Positions 1 through 64,000 of a DNA stretch of 64,000 nucleotides are shown here, one piece after another (position 1 is the first letter of the stretch; every line of letters begins with the position of its first letter). The DNA is from Eutypella sp. D-1 (Eukaryota > Ascomycota > Sordariomycetes > Xylariales > Diatrypaceae): assembly GCA_023313575.1 (NCBI GenBank), contig JAJTTP010000025.1:186001-250000 (forward strand), written 5' to 3'. A program made the position numbers and the translations under genes. The notes beneath the pieces are model-generated. The model searched no databases and was not told where the DNA came from. It worked only from the letters and a program-made list of their open reading frames with translations.

Positions 1-852
1 GTTTCAGACAGGCAGACTGAGGGGGCAAGGTAGGTAGGTAAGGCAAGGTAGGTAAAGTGAGTCAGGTACTTATGTAAGCAAGGAAGCGAGTGGACGACGA
101 AAATACCTAACAACGGAGAGAAACACAGGAGAGAGGAGAGTTAAACCCCACTACTACGCAGCACAACAACAAGGCAACGAACAACGTAGGAGTAAAAAAA
201 GAAAGAATAGAAATGCCGCGATGCACGTCAAGTTATTCTCACTCGGCAACGAGACCCCGTAGATCCCCTTGATTTCATTCATCGGTTCACTTATCCATCT
301 CATCTTCAGTCGCTCACCTCACCTCGTCCCGTGGACAGCTACCTAACTCCGTCCGTCCGTCCGTCCGTACGAACATAGATAACCTAGCTGGCTGGTTGAA
401 ACAGCGCCTGCTCGCTATGTAGAAGAACCCCATTCCACTCGCCACACATACACGAGATCGACGAATATCGTCTCGAAGCGTCCCTATATCCCTCCATATA
501 TCCATCCCTTCCTTTCTTCCCGTCTAACAGCCCACCCCCCTTTCCTAAAGGGGAAAAAAAAAGAAGCCATGCAGTTAAATGCCATGCTAATTGGAAGAAA
601 AACTCCCGATCCGGATGATATACCGTAGATGTTGTTGAAGAAACGCAAATACCGCCTCAAAAGAAAAGAAGAAGAAAAAATACACAAAAACCGCAAAATT
701 CCTATCCCAGCCCCTTTTTGTAGTTCGGTTGTTGAAACGCCCATAGTTCGAGGACTAGGGAGGGGGGGGGTCAAGGCCCCTTCCTCTAGTCGCGTGAAGA
801 AAAAAAAAGATCTATATACGTTCTCTATTGAGAAAACCGTTGCGCATCGCTT
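1..852. other. Non-coding stretch downstream of adenosine kinase
   Basis: No convincing coding sequence is seen. The stretch holds GGTAGGTA/AGGCAAGG-type simple sequence in the first 80 bases, a (CCGT)5 microsatellite at 349-368 and A-rich tracts. The part next to 853 should include the 3' UTR of the adenosine kinase gene. Short open frames here are low complexity. Confidence 0.6.
349..368. repeat. (CCGT)5 microsatellite
   Basis: Five perfect tandem CCGT units, read directly from the sequence. Confidence 0.9.
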
Positions 853-2237
853 TTATTGCGAGGACGCGGTGTAGGCCTGCTTAGGGAAGGGATACGAGGG
901 GCCGAGCTCCTGGATGCTCAGGCGCGCAAGCCACTGTCCCATATCGACGCAAGTCTCGAGGGGTTTACCCTGGACAAGGCCCGCAACAAAGCCGCCGGCG
1001 AAGGCGTCGCCAGCACCATTGGTATCGACGATCTTGGCGGTATCGATAGCGTGGACGGGGTACTCCGCAATATCGGCCTGGCCCTGGACGGCAACGACAG
1101 TAGGTTTAGTACCGTGGGTGACGACGGCGACGCGGGGCCGTTTGGCGTTAGCCTTGGGGAGGTCGGCGATGGCGCGGGCGATGGCGCGGATGTCGGAGGC
1201 GTCGGCCAGAGTTTCGAGGCCGTGCGACCGCGCGTACGCTTCTGCTTCTGTTTCGTTGCAGATCACGTAGTCCCAGTACGGGGACGACGCGTCCAGCGGG
1301 TCCTTGAAGAATTGCGGGATGAACGGCGCCGACATGTTCACCACGAAGGCCTTGTCGTTGGCCGCGGCCTCCTGGGCCAGGGCCTGGATGGCGTCGGGGC
1401 AGACTGAGTGGGGGGGAATGTCAGCGATAGATAGGTCAGAGGGAAGACAGGGGGAAAGGGAGGAGGGGAGGATACTTACCAGTGAAATGGAAGCCACCGA
1501 CATAGTAGAAGCGGGCGCCTTCTACGAGCTTCCAGATATCAGGACGCTTGAGATGGGCGAGGTCGTAGTGGTTCGCAGCAGCGAGGTCAGTGCAAAGGCT
1601 GCGGTTATGGCCGGTGATGACGACGCCGCAGCGACCGGTAGGCTCCTTGGGGTCGACGCGGTACTCGACGCGGAGGCCGACCTCGCGGACGGCATCGCGG
1701 AGGATGGCGGCGTACTTGTCATCGCCGACGCCGCCGAGGTAGACGACGCTGTCGGCGGGCAGGATGTACTGGGCGCCGCGGGCGGTGTTCTGGGCGGCGC
1801 CGCCCGCGATCAGCTTCGCGTCGTAGTTGTTCAGCAGCTCCTCATACAGCGGGATATGCTTGGGCTCGGCCAAGATGGCGTCGTTCGCCTTCAGGCCGTA
1901 CTTGTCCAGGAGTTCCTGGTTACCCTGGGCCTGGATGTCTGGATGGGTGGGATATTGTTAGTTGCGGGGCAATTTTATGAAGATTTTCTTGAGAGAAAGT
2001 ATTGGTGATGAATTATTCGAGGGGCTGCTTATATGCCCATTGGACAATGATGAAATTGTGTCGGGCAGAATGCTTGTGGTGGTGGTGTTGTTGGTAATGG
2101 GACACCCAAGAACACAACACAACGCGGGGCAACCGGATAAAACACACACAAAAATTAGAAAGGGAAATAAAAGCTAGAAACTCACCCAAAAGAGGATTCT
2201 CCAAGCACAGGAGAGGGTACTGCTTATCGGCTGCCAT
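853..2237 (-). CDS. Adenosine kinase (pfkB/ribokinase family)
   Basis: Adenosine kinase transfers phosphate from ATP to adenosine to make AMP. This salvages adenosine and keeps the methyl cycle running by removing the product of S-adenosylhomocysteine hydrolysis. Three exons (2237-2186, 1938-1480, 1403-853) join in frame to 353 residues, the usual length for this family. The start begins MAADKQYPLLCLENPLLD. The N-terminal ribokinase signature GGAAQNTARGAQ and the C-terminal pfkB signature DTNGAGDAFAGGF are both intact; D303 in GAGD is the expected catalytic base. Introns of 247 and 76 nt have GTGAGT and GTAAGT donors. The reading frame stays open for 150 codons upstream of this ATG to another ATG at 2687, giving a mitochondrial-presequence-like extension (separate entry). 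The gene is a single copy here with unrelated neighbours. Confidence 0.95.
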
Positions 2238-2687
2238 GTTGGAATATCGTCTAAAGCTGCTGGGTATATTACGGCGGCAATGAATTTTGGTTCTTGTCGA
2301 GGAGGTTATTGTTGAGTGGTGGAATCGGATAGAGTGGGATGATGATGATGAAGTATAAGAAAAGTTACTCCCGTTATTATTATGGCGCGGGGGGATATTT
2401 TTACTGTAAAGCCCGAGGGGAAGCCCCTGGCCGGCGCTAATAGCGGGGTCGCTGATCAGGGTGGGGTATGGGAATTGGGGGAGGATTTTGGCGGTGGTGG
2501 TGGTGGTGGTGAAAAGTCGGGAGTTGTTCTTCGTCCAGCCCCTGCCGTTGTTGCCCGCATTATTATACACCGTAGCTCTTGCCGATGCCGTTGCAGTCGG
2601 ATAAAGGGCCGAAGAGTAAGAACTCCTTCCCAGCAGATTTCTCCCCAGCAGCGGAGATCGCTTTAACAGAATACCGGAAGTAGCCAT
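2238..2687 (-). other. In-frame N-terminal extension of adenosine kinase, mitochondrial-presequence-like
   Basis: From an ATG at 2687-2685 the frame is open for 150 codons and runs directly into the MAADKQY start of adenosine kinase. The first 60 residues (starting MATSGILLKRSPLLGR) are rich in Arg, Lys, Leu, Ser and Thr and have no acidic residue. The last residues before the inner Met are SFRRYSN, which resembles the R-x-Y/S site cut by mitochondrial processing peptidase and Icp55. Both ATGs have A at -3 and G at +4. By leaky scanning or alternative promoters this could give mitochondrial and cytosolic forms. It could instead be an open 5' UTR. The presequence reading is inference. Confidence 0.45.
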
Positions 2688-3743
2688 AGTAGTCTGTTTT
2701 GTTTTGTTCCTCAGCTTTTTGCTGAGAATTGGTGGTGTATAAATCAATTTAAATAAAACCAAGCCAAATATCTGGTCGGGATATCTTTTCTATTCAGATA
2801 ATTCCTTAAAATCAGGTGTGGATGTTGGACATATATGTAACATCGGAATTCCACCTGGGGATAATAACCTTAGTTAAATCTTTTTGTACGATCAATTGAT
2901 TGATTATATACCTAAGGGGAGGGAAAACGGACGGGAAACGGCGATGCGATCGTCCGATTTTTTCGGTTTACGGAATATGGCCTGATATCCCCAAGCGCAG
3001 ACTTGAAACGTATAACATTTACAACCCGAAACATAAACAAATTGATAAATACATACAAAGCTCCAAATGCTGGGCACGGAATTTCAGAGTCTCTTATATC
3101 GACAAACCTAATACCTAATCTATTCTTCCCCGTGTGCGGTCAGACTGACGTTTCTTACCTCGAGATAAGTTTACCTACCTACCTAGGTACCTTACCTAGG
3201 AAGAGCAAGCAGTGGGGCCCTGTGGCCCGGAATTTCGCCCCGGGGTTTCTTTCTTCTGCAGTCGGGTTTCGAGGCTATATTTTATCTTACCTACGGGTCC
3301 GGGTATAACAGAGTAGAGTAGTTATGGAGATGAAGATGAAGTTAATCTGAACCTACAACGCCTGGGCTATTTATTATTTATTTTCTGCCCCGTCGTTCAC
3401 CTCACCTCACCTCACCTCATCACTACCTAGAGCAGCAGTAGTTGCTCCCATGGCGGTGCTTCTAAGCCTCTCTTATGTAAAGAAGCAAACCCAAGTAACG
3501 CAATTTAGTCGTAGCTCTCGTCTGTGTGTTTAATGGATTGATTTTGCTTGATTGTTGATTCCAGGTACTTTCCCATTGAGCTCTATCTGAAAGCTCACCA
3601 GTACCTTACACAGATGCCGCAAAAGTGCAAATGAAGTAATAAAACTCCCAACCGCCGGTGAACCATGTGAACCCCCCGTAAGGAACAAACTTCCAGGTGT
3701 GTTTTTCTTTCTTCTTTCTTCTTTACCCCTTCTTCTCCTTCTC
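2688..3743. other. Intergenic: adenosine kinase promoter side and uL2 3' side
   Basis: No gene is recognised. Both neighbours are on the minus strand, so the left part is the upstream region of adenosine kinase and the right part the 3' flank of ribosomal protein uL2. A TACCTACCTACCTAGGTACC-type tract lies at about 3172-3199, and (CACCT)n repeats lie near 3400-3418. Confidence 0.5.
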
Positions 3744-4969
3744 CTACTCCTTCGTCTTCTGGGTACCACGCAGCAGACCCGTCCGTCTCGCGGCAATGAG
3801 ACCCGCCTTCTGACCCTGTGCCGCGTATCTCGAGATCGTAGACGCCTTACCAATGTGTTGATGGTTACCCTAAACGAGGAAAAAGGTATGTCAGCATCCG
3901 GTCTCCTAAAACGTGTTCGCCTGATTTCCTTTTTCTCGTCCATTTCGTCTACGACCACGATGATGACGACGATGATAATGAGAATATGCCTCCTCCTGGG
4001 GATCTACTTACACCACCGTGAGGATGGTCGACGGGGTTCATGGCAACACCACGAGTCTTGGGCCAGCTGTTGCGCTTGACCGCGAACTTATGCTTGGCAC
4101 GCGAGGCCTTGAGGAGGGGCTTGTCGGTACGGCCACCGCCGGCAACGATGCCGATCATGCCACGGGCGTTGCTGTTGATGACCTTCTTGGCGCCGGAGGG
4201 GAGCTTGACACGGGTCTTGCCCTCGTCGGGGTTGTGGCCGATGACGGTGACGTAGTTGCCGGAGGTGCGGCCGAGAGCGCCGCGGTCGCCGGGCTGCTCC
4301 TCGACGTTGGAGATGACGGTACCCTCGGGGATGGAGCCGAGGGGGAGGATGTTGCCGACGGTCAGGGCGGCCTTCTTGCCGGCGTAGATGAACTGGCCGG
4401 TGTACATGCCCTCATTGGCGATGAAGGTCTCCTTGTGCTGCTTGAACTTGTAGGAGTCGCGGAAGACGACCTGGGCGAGGGGCGCACCACGGCCGGGGTC
4501 GTGGATGATGTTCTTGATTACGCCCCGTACGTAACCGTGTCGCTCGGCGTAGTCGAGGGTTCGGAACTGGGCGGGAGCCTTTCGCAGGCGGGTGATGCTG
4601 GCTAGAGAGAAGAACGAGGTGTGAGCGAAAGATGAGCCCGACAACCCATATACATGTCCATCACCACCATAATCCCGGCTAGCAGGCGTTTACAAAAATC
4701 GACTGTTGATCGGCGGGGGAACATGGGAACATGGGAACATGAAATCGAGGTGTGGACGTCCTTCGCAGCGAAATCGATATCGTGGTATTTCATCGTCGGA
4801 TTAACTTACTGAAAATACCGCCATTGCCCTTTCTCTGGTTACGAATCTGTAGACGGGGGAGAAAATCCAATATCAGCAAGACAGCTCGATCTCGATTCAC
4901 AGAATTTTAAATTAATATAGTAAAAAATCCATGAATCCATCAAAGAATGTAACATACCACGCGACCCAT
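3744..4969 (-). CDS. 60S ribosomal protein uL2 (L8 in mammals, L2 in yeast)
   Basis: This is a core protein of the large cytosolic ribosomal subunit, next to the peptidyl-transferase centre. Four exons (4969-4958, 4846-4810, 4601-4012, 3869-3744) join to 254 residues, the standard length for eukaryotic uL2. The protein starts [16 protein letters not shown]. It carries the family signatures [36 protein letters not shown] and [18 protein letters not shown], including the conserved histidine loop, and ends in [11 protein letters not shown]. The first exon codes only four residues and the second about twelve, so two introns lie within the first 17 codons, a typical fungal ribosomal-protein arrangement. 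The last intron (3870-4011) interrupts the HPHGG/GNHQH loop. It is divergent from the RRM gene at 5843 across an 873-nt spacer with a GATAA cluster. Confidence 0.97.
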
Positions 4970-5842
4970 CTTGCCGGTCTACTCGTCGTAATTCGGGATG
5001 GTTATTATGTTTCTCTTCTTGGTGAGAGGTGGGATGGGATGGTGGTTGGTGGTTGAAGGTTTTCGACGTTAAGGAAAAGCGACCCCAGAGAAATTCGGGT
5101 ATTTTTCCCCTATGCACCCTTCAATTTTGTGTGTGGAAGTGGTGCCCTTTGCCTTGTTTGGTCCGTTAGGGTCGCTAAAATTTGGTAATTAAGACTTTAG
5201 TGCCTTAAGGCCACAAATTTCTCTTATCGGCGCTTATCTGCTTATCGTAGTGTCGATACGTACTTGAATTCAACCCAGCCACAGAGATTAAAGTGGATGG
5301 GACAGCTGATAAGATAAGTCGCTTGATCAGCCACAAGAATCTCCCAGCCACAATTATTTTAGCTCCATGCGGGCTGGCGGGTAGATGAGTGGGTCGATGT
5401 GACCTCAGCTACATTAGGTAATTAGCGCTCAGAAAAACGCGGCTGGTCGCCCTAGCAAGCTCATCTGCTGCATTTACCTGCCTCCTTCCTGTCGCGCCAA
5501 AAAGCGATACAAGTACCCGTGGACTCCGTACTTCGTACTTCATACTTCAAGGTTGGTAGTGGAAGAATGATATTTACTATTTACATATTCATTTATTCAC
5601 AATAAGACAGCCTTGAACCTTGCATACAACATAGAAACTTCGTTTACTTATCTCACACTCCAAACTTCGATCATTCATCATCCATCCAATTTTCAATATC
5701 TTTTTTCCCTTTTTTTTCTTCTTTGTAAACAGTCTTCAATCACCGCTCCACTCCACTCACTGTATCTACTTGGTCGATAGATCAATTGATCGATTTGATT
5801 TGTTCTTCGTCTACGGATACATATCATCATATCGTCGTCAAT
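4970..5842. other. Divergent promoter region between uL2 and RRM protein genes
   Basis: The 873-nt spacer between two divergent start codons holds no gene. It contains five GATAA/TTATC motifs (5224-5317) and a CT-rich tract (about 5640-5760) just before the plus-strand gene, typical of a fungal transcript leader. Confidence 0.6.
5224..5317. promoter_or_regulatory. Cluster of five GATAA motifs
   Basis: TTATC (GATAA on the minus strand) occurs at 5224-5228, 5234-5238 and 5242-5246. GATAA occurs on the plus strand at 5308-5312 and 5313-5317. Such motifs bind GATA-type zinc-finger regulators in fungi (nitrogen, iron and light regulators). Their spacing here, between a ribosomal-protein gene and an RNA-binding-protein gene, suggests a shared control site. 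Function is inferred only. Confidence 0.4.
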
Positions 5843-7170
5843 ATGCCGCCAAAGGAACATGCCACCGATTTCGAGAAGATCATAAATGCTGGTACGTCAC
5901 TTCGCGAAATGCAGCCATCGCGGAGGTGGTCTGCGCGACACGATTCTTTATTTTTTTCTCTTTAGATCTCGAGCTAACCAAAAGCCGTGTGTGATATCGA
6001 TGGTTATCAACAGGTCGCGAACGAAAGAAGAACGAGGATCTGGCCGCTCGCATCTTCAGCAGAGACAGCCAGCGCCGGTCCAGCGCTCCCATCAAAGCGA
6101 ACGCCGGCGGTTCACTAGCGAGTCGCGTCGGCGTGAAGAAGGTATACCGTTTTCAACGAATAATGAAAGCTCTTGTATAACTAACACTTTGGCTTTCCCC
6201 TTTCCCATAGCGAGTCTCTTCTGCTGCGCGTATACCGGCAGGCAATCCCGACAATGACTGGACGCACGACCTGCACCACCAGCCGAATAATCGTCGGAAG
6301 GGCGCACCACCACCGCAGCAGCAACCCAAGCCCAACTCCCTCGCCGCGCGCATTCACGCCCCAGGCACCGCACCCCCCAAGTCCGCCCCGACTCGGCCCT
6401 CCCGTGCATCTAAGCTCGCCAACGCCTGGACGCGAACCACCGCCTCGCCCGCCGCGGCGCAACAGCAGATCAACAACGTTCGCGGGCCCGCGTCGCGATA
6501 CCAGAAGAACCAGCAGCAACAGCAACAACAGCAGCAGCCACCGAACGGCCCGGGCCTCACCATCCGAGGCCTGGCCGGGCCCTACATAGTCATGGCCCAG
6601 AACTTCGCCCCCGGCACCACCGCCGCCGATATCGAGAGCGCTATGACTCCCGTCGGCGGACTCGTCAGCAGCTGTCGGCTGGTTAAAACTCATCCTATAG
6701 TGATTGCCGAGATCGTGTTCGAGAACAAGGAGGGCGCCGACCGCGTCGTCCAGACCTTCAATAACCAGACTGTCAGTATCCCCCCTTTCTTTCTACTGTG
6801 CGAATCCGCCTCCCTTGATCTGTACAGGAGGGGATTTGAGATTCAACGCTAACACTATTTCCCCCACCAGGCCGACGGCAGAACCCTGAACGTCTACATG
6901 CGACCCGGCGGGAACTACATACCAAGCTACCGGGCGAGCGAGTCGCGAGCGGGCGCCGGCGCCAACCACGTGGTGCTGGACGGAACCCTGGGCTTCGACG
7001 ACCCCATGGAGATGGACGCGGGCTACGGCGGGGGAGGAGGAAACCAGAACGGCGGCGGGCTGTACAGCGACACGCTCGTTACGAACGGGACGAACGGCAA
7101 CAGCCACCGTCGGGGTAGGGGCTTCAACAACAACAATAACCGGGCCGGTTACGGCGGCGGAGGCCGGTAG
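5843..7170 (+). CDS. Single-RRM RNA-binding protein, Gln/Gly-rich
   Basis: Four exons (5843-5891, 6014-6141, 6211-6771, 6871-7170) join to 345 residues. The N-terminus (MPPKEHATDFEKIINAG, then a basic RERKKNEDLAARIF segment) is followed by a Pro/Gln-rich stretch with a run of nine Gln at about 6508-6536. One RRM-like domain follows (GLTIRGLAGPYIVMAQNFAPGT through ADGRTLNVYMRP), split by the third intron. The C-terminus is Gly/Asn/Arg-rich (RGRGFNNNNN, GYGGGGR), an RGG-like RNA-binding tail. The overall plan, with a short acidic/basic head, one RRM and a Gly-rich tail, is like nuclear mRNA-packaging or export adaptors of the Yra1/ALY type, but I do not recognise a specific orthologue. All introns close in frame, and the third has a GTCAGT donor. 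Divergent from uL2. Confidence 0.85.
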
Positions 7171-7678
7171 TACGAGCTCCCTCCACTTCGGGCTGGCCGT
7201 TTCATCATCATCATCGGGAACTGGACTACTACTGGCATATTTGTAATAATACTAAGGCAGAGAGAGGGCAGAGAGAGAGAGGGGCAGTGAACCATGGGCC
7301 GGGGATCCGGGGATGTAAAAGGACGGATGGTAAAATGTAAGTAAGGCAGGGGAAGAAGAAGAAGAACCATAAACACCATGTCGGGACCACACCTTACTTT
7401 TTCCTCCACTCATTACCCTCGGCTCGCTGAAGGAATATTTGTTGAGTTGAGGGGGAGCGGGGGGGGAGGGGGAGGGTATCCGTAATCTGCGCAGGATAAA
7501 GACGCAGTCGATATCTAAACACCGAGCGGCAGTCTCTCTACGTACGTGACTTGGAGAAAAAACCAGAATGGAGCAGGCGGGCGGGCGGGCGGGCGGACGA
7601 GGGAGAGCACCGGAGTGCGGACGGGAGTGGATCGCTTCGGACCGGACTAGGTAGTTCGGGCCCGGGGTTAAGGTTAGA

Positions 7679-7708
7679 CTACCTACCTACCTACCTACCT
7701 ACCTACCT
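7679..7708. repeat. (CTAC)n microsatellite
   Basis: About seven tandem CTAC units are visible directly, followed at 7743-7779 by about seven CCCTG units and preceded at 7575-7597 by (GGCG)n. Confidence 0.9.
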
Positions 7709-9958
7709 TGTGTGTCCCCCAACTTGCGTAAACTCCCCCCAACCCTGCCCTGCCCTGCCCTGCCCTGCCCTGCCCTGCCTGCCTACCAAGTACCAAATAA
7801 CGGAGAACGTAGATGAGATCAATACAAATACAACGAAAGACAAGACAAGACGAGATTAAAGGAGGAACCGGAAAAATTACCGCAGCCCAACCAACGACAA
7901 TAACCCTCCTTGCGTTTTACCGTCTCGCCTTCCTATCTCTCCGGAGACGAGACGATGAGGACCTCGTCATCACCATCACCATCGCCATCATAGGGCGTCA
8001 GGTGTAAAAAATAAAATAAAAAATAAAAATAAAAACCTAGAGCAGAGAGAGAGAGAGAGTAAGGACTGTATACAGTCCACGTCTATGTCTATGTCTGTAG
8101 CGCCGCGATGTTACAATGATGCTCTCGTAGAAAGAAAAGAAATGGGCGGCGGGGAGGGCCCCTCCGTTTTATTTTAGAAATATTTGCTTCACACACCTAG
8201 GTACCTAACCATATGGTAGTATCATCCTTCCGGGGCTAACTTGTGCCCCCGCCTCCCGTACAGTCATGGTATTAGGACCCATCGCCATCGATCACATCCC
8301 ACAGTTTCTTCACTTTACTCTTACTCTTACTCCGACTTTCCGCTTTTCCTTCCTTTCTTTCTTTCATTCTTCTCCCGCAAATGTAAATTGGCTTAACTAA
8401 GCTAATCCCACTCTAAAAATGCACACCACCGTCGCCGCTGCTACTTGCCCTACATATAAGTAGTGCTAGCTAGGTTCATGTCCTAACCTACACAGATAAT
8501 AGGTATGCAGACGGACACCGGGGCCGGGTGGAGAGGGGGGATGACGAACGAGTACGCAGCATGGCACAACGCAGCATACCACGGGCAGACAGGCAGGATC
8601 ACTGGCGAACACGTACGATTCCATATTCCCCTATTCCATACCTAGCTTTTCTCACGCCGGCCCTCCACGCGCACTTCCTTTCCTTTCCTTCCTTTCCTTC
8701 CTTCCCCATTTTCCCCCTTCTTATCCTATGTTGAGAAAAGACGAGAAGAGAAAATTGGGTAATCCAGCATGAACGGGTGGGTGTGTAAGTTAGGTAGGGT
8801 AAGGTAAGGTAAGGTAAGTATGTGTATGACACACGACGAGACAGGACAAGATAGTCAGTAATTCAGAAACACCTCCTCAATTGCTTTACTCTGCTTCGCA
8901 TTGCCTTATCTCTGTCCCTCCCTCCCAGCTTACTCTAGTAACCCCTCGGCATCATCCTCATCCATCCTCCCCCCCTCTCCTCTCCTCTCCTACCCGCCTC
9001 CCGACGAACCTAAGGCCCTGCTCCCCTGGCTGGAATCCTCCACTCCCTCCCCCTGTCCCCGGCCTTCGAGTCCAGTGCACCCAAAAATGGAATGGCATGG
9101 CATGGGATGGCATGACATGGCCTAGATGCGCGTGCGCGTGTGTATGTGTGTGTTAAGAAGGCAAGGTAAGGTAACTAAGTAACCGAAGAAGAAGATAGAA
9201 ACCACGTCCATCTCGTCGTCATCCACACGCAAGCTTAGGTGTCCTTATGTAATGCTATGTCATCATATCGTCCCCATTCCCTGCCCCGCTGTCCGGTCCG
9301 GTCGGCCGTAAATCATACCGCGTCACGTCGTCGTTCTTTCCCTTCCCTTTCCCTTCACTGTAGTGCGCGCACCTTCCTTTGCCAGCCTTGCCTCGCCTCG
9401 CCTCGCCTCGCCACCGAGATACAGAGAAGAAAGAAATCCCGACGAACGCAGCCCAGCCAGCCAAGCCAGCGAAGGTAAGTAAAGTAAAGTTTCCCCCATC
9501 TCACCAACGAACGACACACACCCTTAAGCCCTCCGCCCTCCTCCCCATCCTCATCCACGACCGATACCAAAACGATAAAACCGACGATAAAGAATAAACA
9601 CTAAAAAAAAAAAGTGAAAAGAAAAAAAAAAAGGAATATCGGGTAAGGCCTCCTACCAACCAAAACATATGCATGAACCCGCAATTCCCTTCATCATAAA
9701 AAGGCTAGGTAGGTAGGTAGGTAGGTACCTAGGCATAGATTGCCTGACCGGCTGACCGACCCAATACCAGCAGAGCTAAGTAGGTACCAATGCACAGCAA
9801 ACATAAACAGAAAAGAGAGAGAGGGAGCTGGAGCTGGAGCTGAAACTGAGTTGGGCAAGAAGACCCAGCCAGCCAGCCAACCCCAACTACCCAGCAAGCC
9901 AGCACACTCCCAGCCCAGCAACCGCACCAACTCACATTTTCCGAATATCAAGGGTGAT

Positions 9959-10060
9959 GGGATAGGATAGAATAGGATAGGATAGAATAGGATAGGATAG
10001 AATAGGATAGGATAGAATAGGATAGGATAGGATAGGATAGGATAGGATAGGATAGGATAT
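9959..10060. repeat. GGATA/GGATAGAATA minisatellite
   Basis: About 100 bases of tandem GGATA pentamers. The first half alternates with GAATA variants in a higher-order unit of 10-15 bases; the second half is pure GGATA. Confidence 0.95.
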
Positions 10061-10307
10061 ATGAACAAACGAGGGACAAGTGAAGAAGACGGACCGGACT
10101 GGACTAGTGCCGAACCAGAGGAAGGGGGCAGTCAGCGAGATCTTTCTTTAGAAAAAAAAAAGAAGAAAATCAATTTCATGCCTTGCCTTGCCTTGCCTTG
10201 CCCCGCCTCGATCCCAGAAAAACTTGGGAGCAGGCGCCATTCCGCTTCCTTCCTTCCTTGCCTTCGCTTTTTGCGAGAAAAAACGCAGGCACGGAAAAAA
10301 AAAAAGA

Positions 10308-10367
10308 AGATCCAGATCCAGATCCAGACCCAGATCCATATCCAGAACCCAGATTCAGATTTCAGAT
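10308..10367. repeat. AGATCC hexamer array, degenerating
   Basis: Tandem CAGATC-type hexamers, perfect at the left end and diverging to the right. A short (ATGG)n run follows at 10402-10422. Confidence 0.8.
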
Positions 10368-11190
10368 TTTCATCCGGCAATGGGGGCAGGCAATCAACAC
10401 TCATGGATGGATGGATGGATGGAGGGGAACTGACTTCCTCCACCTTTCCGCATTCCATCTTCTTCAACTGCAACACTCGGTCACTGCCTTGCCCATCCCA
10501 GCCCAGGTCATACTCACTGCCTAGGTTGAGTAGTAAGTATGTCGTCGGGAGGATTCATGTACGTATGCCACCTGACGGGGAAGGGAGGCGGGGACGGGGG
10601 GCGGGAGTTAATTGGCTTGACCAGCAGCAGCCCCCTGGGACGCAACGCATGTGTAGACAGGCAGGCAGGCAGGCAGGCAAGTAGGCGTGTGCAATCAGTC
10701 TTAAGTCATGATATGCATAACACGCAACACGCACAAAGGGAAAACTTCGATAGTATCGTATCGTATCGTATCTTCTTTCGTGCTTTGCGCTCCTTTGCCC
10801 CGCCAAGGTAGGTATCTTACAATCCACCCCTCTCAGACCAGACCAGACCAGACCCCCTCCGTCCCGTCCGTAAGCATACGCCATACAAAGCTCAGGCTCT
10901 TCTTCTTCTTCTTGCCTGCCAGCGCAAACTAGGGAGAAAGGTTGCAGGTGCAGCAGATTCAACTCAGTCTGTCTGAAGAAAAAAAAAAGATCAAATCAGC
11001 GACACGGTCCTTTAGAAACCCGGACAAAATAGACCGGCACCCATAATGTGGACCAATCTGAATTGGGGCATCCGAAGCCGAAGTCGTTTGCGCTGCGCCC
11101 CCCATCGTGTTTGAGGATCTGTCTCATCGTATCCAAATTTAGTAATAGGTTAGTCGGGTGTAGGTATCACACATCCATCTCGCGATATTC

Positions 11191-14154
11191 TCAATGCCAC
11201 GAGGTTTGGCCGAACCCTTCTTCTAGGGTCCGCGCCTCGAGATTCCGGATGAAGTCTTGGTTGCCTCTGCCGCCACCGCCCCTTTGCGCTCTGCTATCCC
11301 TCCTGCCAGCTACCCTTCCCGCCCCGGGGTCCGTCAGTCCCAATCCTCCATCAGCTGGCGGTGGGTAATATGCCGGGCTCGGTTGTAATCGAATCGGCTG
11401 GCTTGGATCAAGATGGCTGGCTACTCGCTGTATAGCCGCCGGAATGCCGTTCTGCTGGTCCATTGTCGAGGCCCGCTGACGGCCAGCCCGAACCGTAGCC
11501 TGCTGGTATAGATTCTGCTGCTGGGGAACACTAGTATAGTTACCGGCCGACATTTGCGCAGGCGCTTGGCTCATGACCATTTGCCCGTACGGGGCCTGCT
11601 GGTTGGCGTAAGGCGGTGGAGCTCCCGCATGGCTGCCTCCCGACGGGTACATGCCGTTGTTGCTATACATCGGAGGTTGTCCGTGGGGCGTCTGGCCGTA
11701 TTGAGACGATAGCCCGTACGCTCCCTGGGCAGCGGCTTGAGCTTGGGCCTGAGCCTGCTGCGCCCTTTGTTTGCTAAGTTCCGCGGCTTGTTGCTGCTGT
11801 TGCGTGCCGGGCGCCGGGGAACGGTTGAGAGAACTGGCCTTCAAGTTCATTGGCGGTACGAAAGGACCTGTGAACTTCTGCTGCGTGATGAAAGGATGCA
11901 GCTTCGCTTGCTGCGGCGACCATCGCTCGAGCGGGTTGATGGTCAACAGTCCTCGTACGAAATCGATAAATGCAATCCGATTGTTCATTTCTAGTTTTTT
12001 TGTTAGCTTTGCCTTGCCCAGCCGAGTTATGCAGGATATTTACCTCGGTCGATTTCGCTCTGCTTCATGTTCTTCCGCGGCATCGGGTACGTCTTGATTA
12101 TCTCCGGCAGGGTGCTGGCTTGGAAGTACTTCTTGCTAGGTTGTTCCTTCGTTCCGCGTTCCCTGGAGTACTGTTCCATACTCTTAAGGTGATAAGTCTT
12201 ACGACCGAACTCGTCCTGTCTCTTCTCGAAAAAGTCGCCGGCCTGCTTGCCGACTTCTATCATCCAATTCGGTGGTGTACCAAGCATCTCGACGATTCTC
12301 GAAACCTGGTTGTACTCCGAAGAGCCAGGGAAGAGCGGCAACCCGAGGAACAGCTCGACTACAATACAGCCGAGTGACCACATGTCGATCGCTGAAGAGT
12401 ACGGGAGGCCCAACAAGACTTCCGGGGATCGGTAGAACCGCGACTGGATGTATGTGTAGACGGTTTGCCGTTCATCGCAAGCCGAGCCAAAGTCGATAAT
12501 TTTGATAATCGGGCTTTCGAGGTTCTTGAGCAAAATGTTCTCGGGTTTCAAGTCGCAATGGATCAGTCTGGCTTTGTTCAGAAGAGCTAGACCATTAAGT
12601 AGCTGCTGAGCGAAGACTCGGACGAGGGTTGTGCTGAGACCGCGGAACTGGTTCTGCTTGATAAGCTCGTAAAGGTTGACGCTTAGTAACTCAAATACCA
12701 GGCAGAGATGCTGTCGATGGATGAACGTATCCTTCAGCCGAAGGAGGTGATGGTCGTCGTTCTTGTCGAGTTTGGTGTTGAGCTGTGCCTTGGTTAGTCA
12801 CAAGCTGTCTCGGTTAACAAGGATTCAATCGTACCAAGTCCAGCACAGAAACCTCCATCATACTCTGGTTGAAGTATGCCGTACGGTTCTTGATGACCTT
12901 CACGGCAACGACCTCTTGGGTTTTCAAGTTTTGACACTTGACGACCTGCCCGAAGGTACCCTGTCCCAGGACATCAAGGATGAGATAGCGGTTTCTTCTT
13001 ATGAAGTTAGTCAAGTGCGCAGGCCACGTTCTGTATGTTCATGCTACTAACTTGTGTCCAGCCTCTTCAGAGCCGAGAATGTCGTTTACGTATAGGATGT
13101 AATCACTATCTTCATTGTCGTAGCCATCATTCTTTGTCCCCTTGCTGGGTTTCGTCAAAACCCGACGAGGGTTGCGCGACGATTCGTATTTGAAATTTGG
13201 ATTACATATCCGGTACGTGGCGGGTAGATGGACGGTGAGAGCTTGCAGAGGCTGTCGTAGCGCGGGTTATGATTAGACAAAGTCCAGCGTCTTCAGCGTT
13301 ATGTTCAGAAGAAGAAAGAAAAAAGGGAAACATACACTTATGAAACCTCCCTCGGGATTTGCACGGCGGAACGGCGGCTGCGGGTTCACTTTGGGCCTGA
13401 GATCTGCCACGTTCACCGTTTTCTTAAACTGGGGTACTGGCCTCTTCTCAGGGTTGGAGTTCGGCAGCTGATACGTTCGTCTCGGCGACTTAGAGTCGCT
13501 GGAGTAAGCACCGTCAAGCGCCGACACGGCTGATGAAGGGTAACCCTCAGCCGTATTCGAGTAAGGGGTGATGGGCGGGAGTTGGGAATTCTGCCGGTAA
13601 TAAGAGGCGGATGGACCATATTCGGATCGGCTGGGAGACTGTCGTTGGCTGTGGGGCGTCGAGAACTGGCCTTGGGGCTGAGATTTGGAACCGTACGGGG
13701 AGGTCGGCGACATCAGCTCCATGGGGGAGTATCGCTGGGCGGCGGCCGAGGGCTCGGAAGGCGAGTGCAAGTTGGAGGACCGACCACCCGACATGTGCGT
13801 CTGGTGCGCCTGGTGGTGCGGGCGCAACGGATACTTGGTTCCACCACTGTAGGGGTCGTGAGCATCTTGCATGGGGACGTCCCCATTTCCATCGCGTATT
13901 TGCGGGGTGGTGATTGGCGAGGTGGCGCTATTTTGGGAAGAATGCGGGTGGGAATTCATGGAATTTTGATATTGATCGTACTTATAATTGACAGGTGGTT
14001 GAGCTTGACTGCCCTGTTGCTGCTGCGGCTGTTGTTGCTGCGGCTGCGGCTGTTGTTGTTGTTGCTGACCGTACTCCCGCGAAGGCGTCATTTGGTTGCC
14101 GTTATACCGCCTGGAACCATTGGCGGGGTCCTGATAGCCCTGCCACTGGTCCAT
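11191..14154 (-). CDS. yak1: Dual-specificity DYRK-family protein kinase Yak1
   Basis: Yak1 kinases restrain growth downstream of TOR/PKA and promote stress responses. Five exons (14154-13336, 13251-13052, 12994-12835, 12782-12044, 11990-11191) join to 905 residues. Residues 1-340 are Gln/Ser/Pro-rich and disordered. The kinase domain starts around residue 342 (YLILDVLGQGTFGQVVKC) with Lys in VAVKVIKN. The catalytic loop is HCDLKPENIL (D470), the metal-binding DFG is at D490, and the DYRK activation-loop YTY (Y502, Y504) in VYTYIQSRFYRSPEV becomes autophosphorylated in the family. The C-terminal 250 residues are again Gln/Ala/Pro-rich. The third exon has tandem acceptors (AAGAAG) that could add one residue. 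A long non-coding region lies upstream of the start. Confidence 0.95.
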
Positions 14155-14424
14155 GGCCGGCGACGATGACGATGATGATGACGATGACGATGTCGATGAC
14201 GGGGTCGGAGACGGAGACTGGAACGGAGACGGAGACGAAGGGGAAAAAATGAATGATACAACAGGAAGAAGGTTGGAATTGCTGCAAAAGAGAATGGAGG
14301 GAGTAAAAGCCGGCGTGAAGATTACGAGAATGCGAAAGTATTTCCTACATACATATGTAAGGGTGTGTTGTGTGTAGGTGTATGATGAGCAAATGTAGGG
14401 ACAAGGGTGAGAATTGATATGAAC

Positions 14425-14464
14425 GTCGTCAGGTATTGCCGTCAGGTATTGTCGTCAGGTATTG
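14425..14464. repeat. Three tandem 13-base units
   Basis: Three consecutive copies of a GTCAGGTATTG-containing 13-mer, differing only at the first bases of each unit. Confidence 0.85.
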
Positions 14465-15308
14465 AGTCAGAGGTTATTAGGAATGCTGCTCGAACTTCTC
14501 TGATGTAGACGGAGGTTGTATTGTATGGAGTGAGTAGGTAAGTAGAGAAGACGATCTCAAAAAAAAAAAAAAGGTAAACAGGACCACCACGGGTATCAGG
14601 CAGTCAGGGTAGGTTAAGTGGAGGAGAGGATGGGGAAAAAGGTCCTGGAGTCCTTCCCCAGCCGCTGTGGATGGTACTGGTACTGACTGCCAATTGCCTA
14701 CTGCTATTATAATGGCGCTGTTACCACTTTGGCAGTTTAGGTAAGTTTGACGGTTTCAAGGTTAAGGAAGTTTGGGCTGAAAACGATATGAGCGGCGCTA
14801 CACCACACCCCAGTCGGGTCCCAAAATAGGTCCCAGTCAAGTTAACCAGATAACGCGCGCATTACCTCTGGCTGGGTGTTAAGTGCCCTAGGTAAGTAGG
14901 TATTAGAAGGGATCAGGATGAAATGATCTCTCTCTCTCTCTTTTTTGGTCACGGGGAGCCCGGGATGCTGGGAGCAAATTAACAAATTTGGGCTGAGAAT
15001 CGCTGGCGGTCCTGTCCTTAGTTCTTTTTGTCGCCTTTCGCCTTTTGCCCTCCCGTACTGACTGCCGAGGAAAGAAGGAAGAGACGGGTGGGTATCTTTA
15101 ACAGGAGAAGGAGAGTTCCGCTCTCTCTCTTTCTCTCTCCCCGTCACAGGACCAAAGGAGATCGGGGACAAGAGAGATTAGACAGTACGTAGGTAAGAAG
15201 AAGAATAAGAAAAAGAAAGAAGTGGAAAAAGAATGTATAAGGTACGAATTGACTACCAGAAATGGATTTAACGAGGTAGTATAGTTAGGCCGAATACCGA
15301 AATAGGTA

Positions 15309-15333
15309 GTAGGCTGGCTGGCTGGCTGGCTGG
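15309..15333. repeat. (CTGG)n microsatellite
   Basis: About five to six tandem GCTG/CTGG units, read directly. Confidence 0.85.
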
Positions 15334-17592
15334 TAGTAGGCAGTAGGCTCGTAAGGTTATGAATGGAAGTAATCCATGGATGATGACTGATGACTGTATG
15401 ACAAACACCAGATACGCAGATAGCATATATGATTGTAGTGGGGAGATGGAGATAAAAGGAACTTTTTAGAGGGGACAACGACAACAAGGGCAGCACGGAC
15501 CCCCAAAGACTTTTATGATGTGTACAGGTCAGGTCGATATAATAGATAAGAGGGGACGACAATAAAGTTGCTAGGAATAGAAATGATGGAGTCGGCAATC
15601 TAAGGTCGAGGTCCATCCATATGTGTTCTTCGTCTCTTCTTTTTTCGTTTGTTCGTGTAATATGACGAAGAACAAGAAGCACCGGAACGTAAAAAATGAA
15701 AAAAAGTAAAATACGATCGGGTACGAATATTTGAAACCAATTCGTTACTCCCGTGATCAAGTGCGGCGGCGGCTTGTTCTGGCTAACCAGTGTTAGAGCT
15801 GTCTGAGGTGCTGCAGAAAAAGAGATACATAGTAGAGATGTCAGACGCAGAAAAAAAAAAGATACGGTATATAAGAATATCTCAACGAATAATTAAGGTT
15901 TATGCACCTGACGAAAAGTAGCAGGTTACCTAAATACATACATTTCATGTTGTTATATGCCTATTAAGCTTTGAGGCGGTTGGCTGACTGCTGACAGGTG
16001 CCTCAATTGCCTCAAGTGGGGTGGGGGGGGGATTCAAGGGTTGCGCTTGCTACTCTTAAATGCCCATTCTAGTTAATGTGCAAATGGATGTCACGGGTGA
16101 TATTAAAAGTAATTCCCGTCTGATTCTCCTCGTTTTGGCCAGACAACTTGGAACTTTGATTATAAGGAAATTGTGGCGCTACCAAGCCAGGCTCTAAGTT
16201 TACTTACTTCAATCCCTAAATTTGACAAATCGAGTAGGTTGCTTGCTGCCCAGGTGTCCGGGGGGGGGATCATCAAACTCGGGAAGGGTGATATCACTAC
16301 GTCAGAGTTCTGCATTCGGCGATCTCGAATGGTACTTACCGACCCCAGAGTCAGCTACACGTGCAACTTGAAGAAAGATAAAACAGAAAAAAGTATTGAA
16401 AGATTCAAAGCTGGAACTTTGAAAGGCTGAAAGTGAAAGATATCTGGAAGTATCTAGCCTGCTTAGGTATCCGGAGGGGTACTTTTACTTCCAACTACCT
16501 ATGTAGGTACCTACTGAGTTAGGTATCACCACTAATTTTTTGATATCGGTACTTGTGGAGACTCGAATTGTCATCACGTACCTAATCCATGGATGGGCTT
16601 CCAGGCAATCTTGAAAGGCTGTTCCGGCTTTGCCATCACAATGCCCAAACTTGAATTACAACGCCCCAAAAAAGCCCGGATATCCGATCTTAGTCAGGAT
16701 CCCTTAATTTACTCTCTTTCAATTGTAAGGGATAATAGATCCTTCGATTACACCGTCTCGGTAGGCTACGAGGTAACTTAAGAGTTGGCAGCTAAGCTGG
16801 GTCAGGCAGGTGTCGGGCACCTTTCATCTTCATGTGGCAAGAACAGCCGGAATATGGTAAAACAACAATAACGGTACCGTACTCCGTACTTACCTACCAA
16901 GAAGATATGTAGGCTGCTAGGCTTGTCGTAAATTACGGCATTCATCCCATAGATCCTTCAAGCGTTTCAAACGGGCCTGCCGTAAAGAACTTTGCCTCTC
17001 CTTCCTCCTCCCGTCTCCTACCTAGCGACGCATTATGTCTTATTTTGTCCGCCAGACCGTCTGGGCCTAGGTAGGTAGAGTAGGAGGACGGAAGGGACGA
17101 CTCGATTCGATTCGATTGAATTGATGAATGGGGAATCAAACTACTGACTTGCCAGCTCATCATCCACACTACCTGCCTACGAGGGCACAAGAAGAAGAAA
17201 AAAAGGGGGCCTCCCCCTTCTTCGAGATTAGATTGGCTGACATCGCCAATCACCAATCGCATCTCAACGTGATGATGCCAGCCAACGGGAAGGCGGAAAA
17301 GGGGGGGGAGGGAGGGACACACCATACAATACACAGACGACGATCACCAAAACCTACCCTTCGCGGGTCAATTGAAGTTGTAGTAGTCTAACTCGAAAAG
17401 ACGTTGTTGAGATCCTTGCATTGCTTGCTAACCTCCCCCTTCCCCGAAAAAACTGAGTCAGCAGGATCTACTAAATAAAATGTTTGGTCAAGTCACATGT
17501 GATTTGTGTGACCCGGCGTCACAACTAACTTCCCGAGGACCAGATATAAGGTAGATGAGAACTACGATCTGTATGATTCCATTCTGTGCATA

Positions 17593-17600
17593 TACACACT

Positions 17601-17631
<31 letters not shown>

Positions 17632-17632
17632 T
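17593..17632. repeat. (CA)n(TA)n compound microsatellite
   Basis: A run of CA dinucleotides passes directly into TA dinucleotides. A very similar compound tract recurs at 19276-19306. Confidence 0.9.
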
Positions 17633-20600
17633 ACCAGCGTATTACAAATACTAACCTGAGAAAGCACTCGCCGTCGCTGTGTCTACCTTTACCTGCGATT
17701 TGAGACGAGACGCTCTCTTACCAGCGGGCCTATTGTGGCAGCTCCCTCCTCCCGACCCACTCCAAATACTATCCGATCCATATATTATCCGCTTAGCCCA
17801 GCTTTTAAGAAGATCTAGAACGGACAACAACAACATATATATGTAGCGAGAAGCGAACTTCAACGCGCTTCTATAGTGACTGTTGGCTGTTCCATACCTA
17901 GGTAGGCAGTTCCTCGTCGTTGACCACTCGCAAGAACAGGCTATCAAACCTGAGACCGTTGGGCACGAAGAGATATCTCCGTTTAGGTATTTATGTACAT
18001 ACATACATGTAGTTAGCGCTCCATGGATTGGAGGCCCAATCCCCGGGCCAATCCACGATCCCAATGACGCCAATCTGTATGTACGTATAGCGGGTTTTGC
18101 CCCACGGCCCGGGTGGGCTGGTCCCATCAATCCATCCGACCCAACCACTCACCCACTCACTCACTCGCACGACCGGGGTTGGTGCGTCGTCGCCTTGTCC
18201 GTTTAACGTGGGGAGTTACTACTATGTAAGCACCGAGATGCTATGTAGGCAGGCAGAGAAAGAAAGGAAGATAGATAGATAGATCTATACTGCCGAACGG
18301 AAATTCCGTGCAACTAAACCAAATATCAAAGAAAATCTTCTTGCTTGCTTGCCTGTCTGTCTGACTGGCTGGTCGGTTAGATGGAACAGGTACCCGATCC
18401 GATTCGATTCGATACCGTGAGGTGGACAGTAAAATGTAGACAAACACACACGTCCACGGATATCATAGGGGGGGGGGATATGGTAGAGGTAGCTGACGAC
18501 GAAAAGACGAATATAAAATAGAGAGCGAACCAAGAGAGATATTTGAACACGTAACTAGAACCCGAGGGAGCAGAGCAATGGCCATAAGCGAAGCTGCGGT
18601 CCCCTCTACCTATCCTTAAGTATCTAGCTTATAGAGTAAAGACTAAATGTGCTAGCTAGCCAGCCTTACCAAAGATCTAACTATGTGTGTATCTATCGAT
18701 GCAATCAGCGGCGTAGGCCATAAGAGTCGCGCGCAGTTGGAAGCGGTGGTTACCCCCAAAAGACAGTACCTAATAAAGGAGTAGATCGAAATAGCCATGA
18801 TACACACGTCCACATCGCGGGAGCCGAACTGATCTCCCTCCCCCTTTCCCTGGGTGTTATACAAGGGCTTGAGGTGAAAGAGCGAAACAAACCGCAGCCC
18901 AAGAAAGGGGGAAGTCATCTATTCATTCATTTATTTATTCACTCGTTCACGATCCCCATCTCCCAAGCCCTCCCCCCTACAATGCCAGGCAAATCTACGC
19001 ATGACGTAGGGTATGTAATTTGCTGCTAGGCCTGGGTCGCGAACACATCACACACATAGGGACATAGACACGGAGTTCTCCTCACCTCACCTCACTGGAT
19101 AAGTAAGACTACAACGTGCAACGTAACGCGACGTGACGCGATGTACCTACCTACCGCAGCGAAGCCTGCCCGGGAGAAGAAGGAAGGCGTGGCGTAGGTA
19201 GCAGGTCAGCATCGGCATTTGCGAAGGCGTGCGTTCGCCCCCGAGTTTGGGGATGTTGGGCCAAGTACACGCACATAGACACACACACACACACACATAT
19301 ATATACGCTCAGAGAAGTGAAGCTAGATAGTTCCGTCCCGTCCATACACACTATCCTGTCCTATCCTATTCTATCCCCCATCCCCCGCCACAAGCAAGCT
19401 CGCCAAGCCCTCTCCTCTCTCTCTGCTCTTCACGAAACAGAAACAACAACAACACAGTCCGGTCCACTCAGCAAGAAACTCAAGGACGGGACAGGACAGG
19501 GAGGGGCACGGCACGGCACGGCACGATCCGCGATGCGATAATAACGACATAAATCTCTTGTTCAGTCAGCCAGCCCAGCCCCAGCCCAGTTGATCCAATC
19601 CATCTTACCTTACCCTTCCCTACTCCCGTTCTTCCTCTTCCGGAAACACGACGATCCGACTCCCAGGTCCGGCATCTATCGCCCCTCTCCGCAGCAGAAG
19701 GGCGTCGAGCACTGCACCGCACCTCCGCACATCGGGCGTCTAGCCCCCTTTACTTTACTTCACTTCACTTCACCTGCCTTCAATACGTGCCGGGAGAAGA
19801 AGAAAGAAACCCGCTTCCCGGCCGGTCGGTTAGTTGGTTCGTTGGTTGGCCTGTTGATCTAAGGGGCGGTGGTGAGGTGGGCAGAGGACGACTGGGGAGG
19901 TAATAAATAGCCCAGGCCAAACCAAACCGAACCTAACCTAACCAAACTACACGTATACGTACACGACAACATAACATAAGAACAATCAAAAATTCCTACG
20001 CAAAAAAACAAAAACAACAAAAGAAAAACAGCAAATTCTAGAACGAGTTTTTATCCAGGGAAAGCCAGAGCCAGGATCAGAATCAGGAGGGAGCCCGGGC
20101 AGCAGTAGTAGTAGCAGCAGCAGCAGGTAGGTTGTTGGCGTCTACAGAAAAAAAAAAACCTCACCTTTCTTTCTTTCTTTCGAATAAACCCTGCCTCACC
20201 TCCTCCGCCCACCCCTATGACCCCTTACCCTACCCCGTCCCCTTCATGAAGCATGGCAAAGCCTGTCTGCTGGGTGGGTTGGTGGGCATCGTTTCTCGTA
20301 GGTCTACTTCTCCCCTTTCCCCTCCCCCGCCCGCGTATAGACAGACAAGAGAGCAAACAAACAAGCAAAAGGCAAGGCAGGACAGGGCAGGGAAAAACCA
20401 GGCCGGGCAGCTGGAGAGGGGGGGGCCGATAAAACAGCGTCCCAACGCATATTCGCTTGCTTACCTAACCGAACCTAAGCGCTCGCTTGCCTATATCTTC
20501 TTTCATTTCTTTTTTGTTTTCGCCTCTCTGTGCTTCATACACCCTACGTCCATCCATCCATCCATTCGTTCCCCGGGCGTACGGTTCGGTTCCTCTCTCG

Positions 20601-20876
20601 TGGTCGCCGCGCCCGGGGGGGAGGGGAGGGGGGAGTGAGGTGAGTTCATATAGATAACTCTTCGAAAAAATCGACTTTTATCTGCCTCTGCCTGCCTGCC
20701 TGGGGATGCCTACCCGTATCTCTCCCCGTCTCTGTCTTGCCTAGCCAGCCTAGTCGGGCTTTCGCTTCTTCGGCGGGGTTTTCCCACCAACACACACGCA
20801 CGCACGCACGCACATACACATACACACAAAACGCATACACGTCATATAAAAAAGTAGAGAAATTGGGCAAGAAAAA

Positions 20877-20991
20877 GGGGGGGGGGGGCGGCCAGCGCTT
20901 GTGTTAGGATGGGAGGAGGGAGGGGAGCGGGGGGGAGAGGGAAAAAAGCCTGGTGGTACCTCCGCCCTCCCCCCCCCCCCCCCCCCCCCCC
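20877..20991. repeat. Poly-G tract, G-rich block and poly-C tract
   Basis: A run of about 12 G (20877-20888) is followed by a G-rich block (about 20909-20940) and then a run of about 23 C (20969-20991). The two homopolymers are complementary and could fold back. The G-rich block has at least four runs of three or more G. Confidence 0.85.
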
Positions 20992-21958
20992 AACTCCCTT
21001 CGACCGAACCCCCTCCCTTCCCCTAGCTCAACTCAGCATCAGCGTCAAGAAGACAGATGTTTTGAAGAGGAAAGCAATACAAAATCAAAATCAGGGTTTA
21101 GAGGAAGCAAAGAAAAAAAAAAGGAATTTTAAGTTAAAACAGGGATGTTAAAACAGAATATTGTTGGATAGGAGAAACAAAAAACGCCTTGACAAGTCGT
21201 CAATTCATACAGAGATTTTAGAAGAAACAAAAGGAACGGCCTTCTTCTCCTCGTCGGAGACACATGAGGGCGTACCGCATGGAACAGTGAAACGTCGGAC
21301 AATCATGATGTATAAAATACAAGCCGTGGCAAGCAAAGTTAGTAAGTAGTGGTAGGCAGCAGAGCAGTGAGGCAAAAGGAGAACTAGGGGGGAGGCGTGG
21401 ATCGAGTAGAAGCAGCAGCATTGGAGAAAGTACTAAGCGGAGGGAGGGAGGGAGAAAAAAAACTTCAAAAACGGGATTCGCCTGCAGCTGTTTTGGGTTA
21501 GAGAACTTAGGTAGAGAACAAGTAGAATAAAATAGAACGGCAAGTGAGAAGAAGCGCTCAGGATATCAATCACATTTTTGAGCCAACATGGAGAGAGTAA
21601 GAAGAAGAAAAAAAACCCGCAACGAGAGGAATGAGAGAAGACGGAGAGAGAGAACACATAAAGCTGCGCCCCCACCCCCTCAACAACAAAGACACCGACA
21701 TGACGAAAACCTTGAGAGATACATCGAGCTCATCATCAAATCTTTTTTTCCCTAGTAAAACGCTTCCATATCGACCTGTGAGGATTTGAAAAAAACTACG
21801 ACCATTCGGTCTGCTGCGCGCGCACGCTCGAGGATGTCGTGTGGGCTACGGTCCATGATCCCGACTTTCGTTCCTTTGCGCCCGATAAACTTCATCCGAT
21901 TCGAATGTGAAGACACGAGTGCGATTTCGCGACCGAACGACAGGTGAACTGTCTATAG

Positions 21959-23752
21959 CTAACCTTGATAACCTGGGTACCCATTGAAGTTTTGGTTAGG
22001 GGGAGGTTGACTCCAAGGTTGATTGGGAGGCTGCTGACCACGTCCATAGCCACCGGCACTAGGAGGCCCGTTATATCCCATCGGCTGCGCCGCATAACCG
22101 GCCGGCGACTGGGCCGGGGGGCCTCCGTAACCCTGCTGCTGCCCCCCGTACTGACCTATCGCGGAGTTAGCGTGCTACTAAACATTTCCAAGGGAGGCCG
22201 AAACTGAACATACCACCATACTGAGGAAAGTAAGTTGAGGGGGTACCCGGATAGCCGGAGGGGGGCTGGGCGCTCTGCGGACTGAAGGCTTGCTGCGAGG
22301 GATCGAAACCCGCGCTGTGAGCGGTGTTGGGGGTCGCCTTGTCCTTGCCCCACTATATAAAAAATATCAGCATAGCGTCTGGCAGGAGATATATTAGGCC
22401 AGGCTTACGCTGCACTTCAGGGGTCGTCCGTTAACATTATAGCCATTCAGCTGGCAAATGGACATCGCGGCGTTCTCGTGGTTGTCCATCTTAATGAATG
22501 CGAAGCCACGGTCTGCCTGGAACCGGGATTCTACGACGTAGCCGAAGTTCTGGAAGAGAGGAACGAGATCCTGTGCTGTGGTGTAAGGGGTTAAGTTGCC
22601 AACATAACAAGTGGTCTGCCACTGTGGCGTCTGGTTTACGATCATATCGAAACTCTGAATGCCATGAGTCGGGAAATGGTGATGGCCGTAGGGTGTGGTA
22701 GGCGTCATGCCCATAGCCTGCATCGCCTGTTGCTGGGCAATCGAAGGTTGTCCCTTCTGGTTTGCCCAGTTGCACCGAATGGCACGAGAACCTAGCCATT
22801 CCCCATCCATGGAACTCAAAGCTTTCTCGGCATCAGCTCGGTCTCGGAAAGCCACAAAGCCGTAACCACGAGAACGACCAGTCTTCATATCCCACATGAC
22901 GCGGGCCTCCGAAATGGTCCCGAAGGCAGAGAAAGCCTGCAGGAGTACCTCATCATTCACCTCATTGGAAAGATCACCAACGAAGATATGGAAGTGGCTG
23001 GAGGTATCTTCCTTGTTGGACGTGTTGGACTGGTACGCCCAGTTGACCCGGATCTCCTAGAAGGAGGTAAGCAGCTATCAGTAGACCAAAAAGTGCAGAA
23101 TGTTGGGGGTGATCTTACGGATTGATGGACGCGCCGACCGTTAAGCGTCGACATAGCGCGTTCCGCCGCACCAGGGTCATCGTATTCGACAAAGCCGTAG
23201 TTGTAGCCCTTGGCCTGAGTGTGCGACCGACCTTTAATTAGCTGGAATTGTCCATTGTGGGCAAGGGATTTCGGGTATATCTAGCAAGATGGGAGGAAGC
23301 AGAGGTCGTATGTAGACGGTGAGGATGGGAGAAGGAACCTTCGGTAGAAGGTGAAAGATGGCAGATGGTAGATAGTTGGGAGGAGCAAGGGGACGTACAT
23401 TCTTGTCAGGAATAATCTTGACGTTCTGGACATGGCCGGTGGTCTCGAAGATCTGGCGCAAAACATCCTCCGTCACCCTAGGGTCAAGTCCACCGACGTA
23501 AAGCGCCCGCTTGTTAGGCTCAGGCGCAGATCGACGCGCGAAGGGACCACCGCTAGTGGGCGACATGACACCCTTGTCGGGGGATGTAATAGCAGTCGGA
23601 ATGGGGTTCGTGTTCGGAGGGATATGAAGCGGAGGCGGAGGCATGTGGGTAGGATTTCCCTGGCCGTTCTGGCTCGGATCAAAGCCGGGGGCGCCGACAT
23701 TTGGCTGCGGGGGAGGCAACTGGTTGCCTGAAGGGTTGTTGTTGTCGGCCAT
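21959..23752 (-). CDS. pub1: Pub1/TIA-1-type poly(A)/U-rich RNA-binding protein with three RRMs
   Basis: Pub1/TIA-1 proteins bind U-rich and poly(A)-tailed mRNA, affect stability and translation, and join stress granules. Five exons (23752-23399, 23241-23119, 23056-22409, 22352-22214, 22155-21959) join to 486 residues. RRM1 has RNP2 ALYVGGL at residues 83-89 and RNP1 KGYNYGFVEY. RRM2 has HIFVGDL (182-188) and RGYGFVAF (about 223-230). RRM3 has TCYVGNL (308-314) and RGFAFIKM (342-349). The conserved NWANQKGQP follows RRM2. The C-terminus is Gln/Gly/Pro/Tyr-rich and prion-like, ending in GYPGYQG. The second exon has two in-frame acceptors 27 nt apart (exon start 23241 or 23214), so the true length may be 477. 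The long CT-rich leader upstream (23753 onward) has no competing gene. Confidence 0.93.
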
Positions 23753-26700
23753 GGTAAATGAGGTTCGGAATGTCCTAGATCGAAGGGTGTAGTAGGTGTA
23801 GTCGATACCGAGAGAGAGAGTGTGTGTCTATGCGCGGGGCAGATATGTTGGGACAATTAAATAAGATGGTTGGTTGTTTCGTTTCCAAATGTTCGTTCGA
23901 TACAAGACGAGATGAGAATCTAGGAAACCGAGATCATGGACCTGTAGAGATAGATCTATGAGATGAGATTTCCAGAATCAATCGCTATTGATGATGACAA
24001 GGTAAAAAAGTGTACTGCTGTTGCTGGCTTGCTCCGCTTTGAGTAGACTTTCGAAAAGGGAGAAAAAAAAAGCGGATAAGAATATCTGATGATGGCCCCC
24101 CTCTTTAGTGTCTGTCCCAAGGCTACGGTCGATAGTTGATACAGAGTCGCAAATCTTGCGACTTCCAAACAAGAAAAGGATCGGGAGTAGGTAAGTTAGT
24201 AGACAGAAAGGCGCAAGGACCATAGAAGATATGAACCTAAGTTGAGTGAATGGTCGAACGATGACGATACTGATTGGCGACGACGTGAAATTGTTAGGAT
24301 ATGAGGCTATCGCAGATTCGTAGTGGGACTTCAAGACAGATACTTCATAACAGGAGGGAATCAGATGAGAGTGCTGTATCCAGTTCCTAGAATGGTCGAA
24401 CCAAGAATGAAGTTCGGCCTCCACAGGTTAGGAAGGGAGGGGGTAGGATCGTATGTGATAGAAGAGTAAAGTCCAAAGATAGATGAATGCTGAATATCAC
24501 CGCTGGATAAGGGAATAAATCCAGTAAGAGTAGACGAACAAAAACCGACGATGATATGATGTCTACACTAGACAGATACGATAACTGCTGTTGCGGTAAC
24601 GGCAAACATAAAACATGAGAGGGGAGGACGAGACGAGGAGGAGGGGAGGAGGACAGAAGGAGAATAAAAGAAAAGGGAAAAAAAGGAAAAAGGAAACGCC
24701 TTAATTGGAGGCCCCCGTTGCAAGACGTGAGAACACAACAACACCGACGAACTTTGGACTTTTTTTTCCTTTCGCAAAGATGTAGTTGGAGATAATAGGG
24801 AGGGAAAGGGGAATGGATACCCAGGTAGGTTGATAAGAATTAGCTCTTCCAAGGTTGAGAGGGAGGGGGGGGGCACTATGGACGGGTAGGTAGGTAGGTA
24901 GGTAGGGAGAAGGCGTTTTAGCTTTCAATATGGTGGTGTAAAAGCAGTAGTACCTGGGCAAGCTGGCAAGCTGGTATAATTGGTAAAGAGGGGTGGTGGT
25001 GGTGGCAGTGGTGGCCTGGGGTGGCTTGAGGATTGATGTACCATCTGTGCCATTGCACAATAGGTAGTACTTTCCCAGGTGAATTTAGATAGCATACACC
25101 TAATCTTAGTACCTAAGTATCATGTATAAAGGCGGTAAGGTGGGGTATCCACAGGGAATTCCCTTGATGCTAGGTACCTTTATGCCTACTGCATATGCTA
25201 CGTATAATTGCATACATCTATGTAATTAGTTACCAAAGCCATACATGCGTCCCAAGGTTTGTACGAATGCTAGAACGCCATAATGCCATGCAAGTAGATA
25301 CATCGGAAGTATAGAGGTTTGATCTTAAAGGGTTTGGTATATAAAGAGTGAGGACATCCATAAATGTCTGTATCCCGACCTCGAAAACGGTCTACTCTAT
25401 CTACTGCCATCAAACTCCAACTGTAATGCTACTTTATTATGCATGTACCCTGAATTTCGATAATACATATGTAAGCAGAGCTTGCCGAAGAAGGGAACGT
25501 ACCGGGGTTTCCCACTTCTTGCCAGGTCCTTTCGCCCACTCCCGCAAACCCTTCATCCAATAGCTTACGGTTCCGATCCAGAAAAAACTCGAAGCATTTC
25601 GTTGCATCACAGTGCATCCGGGCCCCTGAGTGGCCGGTTCATGCATGTGCTTTCACAGTTCAAATGGGGTCATGGAAAGTTGGGTCAAGCTATTGATTTG
25701 TAGGTGTTTTTATGCCGATATATAGTATATCTGTAATAAATATATATACAGTAGTTTGCGGCAATGATTGTCCTCTCATGTCTCTGAACTTGGAGTGCTT
25801 CCAAGGTTTATAGCGGATCGCGATTATGGACTGAGCACCACTTTACGCGTGTGCACCTTAAACGAGGGGAGACGATATCACTTTGGAAGGACAACAACCG
25901 TGAGGTAATGTATTCGGTCGAATTAATAAAGACTTCTCGGCCTTACGCAGGATAAAAGATAGATATGCAACATATTAAACTTCAATAGTATTCGAATGGT
26001 CTTTTCAAGATAGAGCGGGAAGGTGACTGATGGTATATCTACTAGTTTCAACGAAGGAAGAGGACGAATGCTTACAAGTTTTGGGGGAAGTTCCAAGTTT
26101 GTAATACAGCGGCCAGCATAAAATCAGACACGGCACATACCTTACTTATGTCAGTAAATATCCAAACCGCAGGACCTCGGGAAGCTTAAATTTCAACAAC
26201 ATCTCGTCATCTTTGCCCGCCCGGTATAATTCGGTGTAATCAACATGGTTTAGTGCTCCGGCGTCTAACCACCGGTGGATGATACCTCCGGACGGCTTCG
26301 AAGTGCAACTTTCCAGGTAGAACCACCACAGTCTGTCGACTTCTCGCATTCCACTCCAATTTGAAGTACATACCGGAGTATATATAAATATAAATACCAA
26401 TCTAGAAATATTTGCACAGGAGAAGATCCGTCCCCTTTACAGGTTGCAGGAGGTTGTATTTGGTTGGGTATGCATTCATTGTATGTAGGTGTGTTGCCCT
26501 GTTTATTGTACATGGAAATATCAAGGTTATTCGCTTAGACGAGCTTATTTCTTAATAAGATATAACAACTGTAGGTAGGAGAGTACTTAGCAGGGCACAC
26601 TACTAACTGTACCTACTGCCTCTGCACAGGTACCTGGATACTCTGTAGTACCTACCTGTAGTGTTGCTTTCTAACGAACACCTAAAACATCCTTGATAGC

Positions 26701-26957
26701 TGTAACCTGCATCTACATGCCTACTTCAACTCAACTTTAGTAACCTTGAAGTACTTAAGGAATTGCAAATTTCCATTGGTTCCTCACCAGTTCTCACCTT
26801 CATACCCTTTTCCTACTTGTCACTTCCTACTCGTCACTTTACTCGAGGCTGATATCTTGATCGATTCCTCTTCTCGACATTCGCCACAAAAGTAAACGGC
26901 TCTCAACCAATTCTGGCTAGAATCGGTCACGACACCGAACTCCGCTCCACCACTACG
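23753..26957. other. 3.2-kb intergenic region, divergent promoters
   Basis: This separates PUB1 (-) from the Ala/Pro-rich gene (+). On the PUB1 side the minus strand is pyrimidine-rich, consistent with a long 5' leader. A (GGTA)n run sits at about 24885-24905. The right half is more A+T-rich and contains several ACCTACC/GGTAGG motifs. A short open frame at 26146-26400 (-) was considered and not called. Confidence 0.5.
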
Positions 26958-28431
26958 ATGACTTCAAATTCCGAGGAGGACCCGTTGGTGGTCTTAGATA
27001 AGATGTTCAATGAGGTGGTGAGTTTGACATACACACATATGTAATCGTCTAATGGACAATGTTTACTAAAAAATGCACCCGCAGCTCATACACACCGGCA
27101 AAGCCGTCAGGGCCATGTCGAAGGAGCGTTCTGGCAGTATCAGCGGTGCTGCTCACGCCATTAAGACCAGAACGGAGAATACCATGGAGACTTACCACTT
27201 CGCAGTGAATGACTTGGAAAGTGAAATAGTACGTCTACTATTGGATACATCAATATTTTGTTGATTATATTGTATTGACCCCGTTGCCCAGGTAAGAGCA
27301 AAAGCGGTCTTGATGCGGGATCTGGAGAAGTTACGCGCTGCACGTGTTCCCGCTCCCACTCCCACGCCTGCTGCCGCACCTGCTCCCGTCCCTGCTCCCG
27401 CCCCCGCTCCGCAGCCCCATGGCATGGTTGCACAGGCTTCGGCTACGGGCCTCCCGTCTGCCGCCGCGCACACCACCAAACCGCCTCCGTTCGTTCCTAA
27501 CACGGAGAGCAAACCGGTGGCTCCTTTCCCGGACATGGGTACGGGAGATGTGGTCGACCTCACTATGAGTGAGAAAAAGCCATCGCCCCGTATGCCTGCG
27601 GGTGGCATTAAACCCTCGGCGGCGCAGCGGAGTCCGTCGCTCCTGAAGAGCGAAGTCAAGCGATCGCCCAAGGCCTCGCCCAAGGCCACGAACAAGGCCA
27701 CGCCAAAAGCCGCGCCAAAAGCTGCACCGCCCGCAAAGGTTACGCCAGTACCTCCACCGCAGATCCCCCGCTTGCAGCCACCCCAACCACCGACAGGTGC
27801 TGCGGCAGCGCCACCTCAAGGCGCTCAGCCCCAAGCTCAGCGGAAACAACCTCCAAACCAACCAGGACCTCGAGCTCCGCCGGCGCCCCAGGCACCCCAG
27901 GTACCCCCGGCACCGCAAGATACGGCCATGGGTCCTACACCAGGCCTGCCCCCGGGAGCTAGGCCGGGTGCTGCCAACGGTGCTCCCAAGGCCGGAGAAT
28001 TGAATTTTACGGACATGCAATTCTCACTGGCCCCTTCCGTCAATGAGCCACAGAACACGCAGAACGCGCAGAACGCACCCCCGGCACCGATGCCCGAGTT
28101 CGATCTCACGAAGTTTGCACCGCAGGGCGGGAACAACCAGGGCCTACCCATCCAAAATTTCCCCACTGATGCAGCAGCCTCCAATCCTCCCGCCACCAAC
28201 GGTACGACCAATGGAGCAGCAGCGCCCCAGGCATCCAAGGAGGCGGGGAAGCCCGACAGCCATTTGGACGACCTGTTTAACCTCGACAATGGCAGTGGTG
28301 GCGACAACATGGACCTAGATCTCGACCTCGGGACAGGGGGCGCCACCGATAGCAACTTCGACGAACTGTTCTCTTACACCAATGACGCGGACATGGGTCA
28401 ATTCGACAATGCCTACTTTGGCCTGGAGTAG
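26958..28431 (+). CDS. Ala/Pro-rich protein with helical N-terminus and acidic C-terminus, possible Mediator Med2-like
   Basis: Three exons (26958-27017, 27085-27228, 27292-28431) join to 447 residues. Residues 1-90 are predicted helical without low complexity (EEDPLVVLDKMFNEV..., then LESEIVRAKAVLMRDLEKLR). The middle is extremely Ala/Pro-rich (23-residue AP tract near residue 93) with a Lys/Ala/Pro block like histone H1 tails. The last 50 residues are acidic with regular aromatic/hydrophobic positions (HLDDLFNLDNGSGGDNMDLD, then FDELFSY and FDNAYFGLE), a pattern typical of transcriptional activation or co-activator interaction. The plan of a short helical domain at the N-terminus and a disordered body resembles fungal Mediator tail subunit Med2, but that is a guess. 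Splice sites close in frame. Confidence 0.8.
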
Positions 28432-29326
28432 TGTGTATCGTGGCGAGGTTTTTCATGCGTAGTTCAAGCTTCTTTTTAGACGAGTTGTAGGATAGCGTCA
28501 GGGTAGGGAAGGTTACTCGGTTGGGCCGGGCGAAATTTGATTTTATCACAGTCCTACGGACACAGCGAAACCGTCACTTTTATCATCATAGTACCTCATG
28601 TGTTTATATATAGCTCATTTTCTAATGAGACACCGGGTATTAAACACTCCAGGTATAGTTGTCGGTCCTCGTGATATGCCGTTATGGGTAGCTAGCTAAG
28701 CACTGGCATAGTTCAAAAGTGAGGTAATGTCTACCTGATAAGAATCCTGGGATATATCTTTCTAAGACGTGACGCAACCTCCTTGTCGGGAAGGCCCATA
28801 GTCCTTCCTAACTTCAATGTCAAGAGAGTGGTCAACAATCTTGTGCTAAGTGGCACTGAATAGCTGTCCGGATTTCTGCCTCGTAAGATTTTGGTTGTCT
28901 GCGATAGCTCGATATTCGAACAACCCAACATGGCTGGCCATGGGGCTGCTACGAAGGTTGCTTCACCTCTTGCTACTTGGACCGAATACATTCAAGAACA
29001 AGTTCTCTCGTGGGATTCCGTCGTTTGCTTGCCGTCCCAGATGGCACAAATGTGGGTCATCATCTAGGCAGCTCTAGGCAGGATCTTGCTGGTCTGGCTA
29101 CCGGATGCCTAAAGACGTATGATCTGATCTGTAAGATAGCTACATACCTACCTGTTTTACCTGTACATGGCCGGGCAGCCATGCTTCGTTTCTATCTCGA
29201 TCATTTCTCTGCTACGAGGGCTTCAGTGTAAGGGCAACAAGATAATATCCTACATCCCAAGCAGTTCACAGAACGCACTCTGAACATATATACTCATTCG
29301 CCAGACAGAGAGAGAGAGAGAGTACG
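28432..29326. other. Intergenic, 0.9 kb
   Basis: No gene is recognised. Open frames on both strands are short and without family features. A (GA)n run lies at 29308-29322 immediately before the F-box gene. Confidence 0.5.
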
Positions 29327-30847
29327 ATGTCGTTGATAAAACTCCCCCCAGAGATGATCACAAAGATCTTCAGTTACCTAGTCGACGATGACCCGGAGCT
29401 CAGTTTCCACGACGACCGAAAGTTGAGGCTATTACTATGCACGCTGGCGCGGACGTGTAGTCGCCTGCTGCGACCTGCCACCGACATGTTATACTCCCAC
29501 GTGGCGTTCGTGTTCGATGGCTCCAACAGCTCTCAGGTCACCCGGCGCATGCTCCTGCTGAGCACCTGTCTACGTGAGAACCCTCTCCTCGTGAATCGCA
29601 TAAGAAGATGCAACATCACGTGGCACAACTCGTCGCGGAGGACCCGTAATGATAAGAAAGCTTGCAACGAGTTCCTCCGTATACTTAGGAAGTCGAAGTC
29701 GCTGGTCAAGCTGGGCCTCCGGATCAACGCCAAAGACTCCCCTACCCTCCTGCGCCACTTCACAAGCAGGGGATTCACTGCCGTCAGAGAGTTGGAAGTG
29801 GAAATCGATGACGAGGGCAAAAATAATTTCCTACCTGCGGAACACATCACCAAACAACTCGAACTGCCTAAGCTGGAGACGTTGGCGCTGCAAGCGCCGG
29901 TTGGAAAGTTCGTCTGGGGTACTGTGGAGGGGGAGGCGCTGCGACCGCCGCTACCCCATTTTAAGGAGTTCTTTATGGGGTGGTCGCGACCAGTTTCGAC
30001 GGATGTGCTGGCGGCGGTACTTCCACGCACCCCGAACCTAGAGCACCTGCAGCTTCTCCTGCCAGGGCGCGCGGAGCTAGTTGCCCGCGAGTTCAACTCT
30101 GATTATTCTACCATGGGCTACAATCTGTTGAAGCCGCTGCGGCCGAGGCGGCTCAGCGCGCTCCTGGCGCCCGTTGCCAAATCCCTCACGCACCTGCAGC
30201 TCGAAGCGACCAATGTCACGTTCCCCTGGCATGACTATACGCGTATCGACCTCTCGGCCTTCTATAACTTGCGCCACCTAACCATCAGCAGCTGGTTGCT
30301 ATTTGGCGGCGGCGGCTCGGCCGCCACCAGCTATTGCGGGTCGCAATCTATGTGGCGCTTTCTGCCGCGGCGGCTCGTAGATCTCGAGATCCTCTTCGAC
30401 GGCCGACAGGGCATCTTGTGGTCCATTGACGAGATGCGTGAGCAGCCGTCTGTATTTAGGCACATGCACTGGGTGCACCGGCACTGCGCCTCGTATGTTG
30501 AATGGTTGACCGAGCTTCTGGCGGAAGTGGCCATTGGAAAGGAGACGCAGGGGATCAGGGGCTCGTCACAGGATGATAACGCTACTATCACACTCAATTC
30601 TGTCTCCGTAGTGGAGGGAGACGTTATCGATAACGACCGCAACTGGAAAATCGTCAAGTGGAATGCGATGACCGACCACCTCAAGGATCTGGCGAGGACT
30701 GCCGGTGCCGAGCTCGACATGCAACTAAGAGTGCCGCGATATTTCGAGTCGAACGAATGTGAGGTGATCTATGAGGCCTGGGAAGCTATTGATGACGATT
30801 TCCTTTTTGCGGATGGTGTCGAGCTCGAGGATAGTGAAGATGAGTAG
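29327..30847 (+). CDS. F-box-type protein, single exon
   Basis: A 506-residue open frame without introns. The N-terminus (SLIKLPPEMITKIFSYLVDD, followed by a Leu/Cys-rich helix LRLLLCTLARTCSRLL) matches the F-box pattern LPxExxxxIFxYL, which binds Skp1 in SCF ubiquitin ligases. The body has leucine-spaced segments (LEHLQLLLPGRAEL, LTHLQLEATNVTF, LRHLTISSW) suggestive of irregular leucine-rich repeats used to bind substrate. The C-terminus is acidic (DDFLFADGVELEDSEDE). Many filamentous fungi carry large, rapidly changing families of such genes. The substrate cannot be predicted. The start is the first ATG after a GA repeat. Confidence 0.85.
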   Translation: MSLIKLPPEMITKIFSYLVDDDPELSFHDDRKLRLLLCTLARTCSRLLRPATDMLYSHVAFVFDGSNSSQVTRRMLLLSTCLRENPLLVNRIRRCNITWHNSSRRTRNDKKACNEFLRILRKSKSLVKLGLRINAKDSPTLLRHFTSRGFTAVRELEVEIDDEGKNNFLPAEHITKQLELPKLETLALQAPVGKFVWGTVEGEALRPPLPHFKEFFMGWSRPVSTDVLAAVLPRTPNLEHLQLLLPGRAELVAREFNSDYSTMGYNLLKPLRPRRLSALLAPVAKSLTHLQLEATNVTFPWHDYTRIDLSAFYNLRHLTISSWLLFGGGGSAATSYCGSQSMWRFLPRRLVDLEILFDGRQGILWSIDEMREQPSVFRHMHWVHRHCASYVEWLTELLAEVAIGKETQGIRGSSQDDNATITLNSVSVVEGDVIDNDRNWKIVKWNAMTDHLKDLARTAGAELDMQLRVPRYFESNECEVIYEAWEAIDDDFLFADGVELEDSEDE

Positions 30848-31299
30848 AGTATTGAGGTTGTAAAGGTACCTTCGATGGTCACTCCTTCCGATTGGTGAAA
30901 ACATGTTCAATAAATTTAATGCTGACGAACTCGATTGGCTACGTATTACCTAGGTATGCCGGCATATCAATCCATGACCCCTTCATACTTTCCTGATGTG
31001 ACGCAACCAGATATAATACATCCAGACCTTCTAAGATGACCGAATTAATTGGTGGATATGCTTCTGCAGTAGTCAGAGTGTTTCTTGGTAATGTGATAAT
31101 GGCTGCAGCCTACCGCGGGGAGATACTACCTCACGAAAAGCCTCACATTTCGCTGGCAGCCTGGGGTATTACTGGTATACGCCCAGATGATGTTTAACAA
31201 CGACAGAGCCTTATCACACCCCATCTCGTTCTATCTTGATTTCCCAAGCATCTATCGCTACTAATCGATACTACAGTCTCTTTACATTCTCTTCGAGTA
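30848..31299. other. Intergenic, 0.45 kb
   Basis: Spacer between two genes in the same direction. It contains an ACCTAGGTA motif near 30949. No gene is seen. Confidence 0.5.
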
Positions 31300-34083
31300 A
31301 TGCACACCATGGACAATCCCGCTGCCAGAGACCATATCAACATATCAGACCTGACTGAAGTTCTTGGAGAACTTAGGGACTCTATCCGAAATCAGACCAT
31401 CCTTCTAGAAGCGTTCATAACGGAACAGAGGACTCTCCGTGATGCTCCCAAGAGCAGCCACAAGTCATTGCAGAGCCCTTCATCAAATAGAAGCCATGGT
31501 GACGATACGGATGACGACGCCGTTTGTGAGGATAAGCAAATTATCCAGGAGACGGCAGAATTAGGCGATCACAGTGCATTGGCTCGTCATTTATGGCCTC
31601 TGTTGCATGATAGGGTGGCGTTTTGGAGGGTAAAGGAGGAGCTTCAAACGTCCTTAATCAGAACTACTACCATCACACCAGATTTATGGTCCTTGTTAGA
31701 CAAAATTACACCTTCAGACCCTCACCCCAAAAGGGGCGTAGTTGGAAACTGTTGGAAATACTGTAAGTTAGAAAAATGATATTGCATACGAAAGCAAAAC
31801 CAACACTGGCTGTACTAGGGACGCCGTTCTCCATATCTTATGCGACCACTACGCCGGAGTTCTATCGCCGAGAAGGTGGCCATCCTGACTACGTGCCTCC
31901 TTGGGAACTACGCAAAGTTAAGGATCAGTTATTTCACATTGACGATGTTCACCGGAAAAATCCCCTCACAATATCGGGGAGCTCTTTGGACGAAGAACTT
32001 ATTATTCCATATTCATTCGCCCCGTCTGTAACTGTACTTCTGTCACGTCCTAAACTCGCAACCACGGGCATCACTTGTGACTGGAGTCGAATACAATCTT
32101 CTCTGGGGGATCTCTACGCGACGCCCCCAGACAACAGAGTACGGCTATCCTTCGAAAGAAACCAGTTGCGTCTTATGTGTGCCTCGGGAATAATTGGTGT
32201 ATACCTAGATCGAATGCGAAAATTTTTCGAAGAGCTCCACGCAAAGGGGGGCTTCTTTCTCGTCGAAGATCACGATATGTATGGGAACATGGCTATATAC
32301 TCAGGGCGGTCGGCTTGGGAACAACTGCACCTGATACTCGGGATGATCGGGATTGGTAAACAGTTGCCAGATCGACTGTCTTATTGGCAAGCGGCAGGTC
32401 CCTCTCTTGCTAAAGAGCTTTCAGGATTGGAGGTGGCACCTATAGTCGAATATGCAAAATTCAACCCGAATGTGGAAGATGGTATGCTGTGCACAATCGA
32501 GCAGAGATTTCGTCGTCACACTCGGAGCTGGTTTCGAGTAATCCACTGCCAAGGACTTGCTGACCTCGGACAACCTTGGAACAACGTCAGGGATCTCTTG
32601 ATAGACTATATTGATCCAATTCCCGATGATTGGACTAAAGAGACATTCCGTCTTCACTTCACATGCGACAGTATCCCAAAGCGTGGTAACCCTTTCAAAG
32701 AGAGGTGGAGACCATTTCACATTACTTGGCATGCGATTGTCCCTGCCCATGAACGACACTATGGCCATTCTTGGAAGTACGGACGGCTCTACGGTACAGA
32801 AAATCTCCTGATAGGCGAGACTGCATTCAAAATGGCAATAATTCAGTCCGCAGCATCATTATATGGCCGCCCATCGGAATTCAAAAATCTAACTGGTGTT
32901 TCTGGCTATTGGACTATCCTCTTGTTGACGTCTTCAAACCATGTCATTGAAACTCGTCGGCCGAATCATGGTTTAGGTCTTATCCAACAAGGCCTCGTCG
33001 GGGCTATAAATGCATGGGAGCAACTGTATAGACATTTCAGTCAAATACTTGATACTCATGATACTGTTCTCAAACCGGAAGAACACGACCAGCTTCTGTT
33101 CGACGATGACACCTTTTCTCGCTCTCGGCGTTTCTTTTGGGTCATGGACAGCCTGGAAGTGTTCATACCAGAAATCGAGAATACGATCCTTGAATGGGAA
33201 TACTTCTGGGAAGAAAGTGAATCAATGTTCCGGAACTTCGAGCGGCATAACAAGGCACAACAAGATAAATTTAGAAAACCCCCTTTGGGCTTGTACGATC
33301 TAAACCGCTGGGGGATAAACGAGGAACTTGAAGGAATACGCTCACAAATTAGGAAGCTGAAGGAGTATCAGGCTCGCTTTGAGGCTTACCAAGCACGAAC
33401 CCGTACTTTGCGTGAAGGTGTAAGTTATCATTAGTTGGATTAACTTGATTTAGCTAATCAAAATACAGCTATTTAATGCCAGTAGTGTCATCGAAAGCCG
33501 GGCGGCGACGCGACTAGGAGAGAACGTGAAATTGCTTACATATGTCAGCATTTTCTATCTACCTCTAGCGTTCTGCGTTGGGATTTGGAGCATCAATGAG
33601 AATTACGGCAGAGTCTCTCTTGTTATGACTTCGGTACTGGTTGCTGCCGGAACTTACTTCATTGTTGGAAACCTGGAGAATACCATTGGAGCTTTGAAGG
33701 CCATCTATCGCGCATTCAAGCGACCTATCGTGGACCGTATGGCAAAAGATCACGACCAAACATGGTCCGAAAGGGGTAGGGCGTTCCAGAGTTTCCAGCC
33801 GCGACGGGAGATTGTCAAACCGTCCGAGTGGTATATTGCACAGTATTGGGGTATGGAGATTCTGAGGAAACTTAAAGTGAGACGAGGGACACTCGAAGGC
33901 TTGAGGGAGACAAACGAGCACGCTGCTCCAAGTCCTGACGAAAGGTCCCAGCGAATGCCTAGCCCGCCAAGCGCGCCTAACGCTGGCGACGGCAATGTCC
34001 ACCCAGAGCCACAGCCTCAATCACAGCCTGGAACCAATGTTGACAAAGGGAAACGTAAAGCCACGGTTGTCAGTCCTGTATAG
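31300..34083 (+). CDS. Fungal CorA-like two-transmembrane protein
   Basis: Three exons (31300-31762, 31819-33419, 33469-34083) join to 892 residues. The N-terminal 690 residues are soluble and not otherwise recognised. A charged helix (IRSQIRKLKEYQARFEAYQA) leads into NASSVIESRAATRLGENVK (from residue 691), the segment that precedes the membrane part of fungal CorA-like proteins. Two TM helices follow (about 710-729, KLLTYVSIFYLPLAFCVGIW, and about 738-758). CorA channels carry a GMN motif after TM1 for Mg2+ selectivity; here the position reads SIN, as is common in this fungal subgroup, so Mg2+ transport is doubtful. The C-terminus is polar and Pro/Gln-rich. The first intron is only 56 nt. 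An alternative start lies at 31309. Confidence 0.85.
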
Positions 34084-34674
34084 TATTAGAACTACTATGC
34101 AAATGCTGAAAGGGGGAGACGGGGTTTGGAGTGGGATGGAGTTACGATATGCTTATGGACCCAATTTGGGCGCTGACTTATATTATGCAGTCCGATATAT
34201 ACATGTATATCCGTGGTCAATCGGATTTTATAACTCGAGTACTTGTAGGCTTGTCTCGTTTCCTGAGGTGCTTGTATTTATTTGGTGTATCCTGAAGAAT
34301 CTCAATATCTCATACTTGATTCAATAGTTCCAAGAAACATAACCGGATCTTTCTAGATGATCGAACTAGTCTTTAATTTTATTTTTTAATGTAGGATAGG
34401 GAACCTTTTGAAAGTCCTTCAAACATCGGAGCTCCCAAGGTCATAGCGCGATTCTGATTGGCCCCACCTGTCACGAATAGGGGTCAATAGGGGCATGATG
34501 CTCCACACCCTGTATGAGATGTTTGTTTCATTTCGCAATTGGTAAAATCATGTAATAAAATTATTGTTACCGATTGTAAAGCCCACATTATGATTTAGTA
34601 TAATTACCATAATTCATTATCGCGTCAAATTACTACCTCCTACCGCTACTCCTTTGTCCCAAGGATAAAATCCC
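34084..34674. other. Intergenic between convergent genes
   Basis: A+T-rich spacer between the CorA-like gene (+) and the DUF3712-type gene (-). It should contain both 3' UTRs. No gene is seen. Confidence 0.5.
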
Positions 34675-36076
34675 TTAGCGCTTTCCTATACCGATGGACT
34701 TCATCCCTATCTTAAACAGGTTCATGGCCGCCCGGCCATTAATGCCCTTGCGCAGAGTCGGCTGCGATCTCTTCGTCTCCTGCGCATTCTTCGTTACGTT
34801 CCAATGGCTCAGGATATCCTCAACTAAGCTGGAGTTGCCGAACACGCCTCCGATCATGTCCGTAAGAGAGACATTGCTGCCTGTGACACTACCGACAACG
34901 TCTCCCAGAAGCTTAACAATTGGAGCGGTGGAGGTCACCCGGCGGTTGTTGAGAACGGCCTCGACGAAGCCAATGTGCTGGCCGTCAACCACGGTGGCAT
35001 TGCCAGTCGCGTCGATCTGGACATTGCCACTACTCAGCGCGTCTCCCTGGCTGGTGAGTATCGTACCGAAGTTTTGGATGAGCGTATCGAAGTACAGTTG
35101 GCCGTTGAAGTACTTGGAATTGTTGCCAGGCGGGATATACACGTCGTAGACGGTAATCAGGCCGATTCGGATGTCGCCCGACATTAGGTTGAGACTGAGG
35201 TCACCGATGCCGATAGTTAGGGTGCCCCAGTTGGGCAGGTTGAGGGTCCCCTCAATGTTGGTACCGTTCTCCGCTGGCGGCACCACGAGGCTCAACTGTT
35301 CAATGGCGAACCCCTTCAGCTTATTCAACGACTTTGCCTGAACAGTCTTGTCGATGTGGGCAGTCGACTTCAACTTTCCAAGATTGACGACCGGGTCGCC
35401 GCGGAAAGATAGGTCCACCGACGGATAGTCAAAGACGTCCTCGAACCAGGTAATAAGCTCTGTCTCGTTGCTTACAGTGACGATCTGGTCCTTGACGATA
35501 ACGTCCGTCGTCCCGTCCAGATGCTGTTCCGGCAGAGTGACATTTACGAAGGGGAAGAACCCTGGCGTCTTTTTGTTGTACAAGGACAATTTTGTAGGAT
35601 CAATCCTCGCTGGTAGAGGCGTATCGAGGACAGTGTCCAGATTGATTTTGAGCTTATCGGATGACATAGCTACGAACGCGCCGCCTTTCACAGGCATATC
35701 TTGCTTGTCGATGATATTCTGCACAATGGCGGGGAGGATCACTTTGAACCTAAGTCGCCTGTTAGCGGCATCGTGTATTGCCTGCCCCTTTCTACTAAGA
35801 CACTTACAAGATCGGTAGGAAGATGGCGAGGAAGATAATGACCCCAATGAGATACCAGAGCCAGAACCGCCCACAGTGTCGTCGCACTTTCTCTCTCTTA
35901 CCGAGAGGGGCAGCCTCTGCTGCTTTCTCTTTGACATGGTCTCCAGACGAGGCGTCATCACTGCGCTTCGCCGGGGAATCACCGCTACCTTCGCCCGCAG
36001 CACCTATAGCCTCATGAACGGAGGCACGAGGGCTGTCGGGCTCGTAGTGGGATTTGTCCTGAAAGGTAGACGCCAT
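34675..36076 (-). CDS. Single-pass membrane protein with DUF3712-type (LEA-like) lumenal domain
   Basis: Two exons (36076-35808, 35749-34675; 58-nt intron) join to 447 residues. A polar, charged N-terminal tail of about 68 residues is followed by one TM helix (FWLWYLIGVIIFLAIFLPIL, about 70-89). The rest is a long beta-rich domain with several potential N-glycosylation sites (NVT, NET, NGT, NNS, NAT, NVS). This plan, a cytosolic tail, one TM and an extracytosolic DUF3712 domain, is that of fungal proteins related to yeast vacuolar Tag1, whose DUF3712/LEA-2 domains are thought to bind lipids or proteins at the vacuolar face. The C-terminus is basic. Divergent from the repeat protein at 37925. 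Family assignment is from the layout and remembered sequence character. Confidence 0.8.
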
Positions 36077-37924
36077 ATTGATATGTCGTGAGCAGCATCA
36101 AGACGCCGAATAACGAGAAGGACGACAGTGACAGTATGGGCGCCACGGACCCAGTTGAATAGACGAAAAGGACGGCGAGGGACAGAACTTCAACAACCCG
36201 ACTTGGGGATCGCGGGGGTCTCTCCAATATGCCGGGTTGTATTCTTAACATCAACTCCTATTACCCACCCTGGACACTACCGCAGCTCCAGCGACGATCA
36301 TCGGGTGGACCTCGATGCTAGGAACGACGGATACCACGTCCTCCGCACAGCTCAGATGAGCCCATCGTATGCACTTTCCCCAGCTTGGACATTCTCCCCG
36401 AGGCACCAATCTGAGATTTCCGCGCAATCGCCCTTCTTGCCCATACTATCAAGCTTCCAGGCTGCCCTCGCGCGGGACAGACTCGCAGCCTTGCAGGGGG
36501 GAGGTTGGGGATTGGGCTCGTCGGGGGGTGGGCCAGTCATTTTTGGTGTGGTCGCATCACATCGCTCCCCCGGTTCTGGCCTGGTCACGCTGCAACCCAT
36601 GGACGACAATCGAATGACCGCCCGTAAATCTGCGGGGTTTGTGTTTAATTAATCTTCTATTGGCACTCCACGGTCGAAAGGCCGGTAGTCAAATGATGTC
36701 ACCGTCAACCTAACACGCACTCCTTGCCCGAAAGGTAAACAAAACGGATTTATGACTTCCTATTTAAGACTTCGCGTATAACGACAGTCACTAATCTCCA
36801 CGATACCAGTTTGCGGGGTCACCGTTAGGGCATCGCATCGCACCCGCGAATTCTTAGTGCCTTTGTTGGTTCCAATGGTGTTGAAGGTGTTCGGTAATCA
36901 GGGATGCACGTATGGATGGAAATGTCGGTAAAGAACGGCTTGCAACTTGACAAGCGTGATGTGATAGACGACTCCCTGCGATGTTCACGTGCCACGAGAC
37001 ATCCGAGGATGACATGACCAACCGACCACTATCTACCAAGGGATATTGGAATTCTCTACTGGACATTAAAAGTGGCAGTCTTCAAGAGGCACCCAAGCAA
37101 ATGGCTATAGACATATAGCTCATGGAAGCTTATATGGATTAGATGGCGTTCGTCTAACATGGGCCAACCAGAATACAGTTAAATAATACTCGGCTCGCTC
37201 GCCGATGGGGCATAACCAGGGCAAAAGAGCGACTACGCATGGAATACCGTATATAAGTCCCATCCGGATTAAATTGCGAGCGGCACGGGAAGAAAAATTT
37301 CACATGCTTCGTCGAGTTCGGCAGCGCTAAGACCACGCCTCCTCCGGGTCCCCTGGGTCCTCGGGTACCAAGCTCGCCAGCTCCGCGACGGCGCGATTGA
37401 AAAAGCTTGACATCGAGCTTGAATGACTGACATATCGTTCGGGCGCTTGGCTCCCGACTAGGGATAGGCCGCCGTGGGCTCATGGCACTGCCGCCCCATA
37501 CGGGAATATCGCCGAGCAAGTTGGGGAAACTGGGGTAGGATGGAGACGGTCAGGGGTCAAAAGTAGACTTACCCATCTGAGATCATCGGGTGGGGACGCT
37601 AATAAGGCTAACGATCGTCAGTAAATAGTTCCATTTAGCATTGTGCCCCCGGAGTTTCCCCAATCCATCGATCACAATCTTGGTGTGGAGTAGCAAACTG
37701 GTAAGCTGGGCATTATAGAGAAGCGATGGAGGAGGAGGAGGCCATGGAGATGCGAGGTATTGTCCATATGACTGCCCGTATTCTTGAACCTCGCACCCCG
37801 CCTGCCGTATCGTTTGAGACCTTTCCCTTCGAGTTGAGCTGAGCCAGTGCTTCAAGTCGAACGAGAAAGAGGACAGACTCCTTGGGAAAGCTTCACCAAC
37901 TGTTGCTGTGGTCAGACCGTCATA
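36077..37924. other. 1.85-kb divergent intergenic region
   Basis: The spacer between the divergent DUF3712-type and 19-residue-repeat genes. The open frame 36128-36652 (+) has no family features and was not called. No clear TATA box or repeat cluster is seen. Confidence 0.5.
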
Positions 37925-40469
37925 ATGTTGTTCTCCAAGCTGCTCATCGCCGCTCTGGCGCCTGTCAGCCTTCTTGCGGACAGTCCACCGGCGGTGGCCT
38001 CAGAACCAGAGCTGGACCTTGATGCGCTGCTTGCAAAACACAACCTCGCGTTGGTTCCTCGGTCGGATCTCACAGAAGTCCTGACCGAGCTCAATGGGCT
38101 ACTCAAGAAGAACCACATCCAGCAACGCAATGCACCTCTATATCCCCGGCAAAGCAATAATACCGGCGGTTCAGGGTCAGGTCCTGATAACTCGGACTCT
38201 GATAAATCACAGCCCGGGGGTTCTGGCTCTGGGCAGAGTAATGGGCAGAATAACGGACAGAATGGCCTCGACCTTGACCTTGGAGACATACCTGGCCTCG
38301 GCGATCTGGGCAAGGCTATCGAGAGTCTGACCAAGCTTATCACTCAGTTTGGCGACCTTGGTGGTTACCTCGACGCACTCCAAGGACTGCTGAGCGACGA
38401 CTTCCTAAAGGCTCTGCATGATGCTATGATTTTCCTCGCCGCGACACTTAGGCCACCAATTCCCAACATAACGAGAAACATTCTGACGAAGACGGAGCCA
38501 TTAATTGAATTGGTTGCGTCCTTGGATTTGAAAGGTATCATCGGCGAAATCGAGGACATCGACCTCAAGGGCATACTGAACGCACTGTCGCCGCTATTGA
38601 AGCCCGATTCCATCAAGAACCTCGTGACTCTGTTGGACAATGCCGGCTCACTCCTAACCAAGGAGACTGTCGACGCCCTGAAGTCGCTGCTTACCAGCGC
38701 ACAGCCTCTTATCGACAGTCTCAAGGATCTAGAGCTTAAACCCATACTCGATGCCCTCTCACCACTGCTGAAGCCAGAGTCTATCAAGGGTCTTGTGAAC
38801 CTGCTGAACAACGCTGGCGCCCTTCTGACTGCGGATACGGTTAAGACGCTCAAGTCTCTTCTTTCCAGCGCGCAGCCATTGATCGACAGCCTGAAGGACA
38901 TCGACTTGCAAGGTCTGCTTGACCAGATCTCACCAATCCTCAAGGAGCTTAGCGACCTTAACATCAAGGACCTATTCGACGCCGTTAAGCCTCTCTTGTC
39001 ACCGGAGTCTATCAAGGGTATTCAGGGCTTACTAGGCAATGCTGAAGACCTCCTGACCAAGAACTTCGTGGATGAAACCAAGTCGCTAATTCACGCAACC
39101 GGGCCCCTGCTTGACAAGGTAGGCAAGATCGATCTGGACGGCCTTCTAGACCAGATCACGCCTCTGCTTAACAAGCTTAGCAAGCTCGATCTCGCAGGCC
39201 TGATTGATAAGGTCTCGCCGCTACTCGACAGCCTTAGCGAAATCGACATCAAGGGCCTGCTATCTAAGGTCTCGCCGTTGCTTGATACTATCAGCAAGAT
39301 TGACGTGAAGGGCATACTTGCGTCTATCGAGCCGCTGTTGACGGCTGAGTCAATAAAGGGCATTCTAGGACTCCTGGATAATGCCGAGGACTTGTTGACG
39401 CCTAAGTTCGTCAACCAGACACACACAGTCGTTGGCGGCGCTGTTCCCTTGATATCGGCCGTTGGCGGTCTCGACTTGCAAGGTCTCCTTGACAAGGTGA
39501 AACCACTCCTAGACTCCCTCAGCAAGGTCGACGTGCAAGGCCTACTTGACAAGGCGAAGCCATTACTGGATTCTCTCAGCAAGGTCGACATAAACAGCCT
39601 CCTCGAGAAAGTGAAGCCCCTCCTGGACTCACTAAGCAAGATCGACATAGACGGCCTCCTCGATCAAGTCCAGCCTATTCTGAGTAATCTGGGAAAGATC
39701 GACCTCGCAGGTCTCTTGGACAAGGTGCGGCCTCTCCTGAACTCCCTAAGCAAGATCGACGTTGAGGGTCTCCTGGATCAGATCAAACCCATCTTGAACT
39801 CGGTGGGCGAGATCGACTTCGCTGGCCTGATCAAGAAGATCACTCCCATCCTGAATGAGGTCGGCGACATCGACCTCGCGGGCATCTTCAAGGCGCTCTC
39901 GCCACTCTTGACGCCTCAGTCGATTACTGGCATCACAGGTCTGGTCGGCAACGCGGAGAAGCTGCTAACCAACGACTTCGTCAACGACACACACACCATA
40001 ATCAACGGCACGGCGCCGCTGGTGGGCGCGCTCGGGGCAATCGACATCGGCGGCCTCATGGACAAGGTCGAGCCGCTGCTCGATTCGCTGAGCGAAGTCG
40101 ACCTGGGCGGCATCAAGGACAGCGTCGGACCTGTCCTAAAGACGCTCGGCAAGATCGATATCAAGGGCATCATCAACGAGGTGGTGCCTTTGATCACGCC
40201 GGATGCTGTAAAGGGCGTCTTCGAGCTCTTGGGCAACGCCGAGGACCTCCTAACGGATCAATTCGTGTCGCAGACCACGGAACTGATTGGCGATGCGACA
40301 CCGGTAAGTTCTCCCTCCTCCTATTACGTTTCCTTCCCTCCATTCGTGGCTCCTGCGCGGCTCTTTTGTGGAAAACGCGATTGCTGACCTTTCTCTCCTC
40401 GCGGCTTAGATCCTGGCGACGGTCTCCGACTTCATCAATGCCATCTTGCAATCGTTGCTCGAGGGCTGA
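37925..40469 (+). CDS. Secreted protein of 31 tandem 19-residue amphipathic repeats
   Basis: Two exons (37925-40303, 40410-40469) join to 812 residues. The first ATG starts a signal peptide (MLFSKLLIAALAPVSLLADS), so the protein enters the secretory pathway. A pro-like segment ends near YPRQSNNTGG and a Gly/Ser/Asn/Gln linker follows (about 80-118). From residue 211 to the end run 31 repeats of exactly 19 residues with no insertion or deletion. Consensus A is KIDLxGLLDKVxPLLDSLS. Class B is IKGIxGLLxNAEDLLTxxF and class C is VxxTxxxIxxAxPLLxxVG. B is always followed by C, and BC always follows an A ending in P-(E/D/Q)-S, AES or PDA. Leu/Ile spacing and a near-invariant Pro at position 13 suggest an alpha solenoid or lipid-binding amphipathic helices. 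I do not know a named family. Confidence 0.88.
38555..40303 (+). repeat. Array of 57-bp (19-codon) coding repeats
   Basis: Unit 1 starts at codon 211 (38555). Unit 31 starts at 40265, exactly 30 x 57 bases later, so the phase is never lost. The DNA has diverged much more than the protein, with synonymous differences in most units. This argues for old duplication with selection, not recent expansion. The last unit is interrupted by the intron. Confidence 0.92.
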
Positions 40470-42522
40470 GTTGGTCTCGTGAATGTGTGGGATGGCGCAT
40501 GTGGTGGGATCTGGGGAAAGTTACGGATATGATACCAAAGGCTTTATGTGCTTAATGAATAATCTGAATGCTAATGAAATGACATATGAAATGTACGCAT
40601 CTGGTATGAACCTCCTACCTCGGTAGCATGACGATGGAATTAATGGATCTGTCATCTACCTGGATACTCGAACTAGCCATTCCGTGCCTCGGCAAGTTTC
40701 CCCCCTAAAGGTAACTAAAGACGATAGTTTAATGCTTAATTTTCCTTTCTAGTGGGGCCCATGCTACTTGGTCAATAACTTGTGCGATAAGCAACTTGAT
40801 ATACTATAATATTTCCACCAGCATTGGCTATATGAGCATGCATGTGCGCGCAGAAATGTTAGTGATGAACTCATAGGTAATAGTTATGAGGATGATGAGG
40901 TCATCCCGAAGTCGGGCCTGAATCTGGAAGAAAACACATGTGAATATCCTGTCGCGCATTAGCCCCTTCTACGGCCCCACATCGGTACACATGAAGCTAG
41001 CGCTTCCGGGGCCGTTCCGGAGCTTCATCCCGTACTCGGGATTGGGATTTTGCAGTATAGACAGATAGTGTCATTCATAAGACGATTAAAAAGTCGCACA
41101 CGTGAATACGCCTCGATAGACGCCGAAGTACCATCTTGTGATCGCGATGATTTATAACAATATCATATCTGTTGAACTCTACCAAGGTTGTTACCATTCT
41201 GCTTTGGGTTCCTCCGGTAGAAACTTCCCCCAACTCCTCATACCATACTGCCTCTCGATGCCTTCCAGAATAATAATAGCGCAGTAAACACTGCGTGTTA
41301 AGAATCATCCAACACCGCGATAGATGTTAGGGCGCAGACCGGGTTGTAGCGTCTATCAATGGGTAGGGAAGGCACGATGTGTATTCTTATCTATCTAGTT
41401 CCCCAAGGAAGTGACTACACATATTTCATACTATGACATCCCAATTACTCACCATCTGCCTTCCAAGGTAGACAGGTGATGTCTTCTAAGGTTTGTTTAC
41501 AACATTGAAGTCAAATGGCGGTGCAGGCTATAGATACTCTCTCCCTTTCCCGTTCACTTACAAATCCCCGTTCATTATCCTATCCACTTATGATACGCGA
41601 CTTTTGATAACGCTGCATTACATGCACGAAAGTTCATGAACACTCATCGTTCTGCTGAGTATTTTCGGGCTAAATTATCACTTGGACGATACGACATATT
41701 GAGAGCCGACTTTCTACTCGCAACTGATACGGATTGCCTATCCTGTTCGTTGCCGACGCCCCTTCTACCTGGGTCAACAAGTGAGATCTCTTACACCAGC
41801 ATCCGTCGGTTTTCACAGACTGCTTCCACACAACTCCATCATACGTATCTGTTTCTTTTGGCGACCACCTATTAGGTGAGTATTTTGTTCCAGTTTAGGA
41901 ATAAGAAATGCAACCCCCCCTTCTCCCGGGACTCTCGGTCGTGTCCTACTCGAAGGCGCCCCTTTGATTGAATCTCGGCTAAGAAATTCTCTGCAGGCGC
42001 CTGGGTAAACTAGCTCTAGTATAGCGATCGAGGACGCCTGGTATATTCCAGTCAACCTTAGGATATCAACGGAGAGTCTGGAAGCTTCCGAGAACGGTCG
42101 CCACGGCGTAAGTTTTGAGCACTAACTCCATAATCACTTCGCCGGTGTGCTTCCCCGCCGCTTTGGCGTGGACGACAGGTCTGGCCATCAGCTTCTGCAT
42201 AGAAGAGAAAACTCAGACTGTACCTATAATTATGAGGAGCTAGCCGTACGATGCCAAATCCTATCAAGCCAAAAGCTATTCTATATCTCAAAGGACTAGA
42301 CCTCTGTACTTTTATATCTTAGCCGGCCACTCTTGTTCTTTCTCGGTCACGTCTGACCGGTAACTGGTTGATGCAAACGCGTTTGCTTCTTTGTTTCCAT
42401 CCCACTAACTCAATACTTTCACCTTAGATATTCGAATTCTTGCCCGAAACCACGAATCTGGTTCGAGTATCTCCACTGCGGTCCCTCACCAACCGATATC
42501 TAGTACTATTTGGTGACGAAAA
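40470..42522. other. 2.05-kb intergenic region
   Basis: No gene is recognised. Open frames are short, without signal peptide or family motif. Base composition is fairly even and A+T-richer than the flanking genes. Confidence 0.5.
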
Positions 42523-42795
42523 ATGCCGCCGAAAGTTACGACGAACGGAGCCAGGAGCCCCATCTCCTCTCCAGTGAATGGCGTCACCAACGGTACCCAT
42601 CGAGACAACAGGCAGCCCGCCTCAAACAACACGGGCTCGAATAATAACACTTTGACGTTGGAGACGCTTCCTTTTGATGTGCTTTACCAAATATTCCTGC
42701 TCTGCGACGTTGGCACTTTGCGGCGTCTTGCGGAAGCCTATCCAAGGATAAGGCCATCCATAGCCTTCTATTACCAGTTGAGGTCCACACAATAG
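42523..42795 (+). CDS. Short F-box-like ORF, possibly truncated
   Basis: A 90-residue frame. After a 45-residue Ser/Asn/Thr/Gly-rich head it has LTLETLPFDVLYQIFLLCD, which fits the F-box pattern LPxDVLxxIF, then GTLRRLAEAYPRI, the second F-box helix. It stops after YYQLRSTQ with no substrate-binding domain. No convincing donor or downstream coding region was found within 1 kb. It may be an F-box-only small protein or the remnant of a larger gene. Compare the complete F-box gene at 29327. Confidence 0.5.
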   Translation: MPPKVTTNGARSPISSPVNGVTNGTHRDNRQPASNNTGSNNNTLTLETLPFDVLYQIFLLCDVGTLRRLAEAYPRIRPSIAFYYQLRSTQ

Positions 42796-43994
42796 GAGTG
42801 GTGAGGTGCGAGATGTTATTGTTTAAAGGCTCTTGAACTCTCGCGACCCGATGTTAGCTCAGTACAGTCGCGAGTCGTGATTATGGCTTCTATCAAGATA
42901 CAAAATAAATGTTAAATTAGTGTCCTATAGCCACGCCTCACCTCTTCCATCCATATCTGGTCAATAAAATTAAGTTGCTTGGAGTAGTCCATACAACACA
43001 ATTACTGATCTATCTGCTACGTGACACACTGCTTATTTAAACTTATGCATTGGCTACTTTAACAACTACCTTGATTCGTCAAGCCAATGCATTCCTAATT
43101 GCCATTACCAATAAGCGCTACCAATATGCAACAGCTAAAAGACGGAAGTTCAGAAGCCAGGCGGTCGGGGACACTTCCGCTTTTCGAACCCAAGATAAGT
43201 TAGTGTCCAATAACAGAGCTAAGCCCGATGTTTCCATTAAAAGATCAACGGCCACCGGCAGTTATCGCTTATGAGGCTGATGATGTTGATATGACGCTTC
43301 TTGTGTGGATGTCTAGCAGAGCTTCGGCAATCATATGGGAAGGAATTTTCGGGGTACAGGTTCATCCGAGGAACGGACAATAGATGATGAAGGCGGTGCG
43401 GTTTGATTGATAAGCCTGTTCACAGATAGGGGAGCCTATTGTCCCGCCGGGACGTTTCCTACAGGAAACGGCTATACCCTGTCAAGTGGGCTAGCCATGT
43501 ACCCTGTTTAAAAGTAACCATGAGAGTAACTGGGATCCTTGCCCTTGATGCCGATGTAAGCACACGAGACCAATGAGGTCGTAGATGCACTAGAGGCACA
43601 TGTGCGACCAGGAGTTCATTGAACCAGAGTCGTGGCGTCTAGACTTGACCTACACATGGATAGAAAGTAGCTACCACTCCTCAAAGAGGGGGTTTATCGT
43701 AAGATTTAGATATAGGTATATGATGTTGGTTAAGGGGAGAGACGCGCATATAACAGGACTGGACCTGCGCGCTAGTTCCAAGATGTAAGCTGACGGCATA
43801 AGTATGGTGTGGGGGACCTATAATGACCTAATACGGTTCGAGACTGGCTACCCTACAGCCCTATGGGGAGAATCCGAAAATGCGCTCTCAGGTATATGAA
43901 TCCATATATATCTATATCTCCAGATCGCCACCAGTCTATTGCACGCACCTGGTCGACTCAAGCTAACACTACCCTCAGGTCCCTAAATTTCATC
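42796..43994. other. 1.2-kb intergenic region with two adjacent hairpins
   Basis: No gene is called. Two perfect inverted repeats lie next to each other at 43441-43470 (separate entry). The open frame starting at 43863 is in frame with the dehydrogenase, but its N-terminus is not family-like, so the start at 43995 was preferred. Confidence 0.5.
43441..43470. repeat. Two adjacent perfect hairpins
   Basis: GTCCC-GCC-GGGAC (43441-43453) is directly followed by CGTTTCC-TACA-GGAAACG (43453-43470), sharing one base. Stems are 5 and 7 base pairs. Confidence 0.8.
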
Positions 43995-44863
43995 ATGTCC
44001 ACCATCGTACTAATCAGCGGCGCGAACCGGGGGCTCGGCAAGGGCCTTCTGGAGCGGTACCTAAAGCTACCAAACCACACCGTGATCGCCGCGAACCGGT
44101 ACCCGGAGCACCCAACATCAAAAGCGCTATTCGACCTCCCTAAGGCGGAGGGAAGCAGGCTGGTCGTGGTCAAGCTCGACGCGAACATCTGGGCCGACGC
44201 CGCCGCTGCCGTGCAGACGCTCGGGGCTCAGGGGATCGACCGTCTCGACATCGTGGTCGCGAATGCCGGCGTCTCCTACGCTTGGCCCACCGTCGCTGAC
44301 GTCACGCCCGAGCAGCTGGCCGGCCACATCGGGCCCAATGTTTATGGTGTCGTAGCGCTGTACCAGGCCACGCGACCGTTGCTGCGGAAGTCCACGCGAG
44401 AGCCGGTCTTCGCCCTCATGGGGAGCATGGCCGGTAGATTAAAGTAGATTCTCTCCCCCCCCCCCCCCCCCCCCCCTCCCCCCCTTTCCCCATGATTGGC
44501 ACCGTTCATCTTGAGTTGCTGGAACTGGCTGACTTAACGGTACTCACCGCACACAAAAGCTCGCAACCCCCGGTCCCGAACGCATGTTACGGCCCGTCCA
44601 AGGCGGCGGCGTCGTGGTTCAGCGTGCGCATCAACGCCGAGGAGGAGTGGCTGCACTCGGTGATCCTGGACCCGGGCCTGGTGCGCACGGACCTGGGCGA
44701 CGCGGGCGCGGCCGCCCTAGGATTCGACGAGGCCATTAGGGAAAAGGCGATGATTGGCGTCGACGAGTCGTGCGATGGTCTGATGAAGGTGCTGGCTGTG
44801 ACGACGAAGGCCGAGCATGGCGGCAAGGTGGTCCAGTGGACGGGCGAGATTGTCACTTTGTAG
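43995..44863 (+). pseudogene. Short-chain dehydrogenase/reductase, reading frame broken
   Basis: The N-terminal part (43995-44447) has the SDR NAD(P)-binding motif VLISGANRGLGKGLLER, VVANAGV and a strand ending ALMGSMAG. The C-terminal part (44554-44863) has the catalytic ACYGPSKAAASW (Y-x-x-x-K) and the helix/loop LDPGLVRTDLGDAG. Together they make a classic SDR of about 245 residues, like the small fungal NAD(P)-binding SDRs. A donor G|GTAGAT (44434) and an acceptor AAAAG (44560) enclose a poly-C-rich intron, but the two exons do not share phase. One more C in the five-C run at 44567-44571 would join them. So this is either a pseudogene by a one-base deletion or a sequencing error in a C-run. 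Function cannot be narrowed beyond a reductase. Confidence 0.6.
44456..44486. repeat. Poly-C tract within dehydrogenase intron
   Basis: A run of more than 20 C with one T interruption lies just after the putative donor site. Confidence 0.85.
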
Positions 44864-45255
44864 GGTGTGGCTCGAGGGCGCGATGGGTCCCGAGATGCAC
44901 TATATTTATGTGAAAAGGCTGTCTTGAATTATCTAAATCCTATTTTTTGGGGGGGAATCATTATTTAAACATTTATGCGCTGCATGTCTTAGCATGATTA
45001 GCCTATAGTGTATTGCAGAGGACTGAGGTATTTGTATGGAGACGGAGACGCTCCTGTCCAACACAGGAACGACCCTAACACCGTCAGTGTAGCCATGAAA
45101 TCGCGTTTGCTAATAAACCCCTTGATTCTTGCCTCATAACGATGAATCGCCTGAGCCATAAGCTCGCCCACATATGCATATGCACACCGCGCCACCTCGC
45201 CATACTAAACTCAACAAGACAAGTCAACACACAGGAACGCCCCCTGATCCACGGC
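44864..45255. other. Intergenic between convergent genes
   Basis: Spacer of 392 bases holding the 3' flanks of the dehydrogenase (+) and the secreted protein gene (-). No gene is seen. Confidence 0.5.
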
Positions 45256-45882
45256 CTACACGAACGGGATGACGATAGGATGCGTCTCGTTCCTAATCCA
45301 AGCATCGCAGGACCCGCTGCCCATGCAAATCTCCTGGAAGGAGTCGCGGTACGACCTGGCATCAATGGAGGTGGTGGGCCCACGGTGCACATCGCCGCCG
45401 TCGTCGAGGGTGTGCTCAACGACAATGCTGTAGTCCGACACGTACGCCCAGGCAGCGACGTAGAAGCTGAGGCTCGGATCCTCGCACGCGGCCGGGTGCG
45501 CAGCGTCGAGCGGCTTCTCGGGCGCGTCCGGGTCCGCGTACGAACACGGCCCGCGCTGCGCCGCGCACTTCGTCGTCGTGTCCGTCGCTGTGTCCGTGAT
45601 GGTGACTTTTTGGTCGTAGGTAAGATTGCGTCAGTACAGAGATCATTCATACCCGGCCTTGGCCCTTGGATGGTTACGGCATGGAATAGTCTGCCGTCAC
45701 AACGTACAGTCTACGGAGCAGTAAGGGTCGGAGCCGGGCCGTCCGTTCGGCGAGAATGCGTGGATGAACGGGATGTGGAAGGCCTGCTGCTGCGCCCCGG
45801 TCTCCCGACGGGCTGCGGTGGCCGCCGCCCCGGCGGGAACTGTGGTTAAACCCGCGGCGGCGAACAAGGTGAGGAGCAACAT
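45256..45882 (-). CDS. Small secreted protein with six or more cysteines
   Basis: Two exons (45882-45708, 45605-45256; 102-nt intron, donor GTACGT, acceptor AAAAAG) join to 174 residues. The first about 20 residues (MLLLTLFAAAGLTTVPAGAA) form a signal peptide. The mature part contains paired cysteines (DPYCSVDF, TTKCAAQRGPCSYADP, HPAACEDPSL, ICMGSGSCDAW), a possible N-glycosylation site (NET) and many aromatic residues. This is the plan of fungal small secreted proteins, some of which are effectors. I do not recognise a family. The acceptor is weak, but no other AG keeps the frame. A TATA box lies about 100 bases upstream. Confidence 0.65.
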
Positions 45883-45982
45883 GGTTGAAGATCGAAGGAT
45901 CGTATATTTGGTTGTCTAGTTAAGCCTGGTTCATACGCAGATCTGTTACAGAACGTGAGTCTGAAGGGCTGCGCTGCGCTGA

Positions 45983-45990
45983 CTTTATAA
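45983..45990 (-). promoter_or_regulatory. TATA box of the secreted protein gene
   Basis: TTATAAAG on the minus strand, about 100 bases before the start codon at 45882, a normal fungal distance. Confidence 0.5.
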
Positions 45991-47686
45991 ACACCTATCC
46001 TTCCCTCCCTCTCTTTTCTTCTTTTATGATGGATGTTACCATCATGTTACGTAGTATACCAGCTGGCCACCCGAGGGGGTATCGTAAGGTGCATGCGTAG
46101 GATCAATACGAGGTTACATACAGATCCGGGTTGCAGGCTGCTCGCTATTGTGCCTAATAGCTGAGTTACCCGGCGCAGGCGACGGAGGCGGCCAATGACG
46201 AGGCGAACCAAAAAAAAAACAACACAAACAAAAAAACAACGAAGTCCAGACCTCGTGGGCCTAGCCTTGCATCCTCGCGAGCTAGGCGAAGCGCTCCTAC
46301 AACGTTATCGAAGGGATTTCAGGCGTGAACTGCGCTGCCAGAACATCGCCCGGGTAAATCGTCGTCTGCGCATCGCCGGTCCACAGCTTCACACGTGCAA
46401 AAAAAATCAAAATCACTCGTGCCGTCATATGATAAGCTTCTACGCGCCGCGGCCGCCCAAAACAGGTAGAATTCCTGAACTACTCCGGAGCAACAGGCCT
46501 GGGCTCTGTAGCGACGCGGGTCGACCTCGAGTATGGAAACAGGGGAGGATTCCAAGCCAAGCGAGGCGCTTGCGGCCAGATTGGCCGAAGCGGTAACTAG
46601 GACCTACTGCAACTATCGAGAAACGGCCTCAACATCGCAGAAATGAGGGAAAGCAAAAAAGTGCGAGGAAGTAAAACCGGAATAGACTTAATTCTTTATA
46701 GCGGGAATGGCGTTGTCGTGCGCGCCGTCCCGCTCCGGGGCTCGTTAGGCTGGCACCGCTCCGGAGGGCAAAGTAGACCGTGGTGATATATGTAGCAGAT
46801 ATTATACCCTGTAAAGCATCCCTATGATGGGTTGCTATTACCTGCTTCCTAAATGCGGGGGAGCCAAGACAAGGTGTTTATCACGGGTTTTCGTCAGGAC
46901 TGTCACCGGTACTGATTTCTACACATCCGGCGGCCGACAGGGAACACTATATTTTCTGTCGATAGAGTGGACACTGTTGCCAAAATAGAAAAAGATAAAA
47001 ATAAAAATAAAAATTAGTAAGCTGTCCGTAAGTATAGAATGACTAAATAATTCACATTGTCAACAATATGTATTTCTGTATAGTTATTCTATGCTCAGAG
47101 TGTGTTGTTGATCCTTTTGACCCCTGAGAAGAATAGGTACCATAAAGTCTTAATTCTGTGCTGGAGTTGTCTGCTTTTGTCCCTTGACAGGTGGCAGACC
47201 ATTAATCCAGCTGATAGAGACGTGGTTGTACCCCTTTCCGTATCTTTCGTCATCCCGCCCTGTCCCACCTCTAGAGCTGTTTGATATGTACCTCAGCCCT
47301 ATCAACCCCGCAGAACGTTATAAGGTTAGTGGAGAGTTAGCAGCTAATCAATTCCCCCCTTGTCTCCCCCCCTAGGCCTATGCTAACTCAACTCACTACA
47401 ACGCATGTAAACCTCACAGAAGCTTTATTTTTTTCTTATTTTTTTTTTCCAAAGAAGACTTTCTTCATCCCATCCCATCCCATTCCATTCCACCTCAGCC
47501 TCACACTAGCTCCGGGCTTGATACCACCCCACCGTCCCATCAGCGATTTTTGAAGCTGTGGTCCGAAACGACGAACGTGAGGAGGGCGATAGCCTCGAAA
47601 GAAATCCGCTGGGCATTGACCGCCCCCGAACGAAAGGCACGAACGAACGAACGAACAGACGGACGAAGCGAATCACAGAGCTCACG
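45991..47686. other. 1.7-kb intergenic region, divergent
   Basis: Between the secreted protein gene (-) and ATG16 (+). A 43-codon minus-strand frame (46428-46297) reads like coding sequence (LWTGDAQTTIYPGDVLAAQF) and may be a gene fragment. The rest shows no gene. A (GAAC)n run at about 47640-47660 precedes ATG16. Confidence 0.45.
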
Positions 47687-48550
47687 ATGCCTCCTCCTCC
47701 GACGAGTGGTAACAACAGTACCACCCTCACAACCACGACCGGCGCCACGGACTGGCGTGATTCTTACCTGGAGTCCCTGCACGAGTCCGAGCGCAACGAC
47801 CCCGTGAACCGGGACCTGGTAGCCGCGTGCTCGGCGCTCGCGGACCGGGTGGCGGCGTTGGAGGCCGAGAAGGCTGTATTATTACAACAGCAACAACAAC
47901 AACAACAGTCGGATTCACAAGCACAAGCACAACCAACAACGCCCACACCGACAACAAAACCACCACCACCACCAACAGCAACAACAACAGCAACAACAAC
48001 AACAGCAACAAACGACACCCCCCCACCAATAGACCCAGCACAAGCACGCCTCGATCTAGCCGAGGCCCTGCGGTCGCGGGGACAGCTGGAGACGCGACTG
48101 CGGGGTGCAGAAGAAGAAGTGCGGCGTCTGCGTGCGCGCGCGAAGACGGACGAACGACGGGTGCGCGATCTCGTCGCCGAGCGCACCGCCCTCGCCGCCC
48201 GCCTCAAGGACCGGAGCGAGGAGCTTGTCGAGAAGAATAGGATGGTGACTGTGTGTTCCCCTTCACCCCTTTATCCCTTCCCTCGGCGAATTTAACCCCC
48301 ATTAATTTATTATGTGATATGTCTTATACTGATCGATTTTCTTTCTCTTTCTCCCCGCGAAAAACCGCAGAGCTTCCAAGACGAAATAGTAGCCCTGACA
48401 ATGGAGCTCAACGTGACGGAGCAGAAGAGCGCGCGCGTCGCCGCCGAGAACAAGGAGCTCGTCGATCGCTGGATGAAGCGCATGGGCGAGGAGGCCGACG
48501 CCATGAATCTGAATTTGAACTTGAATGGCCGGGAGAACGAGCCTCGCTGA
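47687..48550 (+). CDS. atg16: Autophagy protein Atg16
   Basis: Atg16 dimerises through a coiled coil and binds Atg5, forming the Atg12-Atg5-Atg16 complex that directs Atg8 lipidation at the autophagosome membrane. The first ATG (47687) gives a protein with the Atg5-binding element TDWRDSYLESLHESERNDP near residue 21. A coiled coil follows (ACSALADRVAALEAEKAVLL) and then a low-complexity linker of about 48 residues (poly-Gln, Pro, Thr; about 47885-48030). The main C-terminal coiled coil (ARLDLAEALRSRGQLETRLR onward) ends in the conserved QDEIVALTMELNVTEQKSAR and ELVDRWMKRMGEEADAMN. Two exons: 47687-48244 or -48250 (two in-phase donors, GTGACT and GTGTGT) and 48371-48550, giving 245 or 247 residues. 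Convergent with DOT1. Confidence 0.9.
47885..48030 (+). repeat. CAA/ACA-rich coding repeat in Atg16 linker
   Basis: Runs of CAA (Gln), ACA (Thr) and CCA (Pro) codons interrupt the otherwise G/C-ending codons of the gene, indicating trinucleotide expansion inside the coding sequence. Confidence 0.85.
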
Positions 48551-49714
48551 CGGGGGTGGGTGGGTGAGCAGGTGGGAGTAGAGGTGGGGGAAGGGGAAAG
48601 GGGGGGGGGGTTCCTTTTTCGTTTTTAGAGCCGGGCTGGGTTGGGTCGATGGCCACCTTTACCTTTACCTTTACCTTCACCTTCACCTTACCCTAACCTT
48701 AGACAAGACGAGACGAGACACGACAGACGGTACGAGAGCGACTTTTCGGCATATATACACACTCACATGCGCTGCATATTTATCTATCTATCACACGGGA
48801 ACCTAGCGAGGCGGGAAAAAAAAGGAAACGAGCAAGCGAGGGAGCGAACAGCACTTCATTCTACATACCATACCATACCATACGTGTACATCTATTTACA
48901 TATTTTCATTTTCATACAGACAGCATATTACGGACGGACGGATGGACGGATACGGGGGACATGGCGGGCATACATACATACGTACCATTTCTTCTAATCT
49001 TTTTTTCTATTGATACTCTGATTTTTCTTTTTGCGGCTAGGGGGGAGAGGGAGGGGGGCGTGCAACGCAAGTCAATGCAAGGCAATGCTATAACCGCTAT
49101 GCTATGATGCTGTACTATGCCATGCCGTGCTATGTTATGCTGGTATGCCGTTGTCCAAGAAGGGGGGGGGGGTGGCCAGAGGAGGGGGGTTCGTCGGCAT
49201 CTATCTCCAAGAGAGAACTCTAATACAGATTCTAGAAACATGCGCACGCTGGCACACGGTATGTTGAAACGAGAAAGAAAAGGGGAAAAAAAAAGAAGAA
49301 AAAAATCACCGGAAAATGGGGGCTCCCGTGATGGTTCTCGACATCCCCCCACCCCCCCCCCCCCCAACCCAACACTCCGACAACTCCCCTAGTCTCCCGC
49401 AAAACGCCGGCGTTGGTATCCATCCCGGTGCCGTGCCGAGTCCATCAATCAATATCAATCCAAGGATCTCTCTCGTTTGTCCTCCCCCTGCGTACAATTC
49501 TATACAAAACGTAACAAGAAGAATAAGAAGAAAAAAATGGTACGGGCTTGTTGTGTGTGTGGTGGTCATCGCTGACGTTAACTCTTCTGCTGGTCCTCCT
49601 TCTCCATCTCCCTCCCGCTTTGGCCCGTTACAAAGAAAGAAAGAGATAAATAAATAAAAAGCACTGTTTTCCCCGACAACGTTCTTTTTAGTTTTTGGGG
49701 GGGTTTCGTTTTTT
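48551..49714. other. Intergenic between convergent ATG16 and DOT1
   Basis: Contains G-runs (48600-48610), (ACCTTT/ACCTTC)n at 48655-48694, (CATAC)n at 48868-48885, a degenerate CTATG repeat at 49078-49148 and further G/C homopolymers. No gene is seen; both 3' UTRs should lie here. Confidence 0.55.
48655..48694. repeat. (ACCTTT)n/(ACCTTC)n hexamer tract
   Basis: Three ACCTTT units pass into ACCTTC units and end in CCCTAACC. It is internal and imperfect, so it is not taken as a telomere relic. Confidence 0.75.
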
Positions 49715-51408
49715 TCACTTCTTAGTCGAGATGTAGTACTCGCCCTCGGCAGCGGCCCAGCTGACCCAATTCTCGTGGTAGCGGAAGCGCTGGACGTCGA
49801 GGATGGAGTTGGCGACGTCGTTGATGGCGGTCTTGTTGTCGTGGACGAAGGACTTGAGGGAGATGATCTTGCAGCCGGCCTTGAGGTCGAGGAACATGTT
49901 GATCAGCGCGTCGTTGAGCACTGACGTGAACGCCTTGTTGTTCACCAGCAGAACGTCCGCCTCCTTGAGCACCTCCAGCATCTTCTTGCTCGTCCGGAAG
50001 TCCCCCCGCTCTAGGTGCACTCGCCCTGGCGACACCCCCCAGAGCAGACACCGCGCCCGGAACTCCTTCTCCTGCGCCTCGGCGAGGTTGCACGGGTTCT
50101 CCATCATCTCGCACCCGTAGCTCCGGCAGCCGACCTCGAGCGCCGCCTGCAGCACGACGTTGCCCACCCCGGAACCGAGATCGACGAAGACCTTGTCGGA
50201 CGTCAGGCCTGTCTGCTCGAACATCTTGGTGATGAAGGGGTGTAGGAGCTCGCCGTACACGTTGTCGCTGCCCATCTCGTACTTGGAGAGGATCTCGACC
50301 TTGGGGGCGACGGTGCGGTCGTACACCTGGTCGAGGATGAAGGCGACGAGGTCGGAGGGTAGGTGGTGGGATTTGTCGAGGTTCTTGGCCACGGCACCGC
50401 TGGTGATCAGCGCCCGCAGGCTCTTGTTGTAGTTATCTAGCGCCGTCTTGAACGCGCTCATGTCCCGGTATTTCTCGCTTATGGCGCGCTCCATCTGTCT
50501 CCGGAAGCTCGTGTGGTGGTCGATGAAGGGCTTCGCCTCCTCCTCGGTTAGGTAGGTGTCGGCGACATGACGTACGACCGTGAGGATATCTTTGACGGCG
50601 TCGATCTTATCTTTCTTCCACACCAGCTCGTATCTGTGATTGACATGAAGGTTAGCAACTACGTTTCGTGCGTGATAAGGATACGAAGCTGAATAAGTGT
50701 AGGACTAGTAGTATTCGTGGCGACAGGGGGCATGATGCGCCTCGGTAAGCCTAATTAGTTCCACGATGGTGGGGCGACCCACCTCTCAGGTTTGCAGCGC
50801 GACGGATATTGTAACTCGACGGCGACCTCATCGTCCTGGGCGCCGAGGATGGGCGGGCAGCCAGTCGCGACGGAGGCAATATCGGCGGCGTGGATGATAT
50901 GGGAGTCTCTTTCCTCGTCGCCGAATGCCTTCTTGTGGCGCAGCTTGCGGTTGACGTCAACGGAGGCGCTGCGGCGCAGGCGCTTGTTACGGGTGCTGAA
51001 GGGGTCGTCATCATCGTCGCCGTCGTCGTCAGAGCTATCGCCAAACGCGGGTGAATCCCGTGGTGTTCCGACGCCGAAACTGAAGGCCGCGCCGCCCGTC
51101 TTCTTTCGCTTGGTGCCGCTGCTGCCCCCACGTATCCGTTCATCGGCCGAGGAGGGGTAAGGCGACGCGCTCTTCATGCGCGACGAGGTGCCGGGACCGG
51201 TGCCATTTTTCAGGCCGCGCGGGGTCGGGGACAGCGTCCTAGAGTATTTGCCGTTATTGTTGCCGCTGCTTGAGGGATGGCTCGTGGGGCGCGCTCTATT
51301 GATACTGCTGCTACTGCTGCCATTCTGTTTCTGGGGCACGATGACCTTCTCTACACGAATCGTCTGCGTCGCGGGCTTGATCTTAGACTTCTGCCCTAGG
51401 ATACCCAT
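49715..51408 (-). CDS. dot1: Histone H3 lysine-79 methyltransferase Dot1
   Basis: Dot1 methylates H3 K79 in nucleosomes without a SET domain and acts in silencing, DNA-damage signalling and transcription. Two exons (51408-50783, 50633-49715; 149-nt intron) join to 514 residues. Residues 1-208 are disordered, Ser/Pro/Lys-rich, with basic patches ([16 protein letters not shown]) suited to nuclear import and nucleosome binding. The catalytic fold follows. [16 protein letters not shown] precedes the SAM-binding motif [11 protein letters not shown] (357-367), then [14 protein letters not shown], the LERGDF segment, the NNKAF motif (Asn/Phe pocket), and CKIISLKSF. All key Dot1 motifs are present, so the enzyme should be active. 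The protein ends at EYYISTKK. Convergent with ATG16. Confidence 0.95.
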
Positions 51409-52813
51409 GGCCGAGCACGTGGTGACGGACGGGTATATACCCGTCGGTGCGGTCTGAGATAAAGTAAAAATTTTGCTGGATGAAGTTTTCTACCCTATGC
51501 CTTGCATTTAGGCTTCAGCACCATCCAAGAATGATAGAGAGAGTGTGTGGGCACGATCTGTCGCAAGGATGAATCCTTTTTTTTTTTTGGACGCGTGGGG
51601 GAGGGGCAGTCAGTCCGAGTCTGCTCGTAGAAGAGGCTGGATTCTTAACTAAATATGCCAGACAGATAGATTTCAAGGAATATTGAGCAAACTGATTAAA
51701 CGGTTGTGTCTAGTGAATGTATCGGTGGCAGCACAAGTAGAGGGAGGTGGGGGTGGAATAATGCTGGAGAGAGAAAGAGGACGCGGTATAACCAACAAGA
51801 GATTAAAAAAGTTTCTACAAAGAAGTTATTTAGGCAGACAATGTATGTAACGCCACCAAAAAATGGCAATCGAAGGAGTGTAAAGTCGCTTGAGAGAGAG
51901 AATGCGGGATTACAGCATATGAATAATTCTCTTAACGCTCCAAAATTAATATCGGAATAATTCTTTGCTATGCAAGTAGACAACGGGAGGATATGGGATG
52001 AAATAGTGTAAAAGTGGGAAGAACCTGGAAGAAGGGAAAAAAGGGAAAGGCGACTAGTCTCATGATATGTACAAGGTACCTACATACTCAGGCTATTACA
52101 GTAGGTACCTAAGTACGGAGTGTCATTGTTAAGCCTGCTTGCCTGTTTGCCTGCTGGGCCTGCGAGGCTTCCAGAAAACTACCAAACTGACCATAATTAC
52201 CTACGTATGTACCTAAGTACCAAGGCAGAGATACCTAAGCGTAAGTCGGGAAGGGGTCCACGGGTCCGATGCAGGTTGGCACGCCTTGTATGTACAATCC
52301 TCCCAGGGCTGCATCGTATGTAACTACCTGTTTGTACTGCCAAGACAGCGTGGCAGCAAGGCGTGGTACGCTTCCAGAGTGGCAAAAGAATGGGGCTATG
52401 TCTCACAAGTGATTGGCCACAAACCGATGGAGTCATGCCACCAAAAAAGCCCCAATAGCCCGGCCCCAAGTCCCGGCAGGAAGACCACCCCGGCAGCCCC
52501 GGCTTGCCCGCTGCCTGTTGTCCGCTCCAGCCCGCTTCTGCGTGCGTAGATAGGACTCAAGTGAGAGATTGATAATCACTTTCCAGTAACATAATTTCTC
52601 GGCCGGTAAGATGTGCTGAAGTCGAAGTCGGAGTTAGTGTTAGCTAGGCGCAAATGCATTCATTATTGACTCACTCATGCTAAAGTAAAATATGGACCTA
52701 TACCTTCATGATTTCTGCCCTCTCCTATTCTCTCACCAGCTACTCATTCTTCAAACTCCGTACCACATTCGCTAGTCCTACCAATTCTATCGAGCAGTAC
52801 AATTCTACATCCA
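51409..52813. other. 1.4-kb intergenic region
   Basis: No gene is recognised. TACCTA/TAGGTACCTA motifs cluster at 52073-52130 and 52199-52235. A T-run lies at 51568-51579. The open frames at 51706-51960 and 52286-52549 show no coding features. Confidence 0.5.
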
Positions 52814-53547
52814 TCATGCAGCATTAGCTTCTTCCATCATCCGGGCAAACCTTCTGCTAAACTCCTCCTGCTTCCTGATCACTTCCCGCTCCTCCTCATT
52901 CGGCGGCCGGGGTGCCCAGTACGGACAACCTTCATCGAGATACCCACCCAGCATCTGGTTCGGCGATCCCTGCTCCGCCAAGCCGCTCATGAGGACCATC
53001 TTCCGGGCCTCCGCGTGCGTGTCGGGGACGCCGTCGATCCCGAAGAGAATCCGGGAGTTGTCGGGGTTGTCTTGGCCCGTTACCACAAGCCGACGCATAG
53101 GATACCTATCGGCGAGTTGAACATTTTTTTTATTGGCCCATGTTTTGTTCTAGATTGATAGGGGCTTGTCATTTATATATATATGCCTTACATTAATCCG
53201 GCCTTATAACCCATGGGGCTTCCCCTGGGGAGGTCCAGCCCGAGCGAGGCCGCCAGGGAGCGTGCATCGGCGTTTTTGTGGGCTTGGTTGACCCAAAAAT
53301 GAAAGCCCGACAATTGCGGCAGCGGTGGCGACGAGTCTTCGCTTCGAGGGATGCCCGACCCCATTGCTGCTGACTGCTCCTCATCGTTGATGGCACGGAT
53401 GAGTTTCTTTAGTCTGTCCTCCGATACCTGCCACTGATGCTCCTCCTTGAGGATCTGGCGGATTTTGGCCCGTCCCAGTCCGGGCTGGCCCAGGCGTATC
53501 TTACGTATAGCCTCTAGGAGCTCACCATCCGAAAGATTGGAGGCCAT
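52814..53547 (-). CDS. Unknown 215-residue protein, two exons
   Basis: Two frames that look separate join through an 86-nt intron (exons 53547-53192 and 53105-52814; donor GTAAGG, acceptor GATAG) to 215 residues. The N-terminal 50 residues (SDGELLEAIRKIRLGQPGLG, then RAKIRQILKEEHQW and SEDRLKKLIRAIND) look like a small three-helix unit seen at the N-terminus of several fungal proteins of unknown role. The middle has HFWVNQAHKNADARSLAASL. The C-terminal half includes ILFGIDGVPDTHAEARKMVL and YWAPRPPNEEEREVIRKQEE and ends in a charged helix (FSRRFARMMEEANAA). There is no signal peptide or TM. No function can be assigned. Confidence 0.7.
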
Positions 53548-54351
53548 GATTATCTAGTGTTTGTCGGTAAAATCTTGGTTCGAAAGATTGCGGGTGCTTT
53601 TAAGTGACTAGGTAAGTTGTACCAAAAGCTGTTGGGCTTCTGGGAGGCTATTTACGAGACAGGTAGTGAGTGAAACTATGTAGTAATGAGAATCATGGAG
53701 ATTCAACTAAATCCTTAATTACTTAATTATGTGGCTGTCCCCTTGGGTGGCTATCTCCATGTGGCTGGTCTCCATCCTGGCGAATAGGGGGTCCGAAATG
53801 TATCAGTCCCATGCGGCCATTGCGACCTGGCTAGCACTGACTAGGAAACAGCTATGTTGACATGTGGACGGCTCCTTCCAGAATATTGAAGCATGTGTTT
53901 TATATTCTTAATACCCTCGCGCCATACAGGTGAGGGGTTAAAGTTATCTGTAGCGAACCGCTTCCAGCGTGTATCTAATATCAGCGGTAACCTACATAGG
54001 TAGTACTGATGGGTGTGCTGCAGAAGGCCGAGAAAGAACTTGATATTCACCAAGCGGGCAATGCGAGGGAAAAGGGGCGCGACGAGATATTAGAATTATC
54101 ATTGTGCTCTAACTGATTGAGCTTAAAGCTGTCTACGTCTATAATCTATAACCACACTTCCCGTCCTCCACTGCTATCCGGTACGGTACACCTCCAACAT
54201 CCTCTCCCCACGATCAGGCATCGTCTTATATCAAGCTAAGAAGTATATTAGTATCAATGAATGCATGATAACAGAGTCTGCGAAGCTAAGGACCAGGCAG
54301 GATGTACTTACACCATCAATCAACCAACGCCGAAGATTTCCGGAGTGGAAC
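53548..54351. other. Intergenic, 0.8 kb
   Basis: Spacer between two minus-strand genes. No gene is seen. Confidence 0.5.
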
Positions 54352-54684
54352 TTAAGGCTTATCAGCGCGAACGAAGGCGCTCTTCCAGTGCTCGCCGGTG
54401 CGGACGTCATGGCAGCCCGGGGTATGGCTGAAGGCCTCGAGACCGCCATCACCACCGCAGTTCGTCTCCTCCGAGTAGAACTGGACGAAGACCTCCTTGC
54501 AATCGCCCTTGATCTCGAGGGAGTGGCGGCCCTCCGCAAGGAAGCAGCGACCACCATCGGGAACCCGGCCCTCGACGCCGACGTCGCCCTTGCAGCCGAA
54601 GTCGGAGTACGCCGTGAAGGTGCAGCCGGCGGCCACGGTGGTGGCGCCCATGATGGCTAGGAAGGCGGCGGTAGAGAACTGCAT
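54352..54684 (-). CDS. Small secreted cysteine-rich protein (effector-like)
   Basis: A single-exon 110-residue protein. Residues 1-19 (MQFSTAAFLAIMGATTVAA) form a signal peptide cut before GCTF. The mature part of about 91 residues has six cysteines (GCTF, GCKG, RCFL, DCKE, NCGG, GCHD) and many Gly, Asp and Glu, consistent with three disulfides. This is typical of fungal small secreted proteins, including candidate effectors and antimicrobial-type folds. No family is recognised. A TATAAAG lies about 150 bases upstream (54833-54839). Confidence 0.75.
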   Translation of the reverse strand: MQFSTAAFLAIMGATTVAAGCTFTAYSDFGCKGDVGVEGRVPDGGRCFLAEGRHSLEIKGDCKEVFVQFYSEETNCGGDGGLEAFSHTPGCHDVRTGEHWKSAFVRADKP

Positions 54685-54832
54685 TTTTTAGATCGTGGGT
54701 GAAGTTGAAAAGGGGGGTTGGCGTTGTCGGTGGATGTGTGCCGAGGGAGTGGTGGACTGAGTTGTGAAGAGACTGGTGTTGCTGGTGAGGAGAAGAGGAG
54801 AATACCAGTTTCCCAGGGCGACTGATGCTCTC

Positions 54833-54839
54833 CTTTATA
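54833..54839 (-). promoter_or_regulatory. TATA box of the cysteine-rich protein gene
   Basis: TATAAAG on the minus strand about 150 bases before the start at 54684. Confidence 0.45.
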
Positions 54840-57053
54840 CTTCAGAAAACCTGCAGCCGAGCCCGACGTACCCCATCTCCAGACACGTCTTGACGTCGTC
54901 GTCTTCGACCTCAAAGTGCTTCCTCTGCCCTGTGCGCGGATCCATCCACCCTCCTCATGAGCCCTAGTCCCTCTAGTCCGTCTCGGCCAGCGGTCGGTCG
55001 TCGTCTGCGTTGCCGTTCGCCGACCGCGAGGACTTGCCTACAGCTCAGCTCACCCCCCCTCAACCCCCCAGGCAGAGCGAACCCAACCGGGCGAGCGAGG
55101 CGTACATGGCTCAGCTCAGCAAGCGACGATCGTTTGATTGGGGCTTTGCCGATCAACTGGTTAGTCGCTTCCTTCGCGCTGCCACGGGCCATGCGGTACT
55201 TTCCGTGCCCCCCCCCCCTCCCTCCGCCCCGGCGGTCAGACACAATTGCGACGAATATAGATTATATACACATTTCCTTCTGGTAACGAACAAGAGACGT
55301 ATAAGTTCTGTCGTCAAGTATTGGTCACCGCCGGCCTCGAAGCTCTTCACGGGACCCCGTTAGGGGGGTCCTGGATATCCTGGAGTACCACCAAGTGTAC
55401 GTAGGCGTCGTACGACCCCTTCGGAGATGTGAGCCGAAACGGGGCTTTATGGAAGCCTGCTGCCTTGCCTACTATGGGTTGATCAAGAACCCACCATCCT
55501 CGCATCAGCCGCATGTCCCGGAGTTTTGGATAGGACGGTATGCGCGGCAGCCAATCTTGGCACGTGACCTTCTTGCCGGATATCCAAGCCCAGAGACGTT
55601 AAGGCGTCCCGTGGGGAAATACTAGGTCCGCCTACGATGGGGAATTCGCCAAGATCCTACTTTCTTCCTGCTCGCTTGTGCTGTGGTCGTATGCCCATAC
55701 AGCCGGGTAATTCAGCCGGCCAACGTAATGATTCAAGATAACTGAGATGGTCAGAGCATTGGACGATCAGGGTGTTCACCGATCAAGGCAGCAGGATTCG
55801 GGCTGTTCATGAGACTCCGGAGAAAAGGGTTTTAGGGATTCGTACTACTCGAAATTCAATCCTCAAAGAATTCGAGGACTCGAGGGTTACAATCCCACGC
55901 GAGATCGTTGGGCCACTGCAAGCTACTATCCCCTTTCACCATACCAAACCACCAAGCGCAGCATTATGCGGATTGGTTTATAGCAATCTGCTCATGGCTG
56001 TCGAGTGATATAGCGGCAACAATCATACCACGGTATCATGAGACCCCTCGATAATAACTTGTTAGCTAGTCTTGGGTCTCAACTGTGATATGGGCACTAG
56101 GTGGGGGCTTATAACGGTAACTTCCTTTTGAAATCGCTGGAATTTGCCGCCTCCGCTACGAAATCGTGCTTCATCGTAAGGTCTTCTAGAAGCTTGAATC
56201 CTGCTGGGAAGTCAAGGACCCTTCATCATACTCTCATCCCGCTTTATCACCTTCCATCAAATCGATAGCTCAATGCAATGACGGACATCATCGATATCGA
56301 GTTCGTTTCATGTCTCTCACCTGGTAGCAAGCTTTTCCTCAGGGTTTCTTGCCTTGCTTTGGATTCCGCCTAACAAAAAACTCGCGACAAGTATATACAC
56401 GATTATCCACACCGGCCGAAGGACTTCCAGTCTATTCAGTTTCACCTATGAAAATATATGTTGCCAAAACACCTTATGGAGGAGAATCTTACCCATTTGA
56501 TAGTAGCGATCTAATTACACACTGAATCCCTTCCAGGTTCCAAGTTTCACTTCATCTTCGGAGGCTATGCATCATGAAAGAAAGCGCCTCGAAGACGAGC
56601 TTTCAAACTCAACCCCTGAACATGCCATGTGCATATTGAACGGTATTGTCTATGACAAGATGGTGATGAAGGATTGATAATGGAAAATGATTGTCGCTCA
56701 TTAGCTACGGGGCCTCTTTCAATTGTAATATTATTCGATTATCAGTTGGCCTAATTATAGACACTCGCTGAATGGTGGCCAATACGCTCTCTAATATCCG
56801 GGTGAGGTCTCTTTGTGCGGCACCGAGAAGTTGTCCGCGTGACCGGAATAGGAAATTGGACGTCTGCACCCTCAAAATTTGCTTTGAGAGTTATCCCGTG
56901 TGGTCGATTACATCGCCTTACAATGGCTCTTTATGTCTGGGTCCTTAATATGGGTAGCCGCCGCGCTGCTGCTATAAAGTGCTTGTCTAAGATGCTGAAA
57001 AAACGATATCCTGGATAAAACTATCAACACTGACCTGCACTCGGTCATACAAT
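54840..57053. other. 2.2-kb intergenic region
   Basis: No gene is called. A C-run lies at about 55209-55219 and a hairpin at 55352-55371 (GGACCCC/GGGGTCC). Several open frames (55010-55363, 55395-55625, 55772-56008) lack recognisable features. Confidence 0.5.
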
Positions 57054-60000
57054 ATGCCTACCAGTGGATATATCGGTTTACTCGCAACATTGGGTCTCGC
57101 GGCTCGACTTGTTGTCGGGCAGCTAAACCCTGATTGCAACCCACTAGAGACAACATGTCCGCCGAAGAAAGGGTGGCCCGAACAGAATTACTACATCGAC
57201 TTCACCAAGGAGTCAAAGGCACCCCCGAACTGGGTTATTGCGAACTACGAGAACATCAACTTCACCCCCAATGGTGCCGAGTTCCCTTACGCCAAAAGAA
57301 AGAATGCCCCGAACATGTGGACCGACTTCTACATGCTCGGTGGCCGCTACGACGTAGTGATGAAGATTGCTCCCGGACAAGGGATCATCAGCAGCGCCGT
57401 TCTATGGTCCGACGTCCAAGATGAGATCGATTGGGAATTCTCAGGAAATCAGCATGGGGAGAAGCCGTTCCCCCCACCCGACGGGATGTGGACAGTAGAG
57501 ACGAATGTTTTCACCCGTGGAAAGATGTGGGACGGCGCCGCCACCTACCAGAAAGATGCCCATAAGCCCACCGAGGAATTCCATACTTATTCCGTAGATT
57601 GGGACGAGAACCATATAAACTGGTACGTCGATAACAAGCTCGTTCGTGGCATTCTGGCCAAAGATACGCCCAAAGGATTCGAATTCCCAACCTCACCTAT
57701 GAAGCTTCAGATTGGGCTTTGGGGCGGAGGCGACCCTGACAACAGTTACTGGACCAAGCTTTGGGCTGGTAGCGACATCGACTTTACTGGAATGCCTTAC
57801 ACAGCATACGTGAAGAGTGTGAACATCACCAACAAATACCCGGCTTGTCAGTATAAGTTCAAGGACCAAGTAAGTTGCCGACTATTGTTTATTTGAAGAG
57901 TCTTGTATTAACCTCGTGTAGAGTGGAAAGTTCGAGTCGATCGAGAGGATACAGGACGGCTGCAGCCCTTCAGGCACGTCTTCCATAGAGACATCCAACA
58001 CGCCAAAGCTTGCCAGGAAACAGCTAACCCCGGAAGCTCCATCCTACGCAGCCTCTCCGATGCCGTCTAGTTCGCCGGGATCAGTAGTGCCCCCTGTGCC
58101 GCCTTCCTCCAGCGGCTACGTCGCATCTCCTATACCTACTACTTCTCAAGGTTATCAGGCTTCGTCAATGCCACCTAGTTCTCAGGGATCCGTAACCTCC
58201 TCAACTCCATCCACTTCCAACGGTTATGTCGCATCTCCTTTGCCTAGCTCTTCTCAGGGGTATCAAGCGTCTTCGGCGCCCACCAGCTCCAAGGGAGATG
58301 CGAGCTCACCAATCCCGTCAAGTTCTCAAGGATCCTCAGTTTCTCCAGCACCGACTACCTCGCAAGGTTACGTCGCTTCTCCAATGCCTAGTAGTTCCCA
58401 GACAGGTGGAGACCTCACGAAGGCACCTCCCTCATCCCCATCCGAGTCGCAGACAACCCCTACGTCTGCCCCAGGGAAGATCACGTATCCTGAGAAAGAT
58501 ATGCCGCCGATCCCACCATCCTCATCTGTTCAGTCGAATGCTACGGCGACAGGCACATCGGCCACCGTATCAGCGTCGCCGTCATCATCAGCAACTGGGA
58601 GCGGATATCCCACTTCCGGGGGAATCCTGAGCAGTCTTAGTTCTTTTATCTTGGGTTCAACTAGTAGCGGTAGCCTGACCAGCCCTGGAACTAGCGGTTA
58701 CCCCCAGATCACGATGCCAACGACTTCTGGTTCAGTCCCTCCTCCAGAAAGCGGGCCCGCTACCGGAAACTTTTCATCGACTGCTGTTTCGAACGCGACT
58801 ACTAGTGGCTCTATCATAACTACTAGCACGATATCGACAGTCTACTCGACCAATATCTACACTGTCACGTCTTGCCCACCTGAAGTGACTAACTGCCCTA
58901 CTGGACAGATCACTACAGAGTTGATATCTCTCACTACTACAGTGTGTCCCGTGACCAGTACGATTGGAGTTGACAAGCCGAGCGTTCCCAGCAGTAGCCC
59001 TGTGCCATCCTCGTCATCCGGGAGCCTGTCGCTCAGTGCACCCCTGAATACTTCATCGGCTGCTGAAATTGCAAGCTCGTCGTTGGGCTATGTAGCCTCA
59101 TCGTTAAGCTCGAGCTTGGCATTTCCCTCAGCAAACTCCACAGGCAACAGTACAGGATTCAGTTCGGCCCCCCCTGTTCGGCTGCTGCCCCCGAAAACGT
59201 ATACGGCGAGTAGCAGGGTTACGACGAGCACCCTATCGACGGTGTATTCGACCAACATTGCCACCATAACATCATGCGCCCCAGAAGTCACGAATTGCCC
59301 GAAAGGCCAGGTAACCACAGAGGTAGTCTCATTGTATACTACCATCTGTCCGGTTACTCAAGATATTATCGACGGGACCACATATACCCAGCCTGAGACT
59401 ACGTCACCGAGCACACCCTCGCCTTCTCCAGGGTCTTCGTATCCTGCTTCCGGTGGACCACCTCCAGCAACTACATCTGATAGCATCGTAAGCGGCCCAG
59501 TCCCACCGATCGGAGCCATTCCTGTCGGCAACTCCAGTGTACCTTTTGGAAACGACACGACAGCTATTCCTGGGAGTTCTTCGGCTCTACCATCCATGAT
59601 CACGAATTCTTCCACGGCAGTTCCTATGACCACCTCAACTGTTTACTCGACCAACATCTACACTGTGACTTCGTGTGCACCGGATGTGACAGACTGCCCT
59701 AAAGGTCAAGTGACAACGGAGCTTGTATCGCTATACACGACGATCTGTCCTGTCGACAAGAGTCCAACCGCACCATCTGCAGGATTGAAAGTACCTGAGA
59801 CGTCAGCACAGCCGACTCCACCAGAGTCTAGTGTAGAGGCCAGTTCTGCGACTCTCACAACGGAGAATGGTGCACCTAGTACCCCGATTAACACGACTCC
59901 GGCACCGCCGTCTTATACGACGTCAACGGTGTACTCAACGAACATCTATACCGTTACGTCCTGTGCTCCAGAAGTCACCAACTGTCCAGCAAGTATGGGT

Positions 60001-61082
60001 AAAGTTACAACCGAAGTAGTTGCAATTTCGACCACTGTGTGCCCCGTAACCGAGACGAAGCCCAAAGAGCCGGCGCCATCGACTCCTGAAGGATCCTACT
60101 CAACCACGGCCGTCACGATCAGTACGGTGTTTGGTACCTCGACTGTTCTAGTAACTTCGACTATCAGCTTCATCGATACTCCCGCCCCGACCACTCCACC
60201 CAGTACCGGCACTATTGGTACTAGCGGAACTTCCGAGGTTTCGCCCGAGACAACCGGTGTCTATCAGAATAAGAGTAAGCCCTGTACAACCCTGACTCTA
60301 GGCAAATATTTCACAACTGTAATCGAGTATGAGTCGATGACTGCTGAACCCACCACATCCGAAGCTACCCAGCCATCGATGGATGTGCCAAGCTACCAGA
60401 TGAGCCAGCCAGATAGCACCATGGAGATGGGATCGGCTCAGGCTCCTTCAGGCACCACCCCAGCTCCAAGGTTAGTAACATACTAATATCAACCCTTTAT
60501 ATCATTTGAACTTGCCCTGCCACTTAGGAAACGAATACTGACTCTTGTCCTCGTAGTCCATTACCGCCTAAGCCTACAGCTCAACAGAAGGTCCCCGCGC
60601 CATCAGAACCAACCGACGTGATTGATAAAGGCACCACGACAATTACTAGCGCCTTTACCGATCAGTCCACGGTATACCTGACACGTCCGCACAAGACGGA
60701 GAAGCCAGCTCCCAGCCCAGCTCCGGGGACCCCAGGCGAGGACGCATGTGCAAGCTGCCCCTGCGAGCCCACCACGGTCTCGGTAACCGTGACTGCTGCC
60801 GGCTCTACTCAGACCGCCACCGTCACCGTTACTAGCACCGTGCAGCCACCATTCCCCACCGGTGGTGGAAGCACTGGAGGTATATATGGGACTGGCACTG
60901 GCGCTGTTCCGACGACTACGAGTTCCGACGCGGCGGGCTCTAGTACTGATGACAATACCGGATACCCGACCATAAGCACCAGCGCGGTCACAAGTAGCTC
61001 TATGGGCAGTGATATGCCTATGCGGAGATGGTTCCGAAGAGCACCCTACGGGCATGGGCACGGTCAGCACAGACATGGTTGA
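57054..61082 (+). CDS. Crh-type GH16 cell-wall glycosidase/transglycosylase with long Ser/Thr-rich repeats
   Basis: Crh enzymes crosslink chitin to beta-glucan in fungal cell walls. Three exons (57054-57869, 57922-60470, 60557-61082) join to 1296 residues. Residues 1-22 form a signal peptide, followed by the Crh-type CNPLETTCPPKKGW. The GH16 catalytic motif is DEIDWEF (E124, D126, E128), with the DENHINWYVDNKLVR and GLWGGGDPDNSYW segments of the family. After residue 272 the protein becomes Ser/Thr/Pro-rich. It has 12-residue repeats (PSSSQGYVASPM type, about 318-430) and then four cysteine modules with YSTNIYTVTSCAPEVTNCPK, near residues 575, 703, 841 and 938, like flocculin-type repeats. 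The C-terminus ends in GHGHGQHRHG with no hydrophobic GPI tail. It is far longer than usual Crh proteins (about 400-500). Confidence 0.9.
58060..58400 (+). repeat. 12-residue Ser/Pro coding repeats
   Basis: About ten 36-bp units coding PSSSQGYVASPM-like peptides in alternating variants, inside the Crh-type gene. Confidence 0.85.
58830..60055 (+). repeat. Four flocculin-like cysteine modules
   Basis: Four copies of a module of about 43 residues (TSTVYSTNIYTVTSC, then a CP-containing stretch, TTEVVSLYTTICPVT), starting near 58830, 59215, 59630 and 59920. They are separated by variable Ser/Pro linkers. Each has three to four conserved cysteines. Confidence 0.85.
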
Positions 61083-61573
61083 AAAGGGGTATGGCGGGTC
61101 GTTTTCATGATTTCGTATTTTTGAGTCTGACGTCTTCCTTAAAGTTTGTATTTCAATTCTCATGTAGATATTATTGAATGAATACAGATTTGCACTGGAA
61201 TAACACCTATCATCATCTCTGATTCTGGATGTGTGTGAGTCCTGTCGAGCTGGGCAAAAGGGTTCCGCTTGCACAAAACCCCTGAAAATGAATTCCTTCC
61301 ACGAGGCAGGGGCGCTAAGAGCAGCCGTAAGCTTGCTTATTGGCCTCCCTAACCCCCTATAAAAACTGCATAATATTAGCGGGTAGCGTTCATGCTTCCT
61401 CGCCAATTAGACGGAATATTATAGAAAACACACGAATACCATATATACGGCACAGTGCGAAAAATCAGCGAGTTTCAAGAGCAATTCCGCCAGTATGATT
61501 CGCACGCGTAAGATGGTAAGGCCTTGGCGATAATGTATAGTTGGATAAATGAAGCGCAACATCCAAAATATCA
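61083..61573. other. Intergenic between convergent genes
   Basis: Spacer of 491 bases holding the 3' flanks of the Crh-type gene (+) and the MFS gene (-). No gene is seen. Confidence 0.5.
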
Positions 61574-62992
61574 TTATCGTTCAACTGCACGGTCGCGTAA
61601 TCTTGAGCTAGCCATAACGAATCCCGCGCCTAGTATCATGACGCAGCCAGACCAGATCTGCATGTAAAGGTAGTCTCCATCAGCGACATCTACCAGTGCC
61701 CCGGCTATCGGCGGGCCAATTAAGCAAGATACGGAGATTATGGTCATCACCATTCCTGACCTTGTCCCGACCTTACTCAGGTCGGTTGTTAGAGTTGGTA
61801 TGCCCGTCATAGCGATTCCCTGCGTCCCTCCATTGACTAGTCCGCTCAACACGGCGAAGGCGAGCAAGCTCCCCGAATCCCGGATTCCAATCCATCCAAA
61901 ATACAGAATACCAGAAACTGAAGCCAAGGGAACAAGAGTATTGAAAGGACCAAAGTACGCATCGGAGAGCAATGCAGGACCCACTCTTCCCGGAAATCCC
62001 ATGGCATTGGCGATGAGAAGAGTTGTCAGAGAAGAAGCACGGTCCATCCCGAGAATCGTCTCTCCATAATGATTAATCTTTTGGGGGAAATAGGTCAGCC
62101 AAAAAGAACAGGAATCATGGGCTTTGGTGACGGAAAAGGCTTACATAGCTATAAATTAGGTACACCCCGAGAAGCAAGAAGAAAACGCCGGCCGTGTATA
62201 ACGTGTAGGGTAATTCTTTGAAAGCGGCCCACTCGACCAAAGGTCCGCTAGGCCGAGGTGGTAACCGCGCGCGAGCGAAAGTCACGATCACGGCGGCGTT
62301 GAACATCATGACAAAGCCCATGACTCGCATTGTCCAGGGGAAACCCACCTTGGAGGTGAGTTGCTGTGCGATCAGGGGATAGATGACGCCGCCAACGGCG
62401 CTTCCACTGGTCACCAGCGCGACGGCTAAGGCCCGCTTCTTAGCAAAGTAGGTGGCGATGCAAGAGAGAATAGGACAGTAGATGAGGCCGGCTCCGAGAC
62501 CGGCGCAGACTCCTTGAGCGAGGAAAAGCTGCCAGTATTTGGTCGCCAGCGAGGCCATGAAAACTCCCAGAACCTGCAGGAAGGAACCGGTGGTAATAAG
62601 TGTTCGAAAATAGCCCGCGTCAAACATGCGCCCGGAGAACGCCCCTATCAAGGCGAGAAAGCAGACCTGTATACTCCCCATCCAGGAGATCGCGGAGAGG
62701 TCCAAGCCGAGTTGGGTTGAATAGTACTGCTCGAAGATGCCATAGCTATTTAGCCACCCATACGTGTTGAACAGTGCGAGGCTACAATGATGTTAGTGCG
62801 ATAATACCAAACTCAAGGCTGGCAGAACAAAGGGCATCAGTGATCTGAATAAGAGACCTACCTGGCAACGGCAACTTGTAGCCAGGCTTTACCCCCATCA
62901 GGTGGAGGCCCAATCGCTTCATGGTTTGATGGGCTTATTTGCATCTTGGAACGAACTTGCAGTTGTACTTGTTCCACCTTTTCTGCAGCCAT
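61574..62992 (-). CDS. Major facilitator superfamily transporter, monocarboxylate-transporter type
   Basis: Three exons (62992-62862, 62781-62145, 62077-61574) join to 423 residues. A hydrophilic N-terminus ends in PPPDGGKAWLQVAVA, the PPDGG(x)GW-like entry to TM1 seen in fungal MCT-type (Mch) carriers. SLALFNTYGWLNSYGIFEQY fits TM1 and the following loop. Further TM segments include AQGVCAGLGAGLIYCPILSC, ALVTSGSAVGGVIYPLIAQQ, VFFLLLGVYLIYSY and MVMTIISVSCLIGPPIAGAL, consistent with 11-12 helices. Substrate is unknown; relatives carry monocarboxylates, riboflavin or metabolites. The start at 62992 is preferred over an upstream in-frame Met at 63049 because MCT N-termini are short and polar. 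Confidence 0.88.
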
Positions 62993-63877
62993 GATTTTCA
63001 AAATGTCCCCCGGAAAGGTTACGAAATAAACGATGTTAATCCACGACACTCCATACGCTTTGGATGTAGAATATATTAGCTATCAATTGGTTCCTGGCAA
63101 TGCCTGGGTATTATATCGTAAGCACGTGATAATTCGGTTGAAAATAAGAAAGGGGGAAACTGCGCGTGGATACCGGGGAATAATCAAATTTCTTAGCGAC
63201 TTAAAGTAGGTAAAGGGTTTACTAGCTGGATTTATAATTATAGACGAAGATGATGCTGTAGCTAATTCCAATAGAGACCGCATCTACAAACCCTTCCGAT
63301 GCAATAGGTCTTCGCTTTTGGTAGTAAAATGTTAGTATTGACAATTTTGCTTGCTTCATCTCATTTTTTTTTTCTCTTTTTCTTTTGGGGTCCTAATTCT
63401 GACGAATCGGCAATTCAACCAGGGAACCCCCCTTTTAGGCCCCCGTTTTTACGACCTTTACTGCAGATCACGTGGGTCTGATCTATGAATGGTATTATCA
63501 CCTCATACTATCCTTGCAATAAGTACTAGGTAATTTTCCATTTACTGTTTGTTGACTGTGAGCTTTCGAGATAACGGCCGGGCGTAGTAGGGAACTTGGA
63601 TATATATCATTAAACTATAGTGTCAAAAATATCCGTGCCCATTGAAAATCCCAGCCAAAATCGCCGTTTTACTACTTTTTCCAAAGGCTATAACTCGATC
63701 AGAAAGAATCGGAAAAATATACGGGTAAAAGATTTATTTTAGGCATATACGGTAACCACAATCAAGTCTATTCAAAACTGGAAATAGGCTTAACCCAAAG
63801 TTACATGTATATAAGTATATCCAACGCAACAACCAGAATAAAATATAGAAATCATCTTCTAGATCAGTTCTTCTTAT
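62993..63877. other. A+T-rich intergenic region
   Basis: Upstream of the MFS gene. It contains T-runs (63364-63385) and A+T-rich sequence to 63860. No gene is seen. Confidence 0.5.
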
Positions 63878-64000
63878 TTAGGGGGGCACCGCGCCTAGCT
63901 GGGTAATAATCGCCTCGCGATATTCCTTTAACAGGACATTAGCCTCGATCACCAACGCATCTGTATCTCCCCAAACGCTCTTGCCTGTTACCATCGCTCG
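63878..64000 (-). CDS. 3' end of an unknown gene, cut by the window edge
   Basis: The minus strand is open from the window edge to a TAA at 63880-63878 (40 codons). It reads MVTGKSVWGDTDALVIEANV, LLKEYREAIITQLGAVPP and stop. Amino-acid use looks like a real protein and unlike the surrounding A+T-rich spacer. The family is not recognised; the rest lies beyond 64000. Confidence 0.4.
   Translation of the reverse strand, partial: RAMVTGKSVWGDTDALVIEANVLLKEYREAIITQLGAVPP

What the first reader, a model, noticed from the sequence alone, without database searches (positions are those of the whole stretch)
37925..40469. Secreted protein built of 31 gap-free 19-residue repeats with an A/B/C grammar
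From residue 211 the protein is 31 consecutive units of exactly 19 residues. Unit 1 starts at base 38555 and unit 31 at 40265, exactly 30 x 57 bases apart. Class A (KIDLxGLLDKVxPLLDSLS) fills runs of one to eight. At five to six points an A unit ending in P-(E/D/Q)-S or similar is followed by one B (IKGIxGLLxNAEDLLTxxF) and one C (VxxTxxxIxxAxPLLxxVG). B never occurs without C. Pro at position 13 and hydrophobics at 2, 4, 7, 8, 11, 14, 15 and 18 suggest an alpha solenoid or a string of amphipathic lipid- or surface-binding helices. With a signal peptide, this could be a new class of secreted surface-active or lipid-carrying protein. I know no named family with this repeat.
Basis: partly seen in the sequence, partly recalled or inferred. 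Interest (0 to 1): 0.88.

Follow-up and report, generated by a model that had tools for sequence, protein, structure and literature searches.

The report
Secreted fungal 19-residue helix-repeat protein
A fungal gene encodes a protein that looks secreted and is mostly a gap-free string of 31 nineteen-residue helical units of three kinds in an ordered pattern; related fungal proteins keep the unit length, but its fold and job are unknown.

Summary
Gene 37925-40469 (+) has one intron (40304-40409) and encodes 812 residues. Residues 211-799 are 31 gap-free 19-residue units: 19 A, 6 B, 6 C, arranged as six ABC triplets plus 13 solo A. Four database relatives, 'hypothetical' or unnamed, share the repeat: Cordyceps militaris, Monosporascus, Fusarium fujikuroi and an unnamed JGI protein. 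The C. militaris protein was found with residues 1-210 alone, which precede the 31 units, and has 25 contiguous 19-residue units, the first three weak. ABC order recurs in relatives, but C. militaris is mostly A-A-C. No credible Pfam, NCBIfam or PDB match. Hydrophobicity peaks at 100 degrees: one amphipathic helix per unit. Two AlphaFold models place helices unit by unit, but pLDDT is about 35 and pTM 0.18-0.19, so the tertiary fold is unresolved. Best reading: a secreted array with one helix per unit, probably packed as a solenoid, with two joint types. Surface activity and lipid carriage are untested; the apolipoprotein class-A charge pattern was tested and not found. A real, apparently undescribed repeat of moderate interest.

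The parts
37925..40469 (+). whole gene, two exons, 812-residue protein
   Evidence: continuous frame, canonical splice sites, stop TGA ends at 40469
37925..37978 (+). probable signal peptide, residues 1-18
   Evidence: by eye: K5 then 13 mostly hydrophobic residues ending LLA; similar start in P0002; no predictor available
38012..38110 (+). conserved N-terminal motif, residues 30-62 (LDLDALLAKHNLALVPRSDLTEVLTELNGLLKK)
   Evidence: aligned in P0002, P0003 and P0004; residues 1-210 alone find P0004 at E 6.4e-20; residues 27-70 alone found nothing
38150..38269 (+). Gly/Ser/Asn-rich linker, residues 76-115, after an RQ pair (75-76) that may be a Kex2-like cleavage site
   Evidence: sequence; RQ at the equivalent place in P0002 and P0004; cleavage is inference
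38348..38518 (+). probable degenerate ABC triplet, residues 142-198
   Evidence: spacing kept in P0002 and P0004; weak profile scores in this protein
38519..38554 (+). 12-residue truncated A unit, residues 199-210
   Evidence: the equivalent unit in P0004 is a full 19 residues
38555..40427 (+). array of 31 gap-free 19-residue units, residues 211-799 (intron inside unit 31)
38555..38725 (+). ABC triplet, units 1-3
38726..38896 (+). ABC triplet, units 4-6
38954..39124 (+). ABC triplet, units 8-10
39296..39466 (+). ABC triplet, units 14-16
39467..39865 (+). seven solo A units, 17-23
39866..40036 (+). ABC triplet, units 24-26
40151..40427 (+). ABC triplet, units 29-31, interrupted by the intron
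40304..40409 (+). intron, 106 nt, phase 0
   Evidence: GTAAGT donor, TTAG acceptor; no transcript data
40428..40469 (+). 13-residue C-terminal tail DFINAILQSLLEG and stop; no GPI-type hydrophobic tail by eye

Best explanation
A secreted, acidic, cysteine- and tryptophan-free extracellular protein. After a signal peptide, a short conserved N-terminal (possibly pro-) segment and a Gly/Ser linker, it consists of an array in which every 19-residue unit is one amphipathic helix of about 13-15 residues plus a 4-6-residue joint. Consecutive helices most likely pack antiparallel with their Leu/Ile/Val faces inward, giving an elongated alpha-solenoid-like rod whose length is set by unit number. Solo A units are equivalent building blocks joined by (S/G)-(K/E/D)-(I/V/L)-D loops. 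ABC triplets use a different joint, (T/S/K)-(P/A)-(E/D/Q)-(S/A) before B and T-x-x-(F/T) before C, where the next helix starts about three residues before the unit boundary instead of three after it; this probably changes the pitch or makes a bend. Such a rod would work as an extracellular scaffold or binding surface at the hyphal wall or host interface. Shown: the array, its exact length, the grammar, the relatives, the helical periodicity. Inferred: secretion, antiparallel packing, joint function, surface role.
For: The 19-residue length is kept without a gap over 31 units here, 25 in P0004 (the first three weak) and 14 in P0002, although synonymous sites between units are near saturation (mean pS 0.66-0.77 against pN 0.32-0.44); this points to a constraint on geometry. 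The hydrophobic moment peaks at 100 degrees (0.44 averaged over 31 units; 0.11 at 80 and 0.15 at 120), with phase shared by A and 5 of 6 C units and shifted in B. In the 190-residue model all 8 A units start a helix at position 4, and B and C start at position 17 of the unit before; in the long model 17 of 19 A units are helical at position 4, and all 6 A-before-B and all 6 B units are helical at positions 17-19. Near-invariant G6 (16/19) and P13 (19/19) lie on the back of the helix (141 and 161 degrees from the hydrophobic face), which suggests a second contact face. The counts of solo A units between triplets (0, 1, 3, 7, 2) have both parities, and identity among solo A units is the same at odd and even distances (0.526 vs 0.525), so the building block looks like one helix, not a hairpin. 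The array has GRAVY +0.34 and pI 4.5, and no Cys or Trp.
Against: Both AlphaFold models have pLDDT 35-36 and pTM 0.18-0.19, so compact packing is not supported by prediction; the alignments were only 5 sequences deep, and secondary structure in such models may reflect local preference only. Mid-helix Pro13 may split the unit: in 6 of 19 A units of the long model the helix stops around position 11 and resumes, and one A unit (22) has no helix. B units are less clearly amphipathic (0.111 of shuffles reach the observed moment on average, against 0.028 for A). No structural relative was found, and no fold search was run because the models are too poor. Secretion is by eye only. The length rule fails in P0001 and in the middle of P0003.
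Confidence: 0.45

Rival explanations
1. A flexible string of amphipathic helices that folds only on a hydrophobic surface (air-water, cuticle, lipid): a secreted surfactant, repellent or lipid carrier.
For: Amphipathic helices (A units: muH 0.49, mean H 0.25 on the Eisenberg scale); low AlphaFold confidence; fungi do secrete repeat-derived surface-active peptides, e.g. Ustilago Rep1 (passages of PMC4617103).
Against: No class-A charge arrangement in A units: Lys/Arg 113 and Asp/Glu 122 degrees from the face centre, 872 of 5000 label shuffles reach that difference (B 2362 and C 543 of 5000, few residues). No Trp and 8 Phe in 589 residues. The conserved Gly6/Pro13 back face and indel-free length are not obviously needed for a flexible string.
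Confidence: 0.27
2. A secreted effector or shielding protein of a host-associated fungus that uses the array to bind a host or rival protein at the hyphal surface, as Ustilago Rsp3 does.
For: The named relatives include an insect pathogen (Cordyceps militaris) and plant-associated genera (Fusarium, Monosporascus; names, lifestyles recalled). Rsp3 is a repeat-rich protein on hyphae that shields against antifungal maize proteins (abstract and passages of PMC5923269).
Against: One copy was found in the genome, and the ten neighbouring ORFs scanned show no effector cluster. Compatible with either fold.
Confidence: 0.2
3. A precursor cut by Kex2 into many short peptides (KEP/RiPP-like precursor).
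For: Probably secreted, tandem repeats, RQ site near the N-terminus.
Against: The array holds a single Arg and one basic pair (KK at 637) in 589 residues, so no regular dibasic sites.
Confidence: 0.03

Closest known systems
Cordyceps militaris CCM_07087 (P0004) and P0001-P0003
   Same: Same family by sequence: shared 19-residue units; P0004 is also found with residues 1-210 alone
   Different: Different grammar (mostly A-A-C in P0004, ABC repeated in P0002) and unit number; P0001 degenerate; no described function seen in any call
HEAT/ARM-type alpha solenoids
   Same: Leu-rich helical tandem units; a conserved Pro inside a helix (HEAT Pro recalled); two units make 38 residues, near the length of one HEAT unit (recalled); weak sub-threshold Pfam hits to HEAT_RRP12_N and ARM_5
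   Different: Unit is 19 residues with one helix; no HEAT/ARM family above its cut-off; probably secreted
PLS-class pentatricopeptide repeats
   Same: A tandem helical array with class grammar in triplets (P-L-S), described in PMC11514114 (passage)
   Different: PPR units are 31-36 residues and bind RNA (same passage); no PPR match
Ustilago repellent Rep1
   Same: Secreted fungal protein of amphipathic tandem repeats (PMC4617103 passages)
   Different: Rep1 repeats are 34-55 residues and cut apart at Kex2 sites; here no such sites and a fixed 19 residues
Ustilago Rsp3
   Same: Repeat-rich secreted fungal protein without GPI anchor, several repeat types (PMC5923269 passages)
   Different: Rsp3 needs a Cys-rich region; this protein has no Cys

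Membership tests
CCM_07087-like fungal 19-residue array family (named here) | gap-free 19-residue amphipathic units | tested here: met
   31 units; 25 in P0004 (first three 11.0, 0.6 and 7.7 bits) and 14 in P0002 (its C units only 3.0-8.5 bits)
CCM_07087-like fungal 19-residue array family (named here) | conserved N-terminal LAKHNLALVPRS-type motif | tested here: met
   aligned in P0002, P0003 and P0004; not evident in P0001; a search with residues 27-70 alone found nothing at E<=1
HEAT/ARM repeats | significant match to a HEAT or ARM model | tested here: not met
   only HEAT_RRP12_N 11.5 bits (cut-off 27) and ARM_5 7.9 bits (cut-off 27); 14.0 and 9.3 with the array alone
HEAT/ARM repeats | two- or three-helix unit of about 37-47 residues (recalled) | tested here: not met
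   19-residue unit; no odd/even alternation among 13 solo A units
Exchangeable apolipoproteins | Pfam apolipoprotein match | tested here: not met
   none listed at E<=10 (HMMER filters drop most weak matches)
Exchangeable apolipoproteins | class-A charge arrangement of helices | tested here: not met
   9-degree difference in A units, 872/5000 shuffles reach it
Exchangeable apolipoproteins | lipid binding | not testable with these tools
   needs purified protein
Kex2-processed repeat precursors and Rep1-type repellents | dibasic cleavage sites between repeats | tested here: not met
   one KK and no KR, RR or RK in the array
LIN52 (PF10044) | match above the curated cut-off, shared by the family | tested here: inconclusive
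   32.1 bits (cut-off 22) over residues 275-347, but no LIN52 match at E<=1 in 4 of 4 relatives, which instead give other unrelated sub-threshold hits; LIN52 is a nuclear protein (recalled); I take it as a chance hit on a Leu-rich repeat
Hydrophobins / HsbA | Pfam match or Cys pattern | tested here: not met
   none listed at E<=10; no Cys
Alpha solenoid | regular packed superhelix | tested here: inconclusive
   helix per unit but pLDDT 35-36, pTM 0.18-0.19

The most novel reading that the evidence does not exclude
A new class of extracellular solenoid whose repeat is a single 19-residue helix, with every helix related to the next by the same screw operation, so that any number of units, odd or even, can be inserted. 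Two joint types (A-A loops, and the TPES/TxxF joints around B) act as a code that sets straight and bent segments, and fungi rewrite the code (ABC, A-A-C, long A runs) while keeping the unit length.
Probability: 0.25. Interest if true: 0.72.

Novelty: new variant of a known kind. Interest (0 to 1): 0.5.

Why it matters
Natural alpha-solenoids are generally built from units of two or three helices (recalled). A secreted array with one helix per unit, indel-free over dozens of units and with a readable joint grammar, would be a new architecture for repeat-protein design and a testable system for how repeat order sets shape. If it coats hyphae, it adds a cysteine-free alternative to hydrophobins and repellents. 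The relatives found are 'hypothetical' or unnamed, and no paper on the repeat appeared in the listings of nine searches of the open-licence PMC library.

Tried and rejected
LIN52 Pfam hit: above cut-off in this protein but absent at E<=1 from 4 of 4 relatives; treated as chance. The relatives give their own odd sub-threshold hits (e.g. NAF, CoV_NSP7, USH1C_N; none above cut-off), which shows how easily these Leu-rich units draw chance matches.

NCBIfam MCE hit (20.8 bits, cut-off 140.5) and RNA polymerase subunit F hit (19.4, cut-off 152): far below cut-off. PDB: one hit at E 0.54 by sequence. A profile of A3 gave 25 hits at E<=10, best XpsB at 0.00045, 24 of 25 at profile positions 107-202; I take these to fall on Ser/Gly linker columns of P0002 and P0004 rather than on the repeats, but did not check the mapping.

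Class-A apolipoprotein charge pattern: my idea from the consensus helical wheel, tested, not supported.

Structure: two AlphaFold jobs. A1 (678 residues, 5 rows) pLDDT 35.7; A3 (190 residues, 5 rows) pLDDT 35.2. No fold search was run, since the models are too poor to mean anything. Of three trial alignments for the second job, A2 and A4 were not used. In the array core of A3 (columns 596-823) every MAFFT gap was 19 or 38 residues; outside that core A3 has single-residue gaps, and A4 has some gaps of 3 and 22, so this is only mild support for the register.

Relatives elsewhere: one scan of genome contigs (435 pattern matches, 0 relatives) and one of viral contigs (27 matches, 0 relatives), each with six peptide patterns from a 190-residue piece; these reach close relatives only. 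The third protein search, with residues 27-70, gave 27 candidates and no hit. In some searches only the roughly 8000 candidates sharing most words were scored; one search missed P0004 and one search missed P0002, so the list of relatives is clearly incomplete.

Ice-nucleation lead (PMC9501429, passages): the candidates in those passages are hydrophobins and an HsbA homologue; nothing like this protein appeared there.

Full report
What is there. The gene runs from ATG at 37925 to TGA ending at 40469, with one canonical 106-nt intron at 40304-40409 in phase 0; the spliced protein has 812 residues. In the genome only this place matched: one hit with the 583-residue array at E<=0.001 (6 candidates scored), and six hits with a 38-residue B-C piece at E<=1 (6 candidates scored), all six inside this gene, one per ABC triplet. 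The tool says such counts are lower bounds.

The array. Residues 211-799 are 31 units of exactly 19 residues. Identity at lags of 19, 38, 57, 76, 95 and 114 residues is 0.32-0.38, against at most 0.147 at every other lag up to 119, and at most 0.143 in 1000 shuffles scored at lags 19/38/57. Labels by eye give 19 A, 6 B and 6 C, in the order ABC ABC A ABC AAA ABC AAAAAAA ABC AA ABC. Mean pairwise identity is 0.45 within A, 0.57 within B and 0.34 within C, and 0.18-0.25 between classes. Random orders of these labels give six ABC in 1 of 100,000.

Joints. A-to-A junctions (13): all end in S or G and continue with a charged residue, then I/V/L, then D (12 of 13; N once), then L/I/V/F. A-to-B junctions (6): (K/S/T)-(P/A)-(E/D/Q)-(S/A), then (I/V)-(K/T). 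B-to-C junctions (6): T-x-x-(F/T), then V. P13 is present in all 25 A and C units and in none of the 6 B units. The T-P-E-S and S-x-x-D patterns look like helix N-caps (capping boxes, recalled).

Just before unit 1, residues 142-198 can be cut into a further A-, B- and C-like 19-mer, and 199-210 is a shortened A. On profile scores alone this is weak: 7.6 bits (as B) and 12.2 bits (as C) for two of the three, the middle one unscored; shuffles of the whole protein reach a total of 20. The relatives P0002 and P0004 carry it at the same spacing, and in C. militaris the next unit is a full 19 residues, so that its array is unbroken from residue 342 to 816. I read the phase jump here as a 7-residue deletion shared with P0002.

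Relatives. One search (whole protein) gave three proteins at E<=0.001: P0001 Fusarium fujikuroi CEK25_007815, P0002 from JGI without a name, P0003 Monosporascus sp. DL769_006429. One search (residues 1-210) gave one: P0004 Cordyceps militaris CCM_07087, E 6.4e-20, with the UniRef name 'Aggrecan core'. One search (residues 27-70) gave none at E<=1. No paper in the library holds the tags CCM_07087 or CEK25_007815. P0004 was found from the part before the 31 units (though that part includes the degenerate triplet), so the relationship does not rest on the composition of the array. Segmenting each relative with A/B/C profiles trained on this protein (20 shuffles each as control) gives totals of 686, 366, 280 and 599 bits for P0001 to P0004, against shuffle maxima of 27, 18, 17 and 21. 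P0002 is (ABC)x4 then AB, gap-free, but its C units score only 3.0-8.5 bits; its end looks frameshifted. P0004 is 25 contiguous units, of which the first three are weak (11.0, 0.6, 7.7 bits); the rest is mostly A-A-C with one A-A-B-C, and most of its C units begin like a B. P0003 has ABC near both ends with a broken middle. P0001 is degenerate and B-rich. So the rule 'B never without C' fails in P0001, and C occurs without B in P0004: the unit length is better conserved than the grammar.

Selection. Between units of one class, mean pS is 0.66-0.77 and pN 0.32-0.44 (Nei-Gojobori counts on 30 units; unit 31 left out because of the intron); the closest pair of units is 75% identical in DNA. The units are old, and the protein pattern and length are kept.

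Helix evidence. Averaged over 31 units the hydrophobic moment of positions 4-18 is 0.44 at 100 degrees, 0.32 at 90, 0.35 at 110, 0.11 at 80 and 0.15 at 120. Of shuffles of the same residues, 0.028 (A), 0.036 (C) and 0.111 (B) on average reach the observed moment. In the solo-A run of units 17-23, 15-residue windows give the highest moment from offset 7 (0.58) and the lowest from offset 16 (0.16), which places the break near the unit boundary (all). AlphaFold gave pLDDT 35.7 and pTM 0.18 for 678 residues, and pLDDT 35.2 and pTM 0.19 for 190 residues, so no tertiary claim can rest on them. Their secondary structure is nevertheless regular: in the small model 8 of 8 A units begin a helix at position 4 and the one B and one C helix begin at position 17 of the preceding unit; in the long model 17 of 19 A units are helical at position 4, and all 6 A-before-B units and all 6 B units are helical at positions 17-19. 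Against this, 6 of 19 A units in the long model have the helix interrupted around position 11, and unit 22 has none.

Why one helix per unit, and why a solenoid is my preference. A 4-to-6-residue joint cannot bring a 13-to-15-residue helix back to a parallel start, so neighbours should be antiparallel (inference). In a classical hairpin solenoid, odd and even helices then differ; here solo A units are as alike at odd as at even distances (0.526, n=40; 0.525, n=38), and triplets are separated by 0, 1, 3, 7 and 2 solo A units. The simplest model is one helix repeated by a two-fold-screw-like operation, with hydrophobic faces inward. Conserved Gly6 and Pro13 on the back of the helix, indel-free length and positive GRAVY (0.34) fit a packed array better than a flexible string, but do not prove it.

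Apolipoprotein-like class-A charge distribution: not found. Repeat-derived peptides cut by Kex2: one KK and no other basic pair in the array. Hydrophobin, HsbA, apolipoprotein: no Pfam match listed at E<=10. Surface activity and lipid binding remain open.

Neighbourhood. One search lists 59 stop-to-stop ORFs of 150 residues or more, on both strands, many of them surely not genes. Pfam scans of ten of them other than the repeat gene found, at E<=1e-4, F-box-like, DUF3712, DOT1, GH16, MFS_1, PfkB and protein kinase matches in seven and nothing in three: no sign there of a gene cluster that explains the protein. The other ORFs were not scanned.

Literature. Nine searches of the open-licence PMC library showed no description of this repeat in their listings; two of them were for gene tags, and two listings were cut (15 of 51 papers, 10 of 18). 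I saw search listings, plus passages of PMC9501429, PMC11514114, PMC4617103 and PMC5923269; of the Kex2-repeat paper PMC7329392 only the listing and the start of its abstract. No paper was read whole. Most subscription papers are not in the library.

Verdict. A real, conserved, apparently undescribed repeat family; a new variant of the known kind 'secreted fungal tandem-repeat protein', with a possible new single-helix solenoid architecture that the present models cannot confirm.

Noticed in passing
window 34678-36003 (-): ORF with a DUF3712 domain (88.4 bits), the nearest scanned neighbour upstream, on the opposite strand; an overlapping ORF at 35804-36076 ends in what looks like a transmembrane segment.
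   Followed up: partly
window 56991-60483 (+): GH16 domain ORF (56991-57893) followed in the same orientation by an 854-residue open frame (57922-60483) without Pfam match whose first 60 residues are Ser/Pro/Thr-rich; possibly one long cell-wall protein gene split by an intron.
   Followed up: no
window 9956-10059: Pentanucleotide GATAG tandem array, 20.8 copies, 90% matches.
   Followed up: no
window 44455-44484: Run of about 30 C (93% matches).
   Followed up: no
P0001 (Fusarium fujikuroi CEK25_007815): 1292-residue relative with a degenerate, B-rich array whose unit register is often broken; it may be a decaying gene or a bad gene model.
   Followed up: partly
P0002 residues about 578-700: The array breaks into Ser/Leu/Cys-rich sequence that looks like a frame change in the gene model.
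   Followed up: no
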